From positions 11,978,501-12,042,500 of the forward strand of contig OV121087.1 in NCBI GenBank assembly GCA_921293015.1: a stretch of 64,000 bases of DNA, written 5' to 3'. This DNA is from Phorcus lineatus (Eukaryota > Mollusca > Gastropoda > Trochida > Trochidae). The translations under genes were made by a program, and so were the position numbers. This document shows, one piece after another, positions 1 through 64,000 of this stretch. Below the pieces are notes generated by a model. It was not told the origin of the DNA. It did not search any database and saw nothing but the letters and a program-made list of their open reading frames with translations. Position 1 is the stretch's first letter. Each line of letters opens with the position of its first letter.

Positions 1-842
1 GGAAATCCGTCTATTCCTGGGCTTTTATTATTCTTCATGTTTTTAACTGCATGTGAAACTTCATCTATGTCTATTTCTTTTTCCAATGTTTCTCTCAACT
101 GGTCACTCAAGGTTGGAATAACAACATTGGTTAAATAATCATCCTTATCAAAATCCTTATTTGAAGAATAAAGTCTTTTATAAAATTCTTTCAGTTCATT
201 TAAAATTGATTTTCCATCAGTTATCACATCCTTTTTGTCAGTAATAATTTTATTTATAGATTTGCTGACATAATTTCTGTTTTCTAAATTGCAAAAATAT
301 TTTGTAGTCCTTTCTCCCTCTTCATACCATAGAATTTTGTTCTTCAGATTAACTACTCTCATCTCTTCTTCTTTAATTTGTTGATATTCCAATTTCAGTT
401 TTGTAAGCTCAGACAACAGAGTTTCATTAATACTTTGAAAATCTTTTCTTATATTGTCTTCACATTCTTTTATCTTAATTTCTAATTCATTTGTCTTATT
501 TTTTCTTTTCTTTTTAAGAAATGATGAAAAAGAAATTGATTTACCCCTAACTTTCATTAGAAATGTTTCTAGGAATAAGCTATCATCAACTTTCAATTTA
601 ACATCAGCAAGTTCCCCATATTCATCAGTTTCAGTATCTAAGTATTCTTCAACTGTATCTTTCAAAATTGATCTAACCATATCAGGATATTTAGGATGTA
701 ATAGTAATGAAGTATTAAATTTCCAATAACCCTTACCTCTTTCTTGGTTAATTGTGTTAGAGAAAATAAAGCTAATAGCTGAATGGTCTGATTTATAGCC
801 AGGTATGATATCAGCCTCAAGACATCGTTTATTTAAATAAAA
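1..842 (-). mobile_element. LINE (L1/Tx1-like) fragment: end of endonuclease, linker and start of reverse transcriptase
   Basis: Reading the minus strand, one frame is open from about 842 to the window edge, roughly 275 codons with no stop. It begins with the end of an APE-type endonuclease (motif PGYKSDHSAISF, then GYWKFNTSLL, near 740-827). A lysine- and glutamate-rich linker follows, with WYEEGERTTKYFCNLE near 290-335. The frame then enters the reverse transcriptase at NNKSPGIDGF (about 1-35). This order and these motifs are typical of L1/Tx1-clade non-LTR retrotransposons. The element copies itself through RNA by target-primed reverse transcription. Similarity stops abruptly at about 830 (in-frame TAA at 843-845), so the copy is 5'-truncated inside the endonuclease. 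The polymerase core lies outside the window. The uninterrupted frame suggests a fairly young insertion. Confidence 0.88.
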
Positions 843-2545
843 TTACAACGGTTATTTTTTTAAATGATGTCATCGCCTCTTTAAATGAACATATATAGAG
901 TAGTTTGCAAAAACATCCTTATAGAAAGTTTTAAATTCTCTGCTCGTAAAGCAAATGCCATATGATTTTCATTGGTATATTGAGGAATATGATTAATTTT
1001 ATTGTCTCTTCTCAATGCAAATCTCCATTACTTTTAAGGGGTTTATCTGAATTATATTACTTGAATATAATTTCAATTGTCACTTGTCTAGTTGGCAAAT
1101 GCTTGATGATTACATTTATATTAAAATGGCTTCTGGCAAGAACAAAATTGATTAATCAGTTCAATTTAATATTAGACGGATATTAAAAAGGTTGGAAATA
1201 AGCAATAATAATATCATTGCTACAAACAATTAGCTTGATTTATTATTTGAAGTGTTACCATTCGATCATCAATAGTTAATTAGAAAACTAAAATCTCAAG
1301 CTAGTTTTAGGGTTGATACAATGTTGAACATTAAAAAGCATATTTTACGTTTGGAAATTGTGTCCTGAAATTTAATTCAACCAGCATAAAACAGCATCCC
1401 ACATTAAAATCGCCTTTTTAAAAGTGATCATGCTATTATTTCATTCTTGAAATGCTTCAAAGCAAAAAGAAAATTTTAAACACGATATAATTATTAACAC
1501 ATGAATATTTTTCAGAGAAGCAACATTTCAGAAAATCTTCAGTCACAAGATAAGTATATTATCATGCTTCAAAAATGACTTATTTTACACCTATTCCCAA
1601 GTTTAAAATATTTGTTTAAATTGTTAAATTGTTGCATTGTTCAAAAAGGAAAGGCAAACTGTACATACATTTCGGATATAAATGATTACTCGATTTACCT
1701 AATCGGTCAGACGGAATATTTGATTTAAAATAGTTGCCCATAATAAGTTACGATTCTTTAGTAGTACAGATGACAAGACAAGGAAATGATTAATGGTTGA
1801 ACATGTACATTCGTTGAGGAGTAGATGACCTGACAAGCAAGAAGTCCTCTTTTTATTTGAATCTATTTTAATGGCACTGTCACAGTAATGAATGGGAACT
1901 GTTTTAAAACCGAGACTCGAGTCTTTCCAATAACACTTTTTATGAAGAAACAATTACGACGTCTGAAAAGTTGGTTTTTAAATGATGCATGATATTGTCT
2001 TTTATCAAACATGCCGACAGATCATTTGCCTTTCTGAATTGTTGCTATCACAATAATGGACGGAAAGCACGACATTCATTGATGTCTGACAAACTGGTGT
2101 GTTCGAGGTCAGTTTCCATGTACACACTGTGCTCAATACATATCGCATGATACATCATTGTGATTTAGTTAAACATTGCATGTTATCCATCCAGGTTAAT
2201 TGTTACTAATTATATAAAAATGTATAAATGCTACCACGCAGAATAAACGCCTACACGATTGCTTTTTAGATGTAAAACTGAATAATACATCAAGTATAGT
2301 AAATGTTGGTCTCCAAGTAACATGAATGCTAAGACAAGTATTGATTGAAATCTATTATTGATCCATTGAAATCGAAGATAATCTTTAAACGTCAATTACG
2401 TTTATGAAGGTTCATTTCAAAGAAGAGATCATTCGGAATATTCAATTACCGTTCCAATTGTCGTATTTGTAAATAACATTATTGCAAGTAGAACGTTAGC
2501 ATTTGGTATGTAACAGCTGAGTGTGACCCAATACCGTGTCATAGA
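843..2545. other. Unassigned AT-rich sequence
   Basis: No convincing coding region, repeat or RNA gene was recognised. Short open frames here have no recognisable motifs and no splice-site support. Confidence 0.5.
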
Positions 2546-3132
2546 AATATTTATGGAAGGGGATGTGTGCCAAAAATGAAATCATGTAAACTCGTAATTC
2601 GCAAGTTGTAACATGTTGTTCTCAACCATGCAATTCTCGAAAAGACAAGTCCAAGTATCCAAACCTAACATTTCAATCCTGTAAAACTCAACTTGCTGTT
2701 CTCAACTTTACAAAGTTCAAATGTAATTCTAGAAATGTCAAAGTCGAAACTCATTTTTGTATTTCAAATAAGAGGGATATACACATTTAGCAATCCTACA
2801 AGTTACGTTTTACAATTGGTAAATGAAAAATGAAGTGTTGTAAAATCAGCCTTGCGAAACAGACTTTTGCATCTCGAGTTTTACATGACTTGCATGGTTA
2901 TGATTGCAATGTTCTGAAATACATCTGTACACGATTTCGCATTGACCATATTTGGAAGTTTAACGAAGACTGCCGATGATTTCCGAAGATAATCGGTATT
3001 TGACAACAACGAGACCTCCCTGATCCAAGCTCCATGCAACGCTGTGCAAGCTTTCCGGATAGCATTGAGTTGAGTCCACCGCAATGCGCGGAGCTTGCGC
3101 ATGCGACCTTCACCTTTTGTCAAGTTCTTAGT
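2546..3132 (+). repeat. Left terminal inverted repeat of the 2.8-kb element
   Basis: It matches 4766-5353 in reverse complement along its whole length. The inner boundary falls at CAAGTTCTTAGT (about 3121-3132), where the two arms stop matching. It contains short degenerate internal repeats of the type AACTTGTAGGATT and GAGTTTTACAGGATT. Confidence 0.85.
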
Positions 3133-4765
3133 CAATTATTGATCTAGATAAAAAAAATTCTACTGTTTTCGTAGGGGTTACACGAGGTTTATCTCACGAA
3201 AGAATATTATGAACTTTAATTCTGGGTTAGACTTTACGGGACACTTAATCTCTGCACAACTTACTGCATCGAGATGATTCACTATAAAAAATCTCGTTTT
3301 AGATATCAAGGTAGGGTTTCAAAAACTCACCAAATTACGAGACTGGTTTTAGAATAATAACGGCATACTTGACGCGCGAAGACAAATAACGGCAGAAAAA
3401 ATATATCTATATTGTATACCCACGTTACCCCTCAAACACGGGCATGTAATTCTTTCAAATTAACAGTTAGAAAAATAACTACGCGACGTAAAGTTAGGGG
3501 AAAGTTCCAAAATCATTGAAAAGAATTAATTTTTCATTCGGTCGTTTAACCAATGAATAGTACTCCGTTAAAAGAAACATTTATTTAATACCGTTTAAAG
3601 TCATGTTTTAAAGCTATGAACGTTCTAAACCAGACGTTTGTAAATAGTTTGAACAAATTTGATTGAAGAATATGTCAAAATCACATGACTGGCATATCAT
3701 GTGACATGTTATTTTTAACTCTCCGCCCGATCGACAGTTATTATAGGGTCGTCTTATAAGCGAACGGTCTATTAATTTTTGCCCGGTCTAGCAGGCCCCC
3801 AGAGAACGTCGGGTCATTGTTCGATACATATTTTGCCAAATTTTAAGTCGAAAAGCTCTTGCAAATTCAGATATCATCAACAATTTAAATCAAAATACCT
3901 TTGTAATCATCAAGATGTAAAACTTCTAACAATTATTTGAAATACAAGATTATGAATTTCCATACGTATAACTTAGGGGTGTACAACTTAGATTTCTCGC
4001 ATCGGAAAAATCAAGACAAGTGGTACAGCAACAAAAACACGACTATTGTATTGTAATTAATAGTTAATTATCAACGATTCACGTAGTGTATATCTTGAAT
4101 TTTATCCAAAGGTGTGTTTAATTACAAATGTTACCAACTGTGTTCACCAACTGTGTGCAAGTGCACAACTGAAGGGATTATTACGCAAGTGCGCCTTGAT
4201 GAGAACATAAAATCAAACTTCACATCAGTTAAGTAAATGTAAACCATTATTCTCCTAGTGATAAATCATAATTAGGTGATGTCATAAAATAATAATCATT
4301 TAAAATAAATTGCCAAGACGACACAAAAGTATGGTGCTGAAAGATTGTCTACAAAGTAATCATGCTTTAACAAAGGCATCGGAAACGCTCATATTCCATT
4401 GTTATACCTATTACTAAACAATAAACATGTGCTTTGAAAAAATGATACTTTTCAGTTTTGTAAAAAAAAAAATTATGCTACGAAATTGATTTTGAAGTAT
4501 TTTGAACTATTGAAATCGGCCCTCGAAAAGTTAATATGCGTTGACTACGTCACAAAATCTGAGGGGCTCGAAAAGAGGTGACGTCACAAAAATCGCGATC
4601 AAATGGACCTTTTCGAAGTTCGGAAATTTTCTTGCAATAAACACGGGTATATTTCATAGAATGACGTATTCAAGAATTTTTTTTTTGATTTTGGTCAGAT
4701 AAGAATTAATTGCAAATGATATTTGTTCTATTACAATTGTTGCTATTTGCCTTAGTACGCGAGTT

Positions 4766-5353
4766 ACTAAGAACTTTGACAACAGGTGAAGGTCGCATGC
4801 CCAAGCTCCGCGCATTGCGGTGGACTCAACTCAATGCTATCCGGAAAGCTTGCACAGCGTTGCATGGAGCTTGGATCAGGGAGGTCTCGTTGTTGTCAAA
4901 TACCGATCATCTTCGGAAATCATCGGCAGTCTTCGTTAAACTTCCAAATATGGTCAATGCGAAATCGTGTACAGATGTATTTCAGAACATTGCAATCATA
5001 ACCATGCAAGTCATGTAAAACTCGAGATGTAAAAGTCTGTTTCGCAAGGCTGATTTTACAACACTTCATTTTTCATTTACCAATTGTAAAACGTAACTTG
5101 TAGGATTGCTAAATGTGTATATCCCTTTTATTTGAAATACAAAAATGAGTTTCGACTTTGACATTTCTAGAATTACATTTGAACTTTGTAAAGTTGAGAA
5201 CAGCAAGTTGAGTTTTACAGGATTGAAATGTTAGGTTTGGATACTTGGACTTGTCTTTTCGAGAATTGCATGATTGAGAACAACATGTTACAACTTGCGA
5301 ATTACGAGTTTACAGGATTTCATTTTTGGCACACATCCCCTTCCATAAATATT
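4766..5353 (-). repeat. Right terminal inverted repeat of the 2.8-kb element
   Basis: Reverse complement of 2546-3132. The inner boundary is ACTAAGAACTT at about 4766. The outer end is CCTTCCATAAATATT. Confidence 0.85.
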
Positions 5354-5879
5354 CAATAGCCACAAACCCACAATTATCAGACTAGCAAGGCCTCGTGACA
5401 CAGGCGAAACAGAAGATTATCAAAGACTCGGAAGTCCACGCATGATCGCCACAAGACGGCCGCTATATCCGGTCTATTCACTTGCGCAACTGTTTTATCA
5501 TAGTACACACCTCTGCAACGTCAACACTTAAACACGCTTTAAGCATTATTGTCAAGCTAGACGCATTTTGTATGCATATGGTTTTTTCAACAAACAGCAT
5601 GTTTCTGGCTTCGTTAACTATTGATTAGGTTATAATGAAAGAAGTTATATGATTCTCTTTCGATGTCAAGCATTTTAGAAATACACTGTGCTGTGCTTGC
5701 ATTGAGTACATATCTATAATACATTTTACATCGTTAAAACTCATGACTTGTTTCTAATTCTAAACGTTGGCAAACGGGTGTCAATTTGTTTTAAAATATG
5801 ACACATTGCTAATATGTTTCCAAAGCAGTACTTACATGAAAATGGGGGAAAACAAAGAGTAGAACATTGATCGTTAAAC
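5354..5879. other. Unassigned sequence
   Basis: Nothing recognisable was found between the inverted-repeat element and the LINE remnant. Confidence 0.5.
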
Positions 5880-6230
5880 GTTTTTTGCTTATATAGATTT
5901 TGCCCTTTTTGTGATGCTGTTGAGTCCGAAGCCCATTTTCTTTTAAATTGTAATTTATATCATGATTCTGTTATGAACACAACTGAAATCAGGGCCCTTA
6001 AACTGTTGATATATTCCACAGAAGATAGTTACATTCCTAATTTTATTTTTTACTTTATTTTATCATTTATTATCACAATCATACCCATTGCATATCATGG
6101 TTCATGTAGTTTACAGTGTCTCATATACCAATGATACGGCTGGGTTATATGTTATACCCTTTTTTTACAAATTGATATATTTCATGTGACCTTTTAATAA
6201 ACATTTTTGACTGTCTGTCTTTAACCCAGC
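5880..6230 (+). mobile_element. 3' end of a LINE (C-terminal zinc-knuckle remnant and 3' UTR)
   Basis: From about 5893 the plus strand reads YRFCPFCDAVESEAHFLLNC, a CX2C-X8-H-X4-C cysteine/histidine cluster. Such a cluster closes the second ORF of many L1/Tx1-like LINEs. The frame continues through an aliphatic stretch and stops near 6130. The tail contains AATAAA near 6196. Everything upstream of the cluster is missing, as expected for a heavily 5'-truncated insertion. It is not part of the 1-842 copy, since the strand is opposite and a different element lies between them. Confidence 0.65.
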
Positions 6231-7631
6231 CGGGAATCGAGCTCAATTTGCCACGGTATTCAGTGGGTGCTCAATTAAACATATTTGCGTTAGCTTCAAA
6301 CTCTTTATTGTATAAGGACAATGAACCCTTAGCACCATCCACATGTATGCCTTGCCGTTCTTTCTTAGACCGTTACAAAATGTTTGACAGTAAAGAAAAT
6401 ACAAAATACGCAATTAGGCTAATAGGTGCACAGCTGGCATGGATATTATTTTGTAATTAATGGTCGCACATCGTAATGACAAGCCCATTGCTTGTTCTGG
6501 CTGGTGCTTTATGTCAAACTTTCTCATGTTACGTGTCAATTATGACTTCATAGCGAATATTTCTCAGAGACTTAAAAGAATTCTTTCACAAATGAAATTT
6601 TCTTGAAATCTTCAGGAGTTCCATTTCGAAATTGGAATCTTTTTTATTCGCGTATCATTTATACGCGGGTCCGTGTTTAATTATTGTTTAATATTTATGA
6701 TGTTAGGGACAGTAACATGTTTTTTTGAAAATGAAAGACACCTCCCAAAACCCAACTTCAACGTTTTCAAATGCAAGAAATTGTGAACAGCAGTTTAAGC
6801 CCTTTTAAAGGAAACTTGCCAAGATTAATTAAGCAAAGAATATCCTCTATCCTACCTCAAATTAGTGAAGGCTTTTCACACAAAAACGGGAGCCGGTACA
6901 GTTCAAGTCTTTTACTTTATTTCACATATTTGTTAAAGGAAAAATAGAGCTGAAGTATACCTGTCTAGTGTCCAGAAAAGATTCACGATACCAGTTTTAC
7001 GAGGCGAGACGAAATATCATGGACGTATTGATAAGAAACCTGCGAGAAGATAATCGTCACGATACCATGTTTGAACATACTACATATCATATATACATAC
7101 ATATGCTCAGCTGTTAAGGAAAGCAGAGTATATTGCACACAAAAAGATATTTCTTAGATATCAACCTGTCATCAACATTACATGAATGGAAAGTACAGTT
7201 CTCTCGATGTAATAATGGACATTGTACCGCCAGTGAGCAGTCCTGGACTGGACATTAGGCGTCCAAATGGTTACTGTTGACATTGCTAAGGCACGCTTTA
7301 TCAGCTGTTGATCTTAAAAGTTTTCTTTATCGACGATAAAAAAGGGAATTTGTTACAAAATGATAAAGACGCTAGTTTAATTTTATTCTCATCCGAAATT
7401 ATCACGGGGCATTCTCACGTCTTTAGTCATTACGGGAATGTTTAAACGATGCTACCATAAAACACAGGACAAAAGTTTATATTTACTAACAATCAATATT
7501 GTGGTCTAAATCTCCAGGAAAAATTAAATGGCGTGTTAATTTTTTTCGTCCTCTATTGAATTATAAACCTAGACTATTTTGTTTTGTAAGACGTAAAAGC
7601 ATTATGTCATCGTTGTTGCTTAAACTACATA
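6231..7631. other. Unassigned AT-rich sequence
   Basis: No gene or repeat family was recognised here. Confidence 0.5.
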
Positions 7632-7816
7632 CCTGCGAGCATCGGCTGGAACTAGCGTGCCAACCATTGTTTGCTAGTTCCAGCCGATGTTCGCAGGTTT
7701 CAACGCAATGCATAGCCACATTGGTGTTGCGGGCTTTCTCCCTGCAGTAATATTAGCTGCCTTGATATAAGTGAAATATTTTTGAAAGCGGCGTTAAACC
7801 CCAAGTCACCTCACCT
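7632..7816 (+). mobile_element. SINE family A, 3' half, with a snap-back hairpin at its broken end
   Basis: 7673-7816 is the 3' half of SINE A in forward orientation, from GCTAGTTCCAGCCGATG through GCGGGCTTTCTCCCTGCA to the tail GGCGTTAAACCCCAAGTCACC. The tRNA-like head is absent. The truncated end is preceded by a reverse-complement copy of its own first 25 bases (7632-7656, 24 of 25 matching 7673-7697) across a 16-base loop. Confidence 0.85.
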
Positions 7817-9739
7817 ACACAAGTAGTCGGTTTTTAAATTGATTAAGCTACTGCAACACTTCAGCTGAGAAACAGACGACATGAAGACACGGATGATCAA
7901 TTTGTTTCTTGTGGCATGGATCATGTTGTCTTTATGGAGTAGAACGAATGATCACTGTTGATAAACGTTGTATTTGATCTCTACAAACGTCTGTCACCTA
8001 AAACATGCCACCGAATCAGGTTGTTCAATATTGATTTTCAATGCTTACAGTTCATGAACAAACACAAAAAGCAATTTACATGTTTCAATTTAGCTGTCGT
8101 TTGAAATCTGTTTGATAGTTATACAATGAAATAACATGAGTCCTTTTCAGTATATATATAGGTAAGTTTTATGACGTGGCATTTGGATTTACTGTGTTGA
8201 TGATATGTCAACAGGAAGAAGCTTTCTAACTGGATCGTTGGCAATATTAGTGGCGAAAAGGGAATTTCTTCCAATGTCAATTTTTCCAATAAGCATTTAT
8301 ACCTTGATCTATAATGCCAACCATTTTATAACAGCTTTGTCAATTTTCACATCTGAAGTTATTTCAGGACAGTTTTTATTTTTTATGTTTTATGTTCAAC
8401 AGAAACAGCATCTTATCATCAGTTACTGAGTTAAATCTAAAAGCAACATAGATTCCATTGGATACATCACAAAATAAAAGGCGATTTTATCTTTCTCTTA
8501 TGTTAATAAAAATTTCAGGAAATTATGATGTTTAATATACTTTGCAAACATTATTTGCCCCTCTGTCCAAAACCTTTCATTGAGAAATTACAGTTAATGT
8601 TATCTTATTACCATGATTTCTGGATAGGCCTTCTTTCACAACACGATCTTTACAAAGGTTCACCTTAACTTCCATACTTGCGCTACGGTTATCTTAAGAT
8701 GTCTGAATACCTTAGGGCCTTTTGAACGGATACGGATCGAAAAGTTTAGTTCAGTTTGCCATTGTTCCATTCCTGTTTAACTGTTCTTACAAGTTATCTC
8801 GCCAGTCACCAGAGCTAACTGTGGTCTGAAGATATGGTGATTAGGGAGTTTATTAGTGGACACACGGTATACCGCTGTCCCTTCACTTAAACATTGCAGT
8901 CATAATTGTCAGAACCTGCACATGTGTGGTGGACAGTCATCAATATCGTTGTTGTCAAATTATCACTAATTACAATCAAGGGACAGGGTTTCTGACGCCT
9001 TTTGTTCTAAATGTACAGCTTGTCTTGACCAGAGTGTCAAGGCTAGAAGCTTAATCAGAAGGAATGCTATTACTATAACTATCCTTGAGACAGAAGTCAT
9101 ACATACATATGTTGTACATGTCCTCAGCTGCGTCAAAATCATTACCTCGCTCAGCTGTGGTCCCCAGACCCTATTATGTATTCATTTTCCTCTGGCGCAA
9201 TTACTGCCTTAAGGAAACTGGAACCAACAAATCAGATTAGTGGCAAACTCCTTATGCTATTAGGTATCAATATGCACACACCTTTCATAAGCCTTGTAAG
9301 TATCCATTTAGTTAATGGAAATTAAATCCATTAAAATATTTTTGATTTAGAAATGGTTAGTTGGCTTGTCAACAACGAGAGGGACGATTTTCCTGAACAT
9401 ATTTCTATTACATTTGGTTATTCAAAGAGGGTAAATGTTCAAGGGATGTTTAGCAAACAATAACCGTACATTTCACCCTTCGTACATAGACGTCTTTCAA
9501 TATGTAACAATAAGATATTAAAATATTACTTTTGGAAAAACTATAGAAATGGTGTAATTTCAATACTGTAAATCGGCCCCACCATAACATTGGCTATATT
9601 GATTTCTAACTACCGCAGATTTAATTTATTTTACAAAATGATCTTTAAAAAGTATTGTTTGTACTAATGTTGGCATATTTGTACAAGCTATACTTTTTAT
9701 GTGCATATCTCTGTATATTTTAACAATAACTTGATTATC
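7817..9739. other. Unassigned sequence
   Basis: No coding region or repeat was recognised. Confidence 0.5.
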
Positions 9740-10103
9740 TAAAGATCACAAAGCTTGAAAAAAATCTTAGATTGATAACCTGATTTCGCAATATGAATAT
9801 TTCGTTTCGTTTGAAATACTTTTTGTAGTTAGTTCTGTGTGACAAGCGTTCTTTTGATCTTGTCATAAAAAGGATTACGTCGTACATTTAAAAAAATATT
9901 AACCTATAAAACATCGTCCTTTAATACTTTGACAAAAAGGAAAGTTTCAAAAAAGCCGCTAAAGAAATATAATCTAATAAATTGGTTCAAACAGGTCTTC
10001 CAACTGTAAGTGTGTTTTAAAGCAACTCTCGAACTATCTTTTTCATGCATTTAAACAACGAGAGTCATTCATTAAACAATAGTATTACGTGTTATATAGT
10101 AAT

Positions 10104-10153
10104 GCAATGAAATTCGGTGCAACTATGCACCCAACCCTTACTGCGTGTAGAAC
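10104..10153 (-). mobile_element. SINE family A, internal fragment
   Basis: About 50 bases match the middle of SINE A, including GCACCCAACCCTTACTGCG and GTGTAGAAC. Both ends of the SINE are missing. The following GTCCCGCCCCC may be a remnant of its head. Confidence 0.5.
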
Positions 10154-10834
10154 ATCCGGCTGTCCCGCCCCCACTGCATGAAAAGGGAAACTGTGACTTA
10201 GCAAAAGTGTGGAGATGTTTGAACAACATGGCATCTTTATTTAAGCACACCAGCATGGTGGTCAACACAAAGGCCGCATCTGTCTTTAAATTTTGGTCGC
10301 AAAAATTACCATACAGCATGCTCGTTTAATGTTTTCCAATAATAAGTAAAACGTCAGGTGTGGAACGCTATCTCGTAGAAAGTACTGCCAAAGGGTGCAA
10401 AAGAAAGAATAGTAATAGCAAGAAACATTGAGAAAGACAATAATTTATGCATTAAATCTAAGTTTTATTTATGCACAATGACGCATATATTTTGGAAAAC
10501 AACTGGATGCATCGACATTTTACAAGTTGTTAGATAGTTAAATTTGATTTTGTAAATAACAATAACAAAATAGCTTTAATAAATATATATGTTTCAGAAA
10601 ACAGTTGTGAGCAATTTGAAAAAAATGCTATTGCTGTAGTACCCCTTCTATTTAATTAATTGAAGGGCCTGAGAAGCTGTATACACTATGTTCAGTAAAA
10701 TCTTTGTCTACGATTCAGAGACGGAGACAGCGAAATGACGATAAAGCTCGAAATTCTGAGGACATGTTCTCAATGGTAATCAGGGGATTAACCTAATGAG
10801 TGAGATGGGACACATAATTCACGCGTCTGTGTAT

Positions 10835-10984
10835 TCATTGATGTTTTATTGCTGTTAATTCTATCACGGAAGGATCGGCTGTAGACGATGGTGTTTGTAA
10901 TTCACATGCTTCATTAAGGTGGTCACTCGATGTCCACTCCTGGTCCGTCTCCGGACAATGGTTTATGAGAAAGTAAACAACCAT
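10835..10984 (-). CDS. Conserved 49-codon small ORF, function unknown
   Basis: The minus strand has ATG at 10984-10982 and stop TGA at 10837-10835, encoding 49 residues that begin MVVYFLINHCPETDQEW and end VIELTAIKHQ. The copy in the other duplication arm (43158-43307) has the same start, stop and length. A minus-strand TATATAAAG lies near 11152-11162, about 170 bases upstream, and could be a promoter. An in-frame stop sits nine codons before the ATG. Against a protein-level role, I count about five amino-acid changes and about one purely silent codon change between copies. The DNA may therefore be conserved for another reason, such as regulation or RNA. I do not recognise the peptide. Confidence 0.25.
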   Translation of the reverse strand: MVVYFLINHCPETDQEWTSSDHLNEACELQTPSSTADPSVIELTAIKHQ

Positions 10985-12827
10985 AAAATCGGTTTGTTGT
11001 GCAGTGTTTCACTCTCTGCCACCATAATCAGAGGTTTCCCTTTATTTGAAACCTAACGAGGTGATCACATAAAGGAGTCGCAGATGGAGAAGCGGTCAAT
11101 ACGCATCATTAAAATGTCTCCAGTCAGATCGAGGAGTCTGCAATTACGTCGCTCTTTATATAGCATTTACTGTATGCTGATTTCTTGGACGTAACATATT
11201 TGCGAGGTTAAACCGTTGGATGTTTTATGAAAAAAAGCTTCTTAATGCTCATTATAGTGACAAAGAAAACAGGTGAACGCCGTGATTTTTTTATCAAAAA
11301 CTGGACAGTGGTGAGCGCTAGTGACTCAATTGAATATTTTAAAACTTATTTCCAGCAGATGGACAGCCACATAATTGTCGTTAGTGTAAGGTATAGGTCA
11401 TTTAACGTTACAGATAAATGGGACACAGCATTTCGGCTACTTAACATCTATGTCATAATTCTAGTTTTCGATTTTCACGAAAGCTGAGGGAGACAACTTT
11501 AACTTTACTCAGAATATTTAGTAGTTTGGCTCTGACATCGGAACTTAAGTCGGCACTCCTGGTGATTGACTGGAAAAAAAAGTTACAGCGTCAACTGTTC
11601 CATTGTATTTAACATGGAGTTCTACATTTACTGGTACACGAATAAACCTGAAAAAAATAACGTTAAAAAAGTTTTTAGACATTAAAACATTGTTTAAAGA
11701 CTTAATTTGAGTCCATTTGGACTTATTAAATGGGTTCTATTGGTAACTGCTGTCGCCACCAACACGTCGTGTAAGACGTGAGTTAGTGTGCTGTTGACAC
11801 GGACAATCAGCATAAAGTGGCAGTGACATGGATTCCGAGTTTCTAGCTCTCCAGAGATAGAGGAGCAATTAGAGAAGGCGAAAGTACACGAGAGTTCATG
11901 ATAATTGTGAAATTCAATGCAAGTTGCCTGCTCAGGTCGAGCTTTCCATATAACGCTTGTATCGTCGGACCTTATGACACATCAAATCAACTCACTGATT
12001 ATGTTCAAAGCATCTTGTCGCGGCGTCGGTCAGTGCATTTCTTTATGGAAATTACTTCAGGGACGGCAGAGGTATCAGCACAATTGACCACGTCTTTGAC
12101 CATACTGACCATCGTCCAGCTAATGTGTCTAAGGCAATTTAGTTAAGGCGATTGACTGCTTCATTTGAAAATGACCAACGTTCAGTAAGGCCAGCTGAAC
12201 TCTGCATTGTCTTGGTGAATAGTCAGATCAATGTATGGGTTGACCTGTGATCTCTGAAGCGCCAAACACTGTATTGATGTGTGATGTACGGCTTTATAAT
12301 GCCCCTATATGATGTAATACGCTAATGGATATCAAAGCTGTGGGTCAGTTTGGATACATTACAGAAAGACAGATAATTTATTGAAGTCTCACCGCATACA
12401 TAAAAAGGGAATAGCATATACAAGACATAAAATATATGAGCCACCTACTCAGGGTTATGAGAGACTATTGAATGTATAAACACCATTATATAAAAAGGAA
12501 AACTTTAAAAGATATATGCAATAAATAAAATGACAATCAAATTTAAAAATCTAAGTGTCATATAAAATGCGTTTTCGGAAATATAAAATATCACTTCAGG
12601 CTTTACATAGATTAAAGATAGTCTGAAGAATTAATTAAATCGAACATTTACTAAGTTTTGATATAAATAATCCGACTTAAAACATACAGTTAGAATGCTA
12701 TTTTGAAGAACTTCTGAACTGGTTATAGTAAAATAAGAGACAACTTTAACTTCAAGATATGTATGTCAATTAGTTCCCTTCATACAAATGTAATTAAAAA
12801 TAAAAAAATAACGTTTAACTCTTGTGG

Positions 12828-13010
12828 AGGTGAAATGAGGTGAGGTGAGGTGATTTGGTGTTCAACGCCGCTTTCAAGAGTATTTCACTTCTATCGCGGC
12901 TGCTGGTATTATTGCAGGAAGAAAGCCCGCAAACACCATGCCACGTATCGAGCATCCACTGGAACTAGCGAACCATTGGTGGTACTGCGCCGAAATTCAG
13001 CACCCAAACC
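12828..13010 (-). mobile_element. SINE family A, truncated
   Basis: It reads from the tail (GAGGTGAGGTGATTTGGTG) through CGCGGCTGCTGGTATTATTG and stops before the tRNA-like head. It interrupts duplication arm 1 and is missing from the partner arm. Confidence 0.85.
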
Positions 13011-13514
13011 TTTAGTTAATTAGTGATTACAATTTGGTCTCGCTCACGCATATTGTACACAAAAGAGAAGACGGCTATTTTCTCCATTGCTCACATTAAC
13101 TCCAACGCCAGTATTATAATTTTGAATATGGCCCCGGAGGACTTGACTAAGAGTTCCAACTCTTTAATGGAGCAGGGACAAGGTCGTAACGATACTCTAA
13201 GGTATATCAAGTTTAGTACATGAGGGCAGCTTGTGTTTGGTTGCACGAGTGTAATTTGGAGAGGATTCAAAGAGGAATTCGCTCTAATCATACCGTGCAT
13301 TGCCATAAACGAGTGGCAGATAGACGAAACGTTCTTGTGGTGGAATATTCTGTTATTACCTTTCAGTGCTTTAGTCAGTGTAACTGTTAGTAGAATGGAC
13401 AATATGTAGGGATATATATGGTCACACGAAGTGCGAGATGGAAGAAATGAGATTGATGGAAGTTAAGACCGTAGAGCTCGGGGTGAGATCTAGAAGGGTT
13501 GAGGATGTGAAAAT

Positions 13515-13757
13515 GGATGGTCAGCGCAGTGGTTAGCACGTTCGGCTTCGAATAAATAGGTGCATGGTTCGAATCCCGCAGTAATTTCAATTCTACACTG
13601 AATTTGAGCGCAGTAACACCCATGGTTCGCTATTTTCAGCCAATGTGTGCAGGTTTCACCGCATTCATAGCCGCAAATGATGTTGCGGGCTTTCTCCCTG
13701 CAATACTACTAGCAGCCGTTATATACTCTTTAAATCCCACATCACATCACCTCAACT
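13515..13757 (+). mobile_element. SINE family A with head, internally shortened
   Basis: The box A-like GCGCAGTGGTTAGCAC (about 13524-13539) and box B GGTTCGAATCCC (13566-13577) mark the RNA polymerase III promoter. The middle is shortened relative to full copies. It then runs through TGCGGGCTTTCTCCCTGCA to a degenerate tail ending ACATCACCTCAACTCC. Confidence 0.85.
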
Positions 13758-14140
13758 CCTGTAATTTGCACCGCAATATGTCTTTGAAAATAAAGAATGA
13801 TACTTGAATTGAATAATGTCTTGCAATTAAAAAATGTTAAATCATTGAATGTTCTGATTAAGTGATATTTTACCATTCACCTCAATGCTGTTTATTTCTG
13901 CAATTTTCATTCTATCTCCTATTTAAAGAACGTTCTGTCTACTGTTTCGTTCTCCCCCGTAGAATGTGCGTTCTTTATTTGAGGAAAGATCGCTTGACGT
14001 CATTGCTGTCATGTGACCAAGTAGGCCAATCAAAGAGACGAAATAATCCATTGATATAATAATGGCATATACCACCTTTGCGACTAATCATACCTCATAG
14101 GTACAAACAATATGGTATAGATGGATAGCTTACAGCATGT
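13758..14140. other. Upstream region of the lectin gene
   Basis: AT-rich sequence between the SINE and the TATA box at 14148. I see no further motif that I can support. Confidence 0.4.
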
Positions 14141-14147
14141 GGCTGCT

Positions 14148-14154
14148 TATAAAA
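14148..14154 (+). promoter_or_regulatory. Candidate TATA box of the FTP/PAN lectin gene
   Basis: TATAAAA lies 251 bases before the start codon, which would give a 5' UTR of about 220 bases. It is the only good TATA match in the upstream few hundred bases. Confidence is limited because such matches are common in AT-rich DNA. Confidence 0.35.
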
Positions 14155-14398
14155 TACCTGAATAACCAGGTGTTACAGCGAAGAGATAGCGTTTAATTTG
14201 TTTGGTTTTAATGTCAATAATAAGGTTCATACTATAAGAGGCACACGTTTGCCATGTGTTAAAATGATTACACAACCTGAATGAGTAGAGTCATTCAATT
14301 GTTCTTCTTCAGTGCTTATATTCATTCATGCATGACAGTGTCTTCAATCCATTCTCTGTGAACATTCACTAGGACTCTGCAATCACTAGACTTCAGCC

Positions 14399-14432
14399 AT
14401 GGAGCTATGCTGCTTGCTTATGACTTTTCTTG
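14399..14432 (+). CDS. Lectin gene exon 1: start of the signal peptide
   Basis: ATG at 14399-14401 with G at +4. Eleven codons plus one base are followed by donor GGTAATAG. It encodes the first half of the signal peptide. Confidence 0.75.
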
Positions 14433-17400
14433 GTAATAGCTTTTTTAAACACGCGATTTAATCTTTAAATGAAACAGAGTTAGTTAGTAAGTAACAATGA
14501 AGTGATGGAGTATGAACCATGAATTTAGAGAATTATATCGTTTAAATTCTATGTAAATGGAAAATTCAATAATCTACAATATTTCGTAGGTGCTTAAAAA
14601 AGGTTTATATGAATATGATATCAATTTGTAATACGTGTTTGTATAACATTGATAATTTGTTTCAGAGCTGATTCGGGTTTCTCTCGGCGTCAGTGTTGCT
14701 AGAGGGAAGCCAACGACACAGGGTACTACAAACAATGGATATATAAGTGCAAATGCTGTTGATGGGGTATACGAATCAAATGTTTACCAGAACGATTGCG
14801 CAGTTGTTCGGACATGGGACATGTATTGGACAGTGGATCTGCAGGGGATGTACACCATTAGCAAGTTGGATATTTACAACAGACAAGACGACCAAGGTAA
14901 AAACAAAGTCATAAATTTTCATGATCACTCATTATAAAAACAATAATTCTCTGATGCAATTTTCCCAGTGTGAACCGGAGCGGGCAATCTGTGTGGGTGC
15001 TTGTGAATATAGATATCAATGAGAAATATACGAAGCTCCAGAAGGGACATGGTAAAAAAAAATTATTATTACGTACGTACGTAATATTATCACGTACGTA
15101 CGTGATAATATTACGTACGTACGTAGTAAAGTAACACGTACGTACGCGTTATTATTACGTACGTACGTAGTACAATACCACGTACGTACGTAATTATTAC
15201 GTACGTACGTAATAACTAAATTTGAATGTTATAAGCTTAGGAGCTGTCGATAGAAAGCGCTAGTCAGCAGAAACTTATTTGAGTAAACTCAGCTCTAGCT
15301 GTCATGGATTCAGAAAATGTATATTTTGATTGATAATTGAGAGGTCAGATAAGAAATAACATAAACATTCACCACACAGCGTGTGTAGCAAGTGACAAAC
15401 ACAAACCATGTGGTAGGTAAATGTTGAACACAGCCCCACTAAGCTGTAATAAACATTTAATTTCTTATCTTGCAACCTCATTAGAAGGCGATTGAGTAGC
15501 AGTAATCTTTTTGCAAAACCCAAAAGTAGTCTATCTACAAGAAATAGAGCGTGGCTCGGATTAACTTTTTTGAGTTATCTCCCGTTGTACGGTTATTGCA
15601 CTTCAAGACGTAAAGAATGTTCATGAGACAGACATTGGACATCTATAAACAAGGGCATCTTATTTTCGTCAGCAAACAGTATACAACAAGAATCTTTAGT
15701 GAAAGTCATACAAACTCAAGCTAGTAACTAGCCTTCTAAGCGGTCATGGGCAAGAATTGATGCATCGACAATTCTTGAATTGCCGGCTACGTTAACAAAA
15801 TGTCGCCTAAAATAAATTATGTCTAATCAGCTATGTAATCACTTGCTAATATTTCTTTCTTTAAAATACTTCTGGCCTAAAAGTAATTTTTTTTAAAAGA
15901 CGTTTACTAACAAAATAAAAATATCTATTGAAACACTCACTTTGTGAAATGTCCAATAGGAAAATAACATATACCGTAGATCCTTGAATAATTAACAAGC
16001 GCTTATTAATTTCAACCACCGATTTGACTTTTAAGAGGCAGGCAATTATTCTTTTCGAAGCCATAATATTTGTTTCTATGTTAAAAAATGAAACAAAACC
16101 ATCATCATCGTGAATTTTGTATTGAAACACTGAAATAGACTCTCTTACCGTTTTCAAAATATGCAAATATTATTTAAAAAAACCAGAAACCTTAGAAAAA
16201 GATTATATTCAAAATGTTGTTGACAATGCTCAAGCCAACCCAACAAGGCAAGGCAGGCGATTATTCATTTTAACGAGACCTAAGCCCCGGCCTATACTGA
16301 AAGCAGGCGATTATTAACGACAGGCGATTATTCAAGGGTTTACGCTATGTCGTAATTGAAGAACCTGCTACGTTGACTGATCGCCATCTATAATGAGTGT
16401 GTGCATTTGTCGGTAACTTGCTAAAGATTACATTACTCTAATTAAAGACCGAAGAAATAAAATTAAATTAGATATACTTTCCTAAGATTATGCTCCTTAT
16501 CATATCACCTTACAAGCATTTGCAACAGCATTTGTTAAAATATGGCCTCTAAATAACGCAAAGGACCTTCGTTTTTCATCACCATATCATATTTTTGTAT
16601 AGAGGCATTGCATTTTTTTATATTGACTTTAGCAGAGAAATATAGAGCAAAATGAAGTGATTAGCGCATAAATATCATAAGCTTTCAGTAAAAACTAGAA
16701 TTTGTATAGATAAGTATATTTTGATTTGTTCGAAAATGACCCATTTAAATTAACCTCACGTTGTGAAATCAAAAAGAAAAAATATTTTTTCGCCAGGGGA
16801 TAACAAATATATTCACATTCGAGCAACAGTAGTCAGTCAAACTGTCATATCCAAGGAAGGAAACTCTTCATTTAAAAGAAACTATATTTATATTTCGTAT
16901 AGTATGTCCTCAAGGATGATAAGTAAAAAAACGGGTTTATCTTTAAAACAAAACATCATTTAGACAGATATGATACAGTCAAATATTTTATGATACAACA
17001 CATATTGTAAATTTATTTGTTTGCATCACACTGTAAGTGAAAATTTAAGTTTAACTATGAGTTTACTTTGAGTGTTGCTGAAAAATTAGCTTATTTAAGA
17101 GCACATGTAATTACATAAGCTTCCAGAAAAATACTTATCAAATTATGATTTGACTAAAGCAACTATTCTAACCATAATTAAACGTCGAATGTTCGACATT
17201 TGTTTCTACAAAAAAAGGAAACTGTCAACTGTCAAGTCCACATAAAATTACGACAAAATTTGTAATGGTGGTGATTTCCTCACAAAATGACTATTGTGAA
17301 TTCTTGTGTCAAAACTTTAATACGAGAAAAGATGAGTACATTGTATAATACATTGAAATCAATAAACAATTTAACAAATTAAATTGGATTTCCCTTAACC

Positions 17401-19066
17401 TAAATTAACAAAGTATTAATCATGTGGAGAAAGGAGAAAGCTGCCGGTATTCGACTGTTTTGTTGAGATTATTATCTTCACTTTCCATATCACAATTTAC
17501 GCATTTTCAAGTCGTATTACAATTCAAAAGATTCGACAAAGCATCTTTCCAGGGTCCCAGAACAGTTTGTCCATCACTAGACAAACGCCCATCACCCATT
17601 TTAACTTCAAACGGAATCTTCTCATTTCTGCTATCAGTTACATAAACTTTCTCGATACTATTCTATAAAAAAAATCTTTAGGTTCAGCTGAAGTTTTTTT
17701 TAGATTTGTGCAATAGCCTTTCTGTCATCTGAATGCTTACGTCGATACAGACGTATTCAAAAATTTAAAAAATGCGTTTCAGATGTCCTTTGCTTACTAC
17801 TATCCGGTGTTTTGCAACTAGTAAATAAAGCATTTCAGTCTGGTTAAAACCCAGATCGAAGTAGAGTCGAACAAGTATGTCCCCCTCCATGTTTAGATGT
17901 ACTTCCTCCTTACATGCTAAAGTATCACGTACGTACGTGTTATTTTCACGTACGTACGTATTAGTTTACTACGTACGTACGTATTAGCTTACTACGTACG
18001 TACGTGTTATCATTACGTACGTACGTGATATTTATTACGTACGTACGTGATGATATCACGTACGTACGTAATAATAACACGTACGTACGTAAAAAAAATA
18101 TTTTTTTACCATGTCCCTTCTGGAGCTTCGTAGAAATACGATTTTATTATGCCTGAAAGCGATAGAACTCTGTTATCTACTATTCATTGTAACAACCCAT
18201 AATCGTTTCAAAGTTATTTGGACAAGCTCCACAACAACTATGAGGTCTTACCGTTTATGCTAAGTCACCAATGAATAATGCTTGATAACAATATAAGAAT
18301 CCTGGCCAGAATGTCGGAATTTTAAAATAAAGTAATTGCAATTTCAATTACATTTTTCCATCCTGCTAACTTAATATAAACCAACAAAGAAAATGTATGG
18401 CATACCAACCCTGTGTTTTGCTTCGTGTTTAGGAAACCTTGACAACGTTGTGGTTGAAGTATTCCTTGGAGACCCACAATTGTGTCCAAACTTCGGCGTC
18501 CTTTGTGGACGTAACCCTGGACCTTCTGGAGACTTGGTGACAATCTACTGCCCCAACAATACACTTGCCAGGTTTGTCAGACTGAGTGGTAAGGCATACA
18601 TGAGTCTCTGCGAAGTGGACGTGTTTGGGGAAATTGTCAAAGGTAAGAATGACAAAATAAAATGAGATGAATGCAATTTATTTCAGCTTATTTGGTTTAC
18701 AATGGAAGAAAAGCGCGCTGTCCGGCTCTCATTTATTCACATTTTACTGATCCTTCGTTCCTTCGAATTCCTTGAACGTGATTTCTCTATTCATCTACAA
18801 TACGTGTCATTTCTGTTACAGACTGCAATCCTCTCTCGAAATACGGGTTACAAAAGCTGCCTGGAGTGATACTCAATTCATCAAAGTCATTCCTTGGCAC
18901 AGCCCGAAGTCCAGTCGACTGCCTCGCTTTGTGCAAAGAACGGGACAGTTTCTGCCACACCATCAACTTCGACGTCCTCAACGGTACTTGTTTCACCACT
19001 CGCCAACCGGTTGGGAAAAACGTCTATGGTGAAATTGCAAACTGGAACCTGTATTACAGATGCTGA
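14399..19066 (+). CDS. Secreted fucolectin-domain plus PAN/apple-domain protein, four exons
   Basis: Exons are 14399-14432, 14666-14896, 18433-18642 and 18822-19066, giving 720 bases and 239 residues. All donors are GT, all acceptors AG, and all three introns are phase 1, the usual pattern for shuffled extracellular modules. The product starts with a hydrophobic signal peptide (MELCCLLMTFLELIRVSLG). Next comes an FTP/F5-8C-like domain (about 20-157) with SVARGKPTTQ, ANAVDG, YWTVDLQ, ISKLDIYNRQD and ARFVRLSG. A six-cysteine PAN domain (159-239) ends at YYRC. Fucolectins bind sugars in haemolymph or mucus. Here the usual second arginine and the cysteine pair after NRxD are replaced, and the loop histidine is not evident, so fucose binding is doubtful. 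Intron 2 is enlarged by a 3.1-kb transposon. The start codon is chosen because it gives the signal peptide and an in-phase first exon. Confidence 0.87.
14666..14896 (+). CDS. Lectin gene exon 2: N-terminal part of the FTP domain
   Basis: The acceptor is TTTGTTTCAG and the donor GGTAAAAAC. It encodes the end of the signal peptide and the first half of the lectin fold, ending at IYNRQDDQ. In eel-type fucolectins the loop after NRxD carries the second sugar-binding arginine. That arginine is absent here. Confidence 0.85.
15029..15213 (+). repeat. Left inverted end with seven ACGTACGTACGT boxes
   Basis: A 30-base terminal repeat is followed by seven 12-bp palindromes, mean spacing about 21 bp, separated by AT-rich linkers. 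One box (15136) ends in C instead of T. Confidence 0.9.
15971..16348. mobile_element. Small inverted-repeat element nested in the 3.1-kb element
   Basis: The left end ATACCGTAGATCCTTGAAT and the right end TTCAAGGGTTTACGCTAT are imperfect inverted copies about 20 bases long. Near the right end GGCGATTATT recurs three times (16257-16340), with GGCAATTATT near the left. No coding capacity is seen. I could not define a target-site duplication. Confidence 0.5.
17425..17665 (-). mobile_element. LINE-like ORF2 linker fragment
   Basis: The minus strand is open over about 60 codons, with IPFEVKMGDGRLSSDG and then VLGPWKDALSNLLN. This resembles the segment between endonuclease and reverse transcriptase of many LINEs (a dG...VL..W...F..LLN pattern). 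A stop follows soon after. It is probably a degraded insertion inside the 3.1-kb element, or sequence that element picked up. Confidence 0.45.
17927..18132 (-). repeat. Right inverted end with eight ACGTACGTACGT boxes
   Basis: Mirror image of the left end. Eight exact 12-bp palindromes with start-to-start distances of 21, 23, 23, 21, 22, 21 and 21 are followed by the terminal repeat ending CTTCGTA. Confidence 0.9.
18433..18642 (+). CDS. Lectin gene exon 3: C-terminal part of the FTP domain
   Basis: The acceptor is CTTCGTGTTTAG and the donor AGGTAAGAA. It encodes NVVVEVFLGDPQLCPNFG through LARFVRLSG and LCEVDVFG, the last two being the standard closing strands of FTP domains. Confidence 0.87.
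18822..19066 (+). CDS. Lectin gene exon 4: PAN/apple domain and stop
   Basis: The acceptor is TTTCTGTTACAG. The 81 residues contain six cysteines (NPLSKYG after the first, DCLALCKERDSFCH, GTCFT, YYRC), the PAN/apple pattern used for protein or sugar binding. The stop TGA is at 19064-19066. Confidence 0.87.
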
Positions 19067-21306
19067 ACTAATAGGTGTTCCAGTTCATTGTTTTATTGTT
19101 CTTTGTTAGCAGTAACCAAACACCTTTGCACATATATTCCCTTTGACATTTAATGCCTAGGGCGAAATATACCTACAAAGTTTGTTTTGAATCACTTGGT
19201 TAAGAATTGCATTATTTTTTATAGTATATATCCGTTGACCAGTCGAATTTCTATGATTGCACTCATGGGAAGTCTAATGGTACTTATTGACATCTGCAAA
19301 CGGAGAATTTCCTGTCGGATATACGTTAGAGCTGAGGTTATTTTACGTTGTTTTCATTATCGCTGAGATTCAGATGTTTCTTTTGTAGAGTGTTTTCCGT
19401 ATACTTACATTGTAATTGCGTTAATTTACCTCTGTGTCAAGTGCCGTTTATTCAATAAAAAGGTCACGATATCTTCATTGTTTTCAGTTCATCTACACGA
19501 TTGGTGAATTTTGATTTGAAAGCTTCATAACAAAGAAAACGATGTATATAATCTTTTCATATTTGCAACTTGCCGTCTTAATACGGACAGAGTCAGTTGC
19601 CAGTAACACTGTTTTAAAATGTAAGATTTCTTTTAGATAACCCTACAGAATATTTATAATGTGGTAACATTCAAATATTCAAATGTTCAATAATCTTACG
19701 TTTCCAACAGTCACACAACACTATGGTTACGTTAATGGCTAAAGGAAACTGATGGCATGGTGTGTTCGAATTTTATTCTGAAATTATGTTTTTATCTGGT
19801 AAATGTAGGATGTTACGTTGTATTGGTTTTTGTCGACATTAAAGAATTCTTGTGATGTTTGAAAATAAGATAATAACACGAGAACTGCAATACCTTCATC
19901 CACTCTCTTTCCGCTCTAAATATCATCCAATTTCGTGCTAGAGCAGTTGTTCACTTGTCCCGACCATTGATTCTTTAAAATGCGATATAAACATTCAGCT
20001 ATGAACATGTAAACAGCTTTACAAAATTTGTTACATGTTTGAAATAGATTGGACGTTGCATGGCTGCTTATTGACAATAGTATATGTATTTCAGGAGTAT
20101 GGTCATTTATATTAATTTACGATTTTTCTTTTGATATTTTCTTCTGTACTGTTGATATTATGAGTGTTGTACGTTAACAGCTTACATCAATTGCATATAT
20201 TCTCTTTGATACTTAATTGCCTTGACAAGCAATGTACCTACACCTTGTCATCGGATTTGGCAAATAGTACGAGGCGTTACCATTCAATGATTGTTATTGA
20301 CGTTGCATAGAGAAAGATGTTTATTCAGTACTAAAGGTTCAGTGGCCAAGTACCCATGTCCCTAAGATGGACATCAATTGTTTCATTGAAATTGAAAAAG
20401 ATTTGATGACATCATCATTGCTTAAAAATAGAAGGTGATACATCGTTATGGGCAGTCATGATAAACGTGACAAATTAGCAATACTTAATACTAATATTCT
20501 GTTTGGACAAAAGAACAATACGAACGTAAATAACAATTGAAAAAATTATAATATTTTGTAAACGTTTGTATTTCTAAGGCTTGGAGTAGAATTAAGTATA
20601 TTTAAAAGTGACCTTGCATTTATATTGAATAAATCCGACATGTCATAGTGGATAACTTTTTTATGTTTGAAATTCGATGTTGAGTTCGAGTATTTAATGA
20701 TGGTATACTTACATGTGGTGTTACGTGGTGCTGACTTTAGAAAAATCAGTTTGAGGCTATCAATGAAGTTCAGTAATACTGGGTGAAGTTTGCCGGATAG
20801 GTAGGTTTAGTTTATTGAACATGTCGATGCTGGATGAACTAAGAGTTTGATGGGTGATTCCCTGCTCCTAACTGAGACATGAGCAGAGAGAATTTTGTGT
20901 AAATGAAGTAAGATTTCGTGTCGAGTTGTTTTCATTTTGTTGAACTCAGATTTTGAAAACGTTGGAAGTTATATCCGTTACTTGTACACTGCAGATTACA
21001 TTATGCAGTTTAAAGTTATTACTATCCACGAAACACGATAAACATTACGTCGACGCAGCCGAATATGTTATGCCTCATACGTTATATATATTTAATCATT
21101 TCATTTTATACAGGTTTTAATCCACTGATCTGACCAAGTGTGAAGTTTTGTTTACACGATTGATTTTTAAGAGGTGTTTTTTTCTACATTTAGGCTTAAT
21201 AAAAAATGTCTTATTGTACTCAAGGATTGCTCCTTAAAACACAGGGAACCAGAAGGCAAGAAGTCAGATATCAGACAGTGGTTTCGGAATTCTTTTGTAA
21301 AATAAG
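19067..21306. other. 3' region of the lectin gene and unassigned DNA
   Basis: The first about 390 bases are probably 3' UTR. Beyond the poly(A) signal no gene is seen. 19110-19290 and 20165-20320 resemble each other weakly (shared CATATATTCYCTTTGA and a following TACCTAC), which may be the trace of a tandem duplication of the gene's 3' end. Confidence 0.4.
19454..19459 (+). terminator. Poly(A) signal of the lectin gene
   Basis: AATAAA lies 388 bases after the stop codon in TTCAATAAAAAGG, with T-rich sequence following. It is the first canonical signal downstream. Confidence 0.55.
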
Positions 21307-21318
21307 CAAGGTATATTA

Positions 21319-21642
21319 GCGAATGAGTGAGCTGGGGTTTAACGCCGCTTTCAAGATTATTTCATTTATATCGCGGCTGCTAGTATTATTGCAGGGAGAA
21401 AGCCCGCAACACCATTGTGGCTATGCATTGCGGTGAAACCTGCGAGCATCGGCTGGAACTAGCGAACCATGGGTGGTACTGCGCTGAAACTCAATGCAGC
21501 ATTGCACCCAAACTTGACTGCGTGTAGAACTGTTCTCCACTGCAGACAAAGTTGCCGAGCCCCTGGCGGGCCCTAGCGGGATTCGAACCACGGACCTCTT
21601 GATCCGAAGCCGAACGCGCTAACCACTGCGCTATCCCGCCCC
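21319..21642 (-). mobile_element. SINE family A, full length, with 12-bp target-site duplication
   Basis: It is flanked by AAGGTATATTA/CAAGGTATATTA at 21307-21318 and 21643-21654. On the minus strand it starts GGGCGGGATAGCGCAGTGG (box A), then has GGTTCGAATCCC (box B). The body ends in the tail CGTTAAACCCCAGCTCACTC. A tandem GGCGGGCCCTAGC near 21565 duplicates a few bases of the head. The polymerase III promoter makes it transcribable, and a LINE must supply reverse transcriptase. Confidence 0.93.
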
Positions 21643-21654
21643 CAAGGTATATTA

Positions 21655-22254
21655 CAATATAGTATTAATTTTGTCGATTTAATCCAAACACAAGTAAAAA
21701 TGTGTGTAAAAATAATATTTAAATGCAGAAATACGTAAATCACAAATGTTATATGAACTACATTCACTTTTTGGAAGATGTCGAAATTGTTGTTCCTAAC
21801 ATACAACATAACCGTCCTTTTTAAATGTAGTGAACACATTATCCCTGTACAAAATGATCTGAAAGTTTATACTGTTAAGAATTTTTATATGAAATGATGA
21901 TTTCATATAGGAATTATCCCACAGTGAAACAAACTTTTGATCAGCAGCTGTATAATCTATTTTTAGATTACCACTTCTTACTCTATTTCCCAGTTACATA
22001 ATGTACAAAGGACTTAATCGTATTAATATCAGACTGATGCTGTAAAATTAAGTAATAAAACTTCACCATACATATGTTTGTTGTTTCTTTTCACAAGATT
22101 CATGTGTGCGAGCGTGTCTAGTAGTCAAAGCTTGACCTTATTATTTACTGTCATTGCACTTGTATAAAAGAATAGTTTAGATTCTATGTCAACAATTAGA
22201 CACTATTCATATTCGTTTCAAATTATTGAATAAACATTTATTGACATTTAAGAA
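21655..22254. other. Unassigned AT-rich sequence
   Basis: No feature was recognised. Confidence 0.5.
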
Positions 22255-22550
22255 TGAAAATGGTGATATCACATTATTACCAAACAAGGGTTTGCTACTA
22301 ACATGGCAATGTCCCCCGCCGTTATGAGATATATACACACAGTGTCGTGGTGACCTTGGAAATGAGGTCAAGGTCACCAATGTCAACTGGCATCTAAGTC
22401 TTCCTCCATTAAACGCATTCGCCAAATATGAACACTCTAGGTGCTGAGCTTCAAGAGTTATCGCGTTAACAAGAATCCGGACGGACGTACGTCCGGACAG
22501 ACGCCGCTGAATTCATAGTTCCCCGTTCCGCGTTGCAGCGGGGGACAATT
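22255..22550. repeat. Dispersed repeat with everted nuclear-receptor-type half-sites, single unit
   Basis: Related to the array at 57304-58228. It contains GGTGACCTTG (22349-22358) and CAAGGTCACC (22369-22378), perfect inverted copies. The shared landmarks are GTCTTCCTCCATT, GAACACTCTAGGTGCT, GAGTTATCGCGTTAACAAG, CCGGACGGACGTACG and GCCGCTGAATTCATAG. TGTCCCCCGC (22310-22319) and its exact complement (22538-22547) lie near the two ends. Confidence 0.75.
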
Positions 22551-22869
22551 ATATATGAATATTCGAAATCTTTATAATGTCACAAATTATGTCTGCGCAA
22601 AATGACATATCGTTATCAAATCTAATCAGAAATGTGTAATGCATATATCCAAGCAGGTTCGAATAAACAAAACGTTGATTACATTCATCATCGCATAAAG
22701 ATTTGAAACTATTCTTCGAAGTTATAGGTGTCAACGTTTAGATTTGAATCATTATAATTTGATTTGCACTGAGACGTGTTATTGAATGTTTCAAAATTAT
22801 CGAGAGCTACCTATTCTTTTAACAATACTGGTATGACGATGTTGAAATGAATTCAGACATCTGTCATTT

Positions 22870-23362
22870 AGAGTATTAAAGAGCCACTCCTTGAGTTGTT
22901 GCGAGTCATATATGCCAAACTTAATCAATGGTGTCATTTGATCACGAAGTATCGACTGTTACCAAAAGCACACATTTGAAAGCTGATTGGGTTTTTTTAC
23001 AGTGACAATATGAAGATAGAACGTCGCAATTATGATCGAAAACCGGACAGTGGCGCGCGTCAAATAGTCAAACGTAATTTTGGAGACATATCTAAAACAT
23101 CCAGGAGGGCAGTTAGTAGTTGATAGCGTTTGTTTGGTTATATAACTTGTACCCATGTATATTGGACGTGATATCTACACCTCTGTGCATTTATGAGGCT
23201 GTTTTTAGATTTTCATGGAAAACCAGTATTTGTCATATATATGTCTTTTGGACATGAAAAGTTAAGATGTTTTGATTTTATATCACCACATATGACATTT
23301 AGGTTTGTATCAAAGGTAAATAATATGTTATGAAAATCACGGAGTGGATCTTTAAGAGTATT
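22870..23362. mobile_element. About 477-bp MITE with 8-bp target-site duplication
   Basis: Element 22878-23354 begins AAAGAGCCACTCC and ends GGAGTGGATCTTT, imperfect inverted ends. AGAGTATT flanks it on both sides (22870-22877 and 23355-23362). An 8-bp duplication is typical of hAT-type insertion, but the ends do not match a hAT consensus I know. A second copy is at 41853-42258. It has no coding capacity. Confidence 0.8.
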
Positions 23363-24160
23363 TCGATTTCAAAGAGTCGAACTAGTATGAACTATTACGA
23401 ATGAAGTTTAGGTTTAAGCAATAAAAGCTTACTAGACGATTCCACTGCGTTTTATGCCAAAATTGTAAATGGCCAAAATGCCCCCTAATGAATGGGCAAT
23501 TGTATTACGCAGTCAAATTCATCTTCTCGGTGTTTTTTAAACTTCTAGACTATAGTGTTGCCTTTACATTGACAAATAATATGATCACTTATATTTTGAA
23601 AATAGCAGTAGATACGCGTCACGCCTTTTGCAAACTTTTCTCATCCTTCCAGTCTACTAACTGAAAATAGTTTTTCTTTTTAGTCTTCTAGGGAAACGAA
23701 CAGCAGAAATTGTGATAAATGTTACCGTTTCATCATTAAGATTTAAGTGATGTTTTTCCAGATTATTGATTGACAAGGTGAAAACATAACAATAGACAAA
23801 ACATTTTGCAGCTGTTAAAGTCTATTTCATCAGAAAAAAACTCGACTTATAATCTGGGGTAACCAAGAAACATGCTCAAAACTTTTTGTTAAGGTACTTC
23901 TTTGTTTATCGAATATATACAGAATGATTATGCTTTAAAGTCATAAAATATTTGCATGTTTCTACATGTATTTCAACAACGTTCAATCGTGGCAAAGAAG
24001 AAACCAAACGATATGATATGATATTCCCTACTTCTTATAACTGACTTTGACCTTATGTGGAATTTGTTATAGTGTTTAGAAGAAGCACAAAATCACTTGG
24101 AGGAAGACAACTACCGCCAGTTCATCTGAGTTCCACGAACATATAAAGCGATAAGTAGTA
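23363..24160. other. Unassigned sequence
   Basis: No gene or repeat was recognised. Confidence 0.5.
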
Positions 24161-24164
24161 ATCA

Positions 24165-27100
24165 GTATGGAGAGATGTCTTTGAGCCAAGGAACATGATC
24201 CCTTGATACCAGATATTCTTTGATGACAGGTCACGTTGACCTCTTACCTGTGATTCCGAATCACCTGGTATAATGCAAGACTGCTGATATGGTGTTACCT
24301 ATTTATGAGTGTGTGATACTATAATGAGGAAATACATGACGTCTATGTCATATTGTTTTGCCGGTTTGTGTCAACATATCAATGATTTATGAGTGAACCT
24401 TTTCACTTTGGAAATCCGTATTTATCTATCGGACCAAATAATCTAGTTGGATTGTAGGAAGGTTGATTTATGAACCAATTTTATATTGATATGTTCCGCC
24501 AAGTCATAATTGTAGCACTCTTGCACCTTTGATTTGTACGAGTTCAATGTATCCACCAATTTAGATAACAAGTTCCTCATTGACAATTTGAAAGTAATTA
24601 AATCGTGAATACATCTGATAAATGTAACAATCTGTTTTAAATTCAACCTCTACTTCGAATAAACATGCCTACACTTTATGAGAGAAACGAAATCTTGAAT
24701 AATTTGTAAATTATGCATACGTTTAGGCACATGCTTCTTAAGTATCAATTTGGGTGAATCCCTGAGACGTGGGTGTAAGCTGATTTGATCAGAAATATTT
24801 CTGTCTTTCGCCTTAGCTTAAGCAAGAGTAAGAAAATGTAAGAATCACCAGAAGTTTCTTATTTCCCCGTTTTCCTAATATGGCGTAGGAAACATACGCG
24901 TTTCATGTTGTACATTTTCAGTTCAGCACAAAAGTACGCAGTACAACCGATGCTGTGTATGCGTGTATCAATCAAAGGGGGGTAACTCTAACTCTGAATT
25001 GCTTTTATTGATAGCTCTGAAGATTGCTTCAAATCCAATTTATCCTTAAAAGTCAACTTAAGACGTCTTTTTTTATAAATGAACATTTTGTATATGTATT
25101 ATACTTACTAAACACCTTTAAATATTCTTTGATATCGTACTTTTCGCGTCTGAAACATATCGTTGTTCAAAGAGAAGCAAGAGTTAGTGAGTATTATCTT
25201 TATGTGTATATTATCTAACGATTCACATTTAGTGAATGAGCTTTTGTTAAGAACCGCCTAGGTAATATTTCACTCACGACAGACATTTGGATGCATTGAT
25301 TTCATATAGACGGAAGCAACACTTTACATTATTGACTTTTCTCTGATTTGAATGTATGACCCGGAACATAATCTTAATCACAATAATAATACAACAATAA
25401 TAATGACAATTTGAAATGAGCATATAGCATAAACTAGCAACTTTGTAAGTTCCTATCATTTATTCATCCAAGGGTAGTCCTTATCTGACAGATGACTTTT
25501 TACACAGACAATCAATTAAGCTAATCTTTTTAAAGTAGTTTCATTAGTTTTTCTATAGATATCAAGCCTATGTTTGTTTGTATATTAAAGATTCGAAGAT
25601 TTGGACACTTATGCTAGTATGTAAAGACGAAAATTCCACAACCTTAGTACTAGACTCAGGTGTATATAGATGAAATAATGTTATACTAGAATTAGTAAAC
25701 ATAATCACATTCACATTCGCTAAAAAAACGCTTTCTGTCTTGGCTTTTTAAGGTCTGATTTGTAATTTCAGTTCAACTGACGACTTGCATGTTTAGTAAG
25801 TATCATTGACATTCAAAGTGTATCCTGATGATTGATTGACACATCATTCCTTGCACATTGCGTCAGTTGTTGGGTGCTAGCACAAGATACATTTTATGTA
25901 TAACTGAGCATATGCACCTTTTCGATTTTTTAACACTTTCCTTCCGAATTTTCTAAGCGCAAAATCTTGATTTAAACTATGAATCTTTGTATAACTGAGC
26001 TTAGTATTTGAGATAACTGACGTTGAACTAAATGAGCGGTGCAAGACTCTGGGTTTCGACCCCCTGTTTAAACAATGCGAAGGTCATTCCTAACGATTTT
26101 CTTGGAAGAGTCTTGTTAATGTTGAAAAACAAGTTTGAAGTCAAATAAGAACTCGTTTTGTTGGCACAAACCAAGTATTTTGAATTTCGTAGAGTACAAT
26201 CTTGAGATATAGATAATCACCGTACATGTTGTGTCACAAACAGGTTGCAATTCGCAAATATTCATTTTTAGCGATGCAATGCATGACTGGAGTTTATGTA
26301 AGCGTGACGCGTTTCTACTTCATCTGAGTAAGAGAGATCCTTACCTTTCAGAATTAATATAAATCAGCATAGTTTTATATAATGTTTCCATAGGATAAAA
26401 TTATAGCAAAAACTAAAACTTACAATTCTATTCTTGTACTACTCATCACCATTTAACTTGAAATGGATTTTTCTTAACACACGTTTAGGTCGCTGCTGTT
26501 AACTTGATACAGTATATAGAGTAATATTGTCAATATTGTTCAAATGGGCTTCCTTAAAAATTGAATCTACATTAATATAGACCGTATGTTTTTGCTCGAG
26601 AAATGATGTATTGTACCCCTTGCTATTCAAACATAACGTTTTAACACCCTTTGTACAGATTCTCACATATGCAGGGAATAACAAAACTGTAATCTTTCAA
26701 TAATGAGATCTATGAATAGTTTCGGTTTCAAATTGCTCAAAGTTGTTACAGTTAAATGAGGAATGGTTGTCCAAGCTGTCAGCAATTTACCTTTGAATCG
26801 AGATTTGTTCATAAAATAACTAAAACACTACCTCATTACCTCACAAAGTTGTGGGGACTTCAAAGGACAAGGCAGATCTGGGAATAGTTGCAGAGTTGCT
26901 AAGATTTAGAAATTTCGTCCTCAAGTGATTAATGTTAAGAGTTTTTCAACAACGCGGCATGAAATCTCAGGGATTCTTTATTAAAACGCCAAAACTGACA
27001 CATTGTTAATTAAATTTAGACATTATTGCACCTCATTCTTTTTATCAAGTGTTAGGAAATGGTGTTAATGAAATACATATCTTCATAAAATACTCTTAAA

Positions 27101-28130
27101 GAAAGAAGCCCAACGGTCAGTTTCTAATTAGTTTTCAACGTAATTTATAACCGTTGTATTGTTACTTTAGCTGTACTATTGTTGCTAATGAAGTACCATA
27201 ACTTGAATCAAGTCACAAGATACTAGTAAGCAATGTAATTGTTATGAGGCTGCAGTTGACAATTTCGGCAAAGTAGTCCCCCTGCTTTGATTAAAATTGT
27301 TTATATGGTCGGAGACAATTTGATTATGATTTTCTACATGAGATAACATACTTACGCCAGTTTCCACGTGTTGAGAACGATACTGATTCAGTGCTATTAT
27401 TTTGATTTTATCTCAGAAAGCACGGTGGTTTCAAAGGCATTTGTTGCTTGTGTTCCTGAAACGATTTCTTGCCCAGTGCACTGGAATGTTCCGAGTTCAA
27501 ATCCTCAACACATTTTGTTAAAGGTTGGTATCGTCTCTTTCATCCTTGAGTGACTTTATGGTAGCTATTAAATCCAATAACCAAAATCTTAACTATTCCG
27601 AAATTACCTTTAACTTTTAGTGTATATTAGCCTCATAAATAGTCTGAATTGTTCAACAATTACGGCCCTAATTATTTGGTTGTCTCCCAACGATACCAAT
27701 ATGCATACATATTTAACAACATATATTATATCTAGTAAGCAGATGGTAGGGAGCTTTGTATTGAATTTTCAATATTCAATCTATTGATTACATCTAAGAC
27801 ATTGAAAATAGACGCACGTTTCGTGCTAACACGGAAATAGGTACGGGTAAAGGGAACATAGATAGTCTCAATAAATAAGACATAAAAAGCCTTTAGTCGG
27901 TTTGGACGATCGTTTGTTTGTCAAATGGAAATGGGTTCCCCACGATGTCACGCAGATATCACACCTCGGGTCTATTATTCACTTCATTTTAGCGACCCCA
28001 ATGTAATTAACGGAAGAAAGAAAACAATTTAAACCCTGCTCTACGGTATGCAATGACAAGCGTTATTCTTAAAGGATGTTATTTTCATTTTGTAAAGTAT
28101 AAATAGAAATTGTATATTTCGACTTTTACC
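24165..28130 (+). repeat. Left arm of inverted duplication 2 (copy A of a three-copy duplicon)
   Basis: Reverse-complement matches by eye: 24165-24390 with 36680-36900; 26728-26900 with 34580-34760; 27880-28080 with 32740-32950. Direct matches to copy C: 26728-27000 with 52385-52630; 27920-28110 with 53220-53450. Well-kept strings include GACGATCGTTTGTTTGTCAAA, ATGRGTTCCCC and ACCTCATTACC. Stretches between blocks do not align. The sequence looks non-coding, with a short AAT-type microsatellite near 25378-25402. Confidence 0.65.
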
Positions 28131-28261
28131 AAACAAATGATTATCATTAGTTAAAGTTTAATGTGAATAAACATTATTCAATAGCACACGCACAAGAAGA
28201 CGCATATGTGAAAAGTTAATATTAATTAACCAATGGTCATGCCTACAGGAAAACACATTTT

Positions 28262-28500
28262 TGTGTCGAGATGTTTGTATAAATGTTCTTTTCAGACCGT
28301 TTCTTAAATAGGCCAACTCGTTTCTAATAAGCATAGACAGTTATAAATGTCAATTCATTGCGTGTCCTGTCTCGAGAATTGCCTATTCAGTTAACTGCTT
28401 TATTGAAGAAGCTCCTTGGAAGAGTGATTAGTGAAACTATTGTGAGAGAAAGATGCAAAAAGCCTAAAACGTCATCACAAAGGTATTAAATAACCTTCCT
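28262..28500 (+). repeat. Conserved non-coding block, copy A
   Basis: CATTGCGTGTCCTGTC followed by a GAGAAT and CAGTTAACTG pattern recurs at 51600-51800 and 53475-53640. All three copies are in the same orientation. No ORF is shared between them. Confidence 0.6.
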
Positions 28501-29257
28501 CATAGGAAAGAAAGTCTAAAAAGTTGAAAATTAATAGCCCTCACCACATGTTTATTGTTTTTTTACGTAACAGGACTTTTTATTAATCAATTCAAATTCA
28601 CGAAAAATCATGTCCGTTTTTAGCCTAAATATTATTTTGTACTTCTGCTAATTAAATACCATAGGTAAAAAAAGGTAGGTTAATGTTATTAGAACATAGA
28701 TGATTAAAATAAAGTATGTATTTTTAAAGATTATGTTGCCCATCACTGATCCACTGATATGAGAATTCCTGTCATGAATCAACTGATAACATTAAAAGCA
28801 ATATTTTTTTAAGGTCAGTTATAAACATATACCATTAATCACGCCCAAAAGATATTGGTCATGAAATTGATCAAAGCTAACCACGCCTTATTAATATTTT
28901 TCTCTAATGATAGCTACGTAGTTGAACTTGAACAACATTTCTTTGCATGTAAATAGACGGAGTTAAAAGTGATCTTTCTGTTTGTGTTAAGCTAACACTC
29001 AATGACAATGAGAAAATATACACATCACAAACTTGCTTCATGAATTATTACTTCTCTAAAAGAAGGACTATTGCTGATGCTATAAATTTTATCAGAAATA
29101 GAAAAAACGGAAATATTGCTTTATCTTCCGTTGTGTCACTAAATAAACCTGAACCTTCAGATTCATTAACATTTCGAATTAGAGAAACTTGAAATAAATT
29201 CAGTTGACTTCAAACAAAGTTATGTTTCTGAGTCAATGTGTTTTCCTTTATTTCAAG
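28501..29257. other. Unassigned AT-rich sequence
   Basis: No feature was recognised, apart from the pyrimidine-rich tract ending TTTATTTCAAG at 29257. Confidence 0.45.
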
Positions 29258-29549
29258 AACAGCATCATCTGAAAACATCATTAAAATAAAGTTTGACATA
29301 ATAAGAGTAAAATTGAGCTTCTCTGTGGATTATTCAAAGCACGAGGAGTGTAAGTTAAGGCCAGATAAGCACACGGTATTTCAGGCAAGACAGCCTTTAG
29401 GTAACAATAACAAACACGCCATTGCTATTGCCATTTCATGCTGTCTAGCCTTTGAAGGTTATCATGGCTGTAATGGACGAGCTTGCCTATTTAGAGTAAC
29501 ACAAGATATAAAAAGGGTAGTCAATGCGATGATGAACAGCCAATCAGTG
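29258..29549 (+). CDS. Candidate internal exon of an unidentified gene
   Basis: A good acceptor (TTTTCCTTTATTTCAAG) and a strong donor (CAGTG then GTAAGT) bracket 292 bases that are open throughout. The translation includes FSVDYSKHEECKLRPDKH, LGNNNKHAIAIAISCCLAFE and GRACLFRVTQDIKR. A second copy at 56410-56690 keeps the same wording (DYSKHEEGKVRPNKH, NGRACLFKVTQDIKR) but has an in-frame stop, a frameshift and a destroyed donor. Similar wording in both copies fits a decayed coding exon. I do not recognise the family, and no neighbouring exons were found. It could instead be part of an unknown transposable element. Confidence 0.35.
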
Positions 29550-30332
29550 GTAAGTGACTGCTTTATTATGGTGCTTTTCTCAACAGAGATAACCAATCAT
29601 AGTCAAATTCACCTTCGTTATACTGACAAAGCCTCAAAGTAATCATTCAACTCTTAAATATTTTATAGGTATAACAATTGCATTTGAAGATGCTGTTTTG
29701 CGAAAATATTATTTTTTTTGCCTTTTTTAAAACAAAACATAAAACAAATATGCACGAGATCGCACTGTCATGTTTATTGAAAACTTTTAGGTAAGTGTTA
29801 AATTTTTCAAGCACTTAAAAAAGCATATAACCTCATGTTACTTCTAAATTTTAAAATGTTTCACAATCTTTTCAATCCTGACTTGATTCTGTGTCACATT
29901 TAAAGCAGAATTTTTTTTATCAAAACAAATTACTATCAACCCCTTGGTCAAAGTGATGTTCATTAACGTGATCTATTTGATAAGAAATTATTGATTATAA
30001 AGAAATAGTTATTATGTATAATCTCGCATCATGGAATATTTATGTAATACTAGTTCAAACTACGAAACTGTATCACTCGTTTATTTGTTTGTGTTTGGTA
30101 ATGATTGTCAACTATAATTTCTTTTTTTTAGAAAAATGAAAGATAAAAACTATGATTTATTTTCACTATTTCTTATGTCATTTTCTACACTTTATTCCTG
30201 TTTGCATGTGCAAGAAATTTTGAATTAAAAAGCGCTAGCATAATAGAAAAAGCAAAATATGTAAATCACAAAAGACACTGACGATCACTTTTGATCAACG
30301 GTCGTTGTTATTGAAATTTTTTCTTTTTCAGA
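29550..30332. other. Unassigned AT-rich sequence
   Basis: Nothing was recognised. Runs of T and A are frequent. Confidence 0.5.
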
Positions 30333-30492
30333 TTTGATTTTCGACTCAAATTTGGTCTGGCTTCTACCCGTCGACATGTCCAGCGTGGCTGACCCTACCA
30401 GGAGCATGTAGGCTCCGGCTGGCATAGCTTTCGATGTAGTTTAAGCACGCTAACCACCACACCACGAGAAGATATTATCAAGTGGTGGCGAT
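30333..30492 (-). mobile_element. SINE family B, head half
   Basis: The minus strand reads CGTGGTGTGGTGGTTAGCGTG, then AGCTATGCCAGCCGGAGCC, GCTCCTGGTAGGG and GTCGACGGGTAGAAGCCAGA. The first string resembles a polymerase III box A. The AT-rich tail half found in other copies is missing. Confidence 0.75.
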
Positions 30493-32271
30493 CCAAAGAG
30501 ATTATTATTGAAACAATTTAAGAAAACATTTAAATTGTGCTATTGTAATTTCTTTCCCCGCAATGCCCTTTTCAATATAAATTATTACTATTGGTCAATG
30601 TTATATTTACAGCCTAAAATGTAGAGGAAATTCCTATTACCATATGTATTATCAGCAGAAAATATGAAGATGTCGTCTTAGATTTATAATCTTTGTAAGC
30701 AGGAAAAGAAAATAATGGCCAAATACAAAATGCATCTTAAATTCAATTCGAGGGATTTCCTGTTACGCGTTTTGTTATTTTGAAAACAATGTATTTAGAA
30801 GATCTACAAATCAACCACTAATTGAAATAAATTAAGACAGAAGTAATGTACATAAATGATAGTTTCATACATGCATATAGAAAATACATGTTTGACAAAG
30901 GAGGTGAGGGGATGTTATTTATTAGTTTGTCTTTACTAAATAAACATTAGACTTATAATTATTTGAGCATTGATATCTGTAATTATATGTGATGTAATAT
31001 TACATTTGCAAATGCATGAAATTTCACTTCTATATTGAAGTCCATTTGTTACATCCTAGTCTTGCAGTTTTCTTTAAAGATATTTTGACACAGACAATTT
31101 CATTTGATGAATCTTTATTGTTGTCTCAAACTAGCCTTTATTTTTCTTCACATCAAGCACGTTGAATGTTATATGTTAAAAGAGCATACGTCAATAAAGA
31201 ACATGTGGTTAATTTGCGTGTGTGAAACAGATATTGTCTTTATGTTGACAGCTTACAACAACATCAAAAGCTGGGTTTTAATAATGACATTTTTGTTCTA
31301 TTAATATCAGATCTCCTGCTGTGTTCTAATAGCATCGTTGCTTTATTGTTCGTCTCTGTTGACGCAGATTTAACTTATTTTTTGCATTAACAAACTGGTA
31401 ACAAACCGAAATAAAGACGAAAACCATTTGAAAAGTTTAATAACTTTTATTTCATTAAAATGAGACATAAAAGCTACTTTGATTTGAATCTTGAAATATG
31501 TACGATGATGGTTGAAACAATTTTAAAAAAATCTTATCACCAACTTTCTGTGATCTATTTAATTCAGAATGTAATTTTGTCATAAAAATAACTTGTGTTC
31601 AAAGAAACCATTTCCATTGACAGATCAAACGATCAGCAAAACACCTTAAGCGACAATCCTCTTTTTTTAACATCATTTAAATCAACTGATAACATCACGG
31701 TCAAATGGCGCAATGTCGTCGGATGTTGAATTACATCATGACAAAAAGATCGATGACTTTTCACTCAGTTTATTTTCATGCAACAAGGTTGCAGGTGTCT
31801 ACTTCAAAGTCTTCTTTAGAGACAAAAAAATAAATCATCAAACAAATAATATGATCAATCATGTTTTGACATGGTTTAGTGTACCATGACGTCTTTCAAC
31901 AATATTCCAATTGTTCTTAGCAATACATATATCATATCATTTCCCATGTCAGTGGGACCTGGAAAAGGCTTTTTAAAGGCACCATAATCCTTCAAAGCGA
32001 TATTATTTATTATTATTCTTCGCCGCCAACTTATTTTATCTTATCCATGAATATTTACTTGGTAAAATAAGTACAAATTAGTATACAGGAATGCAGCATA
32101 CAGCATTACATACTTTTTATCTAAATGACTTGAAATTGTTCAAATCAAATAAATTAAATAATTTGAAGTTCCACTTTTACTCAAAGATATTAAACATTTT
32201 ATGAAAGTTGCAGATTTTTAAAAATATGTCATTAATTTGATGTGATACCTTAATAACATATCAAACCTTCA
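30493..32271. other. Unassigned AT-rich sequence
   Basis: No gene or recognised repeat was seen. Confidence 0.5.
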
Positions 32272-32559
32272 GGTGGTTTTAAAATTAACGCCGCTTCAAG
32301 AGTATTTCACTAAGATCACGGCTGGCAGTATTATTCAGAGAGAATGCCCGCAACACTATTGTGGCTTTACATTGCAGTGAAACCTGCAAGCCTCGATTTG
32401 AACTGCGCTGAAATTCAGTGTTGCATTGCTCCTAAACCTTACTGCAAGTAGAACGTTTCTCTTTAGCATACAAACTTGCCAAGCCCCTGGCGGGATTCGA
32501 AGTCCAGCCTTCTTGATTCAAAGCCGAACGATCTGCCCACTGCACTATACATACCCCTC
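32272..32559 (-). mobile_element. SINE family A, old diverged copy
   Basis: It aligns along most of SINE A, from AACGCCGCTTCAAGAG to CCGAACGATCTGCCC, with many substitutions and a missing middle part. Box B survives as CGGGATTCGAAGTCC on the plus strand. Confidence 0.8.
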
Positions 32560-33374
32560 TCCTGTAGGGATAGACATTAATGGTACATTTATATAAATAT
32601 TGTAGACATGTTGATATCCACACATTCACGCGCATGTTGTTTTTCCCTTTAATTTAGAATTCAATTCAAAAGTTCGATGTTTTGTTAAAGGTATATTCTT
32701 TATCAATACTTTGCGAAATGAAAACAAACATACAATGTATCGTCCCTTAGGATTACAATAGCCATAGAAAACCGACGAGCAGGGTTTAAACTATTTTCTT
32801 TCTTCCCATAATGACATGCGGGTTGCTGAAGTGACGTTTATAATTGACCTCACGTGTGCTTTCTGCGTGATGTCGTGTTTTTGTCGCAATATCGTGGGGA
32901 ACTCATTTCCTTTTGACAAACAAACGATCGTCCACACCGACTTAAGGCCTTTTTATGTCCATTTGATGAAGCCTATTTATGTGAGCTTTAACTAATGATC
33001 TATAAGCTGGAAAAGAGCATCCATGATTAATACCCTTTATTATTCAGTACTCAATACATAAGTCCACTACCATTACTTGGTGTAATATTTAAAAAATCAG
33101 TTGTAATTTCGGAACCTTTCTCTAAGTAAAATAGATATATTGAATTTCGTTTATCAGGAGATATTATTTCTCTCAAAGGTAATGGAAAACAATACCAACA
33201 TGCTTTACCCCAAAATGCCATTCTGAGATGAACAGTCATGAGAAATTGTAATTAATCAGTATTGTGTTATGCACGTTCAAAATGGCACAAAATTGTATTT
33301 CATGTAAATCAAAAACGCGAAAATCTTAAACAGCATCCCATTATATATACATAATATTCTATGCCATAAATGTC

Positions 33375-33660
33375 TCAACAGAAGGGAAAACGAGCCTTGG
33401 CATGAACCAGCTTGGTTAAACCTAAAAACACGTCATCCATGCCGAAGTTACATGGTTGACCACACGTTAAGGGCGGGATAATCGAAAGGCCTGCTTGAGA
33501 CAGACGCTTACGGGTTTTTGACAATGACGCCATTGATAGATTGGTAAACGGCCACTGCACCAGCCGAAGACCACTGTCCAGAAGATGCTGTCTGCTTGAA
33601 TTTTGGTTCATGCTGTGCTGGTGACAGAAAAACATTGTGAAAGATTGCTCTTTTCAGATG
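33375..33660 (-). pseudogene. Degraded glycosyltransferase-like (GT31/C1GALT-Fringe type) fragment
   Basis: The minus strand holds two overlapping frames. One reads HEPKFKQTASSGQWSSAGA, recalling the KFKPY...QGYMSGGAG region of C1GALT-type enzymes. The other reads ASLSKTRKRLSQAGL and CGQPCNFGMDDVFLGLTK, recalling the following ALSKEAL and the acidic DDVFLG motif. In this family, type II Golgi enzymes transfer galactose or GlcNAc. The two halves are in different frames, so the fragment is frameshifted, and it is only about 85 codons long, without the N-terminal anchor or DxD motif. The identification rests on motif memory alone. Confidence 0.35.
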
Positions 33661-33662
33661 CA

Positions 33663-33786
33663 AATGTTTCAACGCAATGCATAGCCACAACGGTATTGCT
33701 GTCTTTCTCCCTGCAATAATACTATCAGCCGCAAAATAAGTGAAAAACTCTTGAAAGGGGCGTTGAACCTCAATTAACATCACCTC
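33663..33786 (+). mobile_element. SINE family A, 3' fragment
   Basis: It runs from GTTTCAACGCAATGCATAGCC through TTTCTCCCTGCAATAATAC to the tail GGCGTTGAACCTCAATTAAC. The head is missing. Confidence 0.85.
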
Positions 33787-34579
33787 CTATGTATGGTTTC
33801 CTTTGCCCCCGATTCTTGTGTACGTACAACGTTTGTTTGAATTTGATTTCTGGACATATCATTAGCGTTTCCTTTTATAACTTTCACTACGAAATATTTA
33901 TCGTGATATATTTGGCAATACTTAGCATTTGCTGTATATGTGATGAATTTCACACTTCTAAAATAATGGCTGCCGGTGTCTTCATGTGCAAAACTATTAC
34001 ATTGAGTCAGATATATCCACCGCCAAGTGGGAAGTTGTTAAAACATGTTGAACAATTTTCATCTCGTTGTAATCGTAAATAAATAAATAAAACAGACACT
34101 TTGTCAGGAATACTTGATACAACAGATGCTTGTTATACATCACTGTTTCACTGTGCACTAGTATCTTAATGTAACTTAAAGTATTATATTTTCATGTCAA
34201 AACGTTCGGTTAAAGACTTTTCAATGTGACTGGCATGCACGAAATAGACTAATATTATGTCGATGATAAAACGTACTTCCGCTTGGATTACGGTTTTTAA
34301 ATGATATAAAAATTATTATTCGTCAGATATATAGTATTTTGTATTTTGGTGTCTTGCACTTAGGGGAGATCACGATAAAAAAAACAATATCTAGATACAG
34401 CACGTACGTAAGGCTCATATTTTTATACAACCATTTTCGAACTCTTATATAAAGTCATTTTAAGAGTGTGTCAGTATTGGAGCTGAAGTGACGAATAGCT
34501 GAGATTTTTTGATGATATGCTGACAAATCTTTAAAGTTGGAACAATTTAGATTGAAGTTTTCATACTTAAAAACTCTCT
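33787..34579. other. Unassigned sequence inside duplicon B
   Basis: No gene was recognised. The 97-codon open frame at 33789-34082 shows no motif. Confidence 0.4.
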
Positions 34580-34940
34580 AATTATTTCCAGACCTGTCAT
34601 GTCCTTTGAAGTCCCCAAAATGGTGAGAGGTAATGAGGTAGTATTTTATTTATTAAATGAACAAATCTTGGTTTGCAGATAAATTAATGACAGCTTTGAC
34701 AACCATTTCTCAATTAACTGTATTATCACCTTTGAGCAATTTGAACGCCTCGACCATTTTATGAAAGATGTGTCGATTTCCGTCAGGAAATATGGTTGGA
34801 TAATCTGAACCAGTTCTCCAAAGAAACACTGTATAAATCAATTAAATTTACTGTTGGATTTGAAAGCTATTTAACTGATATTTCAGTGAAAGTATATGGA
34901 AACTCTTTGTGTTGTCTCCGTTGCTCTAGCCACTATTTTT

Positions 34941-35812
34941 ATCTCCCGCCCAACGTAGTTGGCGGGGGATATTGAAATGGTCTCCGTCCGTCCGTTCGTC
35001 CGTCCGTCCCGATAATGTTTCCGGAGCACAACTCCAAAACTGTGAGACCTAACTCGACGAAACTTGGTATGTTTAACGGGCATCATGCGGAGATGTGCCT
35101 TTTGGGGTTTTCAACTTCTTTGCATCTTTATTTTAACCCGTTTCCATGGAAACGTAACATAGGATTTCGTTTCCGGACCACAACTCTAAAACTGTGAGAC
35201 CTAGCTCGACGAAACTTGGTATGTGCAACGGGCATCATGCGGAGATGTGCCTTTTGGGGTTTTCAACTTCTTTGCATTTTTATTTTTACCCGTTTCCATG
35301 GAAACGTAACATAGGATTTTGTTTCCGGAGCACAACTCCAAAATGGTGAGACCTATCTCGACTAAACTTGGTATTTGCAACGGGCATCATGCGGAGATGT
35401 GCCTTTTGGGGTTTTCAATTTCTTTGCATTTTTATTTTTACCCGTTTCCATGGAAACGTAACATTGGATTTCGTTTCCGGACCACAACTCCAAAACTGTG
35501 AGACCTAGCTCGACGAAACTTGGTATGTGTAACGGGCATTACGGGCATTGATTGTTCAATGTTAAACCTTCGTCCGTCCGTTCGTCCGTTCGTCCGTCCG
35601 TTCGTCCGTCCGTCCCGATAACATCATGCGGAGATGTGCCTTTTGGGGTTTCAACTTCTTTGCATTTTTATTTTTACCCGTTTCCATGGAAACGTAACAT
35701 TGGATTTCGTTTCCGGACCACAACTCCAAAACTGTGAGACCTAGCTCGACGAAACTTGGTATGTGTAACGGGCATTACGGGCATTGATTGTTCAATGTTA
35801 AACGGCATTTAC
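34941..35812 (+). repeat. Tandem array of 152-bp units, each with a GTTTCCATGGAAAC palindrome
   Basis: The array opens with a hairpin (TCCCGCCCAAC/GTTGGCGGGGGA, 34943-34969) and a (CCGT)n/(TCGT)n tract. Units follow with ACAACTCCAAAACTGTGAGACC, CTCGACGAAACTTGGTATG, GGGCATCATGCGGAGATGTG and TTTTGGGGTTTTCAACTTC. The palindrome GTTTCCATGGAAAC lies at 35140-35153, 35292-35305, 35444-35457 and 35680-35693. The first two intervals are exactly 152 bp. The last, 236 bp, contains a second (TTCGTCCG)n tract plus a repeated CGGGCATTGATTGTTCAATG segment (35544 and 35780). Short open frames in the units share a frame only because the units repeat. Confidence 0.88.
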
Positions 35813-36212
35813 TGTTTCAGATGTTACAGGCGTTCCATGGTTTTCCATTACCGAAGAAAGCAGTCATTCAGTTATTGAGCTCATTATCGACAGTTTCAAA
35901 TCTGGTAACGATGTTGCAACAGAATCAACTGTCATTCATATATGTTAACAAGGCGATCTAATTCTTATAATAATTGATACGAGGGATGTCACAACCTACG
36001 TTTTGTTCAAACCGTTCTTCTTGAATATGTAAAGATATATAAATCAGACCACATGTGTACAAGACCAAAGTGAAGAGAACAAATTTTAAGATTGTAAGAC
36101 CGAACAGATATTTCAAATTGCATAGTTGAAATGATATGATAATACACTTCCTGCAAGACAGGTTACTCTGACGCGAATATCTGTGGAACGGGTAGCCAAT
36201 TCTTGAAGGTGA
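35813..36212. other. Unassigned sequence
   Basis: No feature was recognised between the array and the SINE. Confidence 0.4.
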
Positions 36213-36335
36213 GTTGAGAAGGGGTTTAACGCCGTATTCAAGAGTATTTCACTAATATCGCGGCTGCTAGTATTATTGCAGGGAGAAAGCCTGATCCGAC
36301 GCCGAACGCGCTGATCACTGTGGTATCAGGCCCCT
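36213..36335 (-). mobile_element. SINE family A with a large internal deletion
   Basis: The tail part (GGGGTTTAACGCCGTATTCAAG to GCAGGGAGAAAGCC) is joined at about 36289 directly to the head part (TGATCCGACGCCGAACGCGC). About 195 bases of the body are missing, while both ends remain. Confidence 0.85.
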
Positions 36336-36679
36336 CCAATTCTTACAGCTACACGTATAGATTAAGTTATAAGGTATATAAATGTTTTATCCAAAATGAA
36401 AAGGAATACTGTAACCCTTGACACATATGTCATATGAAAGGTGACTTGATGGGTGGATATAGAAGGGTCATACCTATCAAAGGCATAAATTGTTGAATGA
36501 CTTGCTATGGTATATTTGTATGACATACAAAATGTAAACATGTACAAGGTTTATCAGTGGAATATATTCAAACTTTCAAATAATCCAAGTTGTTTAGTCC
36601 AGTTACTACTTTCTAGTAACTATAAGGATGTCCAAGGTTAAAAGGTCAAATGGATTGGGGACATACATCAAGTAAGATC

Positions 36680-36900
36680 TGTTGACACAAGAAAGAACAT
36701 AATTTGCCATAAAAGCCATACATATCCTCATTAAGGTATCACACGCTCATAAATAGGTAACGCCATGTCAAGAACCCTTCATCAATCAGGTGGACGTACA
36801 TCAGAGGGCAGGTGATAACGTGAACTTGTCATCAAAGAATATCTAGAAGTGGTGAGAAGGTATCATGTTCCTTTGCTCAAGGGCGTATCTTAATGTTGAT
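36680..36900 (-). repeat. Outer right arm of inverted duplication 2
   Basis: The reverse complement matches 24165-24390, including the equivalents of TATTTATGAGTGTGTGATAC and TTCTTTGATGACA. It marks the outer limit of the duplication I can see. Confidence 0.6.
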
Positions 36901-38873
36901 AACTACGTATCAATTTCTATGTGGTGTATTTTCTATATGTGGTGTCTGACTTCCTCCCAAATGAATTTGCATGTCCTCAAAACAATTTCGCCATATTGAA
37001 GAAAATAATGTCATTGAATCAAGATTTGAAAGCATATTTTAGATTATACACCTTTGATCGATATGCAGTAAAATACCTAAAACTAATAACTGTCAAAAAC
37101 AAAGCAAAAAGTGTTGATGATCGGATTGCAAGACCTAGATTACAAGTAAAAAATATCCAGTTTCTCGGACGATGTAGACTTTAACTGCTGCAAACACTTT
37201 TTTCCATTTTTTTCTTTACTGTATCTTTCAAAGGTTTTTTAAAAGATCACTTGAATCATACTAATGAATCGGTAACATTTGATGTAATTTCAGTTGATGT
37301 TTAATTTCACTTGAAGTTTGTGAAAAAAGTATTTCTGTTATTTTTACCGTCTGTAAATTACAAGTTAATTTCAACACTGATCAATCAAGATTAAATTTGA
37401 CCTTTGACTTGCGCGTGAAGAAAAGTAAAAACAAAAAACGAATGCGTTTCACCTGCAATTTTAAAAATAATGTTTTTCTCTTATTCGTAAATACAATTGT
37501 CATTTTGTCAAGTTGAAAGCATGTGAATATTGATGTATGTATTCCCAGGAAATAGAGTTTTTTCGTGTTGAACTGCCTATAGAGCAGAGTAATGGTTACT
37601 GTCAACAAACTAAGAATTCTGAGTTTGTTGCATAAAACAAACTCACCACGAACGATGAGTTCAGTTATACAAATGCCAACCAACTCCAGAATCGAAATTA
37701 ACTATGCAGTCAAAGTTCATTTACACAGTGCTCACTACAAAATTAGGTAATTTTAACGTAACGTTATCTCAGTACGAAATTTGATCACACAGTAACAACG
37801 AAATTAAGCTAGCCAACCTACCCATTCGGCCAACCGCGCCAAATATTGTTGGATTTCTTTGACAGCGGTCATCTGAGCTAAAGAGCTAAGAAAAGGACCA
37901 CAAGCCAACCATGTATAATTTTTATATTGTTAAATTTACTCGAACCCCCCATCAAATTAAAACTATTTATATTCTTTTAACCTGAGTTTCCATCAGCAAA
38001 GGCAATTTCACATTTAAAAAGTTTTTAAAATTAGAATATCAATTCATGCCTAAACTCTAGTCATTTAGTATAATAAAACATGGGCTGTTTTATAATATTC
38101 GTATTGTTCTTGAGAGGAATATCAAATTTTGTTAGTTTGCGACGTTTTTCGTGCCAACACAGATCAAACTACCCTTTCAACAAATGTATTGCAAAGTTTA
38201 AAAAACAAATAATGTCTATTTTTAAATCTTGAGTATATGGCCACTGAACCATTTATACTGAAGTAACCTCTCTCTGTCTCCAGACAGACAGACAAACAGG
38301 GTCTGCAAGGTCAATGAATATCATTGAGGGGCGCCGCGTCTTCATCCATGCACCCAAGCGTTGAGTTTCACTTTCTGCAAATAGGCCTTGCATGGTTCTT
38401 GTCAATGCCATTACGTATCATAGAGAATATATGCAATTGATGTAAGTTGTTTGCGTATAACACTCAGAATGTCACCAGAGAAAAGAAAATATCCAAAGAA
38501 CAAGCTCAACTTAATGTGAATAATATATATTATTGAAATACTTTCACTGCTGCCAATCCGTTCCATTTGTTTGCCTTTTCCGCATTTGGAAAGTCTGCAT
38601 GATGGTATGCACATTGTCATCAGTGAAACTCTTGTTGGCATAAAAATCAATGGTAATGTGTACAAAAGAATTATTCAACCATGAAATTAGATTACTATTT
38701 TGAGCCGATAGAAATCGCACTTTTTCACTTGTTTATTTTCTATTTTTTTCATCAATTTACAATCAAAATGTAACATCCTAAGCACATTAAGTTTACAGAA
38801 TGGAAAATTAATTTCAAAATAATTTATTTGATAACCGAATTCTTTGGGTGTGTACTTTCGTGTAGAACATTTT
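36901..38873. other. Unassigned AT-rich sequence
   Basis: No gene or repeat was recognised. Open frames at 36921-37184 and 37381-37683 lack motifs and have the composition of the surrounding non-coding DNA. Confidence 0.45.
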
Positions 38874-38972
38874 TTTAACTGCAAACAAAGTTGCCGAGTT
38901 CCTGACGGGATTCGAACCCCGTATATTTGTTCCGAAATCGAGCGCACTAAACCCCGCGCTATCCCGCCTCGA
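38874..38972 (-). mobile_element. SINE family A, head only
   Basis: About 100 bases cover the tRNA-like head. On the plus strand it reads AAGTTGCCGAGTTCCTGACG, then GGGATTCGAACCCC (box B) and CCGCGCTATCCCGCC (box A side). The body and tail are absent. Confidence 0.8.
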
Positions 38973-39598
38973 AACAACTTTAAGAATACATTTTCCGAGT
39001 AGAAGCAAAGCATCAGCAATAATACTGAAAAGGGTACATTTATCTTATTGTTTGGTTTATGTGGTTAAAGTGGATGCGCTTTTGATTATATTAAATGGAA
39101 TAAGCTAATAGACATAGACTGTTTGAAAATCACCCACATCAAACATCAACATTTTGTTTGTTTTAGAGAAAATAAATTTGAGGTGGAACTTTGTTGGCCG
39201 TGTCTGCTTGTTAAAATGTTACTCAACGTAAACCGGTAAAAGTGAAGCGAACGATTGAAGTTACATTGCAATTCTCAGTAATAGGCTCAGCCTTGTCTTT
39301 AAAATTAAACAAGCAGACACAGTCAGCTATATCCCCCGGGGGGCAATATTGTCAAATATATTGAACAATAGTTATTTTATTTTAATCCCTATATAACCCA
39401 TACTTTGGATGATGCCTATGTTAAGAAGAAGTTATGAAATCATCCTTCAGAAGATAAATGAGTAAGATCCTTAGTTTTGATTGTCAACTCAAATGTTTCA
39501 CGTGGTAGCCAAAACTAAGTGAAAGTTTGGTTTAACCATTTAAAGCTTCACGTGCTATATAATAATCTTAACTATTCCATATTCCAATGCCTCTAAAT
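38973..39598. other. Unassigned sequence
   Basis: No feature was recognised. Confidence 0.45.
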
Positions 39599-39694
39599 GA
39601 CATAGATTCTAATGCTTGACAACGACATTAGAATCTATGTCGAAATGTCGCTTTGATCACTTGCTTGACAACGACATTAGAATCTATGTCGAAA
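39599..39694. repeat. Perfect 16-bp hairpin plus 49-bp-period direct repeat
   Basis: GACATAGATTCTAATG (39599-39614) and CATTAGAATCTATGTC (39626-39641) are exact inverted copies around an 11-base loop. A second copy of the loop and right arm follows at 39663-39694, a direct repeat of 32 bases with a 49-base period. Confidence 0.85.
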
Positions 39695-41852
39695 AGTCGC
39701 TTCCACAGAATAAAGAAGTTGCTTAGCCATAAAAATGTTCCTTATCGTTCATCTCATCAACGTCTAGATTGCCTGTCAAAGAAGTTCTATTTGATATTTA
39801 TATACACAGATTTGAAACTAATTTATTCGTTTTACACGACAAAGTTTACATAACTGCATCGGCCAGATGAAGTTAGTCGGTCTAGGGTCGATTATGGTAA
39901 CGATGTTTGTGTGCTACATCGGATACGGCTTTCAAGAAAACTACTTATGACTATCATGAAAAGATTTTGGTTATCGTGAGAAAAACCACAATGTAAGTTG
40001 AATTATATGATTTCGACGATTTACAAATCCAATCAATTTAACCCAAGAGAAAACCATGTTAATTTCTTACTTCTTTTCTTCCTCGACATATTGAAATTTC
40101 GTCGATTTTACTATTATTTAGATAATGGCTTCATATGTGTAAGTTATGTATCAGTAATTAAGATATTCTGTCACAAAGGTGATTCGTCTATCTGCAACTC
40201 GTTATTTGAAATAAAGGGTGTGATTAGAGTGAAATCCTTTCCGAATCCTTTCGTGCAACCCAACACAAGCTGTCCTCTTGTACACGAACCTTTATAATCC
40301 TCTGAGTACCGTTAGTGCCTTGTCCTTGCTGCATTGAAGATCTCGAACTCTCAGTCAGGTCCCTCAGGGACATATTCAAAATTACAATGCTTGCGTGGGA
40401 TTAATGTGATTAATGGAGAAAATAGTCATCTCTTATTTTTGTGTACAATAAGCGTGAGAGAGACCAACTTGTCACCAGCAATTAACTAGAGGGATGACCA
40501 AACATCAACACTGGACAATGGACACCGTGAAATCAATTTGACATGTCACATTGTATTAATATTTTAAAAAAGGGCTATTCTCCCGAGTCAACTCCGAGGA
40601 TCATATTTTGGAAATTATACATTAACTAATTTCTTCTCCCAGGTATGCTTTCGGGTGTAATGTCTCACCATATTTGGTCAAATGGTAACAGAATAGAACG
40701 ATGATAACATTTAGAGAAGTAATTAAAGTTTATTAGTCTTTTCTTTATTTTTGAAAAAAAACGTCTTAGGTGTAAGAAAATGTCTATTTCGGTATTAACT
40801 TTTGCCAACTTTTTTCCAACGCTGATGTTTTTGTTGATAATTCAAAAATATATAAGTATAACTCCGAGTGTTGTTTTGACCTGAATAAATATGAATGAAT
40901 TGTTTACCTTATTTAAACTTGTATTTATAATTATGAATTTTTATAATATAATGATAATAATAATAATCTTGAAATCGCAATTGACTCTTATTGCTTTTAA
41001 TCAATCTAGTTCTTCTGCGAACTTGCATTTTATGATTAAGCTTGTGACGGATCCTGTTTGGTAAGCGATATCACGAAACACTGTTTTTCTTTGTGCAGGC
41101 GGCAGCATACATATGTAAGAGACAATGTTAAGGATGACAACATATTTATTTATTAATTTTTGTACTAATTGTCTGTTATTAGTACACTAACTTCTAAATG
41201 CCTTAAGATAAGATATTGCTTCTCTATTGCTATAACTGCATACACTGAGCTTCGATACCGTTAAACCCCACATCATGCTGACAGCTGAAGACGCCGTTGG
41301 ATTCAAATCAATTCTTCACGCTATTTTTATTGTGGTATCCTATCTGACCCACAGCTTTAAAATCCATCAGTGTATTACATCACACAGGAGCATTATAAAG
41401 TCATACATCACACATTAATACAGCTTTTGACGCTTTGGTGGTCACAGGTCAACCCATAAATTGACCTCCCTATTCAAAAAGACAATGCAGAGGTCAACAG
41501 GCCGTACTGAACGTTGGTCACTTTCAAATGAAGCAGTCGATTGCCACAACCAAATTGCCCTTGAGACATTAGCTGGACGATGGTGAGTACGGTCACCCAC
41601 GTGGTCAATTGTGCTGATACCTCTGTCGCCCCTGAAGTCATTTCCCCTATAGAAATGCACTGACCAACGCCGCTACAAGACGCTTTGCACATAATGAGTG
41701 ACTTGATTTGATGCATCTTAGGGTCGGAAGATACATGCGTTCTATTAATAGCTCACTCACAGTAGGCATTCACGCTTATCACGATCTCGCTTGTACTTTC
41801 GCCTTCTCTTATTGTACTCGTATCACCAGAGAGCTAGAAACCCGGGTTCCGT

Positions 41853-42258
41853 GAGTTGTTGGAGTCATATATGCCAAACTTAATCAATGGTGTCATTTGA
41901 TAGCGTTACCAAAAAGACACATTTTAAAGCTTATTGGTTTTTCACAGTGATAGTATATAGGTATAACGTCGCAATTATGAACGAAATCCGGACAGTGGCA
42001 CGCGTCAAATAATCAAACGTAATTTTGGAGACTTATCTAAAAGAGTCAGGAGGGCAGTTAGGAGTTGATAGCGTTTGTTAGTTTATATAACTAGTATCCA
42101 TGTATATTGGACTGATATCTACACCTCAGTGCATATATAAGGCTGTTTTTAGATTTGCATGGAAAACCAGTATTTGTCATATCACCCCATATGACATTTA
42201 GGTTCGTATCAAAGGTAAATAGTATGTTATGAAAATCACGGAGTGGCTTTTTAAGCAT
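41853..42258. mobile_element. Second copy of the 22878-23354 MITE, inserted in duplication arm 1
   Basis: It is collinear and direct with 22891-23354. It shares GTCATATATGCCAAACTTAA, GTCGCAATTATG, GTAATTTTGGAGAC and ATGAAAATCACGGAGTGG, and lacks about 40 internal bases near 42180. The partner arm lacks this sequence, so the insertion is later than the duplication. The left terminal bases are eroded. Confidence 0.8.
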
Positions 42259-43157
42259 GTTGGAAGTGTAAACAGCACCCCAGCTTACATTTTAGACGAC
42301 GTTTTGGTGGCCATAGTAGTTACCAGTAGAATCTGCTTGATACATGTATATCCCAGTAGACTGCTATTTAGCCGTTCGTATATCTTTAAATAAATGGAGG
42401 TTCACTTTCCCGAATGTCAATTTTCGGGAAATGTTGTATATCTTTTAAATGTAGAACATCTGAACCTATACATTGTATGAGGCTCCCGTTTTTACACCAA
42501 TTAGGTGCATATTTTATCTTACCGATGGTCATCAGTGTCAAAATAACGTCCTTAATATTCATAGTTGTATCTTTGATAGTTTCCATCTAAGCGTATGTAA
42601 ATTTATTTAATCAACTGCATATGATGCCAATTGAATGCCAATTCACAACTACGATTTCACAAGGAATATTTCAGGATGATTGTTTTACATATTTCTATTC
42701 ACATTTATATCCTATATAATTTATAACGAAACTAAAGTTCGACATGCTGTATGCCCTACATCCGACATCTTAACTACATATTTACATAGTAACCATGTCA
42801 CATGCATTTTCTTCCTGAAAATGATGAGGATGAAATGAATTTAAGAAAATGAAAACTTGGTAATTAGCAGTTGTTAATCAAACATACGCGCTTGTAAGAT
42901 AATTTCCAGACTTCGGATTCTCGGTTTATGTTAGACTTGGTTATACGTCCCGTCCTGGAAATCAGCATACAATGAATGCAATGTAAACAGCGACGTAATT
43001 GCAGACGGGTCGATCTGACTGGCGACATTATAATGATGCGTATTGACCACTTATCCATCTGCGACCCCTTTATGCGATCACCTTGTTAGGTTTGAAATAA
43101 AGGGAAAACTCTGATTATGGTGGCAGCGAGTGAAAACCCGCACATCAAACCGATTTT

Positions 43158-43307
43158 ATGGTTGTTTACTTTCACATAAACCATTGTCCGGAGACGGACC
43201 AGGAGTGGACACCACGTGACCACCTTAATGAAGCGTGTCAGTTACAAACAAAATCGTCTACAGCCGATCCTTCCGTGATAGAATTAACAGCAATAAAACA
43301 TCAATGA
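43158..43307 (+). CDS. Conserved 49-codon small ORF, second copy
   Basis: ATG at 43158 and TGA at 43305-43307 correspond exactly to the ORF at 10835-10984. Differences are L6H, S19P, S20R, E28Q and P32K, while the C-terminal half from SSTADPSV to the stop is identical. No TATA box is evident upstream here; the matching position reads TGCAATGTAAACAG. The same caution applies as for the first copy. Confidence 0.25.
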   Translation: MVVYFHINHCPETDQEWTPRDHLNEACQLQTKSSTADPSVIELTAIKHQ

Positions 43308-44790
43308 ATACACAGACGCGTGAATTGTGTTTCCCGTCTCACTCATTATGTTAATCTCGTGATTACCATTGAGAACCTTTCCTCAGAATTGTTAGTATTA
43401 TCTTCACATTTCATTGTATCCGTCTTTGAATTGTAGACAAAGACTCTACTCATTGTAGCCTATAAAGCTTCTAAGGACCCTTGAATTAATCAATTTAGAA
43501 GGCGAATACAGAAAAAGAGCTTTAAACCTTGCCGGTAAATACTTTCTGAAACCTATTCTATTTTTTTTTTAAATATTGAAGATATATCATTTTGCTGTTT
43601 ATATTTAAACAATCAAATTCAACTTTTATCTTAACAACTTTTAAAATAGCTTAGATGTATTCTCCACGAGATAGCTTTTCACACCTGACAACTTAAATTG
43701 GAAAATTCTAAACGAGCATGTTGAATGGTAACCCTGGGTGTTAGCGACCATAATCTCAAGACTCATGCAGCCTTCCCGTTGACTCCCTTCTGTGACGATT
43801 ATGGTGATACTTGCTTTGACCAGAGATCCCTAGGGCAAGGGGAGAAGTTTACAGAAGGACTAGTCTCAATGGCATGTGCTGGTTCACTTCATAATGGTAA
43901 TTCCGTTTGTTTCCTGTCGGTAATCAAGTTAAGATTATTACCTGCACCGGATCTCCAGGACGCTAAACTTCCGGACAGGAAGGAAGTGGTCAGTAAGGGA
44001 CCTGCCGGAGTCTGATATTCCCCGACTAGACAATTTAGTCTCGCTCTTGAACTGATAATAACACATATAATTTGACGAATATCGTAGTTGTGTCAAAAAG
44101 GGCTGATAAAAGTGTTATAATTTTCTATAAATATGCCTATGCTTCCTAAACTCAGATATGAGTACTCTTGCACAAAAAATAAATTGGCACACAAAAAAAT
44201 ATATATATAAAATATAAAACATATTTAAAAAAATTACACTACATGAAATAACAAAACTATTATTCGTACATGATTTATCAGGCATGCAGTGGAATATAAA
44301 TTGTTTGAAGTTGATGATTTTATTGAAAACTACAGGATTCAGTACTTATCAACCACTATAAAATAAGACTCATCCGGAGTCTGGTAAAACGTCCAACAAG
44401 GTTTAAGGATTAAGATACACTTTGCAGGTAGTGCATTCTCTTGAAAACTATGTTCGATAATAAAATATTAACTGATGTTGCACCATTTAGCATATATTTG
44501 ACTGAAATGATCTTGTGTTCTACAGACAAATATAAGTACTACTCTTTTTTTTTACCCTTTTTCATAAGACATTTAAAGCTTTTTTAAAACGTTTTATTTT
44601 TGTAAAAGTATATGCAAGACATTGATTTTTAAACACAAAACAAAATAAAACTTTTTGACAAGATCAAAGAATGCTTATCAAATAGAAGAACTATAAAAAG
44701 TATTTCAAACTAAAGGGAAAGATCATTTACGAAATCAAAATTACAAGGTTTTTTTTAGATTGTGATGCCTAGACAGCCCCGTTTAAGTTA

Positions 44791-46979
44791 ACAGCGGTTT
44801 TATTCGATCAAAGGGAAGATAGTACATTTCCAAAAAATATATCATCTGTTTCATTTAATTCACGATATAAGGTTTTTACGCAATGCCTGTTAATAAATAC
44901 ATCAAAAGAGCCACACAGATTTGCTGTAGTATTTTGATTAATTTTCAAAATCATATATGATTTGTATTATCATTGTTGATCAAATAACTTGGAATGAAAA
45001 AAACAGTTTAACGAAATAATGACATTGATGAAATAAAATACTTTGAAGAAGAAAGAAATTGACTTAAATGGAAAATACAGAAGAAGGTGAATAAACGGAT
45101 AAAGACCAACGATCCGTAAATGGTCAAAAAATGGTGACAAAGTGACCTCACTTGGTCATACACACCATTCATCAAACGTGACATAATACCCATGTGGTGG
45201 AAAAAATATTTTGAAGGCTGCTTCTCGTTTTATTGTAAGTTTGCTTTTTTATTTGAAACAATGCAATAAAACGAACGTTTTGGCTTTGAAGAGGGAGTGT
45301 AAAAGGTTATTTTTTTAGAATAATGTATGTACATTTTATGTAAACGACCTGGATTGGCTGCCATGATGGTTTTTCATTTCTTGTGTCTGCTTGGATCGCT
45401 CGCCACTTTTACGACAGTTACACAGATTTGAGGGCCGCTTCACAGTGAAGGGTTCCCAATTTATACTAATGCACTAGGGAACATGACCAAATTATCAAAA
45501 ACCAACGAGTCAAACCCAAATTACTTTATCTTTCGATAACTATTTGTAAAATTAGCAATTTTTGCTTAGTAACGCTGCACGGTAGCATCCATTTATACGG
45601 TTGTAAGCACTGGATACTACTTACATCTAAAATTAATGAGTTTTAGGGACATGTCCAGCCGCCATTTTGACCCAACCGAAATTTCAACCATATTTGAGGA
45701 CATCGTTATTGTTTGAAATTTAGATAGCACTTATGAGACTGTATCTATAACGTTTCACTCGTTCATTTCTTTCTGACAGCCGATATCAAACTACATATAC
45801 ATGTTATGTTTATCTTTTTAAAATTTCTTTATGCTTTTACCTTCATCAAGTGGAATATAGGGAATATGAAATGGGGTACATATTCATACCACAGCAAGAA
45901 AACAACAAACAACAGTGAGAAAAAAGAATTAGAGATTTATTGAATTAGAATATAAAACAATGGGAATTGGCAGTAGAGACATTAGGTAACTACACACAGG
46001 AATAATGTTTTATTACTAGGGGATATAGGTACCTCATTTCATTTGCCATGTATCCCACTTGACGTGAATTAAAGAAGTTGTCAATGTCGTTTTTGATGCA
46101 GATCTTTAGAAATGGACCTTTCCTTTGTTGAATACAAACGCTTGTGTTGACTTTCGTCATTTTGAAGATGAAGTGTAAGTTTCCTTTATGATTATGGTTA
46201 CTTGTTACTGTTTATAAGGCGCATAGTCGCCAACCATTTATTTTTGGTTGAAGTATTATAAGATGGTAAAAGTAAAAAGTGCATAATAACACTGGTCATG
46301 TAAACTTAGAGATAAACCTACTTATTGGAAATTGCAGGAGTACCGTAGATCATAAACTGAAACCATATTTGTTTAGAACTTTTAAAATTATATGTTTTTA
46401 ATTTCATGAATACCAGTTTTTTTTCTCTATATAGAACAAACAAATAAAGTTTTAATGTTCAATTTAAGTAGTTTGGTGGACAATACTTTTCAAAGCACGA
46501 TAAACTGCTAAGCTAAGCGAGGTGCCATTTGCACAATCACTGGAGAAAGAACTTCCGACCTTGACCCTAAAAAGTTGAACATTTACTACGGGACAAAACT
46601 AAAGAATTTCTACACAATGCAGTTCAAAAGGCTTTTACTATAAATTCTAAAGGCAGGAACCTATTTTACAATTTAGATCTTTGAACCAGACGGTCCAGTG
46701 GAGAAATACAACTCGAAATGTAAAATATGTGTATGAAAATCATATAATTCATCCGCAGTTTTGGAGGAGTTACACGGCCTTTCAGGTGCCAAGCCCTTCA
46801 CCATCAGTTGAACCCGTATGTTCCTCAAAACGTTAACACCTGGCCCTGATTCTATACACTTATAAAGTCTTAAGGTCTAAAGTTAAACTGCCAAAAACTA
46901 TCATAAAGAATTATCAAATGTATAAACAGAAATTTTGATGTTCTCACACATAAATTATATTTGTTTGATCTCATAAAAA
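44791..46979. other. Unassigned AT-rich sequence
   Basis: No gene was recognised. Homopolymer and AT tracts are common. Confidence 0.5.
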
Positions 46980-47160
46980 CCACATTGTATTAGCAGTGTT
47001 TTTTTTATAATTATGTTATCATGTCACGGATCACGTGTTTATGCTTTAAATGCCATTTTGTTGTTTTTATGTATTGCATATAAATGTACGTGTTCATTTG
47101 CTCATGTACCACTGCTGGTGGGTATTGAGTAAATACAATTAACATTAAATCTAACCATTA
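46980..47160 (+). repeat. Possible retroelement 3' tail
   Basis: TGTACCACTGCTGGTGGG followed by TATTGAGTAAATAC resembles the 3' ends of LINEs that I associate with molluscs. No coding part precedes it, so this is weak. Confidence 0.2.
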
Positions 47161-47972
47161 ATCTTTTTATTTATATGGTTGTGGAATGTAAAAGAAACAA
47201 GTTGTGGCCCTTGATAGGCAATGTGGTTGCCGAATCTGTGAATCATATTCCTCATTATGCATCCCAGTTAACTGTAAATCAATCCCAGTTATTGTTTCAT
47301 AGTTAAAATTGTATTTAAGACCATACTTAAATGGTTTGGTCAAAATTTTGATATAACATATGGTCAGAGAGTTGCCATTTACAGTCTAATTCAAACAATG
47401 CTTTCCACTCTCCATCATTAAGTTACAAGTTTATACTCTTATGTTCCACAATCACCGAAACTAGCAAAACATAAAAACAGATGTATTTTTGACTATGTTT
47501 ATATACAATCCTTCAAATTTTACTCTCTGTAACATATGTGACATCCTTTAGCTATATCACCAAAAGTCTGAAAGTAGTGAAACATTTCAATGTGAACACA
47601 TGTGTACATCACTTTTACCTAGCTATGGTTGTTCCGGCGTCTGTGACGTCATAAATAAATTGTTCTTGACGGCATTGTAGCGGGCCGTCCCAAAGGAAGC
47701 CTATACAATTACGAATTGTAAAAATTCGGTAATAAAGAAAGTATTACAATTTGAAGTATATCATAAGATTGTCACGAAACACATTAAAATGAGTGCTCTA
47801 GCTCGGATAATACTAAATCCACACTCATTTCGTAAAGATCATGTGACACAATCCGTCTGGTAATGCTTTGGGTCGACTGATTTTCCGAAAAGATGATCCG
47901 AATTTGTATTGGCCCAGTACAGATACCGTTCCTTGAGGTTTAAGCCAATCATGATTGCTTCATACTTTACCC
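47161..47972. other. Unassigned sequence downstream of the PAN/propeller gene
   Basis: It would include the 3' UTR of the minus-strand gene. A reverse-strand AATAAA (TTTATT at about 47166) is far away, and no nearer canonical signal is clear. Confidence 0.35.
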
Positions 47973-48862
47973 TTAGAACAAACTTTTTTGTTTAGATCTA
48001 AAACTGTATACGTATATTTTCCCAAGAATATGGTAAAACAATCTTTTACAAGGTTCTAGATGCCAGCTTAGCATCTCTACTTCAGTGCTTATCGCCATTC
48101 TGTTTGTGCCATCAAATTGAACAGAAATAATCTTGCGAAGGGGGTATTCTGCTAATCCCCTGATCTCAAAGAAAATTTTTCCGATATTATGGTCAACAAC
48201 CATCTCAATTAATGTATATTCTTTAATTGAAACAAAGTTCGGGATCTTGACTAAACGTTTCTCAGTCACATTATACTTTGCGAGGTGAAACGATTTCTTC
48301 AAATTATTTCAAAGATAGGTTCAAGCTTCAGTGTGTTCTGTCTTGTGTAGCGCACTTGTGGACTTTCATCTTTTGTCAGATGCTTTGGGGGCAACATGTT
48401 TGTTTTGTAGGTATCCCCGAAATCCTGATTTGTCCTTTGAACTATTTCTGAAATACCTGTTTGGGATACGCTGAAGGTCATCCTTGATTCTCGACTCTCA
48501 AAATGTTCATTGTCCACTTCCTTTCTGCCTCTAATGCCTTGATCATTAACTGTTCGAACGTCTGTACTAGTATATGTCACGCAATGTCTTCTCGAGAATT
48601 TCCTTTGCAACAAATGTCCAAATGTTTTTGTTGTTATATTGAAAAAGGAACACTTGGAATCTCTGTTGTCATCTTTAGTAAAAATGACAATATTGTACCC
48701 TTTTGTATTCGAGCAGTAGGTGATACATTCAAGGAGACTTATTACAACGTCCTCCACTGTAACTATTCCAATGTCAGTCGAATCGACCTGAAGGCGTTTC
48801 CATTGCTTTACTTTGATCCCGGCACACACAATGATAAAGATTTCACCAAACAACAACCTCAT
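47973..48862 (-). pseudogene. Secreted PAN-like plus YWTD-propeller-like protein, frameshifted
   Basis: The minus strand has ATG at 48862-48860, encoding a signal peptide (MRLLFGEIFIIVCAG). A PAN-like region follows, with about four cysteines (LLECITYCSNTKGYN, KCSFFNITTKT, RRHCVTYTS). Then comes a polar stretch to a stop at 48299-48301. A second frame opens exactly there and runs to 47973 with VVDHNIGKIFFEI, ISVQFDGTNRMAI and LSWHLEPCKRLFYHI, then KIYVYSF. This is the spacing of LDL-receptor class B (YWTD) propeller repeats. A one-base indel in the GAAATAATTTGAAG stretch would account for the switch. Only about two blades are present, so the gene is also short. It was probably a secreted binding protein. 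It could still be functional if the shift is an assembly error. Confidence 0.55.
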
Positions 48863-49462
48863 CTTCACTTCGGCTGATTCAGAACAAGAACATAAAGTCT
48901 TTTATTACCCATATGGAAGATGGACACAAATATTCTTCATTTTAACAATGTTTAATTAGACCACGTAGTTGCCATTCGTAATTTCACCGATGTGCCGCCG
49001 CAAAAAAACTTGAAACAAGTCTATAAAATTGAACAAAATTATAAAATTAGCGATTATTGAATACTTCTTCCTCACCTTGAGCTAACAGTCGCGAAGAAGC
49101 GCCTGGTTCCGTTCTATTGTAATGACGTCATAGGTCACAGTCATAGTGCCATCAGTTACGTTACAAGAATTTCAGACTGAGCCGTCTTGTAGTATTATTA
49201 CTGTAAGGCGTCGCTGACCTCTTAAAAATAATACGAAACTGTTAAAAGTAATCACTTTGAATGACGATTATGAGGAGAAGGGATATTCTTTCAACAAAAC
49301 TTACATTTAGCTTTTCACAAATAAAAATTTAGTGGTGCGTAGGTGTCAAGTCAAGCCGCAGCACACGCGTATGAATTTGGAGATTCGTCATCCAAATCCT
49401 TTATAGAGAAACATTTATTTTCATTATATTTGAGTTTTAGTCTTTTAAAAACATATGGGTTA
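48863..49462. other. Upstream region of the PAN/propeller gene, unassigned
   Basis: No clear promoter element was found. The frame stays open a little above the ATG, so an upstream exon is not excluded. Confidence 0.35.
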
Positions 49463-49620
49463 TATAGACAATAACCAACTCGTGACGGGGATAGACAGAT
49501 TATCTTTCCTTCGTTATATTAATTGTGTAATTCTCTCGCAAAGGCTCGAGAATTATGAAATTAATATAACTCGGGAAAGATAATTTGTCATTCCCCGTCA
49601 CTCGTTAGTTATTGTCTATA
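49463..49620. mobile_element. Palindromic MITE, about 155 bp, TA-flanked
   Basis: Nearly the whole length folds back on itself. TAGACAATAACCAACTCGTG pairs with the right end, and GATTATCTTTCC and GTTATATTAATT pair internally, leaving about 30 bases unpaired around 49527-49555. TA stands at both outer ends (49463-49464 and 49619-49620), as for Tc1/mariner-type insertions. Confidence 0.8.
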
Positions 49621-50554
49621 CTTCTGAGAACACCAATGTTCATGTGTGCCACTCTGAAGTCGCTAATTTGGATAATCAAAGCAAAGGAAATTAATTCATT
49701 GGTGATTAAATATTCAGTTGCAACAGTCTTTAGATCAGGTTACATTGTGTCTATGTAAGCGATACCAACATATCCATCAGACTATGATAATGTATATTTG
49801 CTATCGCCATGAACATTAATTGCTATTCATATTGTCCCGCTCTGTATGAGATTTGCAGCACTTTTCGAGAAGTTAATATATTTACCCATATTCGTTTCAC
49901 ATTTGCTGTTCTCTAAATCATAAATGTTTCATCTCAAAACCAGTGCTGGCATAAATGTCACAAAATAAGAAACCCTCAAAGTTTAAAGGAGTTGAAGCAC
50001 GTTTTTGTACAAAATTTAGATTCTTCAAATGGCTTTACTATACTTTAGTGTATGCAAAACTTATAATCTCAAAACATCAAAATTTATTATCTCAAACATC
50101 TCAGTTAACCCTTTTATCCGAAGTCGTAGATGAATTTATCACGTATCAAGCGAAAACTGCATGTGAACAACATTTTTATCATTTGAACAAAGAATCATTT
50201 TACCGATGGCAAAAGATTGTCTTGGAATTGGTACGTGTAACATTTTTTTCCCTTTTTGTGAGATCCCTCTATTGTTCTGATCCAATACCTGATATTCAGT
50301 TATTATAATCAATAGTCTACCTGAAACTATTCCATAATGCAAATTATCCGTATGAGCAATTTCAGATTTCTTTTAAAAATGCAAGAGAATCGATGGAATG
50401 GTCAATAAGATATACTTTTTTATATCCTGATAAAAAAAAAAACAATTTGAACTTGGGTTGCCATGATGTGCAGTAGTCAATAATCTACTGCTCATTCTAA
50501 CTTAATATCTCTTCGCCAAATCCTTTTAAGTCGTTCAAACCAATAAGCTATTCT
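49621..50554. other. Unassigned sequence
   Basis: An open frame of 117 codons at 49955-50308 (plus) has no recognisable motif or splice context and is not called. Confidence 0.4.
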
Positions 50555-50780
50555 CTAGCGAAAGTTTTTGCAGTGTCTGAAACTTTTGCCGATAACAATT
50601 TTACAAATCAAAGCCTTACTAAAAGTACGATCAATACCTGATACATATTCTGTCATCAAACAGCCATCGAGGTGTTGCACCATATCTTTTTCTGATTCGT
50701 AGTTTATAACACTGATACTAAATAAATCAGTTGAAGACACTGATTTAATGAATTCACGATTTCTATTGGGACAATCAAAG
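50555..50780 (-). other. Protein-like open frame of unknown kind
   Basis: The minus strand is open for about 75 codons, with PNRNREFIKSVSS, YESEKDMVQHLDGCLMTEY and SKALICKIVIGKSF. The composition looks more protein-like than the surroundings. It abuts a SINE at its upstream end, so it may be a broken exon or a transposon remnant. No family is recognised. Confidence 0.2.
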
Positions 50781-50787
50781 CCTTTGC

Positions 50788-50912
50788 TTGCAGGTTTCAC
50801 CGCAATGCAGAGTCACAATGGTGTTGCACGTTTTATCCCTGCAATAATACTAGCAGCCGTGATATAAGTGAAATACTCTCGAAAGCGGCGTTATACCAAA
50901 TCACCTCACATC
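50788..50912 (+). mobile_element. SINE family A, 3' fragment
   Basis: It runs from GCAGGTTTCACCGCAATGCAG through ATCCCTGCAATAATACTAG to GAAAGCGGCGTTATACC. The head is missing. Confidence 0.85.
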
Positions 50913-51590
50913 CATTTAGACAATTTATCTAGGCATCTTAACTGAGGACAAGCAGCACTTTAGAAGAAGAAGTTAAACAGCGACAATTCTCTTGGTGCAT
51001 TTATCACGAGGTATTTGTTACACAAACTTCAGGATCATGCAAAAAAAGGATACACCACTGAAATATATTAAAAAGCATGTGGAATGTTTCAGAAAGACTG
51101 ATAACATAAACTATGGGAGGGGTTGATTTCGTAAGACAGGTACCCTTTTCAGGACTGACGTGCCACGACAATATCTCCTTTCGGCTTGGCCGGTTGGGAA
51201 TAAAAATGCATCAGTAAGTCACAGGAGGGAGGTAATGTAATGAATACTGAATATAGAGAAGAAAGCAAGAAAATCCTGAGAAGGAACTTGTGAGGTCCAT
51301 TATTCACGACAGTTCAGCTCTCCATGTGTAATTTTTAGAAAAAGCAATCGAATTTGAAGCATGTTTAACTTTTTGCAATGAGTAAAGATGTAAAAATTCA
51401 TTTCTGATTTTGCATTGCATTTTGGAAACTGTTGATACAACTTTACGTTTCACTTTTTACAACGCAACACCTGTAAACATTTAATCAAATGTAAATACAC
51501 AAAGCAAAAGCACATGCAGGAACTGTTATGTTGGTATACATTGAGCCACAATGCCAGCCTTACTGGGAATAGTAAGGTTTTAGTTTGTTG
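50913..51590. other. Unassigned sequence
   Basis: No feature was recognised. Confidence 0.45.
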
Positions 51591-51599
51591 TTTTTTGTA

Positions 51600-51800
51600 C
51601 AGAATCGTTTTAACACACTTCTTAAGTAGGCCACTCGTTTCAAATAAACATACACCGCTGTAAATGTCATTTCATTGCGTGTCCTGTCAAGAGAATCGCC
51701 TTTTTGTATTATTTAGTTAACTGTTTTATTTAAGATGTTCCTTGAAAGAGTGAGTTGTAGAGATAATGGAAGAAACGAATTATTTGGAGAGCTACATATA
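51600..51800 (+). repeat. Conserved non-coding block, copy C1
   Basis: It matches 28280-28440 over most of its length (GGCCACTCGTTTCAAATAA, CATTGCGTGTCCTGTCAAGA, TTTAGTTAACTG). A further copy is at 53475-53640. Confidence 0.6.
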
Positions 51801-52057
51801 TTTCCTACAAATAGCATTCTTTCTTTAAAGGAAAAATGCGTCGAGAGTTATAGAATGTTGCAGCCTTTAAACTTCACACTTCAAATACTTTCATCACACG
51901 TTTGATAACTTTGGACATAATCATGTTAACTTTTTGAACAAGACATTTGAATGATATATGCCTGGAAACCATGTTTTTAACATTTCAAATATTTCAAAAT
52001 GGGGAGAAATTACAATGTAACATGAGGTAAGCTCTGATGACATTGAAACCCTAAAGT

Positions 52058-52160
52058 GTGAGGTGAGGTGAGTTGAGGTTTAACACCTTTTTTAATGATT
52101 ATTTCACTTATATCGCGGCTGCTAGTATAATTGCAGGAAGAAAGCCCGAAACACTATAGT
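52058..52160 (-). mobile_element. SINE family A, tail fragment
   Basis: It reads GTGAGGTGAGGTGAGTTGAG, then ATATCGCGGCTGCTAGTATA, and ends shortly after AGAAAGCCCGAAACAC. The remaining body and head are missing. Confidence 0.85.
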
Positions 52161-52384
52161 ATACTATGCTTAAACATTCTGATAGAATATTAAAATAATA
52201 TAAAGAATTGCGCAGTAAACTGACTATACACTTTACAGTTGTTTCAGAAATAAAAGAAACATCAAGATGGATGACCATGGACTGTGTATGTGGTGAAGGT
52301 GAATGTATGAAATATTGTTGCAAATTTGTTAAAACTTTACAAACGTTCTATAATAAAACAAATAAAATGTTACGGTTCTAAAAC

Positions 52385-53640
52385 GCTCAAACATAACAGA
52401 ATTAAATGAGTAATTATTCCAAATAAGTCAGAAATCTCTCATTAGTTCGGGTTTCATTCACCACAAAAGAAAAACAATACCTCATTACCCTTTCCAAGAT
52501 TTGGAGACTTCAAAGGACCTTTAACATCTGGAATTAGAAACACATTTTTTAATTTTGTTAAATTTAAATCTCAACTGAGTAATTTTAACAGTTCTTCAGA
52601 ATCTCGTGATTAAATGTCAGCCGTATTTCATTGCAACTAGCGAAATGACACTCTTTTCACCAATCAAATTTAAAATGCATTGTGACCGCTCTCATTCTGT
52701 CAAGTGCTAAATATGGTGATATGAAATTAATTGATTAATACCGCTCTACCTCCATGAAAAGAAATAACGAAATAAGACTTAAGGGAAATTTTCAGTTTTT
52801 ATTTTCAATTTCAGTCGGGTAGACACTTTAGGACATTCTTCAAGAAATTTATAATATACTGAATACTAACTAAATGACAATTATTTCTTGTGAAGTTAGA
52901 AATAACTCCAATTGTATACGAAGAAGACAAAATAATTCCTGCAACATCTGTATAGCCACATTATATCAACGACAGAAGGTTTATTGAAATACATGTGTCT
53001 TTGGTCACACAAGCTACCATAAATTGTCTGTTTAAACGTAACGACTTAAACCATTCATTTGTTTCTAAATTGAACTGATATGCATTTAATGCTACGTTAA
53101 ATGTACCACCATATAAACAATCAAGTTGCTCGAAAATCAATGAATTAAATTGGAATATGAAAAGAAATACGATTCTCTATTCACAAGGATATCGAAAACG
53201 GATGCATGTTTCCATGCATGAGAATCGTGTGTTTTTTCAAATGGAAATGAGTTCCCCCATGGTATAGGGAGGAAATTATGACACCACGCAGAAAGAACAC
53301 GTGAGTCAAATATTCTCGTCAGTCAAGCTTTCAACATGCGAGTTTCAGAAGATAAAACACAAATTAAAACCTGTTGTGCGTCCAATGACTAGTGTTATTC
53401 TAAAAGGGACGAAATATTCTTTTTTTAGTTTGCATTTTGTAGAAAGAATTTTTTAGAAATAACACACATAAGATATCATTGCATTGCGTGTTCTGTCAGG
53501 AGAATAACCTCTTTGTATTATTCAGTCAACTCTTTGATTGAAAATGTTTTAAGTGTGGCAAGTTCAACTATGTATAAGCGGATTGTTATTAAAAAAGAAT
53601 TTGTCACAAAGGCCTCAAATATTCTTCTCTCTCTATAGGG
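52385..53640 (+). repeat. Copy C of the three-copy duplicon
   Basis: Blocks 52385-52630, 53220-53450 and 53475-53640 match copy A (26728-27000, 27920-28110 and 28350-28500) in the same order and orientation. Shared strings include ACCTCATTACC, GACTTCAAAGGAC, CAAATGGAAATGAGTTCCCC and CATTGCGTGTTCTGTC. Confidence 0.6.
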
Positions 53641-55740
53641 AACAAAGTGTCAGAAGTTAATTTAGTTTGATATTAAATATCCGATATACTTGACGAATAT
53701 AATTGACAAAACTGATACTTGAATCTATTGATTCATTCTAATACTTGGATTTAACATCATTTCCGTTGAAAGACTGTCATTCCTTAAAAAACATGATTTC
53801 AGATTCGACATAGGAATTAATTTCACGAATAAATAGGTTACATCGATAGCGTTATTGCTGAGAGATGGTTCCTTTACTCACACCAAACAGTCCTTTCTTA
53901 TTTGAGTGATAAATGCTAACCACCAGTTCCTTAAGTTTTTGCCTCCAACGATGACAATGAAGTGGACACTTAGGAAACAATTATCTGCATTCAAACGACG
54001 ACTGACCGACTTCCTTGATGAAAATTAACATCCTACGATAATTATCAAACCAGCATTACATCACTGAACTATGGGCGTATAATTATCTGACAGGCGGACG
54101 CTGCTACAATTGCAATCAGCCAATTTAAGAAAAGTTTAATGAAAGACGAATGTTGATTTGTTGTGTTCTGTCAACAAAGAAGAACAATAAAGCAATTTCC
54201 TGACAGGAACACAGAGGGACATCTTGTCTTGATTATTGTCGTTATTAAAATAAATCTTTTGATGTTTCCTGAGCTGTCAACCTGAAAACATTATCTGTTT
54301 AAAACATGTAATTAATACCCATGCTCTCTTTTATCACATAAAACTAGACACACTTGACGTGAACAAAATTAAAGGTTATTTTGAGAAGATATTAAAGATT
54401 CGTGAAATGTATTGGTCAAAAAGCTTCTTTGAAGAGAACTGCAAGACGTGGATATTTCACAATGGACTTCAATTTAGAGATGAATCGTCAACCAATCAAA
54501 TATAATATATGCATTTAGTAACTCACAAAGTAGAAAATGATAATGAACTTGGGTTCTATGAGAACTTGTGTCTGTCTTATTTCGTGTACGCTAACATACT
54601 CAGCTTGTACGTGAACTTTTATTTTGTTACTTTTCTGTACTCAAAATTAGCATTACAAGCATGTTCATTCAAGGTTGAGATTAACGTTCTAATGATGATC
54701 TACTAAGAAAAGAACAAATGACGTCATGAATAATTGTTAAAATGAAGCTCAACTTTACATCAAGGATCTGAACTTGGTACTTCTCTCATTTCATTTTTTC
54801 GACTAAAACATGTTAAAATAGTACTCCCTTTACTTCAAACAGACATCAGGGCATAGAGATCCGATCAGAATTTTGTATGGCTGAAAACTTTCAGTGAACG
54901 CCATATCAATGCTTTCATATAACATATTATGACGAAATCACTAATGTTCAAAGAGATACTTCTTAATTGTGGTTAAACCCTGTTGTAGTTCTTAAATAAT
55001 GTGTATTGGATAGTAGAGGGCGTGGACATTGAAGATTCCTCCTACATTTCGATTTGATTTACCGGTTTGAGGAACACTTTGACGCTTGACACATCGAATC
55101 TTTCTCCTACGTCCCGACTTGATTTACCGTTTTGAGGGACACTTTGACGCTTCCCTGCCGATTAAAGTTTCGTCAAACGAGCATTATGAGATTTGTTTTC
55201 ACAAACGTTTTCTTCCCGGTGTATTATATATCGTTTCCGATATTTTTAAAATCTGAAGTCTTGCAAGAACAGGTAAAGGTAGGTTTGTTTATCTTGAGTA
55301 ACCTCCGATTTTTGAAAATCGACAAAGATATATTTTTAAAGAGATCATTTTCCACGGTTAATCCTACAGGCACATTTGGACGACATTGCATTTGATTGAT
55401 GGATTCATCGTTTTTGCCATGTATAGGCAACTGATTGGCCATCTTATCCTTTTGAAAACTATCCTTTAAACCAAACTTGATGACATGTCATTGGATTGTA
55501 ATGCAAATGTTTTAGTTGAAAGTTTGCATTCACCTTATAAAATCAAAGATTTTATTATTAGAATGAACCACGGTTTTAAGTTTATTGTTTGCATTGTAAT
55601 AGAATAAATGAGCAATAGTTAACTGTTATTTAAATTCTATATTTGTTGAATTTTTAAAAGCTTTCTGTAAGGAATGTAGATACAAAAATGGCTTTGAAGA
55701 TAACATTTCAAAGACTATACGGTACTGTAGTTGATAAAAG
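53641..55740. other. Unassigned AT-rich sequence
   Basis: No gene was recognised. 55030-55145 contains a weak tandem pair around GATTTACCGGTTTGAGG and GATTTACCGTTTTGAGG. Confidence 0.4.
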
Positions 55741-55752
55741 TATTTGTTTGGA

Positions 55753-56065
55753 GGTGAGGTGAGGTGGTGTTTAACGCCGCTTTCAAGATTATTTCACTTA
55801 TATCGCGGCTGCTAGAATTATTGCAGGGAGAAAGCCCGCAACACCATTGTGGCTATGCATTGCGGTGAAACCTGCGAGCATCGGCTGGAACTAACGAACC
55901 ATGGGTGGTACTGCGCTGAATTTCAGTGTAGCATTGCAGCCAAACCTGACTGCGTGTAGAACAGTTCTCTACTGCAGACAAAGTTGCCGAGCCCCTGGCG
56001 GGATTCGAACCACGGACCTCCTGATCCGAAGCCGAACGCGCTAACCACTGCGCTATCCCGCCCCC
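55753..56065 (-). mobile_element. SINE family A, full length, with 12-bp target-site duplication
   Basis: TATTTGTTTGGA flanks it at 55741-55752 and 56066-56077. It carries tail, body and head with box B (GGGATTCGAACC on the plus strand) and box A, all intact. It is one of the best-preserved copies and a good reference for the family. Confidence 0.95.
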
Positions 56066-56409
56066 TATTTGTTTGGAACCAATGGTCAAGAGAGAATGGT
56101 TTACAGAGTTCATAGATCTAGCTAAAGAATGAGCAGCTTACTAAATATAAATAATTAGCAAAATTTAAATATGTATCGATATGTTGGTATATTCCGTCTA
56201 TACCACTTTACAATGTCGCTTGCTCATTTGACTCCTTTATATTTAAATATCGTTATTACACAGCCTACAAATACGAGATAGTAGAATTTGAATATATATA
56301 TATATAGTTCTACAGATGATTCCAAGTGTTAACTTGATTTTAAGGGCACCATTATCGTAAGTCGTCATTTAATATATCAGTCCGTCTTGATGGGTGTTAA
56401 ATGGGGTTT

Positions 56410-56690
56410 TTCTGTGGATTATTCAAAGCACGAGGAGGGTAAGGTAAGACCAAATAAGCACACACTATTTGAGGCAGTGCAGCTCTTGGGTAACAATAAC
56501 AAATACGCTTAACCAGTTGTTATTTCATGCTGTCTAGTCTTTGAAGATTATCATTGGTTTAATGGAAGAGCCTGTTTATTTAAAGTAACACAAGATATAA
56601 AAAGGTAGTCACTGTAATGATAAACAGCCAATCAGTAATAAAGTGACTGTTTTAAAAACGGTGCGTTGCTCAGCAGATGTAGACAGTTTT
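56410..56690 (+). pseudogene. Decayed second copy of the 29258-29549 candidate exon
   Basis: DNA matches 29326-29600. The frame reads FSVDYSKHEEGKVRPNKH up to a TAA near 56510, resumes in phase as ISCCLVFEDYHWFNGRACLF, then shifts near 56608 by one missing base. The donor GTAAGT is changed to ATAAAG. Confidence 0.4.
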
Positions 56691-57303
56691 ATTAATATGA
56701 CGTACTGTCTGCTGAATTTTCGTTCATGTTCATTTCAGTACAGATGGCATGTGGACAAAAGTTTCGGATCACGACGTGCAATTCTCTCTCAAGTATTAAA
56801 ATGTTTACGTGATGTCAAATTAAACTTGTGATTTCATGAATATGTTTGGCTTTAAAGTACGCTACGATGGTTAGTATTTGTTATTCTATAGTGTGCGCAA
56901 ACCAATCTAGATTGCCAGTGTTGTTCAAAGAATATATCAATTGAAACATAGCATTGAACTGCCAATTTGTTTTCATGCGTTCAATTTATGTGTAAATAAT
57001 AACTAACACTTTTAAACGCTCTGATTGTCTTACATAGGAGGTTTATCGTCTGAACAATCTTGCATCTTTTTATCTCTCAAACATTTTGGTAAAACATCAA
57101 CTGAGCAGAAATCGTCGATCTAACGACTTCTGAACCAACGTTCTTTAAATTAACGCACCAACGGCGATCGATCATTCCTTGAATGTCTACGGAATTAACT
57201 CCCTATTCAACTAAGATCTCTTGAAGTTCTACATTGTTTAAAGTCACATCTGAAGGAACCGTTTTTGCAAAACTCCAACGTATGCTTGATATATTAATCA
57301 ACA
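56691..57303. other. Unassigned sequence
   Basis: No feature was recognised. Confidence 0.45.
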
Positions 57304-58228
57304 ATGAATAATATAAAGCCAACGGCCAATGGTTTTAGCTTTGGGAACAAGTTCAACAAGTGTTTGCCACTAAAATGGCAATGTCCCCCGCCGTTATTGC
57401 ATGAAAAATGTATTACACTGTGGTCAAAGTGTCGTGGTGACCTTGAAAATGAGGTCAAGGTCATCAATGTCAACGTAGTCAAATGTCGTGGTGACCTTGA
57501 AAATGAGGTCAAGGTCATCAAAGTCGACTGGCGTCAGAGTCTTCCGCCATTGAAAGCTGTCAACAAATATGAACACTCTAGGTGCACGTAAACAATGTAT
57601 TAGAAATTGGTCAAAGAGTTGTGGTGACCTTGAAAATGACGTCAAGGTCACCAAAGTCAATTGGCGTCTGAGTCTTCCTCCATTGAAAGCTGTGGTCAAA
57701 TATGAACACTCTAGGTGCTAAACTTCACGAGTTATCGCGTTAACAATAATTTCAGACAGACGTAGTGTCGTGGTGACCTTGAAAATGACGTGAAGGTCAC
57801 CAAAGTGAATTGGCGTCTGAGTCTTCCTCCATTGAAAGCTGTCATCAAATATAAACACTCTAGGTGCTAAGCTTCACAAGTTTGTCAAGGTTACCAAAGT
57901 CGACTGGCGTCTGAGCCTTCCTCCATTGAAAGCTGTCACCAAATATGAACATTCTAGGTGCTAAGCTTCATGAGTTATCGCGTTAACAAGAATCCGGACG
58001 TACGTAGTGTCGTGGTGACCTTGAAAATGACGTCAAGGTCACCAAAGTCGACTGGCGTCTGAGTCTTCCTACATTGAAAGCTGTCACCAAATATGAACAC
58101 TCTAGGTGCTAAGCTTTATGAGTTATCGCGTTAACAAGAATCCGGACGTACGTACGGACGTACAGACGTACGGACGTACGGACAGACGCCGCTGAATTCA
58201 TAGTCCCCCGTTCCGCGTTGCGGCACTG
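57304..58228. repeat. Tandem array with everted TCAAGGTCA half-sites
   Basis: Units of about 120-150 bp, plus one 54-bp short unit, repeat GTGGTGACCTTGAAAATGA, GGTCACCAAAGTC, TGAGTCTTCCTCCATTGAAA and GAACACTCTAGGTGCTAAGC. TGACCTTGA, an 8-bp spacer and TCAAGGTCA occur at 57438-57463, 57492-57517, 57625-57650 and 58016-58041. Degenerate versions are at 57774-57799 and near 57885. The array starts near GGCAATGTCCCCCGCCGTTA and ends in ACGTACG-rich sequence and GCCGCTGAATTCATAGTCCC, like the single unit at 22255-22550. Confidence 0.88.
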
Positions 58229-58525
58229 ATATGTCTTAAAGATTAAGAATGGGCTAAAAAAGTTTACTTATCCAAGATATTACAAGCTATGTAGCAACCC
58301 TTCAAATTCATGACCAAAATGTTATCAAACACTGTTTAATGTATACAATGAAATAATCATGTAATCAATTGAGTAATTTCTTTATTGTATTCTTATAAAA
58401 CAATAACTCCTAGTATGGATTAAATCTGAAGATATATTAAATACGATAATAAATCTGATGAATACAAATATATCATTTAATTGATGCATCGTTATCAACC
58501 TTGTGATGTTTATCATCAGCCATAC
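58229..58525. other. Unassigned AT-rich sequence
   Basis: No feature was recognised. Confidence 0.45.
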
Positions 58526-58758
58526 GGAGGAAGATGTTTGGGAGTCAACGGTCCTTGTATCCAGGCAGGTCGTATACTAAAGATGACAGCTGAGGTCAAG
58601 CAGATTTCAGTCAAATCTAGGTACTAAAGACAACGTAGTAATATCGAGCCATAACGAGTTGACAGTAGAAGATGTTTGAGAGTCACCGGTCCTTACATCC
58701 AGGGATGTCTCATACTAGAGATGACATACTGAGGTCAAGCAGGTTTCAGTCCATGATA
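58526..58758. repeat. Imperfect tandem pair, about 138-bp period
   Basis: AGAAGATGTTTGAGAGTCACC, GGTCCTTACATCCAGG, ATACTAGAGATGACA and TGAGGTCAAGCAGGTTTCAG (58665-58752) repeat, with changes, at 58528-58612. It is not recognised as any named family. Confidence 0.65.
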
Positions 58759-58798
58759 CCAACTCCAGATATGCAGGGCGAGATTGACAAAGGTACTG

Positions 58799-59097
58799 GG
58801 TGAGGTGAGGTGAGTTGGGGTTTATGCCCGCTTTTTAGATTATTTCACTTATATCGCGGCTGCTTGTATTAGTGCAGGGAGAAAGCCCACAACACCATTG
58901 TGGCTATGCATTGCGGTGAAACCTGCGAGCATCGGTTGGAACTAGCGAACCATGGGTGGTACTGCGCTGAATTTCAGTGTAGCATTGCACCCATACCTGA
59001 CCGCGTGTAGAACAGTTCTCTACTGCAGACAAAGTTACCGTGCCCCTGGCGGGATTCGAACAACGGACCTACTGATCCGAAGCCGAACGCGCTAACC
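58799..59097 (-). mobile_element. SINE family A, lacking the first bases of the head
   Basis: The tail, body and box B region are present. It stops at CGCGCTAACC, before the final GGCGGGATAGCG part of the head. CCAGATATGCAGG (58764) and CCAGATGTGCAGG (59098) lie on either side but not directly at both edges. Confidence 0.88.
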
Positions 59098-59397
59098 CCA
59101 GATGTGCAGGACGTGAATAGAATAGAGATCTCATAATCATAGGTGAGCCTTTCTATAGCAATTTCATATAAATAATACCTTAAAATATTTATCTTAATAT
59201 GACCAACTGTTAAACAACGATTTAGTCACAAACATATTCAAATTGTTTTCTATCCAAGGAGGAGCAGTGAAATTGGGCCTTTGGACAGAGTACCGGGTGT
59301 GTGTCCAGACGAGGAAACAACATCAGCCCGACCGCCAGGACTGAAATTCAGCTCAACTGTATGGAGAGCTAGGCTGTGTGTTCCAAACACAACAAGA
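59098..59397. other. Unassigned sequence
   Basis: No feature was recognised. It is relatively GC-rich at 59270-59395. Confidence 0.4.
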
Positions 59398-59406
59398 TCG
59401 CATATC

Positions 59407-59565
59407 GGAGGCGAGGTGATATTTGGTTTAACGCCGCTTTCAAGGGTATTTCACTTATATCGCGACTACTAGCATTGCTGCATGGAGAAAGCACGCAAAA
59501 CCATTATGGCTATGCATTGCGGCGAAAACTGCGAGCATCGGCTGGAACTAACGAACAATGGGTGG
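59407..59565 (-). mobile_element. SINE family A, 5'-truncated but with a 9-bp target-site duplication
   Basis: TCGCATATC stands at 59398-59406 and 59566-59574. Only the tail-proximal 159 bases were inserted. This is the signature of incomplete target-primed reverse transcription, not of later deletion. Confidence 0.88.
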
Positions 59566-59579
59566 TCGCATATCAGTGA

Positions 59580-59910
59580 TTGAGTGTGAGTGAGTTGGGG
59601 TTTAACGTGCTTTGAACAATATTTCAGTTATTACACACGTGGATGACAAGCATCCAAAAGAGTGAACAGATCAGGGATAAAGGGATCGACAGGATGAGGA
59701 AAAAGACGGAAAGAAAGGCATAGTGAGAGATAGAAAGCAGGTTTTAGAAGGACTCAAATTTAGTCTGGCTCCTACCCGTCGACCTGTCCAGTTTGGGTGT
59801 CCCTACCAGGAGCATGTTACAAGCTCCGGCTATCCTAGCTCTCGGGGTCTCTGAAACACGCAAACCACCACACCACGATAAGGTATTGAGTAAAGTGGTG
59901 GTCGAATATC
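59580..59910 (-). mobile_element. SINE family B, nearly full length
   Basis: The tail GAGTGAGTTGGGGTTTAACG and TGCTTTGAACAATATTTCAG is followed by an A/G-rich body (AAAGACGGAAAGAAAGGCA). Next comes a conserved part with CTCCTACCCGTCGACCTGTCC and CTACCAGGAGCATG. The head is ACGCAAACCACCACACCACG. It is a reference copy for family B. Confidence 0.85.
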
Positions 59911-59984
59911 AGAAAGGAAAGGTTGAGTGGTATTTTTCAAAGAGGACACTTAACATATGACCTTGACATCCCCTTTCCTTCACC

Positions 59985-60184
59985 TGAGGGAGTGAGTGAT
60001 ATTGTGTTTAACGTGTGTTGAACAATAATTGAGTTATTAGACACGTGCAAAGATCAAAGAGAAAGGGATCGAAAGGAGGGAACAGACATAGTGAGAGGAA
60101 GACAGCAGGTTATAGAACGACACAGATTTGGTCTGTATTCTACCCGCTGAACTGTCCAGCTAAGGTGCCACTACCAGGAGCATG
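59985..60184 (-). mobile_element. SINE family B, tail half, interrupted by a SINE A
   Basis: It reads from GAGTGAGTGATATTGTG to CCACTACCAGGAGCATG. At ACCAGGAGCATG a SINE A copy is inserted. The 12 bases are repeated after it (60505-60516), and the family B head is not resumed beyond that point. Confidence 0.85.
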
Positions 60185-60504
60185 TAGGTGAGGTGAGGTG
60201 AATTGGGGTTTAACGCCGCTTTCAAGATTATTTCACTTATATCGCGGCTGCTAGTATTACTGCAGGGAGAAAGCCCGCAACACTATAGTGGCTATGCATC
60301 GCGGTGAAACCTGTGAGCATCGGCTGGAACTAGCGAACCATGGGTGGTACTGCGCTGAATTTCAGTGTAGCATTGCACCCAAACCTGACTGCGTGTAGAA
60401 CAGTTCTCTACTGCAGACAAAGTCCCTGAGCCCCTGGTGGGATTCGAACCACGGACCTCCTGATCCGGATCCGAACGCGCTAACCACTGCGCTATCCCGC
60501 CCCC
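60185..60504 (-). mobile_element. SINE family A, full length, nested in SINE B, with 12-bp duplication
   Basis: ACCAGGAGCATG flanks it at 60173-60184 and 60505-60516. The duplicated target is itself SINE B sequence, so A moved after this B copy was in place. Box A and box B are intact. Confidence 0.95.
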
Positions 60505-60516
60505 ACCAGGAGCATG

Positions 60517-60892
60517 AAAGATCGGTCTCAGTAAGTGAGGCTAACATTGAGGGAACTTGCAAGATTTTTGCACAGTATGAGAGAAATATGTTGGGACATA
60601 ACAACTTTTTCTGATTGCATCATGCAAAAACTTATTTAAAACGCACTACTGTCCAACATGCTTGGAATTTTGAGTATGGAACCCCATCTCTTGCCCTAAA
60701 TTGGAAATATGCAAAAATATGAAAATCTAATGCTCTGGGACATGACGTGAGTATCCAAAGAGAATACTACAGATTGCCTGAGAACACAATGCACACAGAT
60801 TGCTTACTTCAGCAAGCTACTTCTAGAACTGGAAAAAGGGGACAACACAGAATTTCGCTGAGAAATCCTAAGATGAAATACATCTGGATATT
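60517..60892. other. Unassigned sequence
   Basis: No feature was recognised. Confidence 0.4.
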
Positions 60893-60930
60893 GAGTGAGT
60901 GAGTGAGTTGGGGTTTAACGTGCTTTGAAG
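60893..60930 (-). mobile_element. SINE tail fragment, family B type
   Basis: GAGTGAGTGAGTTGGGG followed by TTTAACGTGCTTTGAAG is the extreme 3' tail only, an extreme case of 5' truncation. Confidence 0.7.
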
Positions 60931-61883
60931 ATATCAATTGCTAATTTTCTAATGCTGTTTAAGGTATTTTATTTAGCACTTAATAATAGTTACTTTAATG
61001 ATAAGTATCAAACCTGACAAGTAACATCATTTTTGTGTTTCAAGGTTCAAGAAGAAAATAAAAACATAACAATTATTTAGTAAATGTAATGAAGGAACCT
61101 TTTGGTTTACTACATAAAGCCCTAAAAGGGTATTGAAAAGCGCTTATTTGACAACAGTGTGGTTTTCTTGTTCCTCATTTGATTTTCGAAATTTTAACTA
61201 TGATAAATATTTATCTTTTAACATCCTTCCGCTTCATCCTTTTAGGATTTCTTTGATGTACATGTGCAGAAGATCATACATTTTAAGTGCATTTTCAGGG
61301 ATGCGTACTAATAAAGTTTTGACATATAAAACAATGGTTTACAATAATTACATTTACTGTATTAGTATTTAACAATCTATGATTACAATATGATATAAAA
61401 TTTACTCTTTTCATGCCACAGACGTTGCACGACATGATTCATTGAATGAATGTGGGCCTGTTTGACTAATGCGATTTATATTATGTCGTTTCAGTTCAGA
61501 GGAATTCAAAAAGAGGAAAATGGTCCAGCGGGTGACAGAGCTACATTTGAAAGGCAACTGGGAAGGTTCCTTTGAATGAAGACATCGCCTGAAAAACATG
61601 AATGTGAGAGGGCGATCAGATCGGCAACCACTCAATTTGGCGTCCATGGAAACAAGTGAAATATTTCATTTAAAATCACAAGACGAATTAGATCACCCAC
61701 GTGGATATTGTGTGCTATTTGTTTTTGGACTTTGAAAATTTCAACTAGAGAATAAGTGTTGGTTTTCAGTTCAGTAAAGCACCTGGGAGTGGTCTGTAAA
61801 CTTTACAAAAAGTTTAACAACAGTACTTAAATAGTGTCTTTCACACGTTTCGATTTCGAAAATGATCAACATTTACCCTTATT
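60931..61883. other. Unassigned sequence
   Basis: No gene is called. A possible acceptor TGTCGTTTCAG near 61490 is followed by about 80 bases open in two frames. That is too ambiguous to annotate. Confidence 0.4.
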
Positions 61884-62158
61884 ATGAGTAAATTGGGGTT
61901 TAACGTGTTTAGAACAATATTTCAGTTAATAAACACGTGAATGACGAGCATCCAAGAGAGAGTGGACAGATCAGGGAGAAAGGGATCGAAAGGTTAAGGA
62001 AAAGACGGAAAGAAAGGCATAGTGAGAGATAGAAAGCAGGTTTTAGCGTCCAGCGTGGGTGCCCCTGCCAGATGCATATTAGCTCCAGCTGGCATAGTTC
62101 TCATAGTCTATGAAGCACGCAAACCACGATAAGGCATTGAGTCCAGTGGTGGTAGTAA
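61884..62158 (-). mobile_element. SINE family B with internal deletion
   Basis: The tail and A/G-rich body are present. At about 62045 roughly 35 bases (the CTCCTACCCGTCGACC part) are missing. The head is shortened to GCACGCAAACCACGATAAGG. Confidence 0.82.
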
Positions 62159-62253
62159 AATGGAATTAGAGGAGGAAATGTACATTCGATGATTATATCA
62201 TTAGATTTTCAAAATGTGCTTTACTTTCAACGGGCCAACACTTGACTGATACC

Positions 62254-62340
62254 TTGTGGTGTGGTAGTTTGAGTGCTTCACAGATCCCGAAAGCTATGCG
62301 AGCTGAAGCTTAAAAGCTCCAGGTAGGGTCAACCAAGCTT
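62254..62340 (+). mobile_element. SINE family B, head fragment
   Basis: It reads TTGTGGTGTGGTAGTTTGAG, then AAAGCTATGCGAGCTGAAGC and AGGTAGGGTCAACC, a diverged family B head in forward orientation. Confidence 0.7.
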
Positions 62341-62666
62341 GTAACACACACGCAGGTCCAACACACACGCAGGTCCTCAGAAAATTAACTCTCATTTAAC
62401 CGTCATACGTAAGTTCTCGGAAACATGGAATAGAATTATTACTACCTACAAAGCACATGCACTGATTCCCAGAAAGACGAAATCGAATCACCATAAATCG
62501 GTCACAAAAAGGCAGACCCAAACAAGTTTTCAGAAAGATACAATAAAAACATAAGTTATAAAACAGTCGCATAAATTTTATTGGAAAGATAAATTTACGC
62601 ATAAAGCATCACAACGATGACGAATAATCACACCTATGTTGTTTTCACTATTTTCAAAATTATGGA
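62341..62666. other. Unassigned sequence
   Basis: It contains a short direct repeat ACACACACGCAGGTCC (62345-62376) and nothing else recognisable. Confidence 0.4.
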
Positions 62667-62968
62667 GAGTGAGTGAGTTTGGGTTTAACGTGTTTTCAAC
62701 AATATTTTAGTTATTAAACACGTGGATGACAAGCATCCAAAAAAGAGTGGACAGACCAGGGAAAAAGGGATCGAGGAAAAAGACGGAAGAAAGGCACAGT
62801 GAGAGATAGAAATCAGGTTTTAGAAGGACTCAAATTTGGCCTGGCTTCTACCCGTCGACCTGTCCAGCGTGGATGACCCTACCAGGAGCTCCGGCTGGCA
62901 TAGCCCTCGGGGTCTTTGAAGCACGCAAACCACCACACCATGATAAGGTATTGAGTCCAGTGGTGGTA
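62667..62968 (-). mobile_element. SINE family B, nearly full length
   Basis: It runs from GAGTGAGTGAGTTTGGG and TTTAACGTGTTTTCAAC through CTTCTACCCGTCGACCTGTC to GCAAACCACCACACCATGAT. Short deletions separate it from the 59580 copy. Confidence 0.85.
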
Positions 62969-63096
62969 AAATGGAGAACGTGATCAGTAATGAGAAGATT
63001 TTTAGAAAAGTGTGGGGGTTCTGGTCCACTCCCTCGTTTTCTAGAAACAAGCGTTTGTGTGTACACGTGTGTTTTCAAAAACACAAATACCATAAC

Positions 63097-63256
63097 CTAT
63101 CGTGGTATGGTTGTTTGCGTACTTCAAAGACCTTTAGAGCCATGCCAGCTGGAGCTAATTATATAACATAACTCCTTGTAGGGGCACCCCCAGGTCGACG
63201 GGTAAAAGCCAGACCAAATTTGAGTCCTGCTATTAAAACCTGCTTTCTATAGGTTA
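63097..63256 (+). mobile_element. SINE family B, head half
   Basis: It reads TATCGTGGTATGGTTGTTTG, then AGAGCCATGCCAGCTGGAGC, GGTCGACGGGTAAAAGCCAG and ACCAAATTTGAGTCCTGC, ending within the A/G-rich body complement. Confidence 0.8.
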
Positions 63257-63493
63257 GGGATAACCACACAACGAGCTATTTATTTTACAATTTAAGTATT
63301 CTTCACCATCTCAACGATATTTTAGCAAGAGGATAATCATGTAATTTCGATCTTATACCGGAAGCCAAGAACTATCAATGTGGAAAAAGAAAAATAAACC
63401 GAGGTAAAAATGGAAAAGGTAAAAAACTTTGGACCTGTTAAAACGGAGTATCTTGGAAGATTAAAAGGCAAGGGTGAGTTGTGTAAGGCTAAA

Positions 63494-63921
63494 TAAAAAA
63501 AATGAAATGTTTCTCGGGCTCCGGCGCGTCACTTTTATGTGTGCGCGTCAAAATTTTTTATTGCCATTAAAAAAAAAAATTATTTAATTTTCCGCGTCGT
63601 TATCGCTAAAAAACCCGATTATCCATTTGTCCACTATAATTTAGTGTCTGTAAGAACGAGTGTACTTCCGTTTGCAAACTCCTAACATCGCGTACACGCT
63701 CTCTACATTGAGTGGGCTTTATGCAGCTGCCTATTTATATCGATGTACGGAGTTTGCAAGCAGCATGGCCGTCCTGGTATCGGTGAAAATCACTGCTGAG
63801 AGAAAAAATAAAATCTGTTCCTCCCTCGTCACTTTTTTTCCTTTTAAAAAAAAAAAAAAAAAGTCCTCCCTCCCTCGTCACTTTTGAAAAAAATGTGCCC
63901 GTGAAACATTTAATTTTTTTA
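63494..63921. mobile_element. Possible MITE with AATGAAATGTTTCTCGGGC-type inverted ends
   Basis: The left AATGAAATGTTTCTCGGGC and the right GCCCGTGAAACATTTAATT are imperfect inverted copies (15 of 19). Internally, GTTTGCAAACTCC (63669-63681) is mirrored by GGAGTTTGCAAGC (63749-63761). CGTCACTTTT recurs three times. Poly(A/T) runs are long. No coding capacity is seen. Confidence 0.45.
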
Positions 63922-64000
63922 TGCAGCCTAAGCACTCGCTAAAAAATCAATATCTAAGAAGGTAAATCATTTTTGACCATGTTTACATATCATTAGTATA

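Follow-up and report, generated by a model that had tools for sequence, protein, structure and literature searches.

IS3EU is a known, named superfamily of animal jumping genes that has been little studied. In the portions of the literature available on it (with GingerRoot; Repbase; PMC10045372, PMC12730594), IS3EU elements have TA..TA termini, target-site duplications that are usually 6 bp long (PMC10045372) and an integrase-core DDD/E transposase, and their fungal members end in TAYGG..CCRTA (PMC12730594). For IS481EU elements, the termini are given as TNT..AYA or TGT..ACA, and the duplications measure about 4, 15 or 25 bp (same part of PMC10045372). The available text of PMC8268682 matches two oyster satellites to IS3EU and contains nothing on arrays in IS3EU ends. 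By word check, subterminal arrays or palindromes have no mention in the available text of PMC10045372 or of PMC10853768 (Styx), while in that of PMC12730594 "subterminal" is absent and the sole use of "palindrom" concerns another matter. No description of arrays of the kind reported below was found for IS3EU in the literature searched, Repbase and the GingerRoot paper being outside its reach, and none of the IS3EU titles listed is a study of end recognition by the transposase. What is new here thus appears to be the phased palindrome arrays in IS3EU ends, IS3EU itself being already known.

We analyzed a window of 64,000 nucleotides (the whole stretch of DNA under study) from the gastropod Phorcus lineatus, together with the genome of this host (one genome, 958 Mb). 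The element in this window is a non-working, deletion-decayed copy of a multi-copy IS3EU DNA transposon family, here called family A, with the following features:

15029..18132, minus strand (the reading direction of the transposase remnant): IS3EU element, non-autonomous and internally decayed, 3,104 bp
15023..15028, no strand: left target-site duplication copy GAAATA, read from the sequence
15029..15060, plus strand: left terminal inverted repeat, starting with TACGAAGCTCCAGAAGGGACATGG; 32/32 bases match the right end
15071..15210, no strand: left array of 7 boxes ACGTACGTACGT, in steps of 21, 21, 23, 21, 23 and 19
17768..17890, minus strand: remnant of the transposase N-terminus, first residues MEGDILVRLYFDLGFNQTEMLYLLVAKHRIVV; genome match C12:11996268-11996390 (E=2.1e-5) and translation
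17927..18090, no strand: right array of 8 boxes ACGTACGTACGT, in steps, from the end inward, of 21, 21, 22, 21, 23, 23 and 21
18101..18132, minus strand: right terminal inverted repeat; its reverse complement equals the left end, 32/32
18133..18138, no strand: right target-site duplication copy GAAATA, read from the sequence

Both terminal repeats open with TACGAAGCTCCAGAAGGGACATGGTAAAAAAA and are identical over 32 bp (15029-15060 against the reverse complement of 18101-18132). The left boxes start at 15071, 15092, 15113, 15136, 15157, 15180 and 15199, the fourth of them reading ACGTACGTACGC, one mismatch away from ACGTACGTACGT, and the right boxes start at 17927, 17948, 17971, 17994, 18015, 18037, 18058 and 18079. 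The exact inverted termini, the perfect 6-bp duplication on both sides and the seven left and eight right boxes at start-to-start distances of 19-23 bp had all been reported in a preliminary description of this DNA, and a recount returned the same. Allowing up to two mismatches, ACGTACGTACGT has 26 matches in the window, as compared with a mean of 1.24 and a largest value of 7 in dinucleotide shuffles of the whole window, which rules out that the boxes arose by chance; 16 of the 26 lie inside the two arrays (the 15 boxes and one overlapping match), and 7 of the 10 outside them fall at 57994-58181.

The preliminary description had overlooked the minus-strand transposase remnant at 17768-17890, which lies just inward of the right array, so that this array is directly upstream of it. 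The remnant is terminated by an in-frame stop, a second, overlapping match extends to position 17667, and only the N-terminus of the transposase survives within the element. A longer relative encoding a transposase between the same ends had been envisaged, and such a copy was found on C7 at about 6918553-6924364 (L057 and L016), with one change in the left terminal repeat, boxes at both ends, the duplication CTAAAA on each side (by eye) and, inside, a decayed transposase that matches Pfam rva_4 at 8.5e-12. Moreover, L059 joins a terminal repeat, two boxes and a transposase piece (7.5e-9), and L058 has a transposase piece (4.6e-13) and one box, no terminal repeat being found there. A genome search with an N-terminal fragment returned 148 matches, the window element among them, with some places represented by two pieces; in all 6 further family-A loci chosen from these matches, the terminal repeat and boxes lie just upstream. 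No matches were obtained in viral-contig scans for the transposase and both box patterns.

Assignment to IS3EU follows from the Pfam match of the transposase together with the ends and the length of the duplication, rather than from a tree, and it means that the family is not undescribed, as had been proposed, but belongs to a named superfamily. The termini TACGAAGC..GCTTCGTA are present in the window element and in most tabulated copies, with small changes in the right ends of L009 and L019 and in the left end of L057; duplications are 6 bp long in family A and in two sister families (C and D, below); and an IS3/IS481-like DDD/E transposase lies between the ends in the decayed L057/L016 copy, though not intact in the window element. 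IS481EU was rejected, as the element has TAC..GTA and a 6-bp duplication instead of the termini and lengths required. hAT elements make 8-bp duplications and encode a hAT transposase, and were rejected on the 6-bp duplication and the rva_4 integrase-core match. Dada elements have 6-7 bp duplications and a Dada transposase; here the duplication length alone would fit, but the rva_4 match makes this assignment unlikely.

Other copies with the same ends had been expected, and a first look with the left end gave 243 genome candidates, 40 of which were scored and yielded 81 matching alignments; copy number is gauged from partial counts of this kind. Once four nested or duplicate rows are set aside, 16 independent insertions remain, and a script finds the 6-bp duplication perfect in 13 of them, running on to 7 bp in none of the 13, in line with the consistent duplication proposed beforehand. 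At L014 and L017 the duplication agrees at 5 of 6 bases, and at L009 it can be read by eye as GTCAAC, and the right end carries a small indel next to it; L013 and L016 are outside this table, one end being absent from the first sequence taken. The counts of box steps and of box versus spacer divergence exclude L026 (two nested readings), L019 and L025 as nested or duplicate readings of one insertion, with L020 retained for the insertion shared by duplicate rows; the duplication of L025 is perfect and the same as that of L020, and L019 and L026 have none.

In these 16 copies (32 arms), with 5-8 boxes found per arm, 162 of 173 box steps are 19-23 bp long, so the spacing near 21 bp holds across copies. 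The mean step in family A is 21.7 bp and phase coherence over the whole array peaks at a helical repeat close to 10.75-11 bp per turn instead of 10.5, which makes the proposed placement on one helix face truer between neighbours, where it fits well, than array-wide, where the boxes drift. The boxes diverge several-fold less than the spacers: mismatch to consensus is 1.1% in boxes versus 7.1% and 4.4% in the spacers of the two arms, a contrast partly favoured by box-anchored alignment and by the finding of copies through similarity to a box-holding end. In addition, ACGT runs comprise exactly three units in 214 of 250 cases and four units in 6 of 250 (all 20 rows, duplicate copies included). 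Altogether, the boxes hold up as a constrained, spaced feature of transposable element ends.

Five further families, B-F, were found via their transposases, not via boxes, bringing to six the IS3EU families in this genome that have a common layout while using five different 12-bp palindromes between them: ACGTACGTACGT (family A), TTGAAATTTCAA (two families), ATCTAATTAGAT, TGGAAATTTCCA and TCGTGGCCACGA. No literature match links ACGTACGTACGT with transposons, and none of the matches for TTGAAATTTCAA is, by title, about them. Families B-F start with TAYGG, as IS3EU elements of fungi do, and family A with TACGA; in B-F the first box lies 41-51 bp in, and the palindromes follow about every 21 bp. 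The transposases match rva_4, the frames being open in families B and C (2.2e-29 and 4.5e-29), and the arrays adjoin the transposase start in families A-E. The family E array is decayed, none of its boxes being an exact palindrome, and its palindrome was taken from the repeat consensus. One miniature element was read in each of families C and D: neither holds a gene, and in both of them each half carries an array and the 6-bp duplication is perfect (ATAAAG and TGAAAC, respectively), indicating that the arrays travel with the ends rather than with the gene. Among 10 flanks at other distant transposase matches, four have arrays (L060, L061, L064, L066), L065 has one exact box only, and L062, L063, L067, L068 and L069 have none; in these last five the transposase match does not begin before residue 31, which may mean that the true start of the gene is missing, yet L062 has an open frame without an array. 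As a control, 61 distinct tandem units of 15-30 bp were drawn from the window and the loci collected at that stage: 31 contain a palindrome of at least 12 bp, and all 31 are these arrays; in the other 30, of which 3 are decayed family-A arrays and 27 are unrelated, palindromes reach 8 bp at most.

That the layout is conserved with other palindromes suggests that the families grip their ends in a shared manner. Since the sister families carry different palindromes of equal length and spacing, the earlier proposal of a dimeric binder gains strength, as judged from sequence. We consider it likely that the family-specific palindromes of this IS3EU family A element are putative transposase-dimer sites that build an end complex, roughly on one helix face. 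The boxes would be sites for the transposase itself, whose N-terminal helix-turn-helix-like region would grip each 12-bp palindrome as a dimer; Pfam assigns such a region weakly (E 0.013-0.12 only, the family-A frame of L032 among these), it gave no match for the L026 N-terminal frame, and a sequence search of solved structures with the family-B transposase returned two matches (E 0.1 and 0.57), neither named as a transposase. Dimers about two helical turns apart would form a multi-dimer complex at each end, which would pair the two ends and position the catalytic core at the terminal TA, lying 41-51 bp beyond the first box towards the outside; cleavage and insertion by the DDE core would then be staggered by 6 bp. 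As each family has its own palindrome, it would mobilise mainly its own derivatives, enzyme-less copies included. More tentatively, yet quite possibly, end complexes on 12-bp palindrome arrays at two-turn spacing are general to IS3EU, each family having a palindrome that co-evolves with the N-terminal domain of its transposase, and with no change in palindrome length, spacing or distance from the terminus.

It is unlikely that the boxes are instead sites for a host DNA-binding protein (a transcription or chromatin factor) serving expression or targeting, with the transposase touching the terminal repeats only. ACGT cores are frequent in transcription-factor sites, TTGAAATTTCAA includes nGAAnnTTCn, which we take to be heat-shock-element-like, and the right array is directly upstream of the transposase remnant; however, one host factor does not explain five palindromes of equal length and spacing in six families of one genome, and the arrays occur at both ends, also in the two gene-less miniature elements. 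Somewhat less probable is a mainly regulatory role, in which an inhibitory array would repress or titrate the transposase instead of forming a productive end complex. Inhibitory subterminal sequences are described for piggyBat ends in the available part of PMC11707139, and the position of the arrays beside the transposase start would suit such a role, but the arrays persist at both ends and in the two miniature elements read, to which self-repression would bring nothing, and the conserved boxes of defective family-A copies suggest that they act in cis when a copy is mobilised. Finally, neutral tandem repeats from slippage or unequal exchange, with incidental or growth-promoting cruciform palindromes, are improbable: the variable box number and the four-unit ACGT runs indicate that some slippage occurs, and the family D array is internally duplicated with a 143-bp period, but the prevalence of exactly three ACGT units, the lower conservation of spacers, the spacing of about 21 bp maintained in six families and the short palindromes of the 27 other tandem units stand against it. 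Unit counts, box conservation and the tandem-unit control likewise argue against plain microsatellite growth.

With transposase-dimer sites as the preferred reading, the geometry (12-bp palindrome, period of about 21 bp, first box 41-51 bp in) is constant and the palindrome variable across six families of one genome, which makes end recognition in IS3EU directly testable. The arrays would offer a simple route to defective, non-coding IS3EU elements and to the enzyme that mobilises them and, were the superfamily-wide reading true, a naturally occurring series from which a transposase recognition code could be read.

Among known systems, Tn7 TnsB and phage Mu MuA are integrase-related DDE transposases and bind, near the ends, several sites each about two turns long, but these sites are directional, not palindromic, and the systems are bacterial. 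Hermes makes 8-bp duplications, and piggyBac and piggyBat use TTAA targets. The IS607-family TnpA differs in being a serine transposase and in having neither terminal inverted repeats nor duplications, and "palindrom" is absent from the available text on it (PMC6188088). Hermes and other hAT elements resemble the present families in having many short subterminal repeats bound by the N-terminal domain of a multimeric transposase, whereas the Hermes repeats are AAGT motifs, asymmetric between the two ends and bound by BED zinc fingers (available part of PMC10368747). In piggyBac and piggyBat, a transposase dimer uses two domains to bind each subterminal palindrome, and the two transposases recognise unrelated palindromes, much as the families here differ in theirs; these systems have few palindromes per end (in piggyBat, three imperfect ones on the left and zero on the right) instead of a 21-bp array (available part of PMC11707139).

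The window element and what remains of its gene occupy the following positions:

Window 15029-18132: decayed element of family A, the multi-copy family of the window element; length 3,104 bp
Window 17768-17890, minus strand: transposase remnant (start of gene), matched by the L026 peptide, from a frame in another family-A copy

The structure claimed in the preliminary description was confirmed by terminal identity, box positions and shuffles: the termini are exact inverted repeats across 32 bases, GAAATA stands on both flanks, and the 12-bp palindromic boxes, ACGTACGTACGT, form arrays of seven on the left (one with a single mismatch) and eight on the right, at steps of 19-23 bp. At up to two mismatches, 26 box matches were detected in the window, 16 of them inside the two arrays, versus a mean of 1.24 in shuffled sequence. 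Weak matches near 58150 are due to a ACGGACGT microsatellite, the last part of nested tandem repeats (242, 148 and 94 bp) at 57641-58183; another tandem repeat (152 bp, 3.4 copies, 93% matches) occupies 35017-35539. The transposase remnant lies 36 bp inward of the innermost right box, so the element is a decayed derivative retaining only the first part of the transposase gene. Exon-like plus-strand frames lie on each side of the element (14656-14937 and 18782-19066) and match F5/8 type C (E = 3.2e-5, short of Pfam's curated threshold) and PAN (E = 5.6e-5, just over it) domains; since these flank it, the element may have inserted within an intron of a lectin-like gene.

The genome (958 Mb, 74 contigs) was searched with the left end of the element, which gave 243 first-look candidates; 40 of these were scored and yielded 81 matching alignments, so that the anticipated further copies do exist. 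Twenty matching places were fetched and, once nested or duplicated rows were dropped, the sample comprised 16 independent insertions with both ends, including the window element. The 6-bp duplication proved consistent, being perfect in 13 of the 16, with 13 different sequences and none extending to 7 bp; flanks of L014 and L017 agree at five of six positions. Box spacing likewise stays near 21 bp across copies (162 of 173 steps within 19-23 bp; mean 21.7 bp for steps below 30 bp). Pairwise alignment of family-A bodies gives identities of 86-99%. At 98%, the window element forms a close pair with L009, whose duplication reads GTCAAC on both sides by eye, yet the two stand at different sites with different duplications; from such close pairs, we infer that the 3.1-kb form has itself moved. 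Three longer family-A elements of 5.1-5.3 kb (L019, L020 and L025, at about 22.83-22.92 Mb of contig C41) are probably a single insertion copied through segmental duplication, since their left flanking sequence is common to all three. In L013, an 861-aa frame (2365-4947) adjoining a family-A left end appears by eye to encode the endonuclease and reverse transcriptase of a non-LTR retrotransposon, and the L026 element contains a tandem array of period ~145 bp (about 3573-4730), seen as repeated 69-aa frames.

The frame in L026 resembles the start of an IS3EU transposase. A genome search with its peptide returned 148 matches, the window element among them, some being two pieces of one place; in L059, the terminal inverted repeat (TIR) is accompanied by two boxes and part of a transposase, and L058 has a transposase piece and one box, its TIR not being found. 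A longer relative encoding a transposase between the same ends was indeed found, in decayed form, on contig C7 (L057 + L016): it is about 5.8 kb long, boxes occur at either end, the duplication CTAAAA is seen by eye on each flank, and its transposase core matches Pfam rva_4 at 8.5e-12. IS3EU elements are described as having TA..TA termini, duplicating 6 bp of target and encoding a DDD/E transposase (PMC10045372); the termini of fungal members read TAYGG..CCRTA (PMC12730594). Family A has such termini, duplication and transposase, the catalytic core being lost in the window copy. Judged from its ends, its duplication and the Pfam match of its relatives, the window element is thus a member of IS3EU, and the proposal of an undescribed family was not borne out.

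Sister IS3EU families of the same genome (B-F) were reached by protein similarity, starting from distant matches to the L026 peptide and arriving at related transposases whose frames are open, and not through boxes; their ends were read afterwards.

Ends and palindromes of families B-F
Family B (L049, L055, L056): end TACGGAAGCCAAATAGGGCCAAC; palindrome TTGAAATTTCAA
Family C (L050, L054): end TACGGTGGCATATTAGGGCCATCTG; palindrome as in family B (TTGAAATTTCAA), steps mostly 20-22 bp
Family D (L060): end TATGGAAGCGCATTGCTGCCAGCAG; palindrome ATCTAATTAGAT, period 21 bp, some gaps of 36 and 61 bp
Family E (L061): end TATGGAAGCTTAATAGGGCCAGG; six decayed boxes, consensus TGGAAATTTCCA, 21-22 bp
Family F (L064): end TACGGAACCGTAGAGGGGACATTG; three boxes TCGTGGCCACGA, third with one mismatch, 21 bp

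Families B, E and F were read at their left ends. Over their first 32 bases, the ends of the six families align gap-free with seven invariant columns, and the first box lies 42 (A), 50 (B), 41 (C), 44 (D), 51 (E) and 51 bp (F) from the terminus. Between the B and C transposase frames identity is 60%, and by simple motif position they carry D, D and E separated by 58 and 40 residues. L049 holds 18 boxes, 12 of them exact, and its similarity to L055 and L056 starts exactly at the family-B end; downstream of the transposase (L049 4571-5242, with counterparts in L055 and L056) lies a second tandem array, of period 20 bp and without palindromes. Miniature copies were read in family C (L050, 383 bp, both ends present, duplication ATAAAG) and family D (L079, 338 bp, arrays in each half, duplication TGAAAC). 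The family-D end region gave 353 alignments, many per place since the query includes the array; many short elements carry this end on both sides, and some clusters hold several array blocks (e.g., C37:25060708-25061417).

Arrays were present in all five family B and C loci read; in six of six additional family-A loci, the gene remnant is preceded by boxes and the TIR. Among ten flanks fetched at other distant transposase matches, arrays were seen in four (D, E, F and one further A copy) and a single exact box in one, and five had no array. At these five the gene start may be missing, because the match begins at residue 31 or later; one of them, L062, has an open frame whose N-terminal region differs, yet no array. 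The layout is therefore widespread among IS3EU elements of this genome, and cannot be called universal.

Are these arrays ordinary tandem repeats? Distinct tandem units of 15-30 bp from the window and fetched loci numbered 61. Palindromes of at least 12 bp occur in 31 of them, every one an IS3EU array; in the remaining 30, which include three decayed family-A arrays, no palindrome exceeds 8 bp. Across the 16 family-A copies, boxes diverge from consensus at 1.1% of positions and the terminal 24 bases at 0.5-1.3%, against 7.1% and 4.4% for spacers of the gene-distal and gene-proximal arms, a contrast somewhat inflated because the alignment was anchored on boxes and copies were found via end similarity. 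ACGT runs (n = 250) have exactly three units in 214 cases, two in 30 and four in 6. Cumulative phase coherence in family A peaks at 10.75-11 bp per turn, not 10.5, whereas L049 of family B holds exactly 21 bp. Given the control units lacking long palindromes, the conserved boxes, and the constrained run lengths and steps, the arrays are not incidental.

Their presence on both ends, including those of the two gene-less miniature copies read, argues that they act in cis during mobilisation. Five palindromes sharing one length and spacing would be left unexplained by a single host factor binding the boxes. The parsimonious reading of the sequences is that each family's own transposase would bind its own palindrome as a dimer, and we infer binding, dimerisation and synapsis alike in IS3EU. 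The element is an IS3EU member. The array architecture is apparently not in print: a literature search gave no description of it, Repbase entries and the GingerRoot paper could contain one, and no paper among the matches listed held both "IS3EU" and "subterminal". Comparable systems exist. IS607 TnpA forms multi-dimer end complexes on phased subterminal motifs (PMC6188088), and Hermes an end complex of a related kind in another form (PMC10368747); in piggyBac elements, palindromes are bound by transposase dimers, and subterminal sequence can also be inhibitory (PMC11707139).
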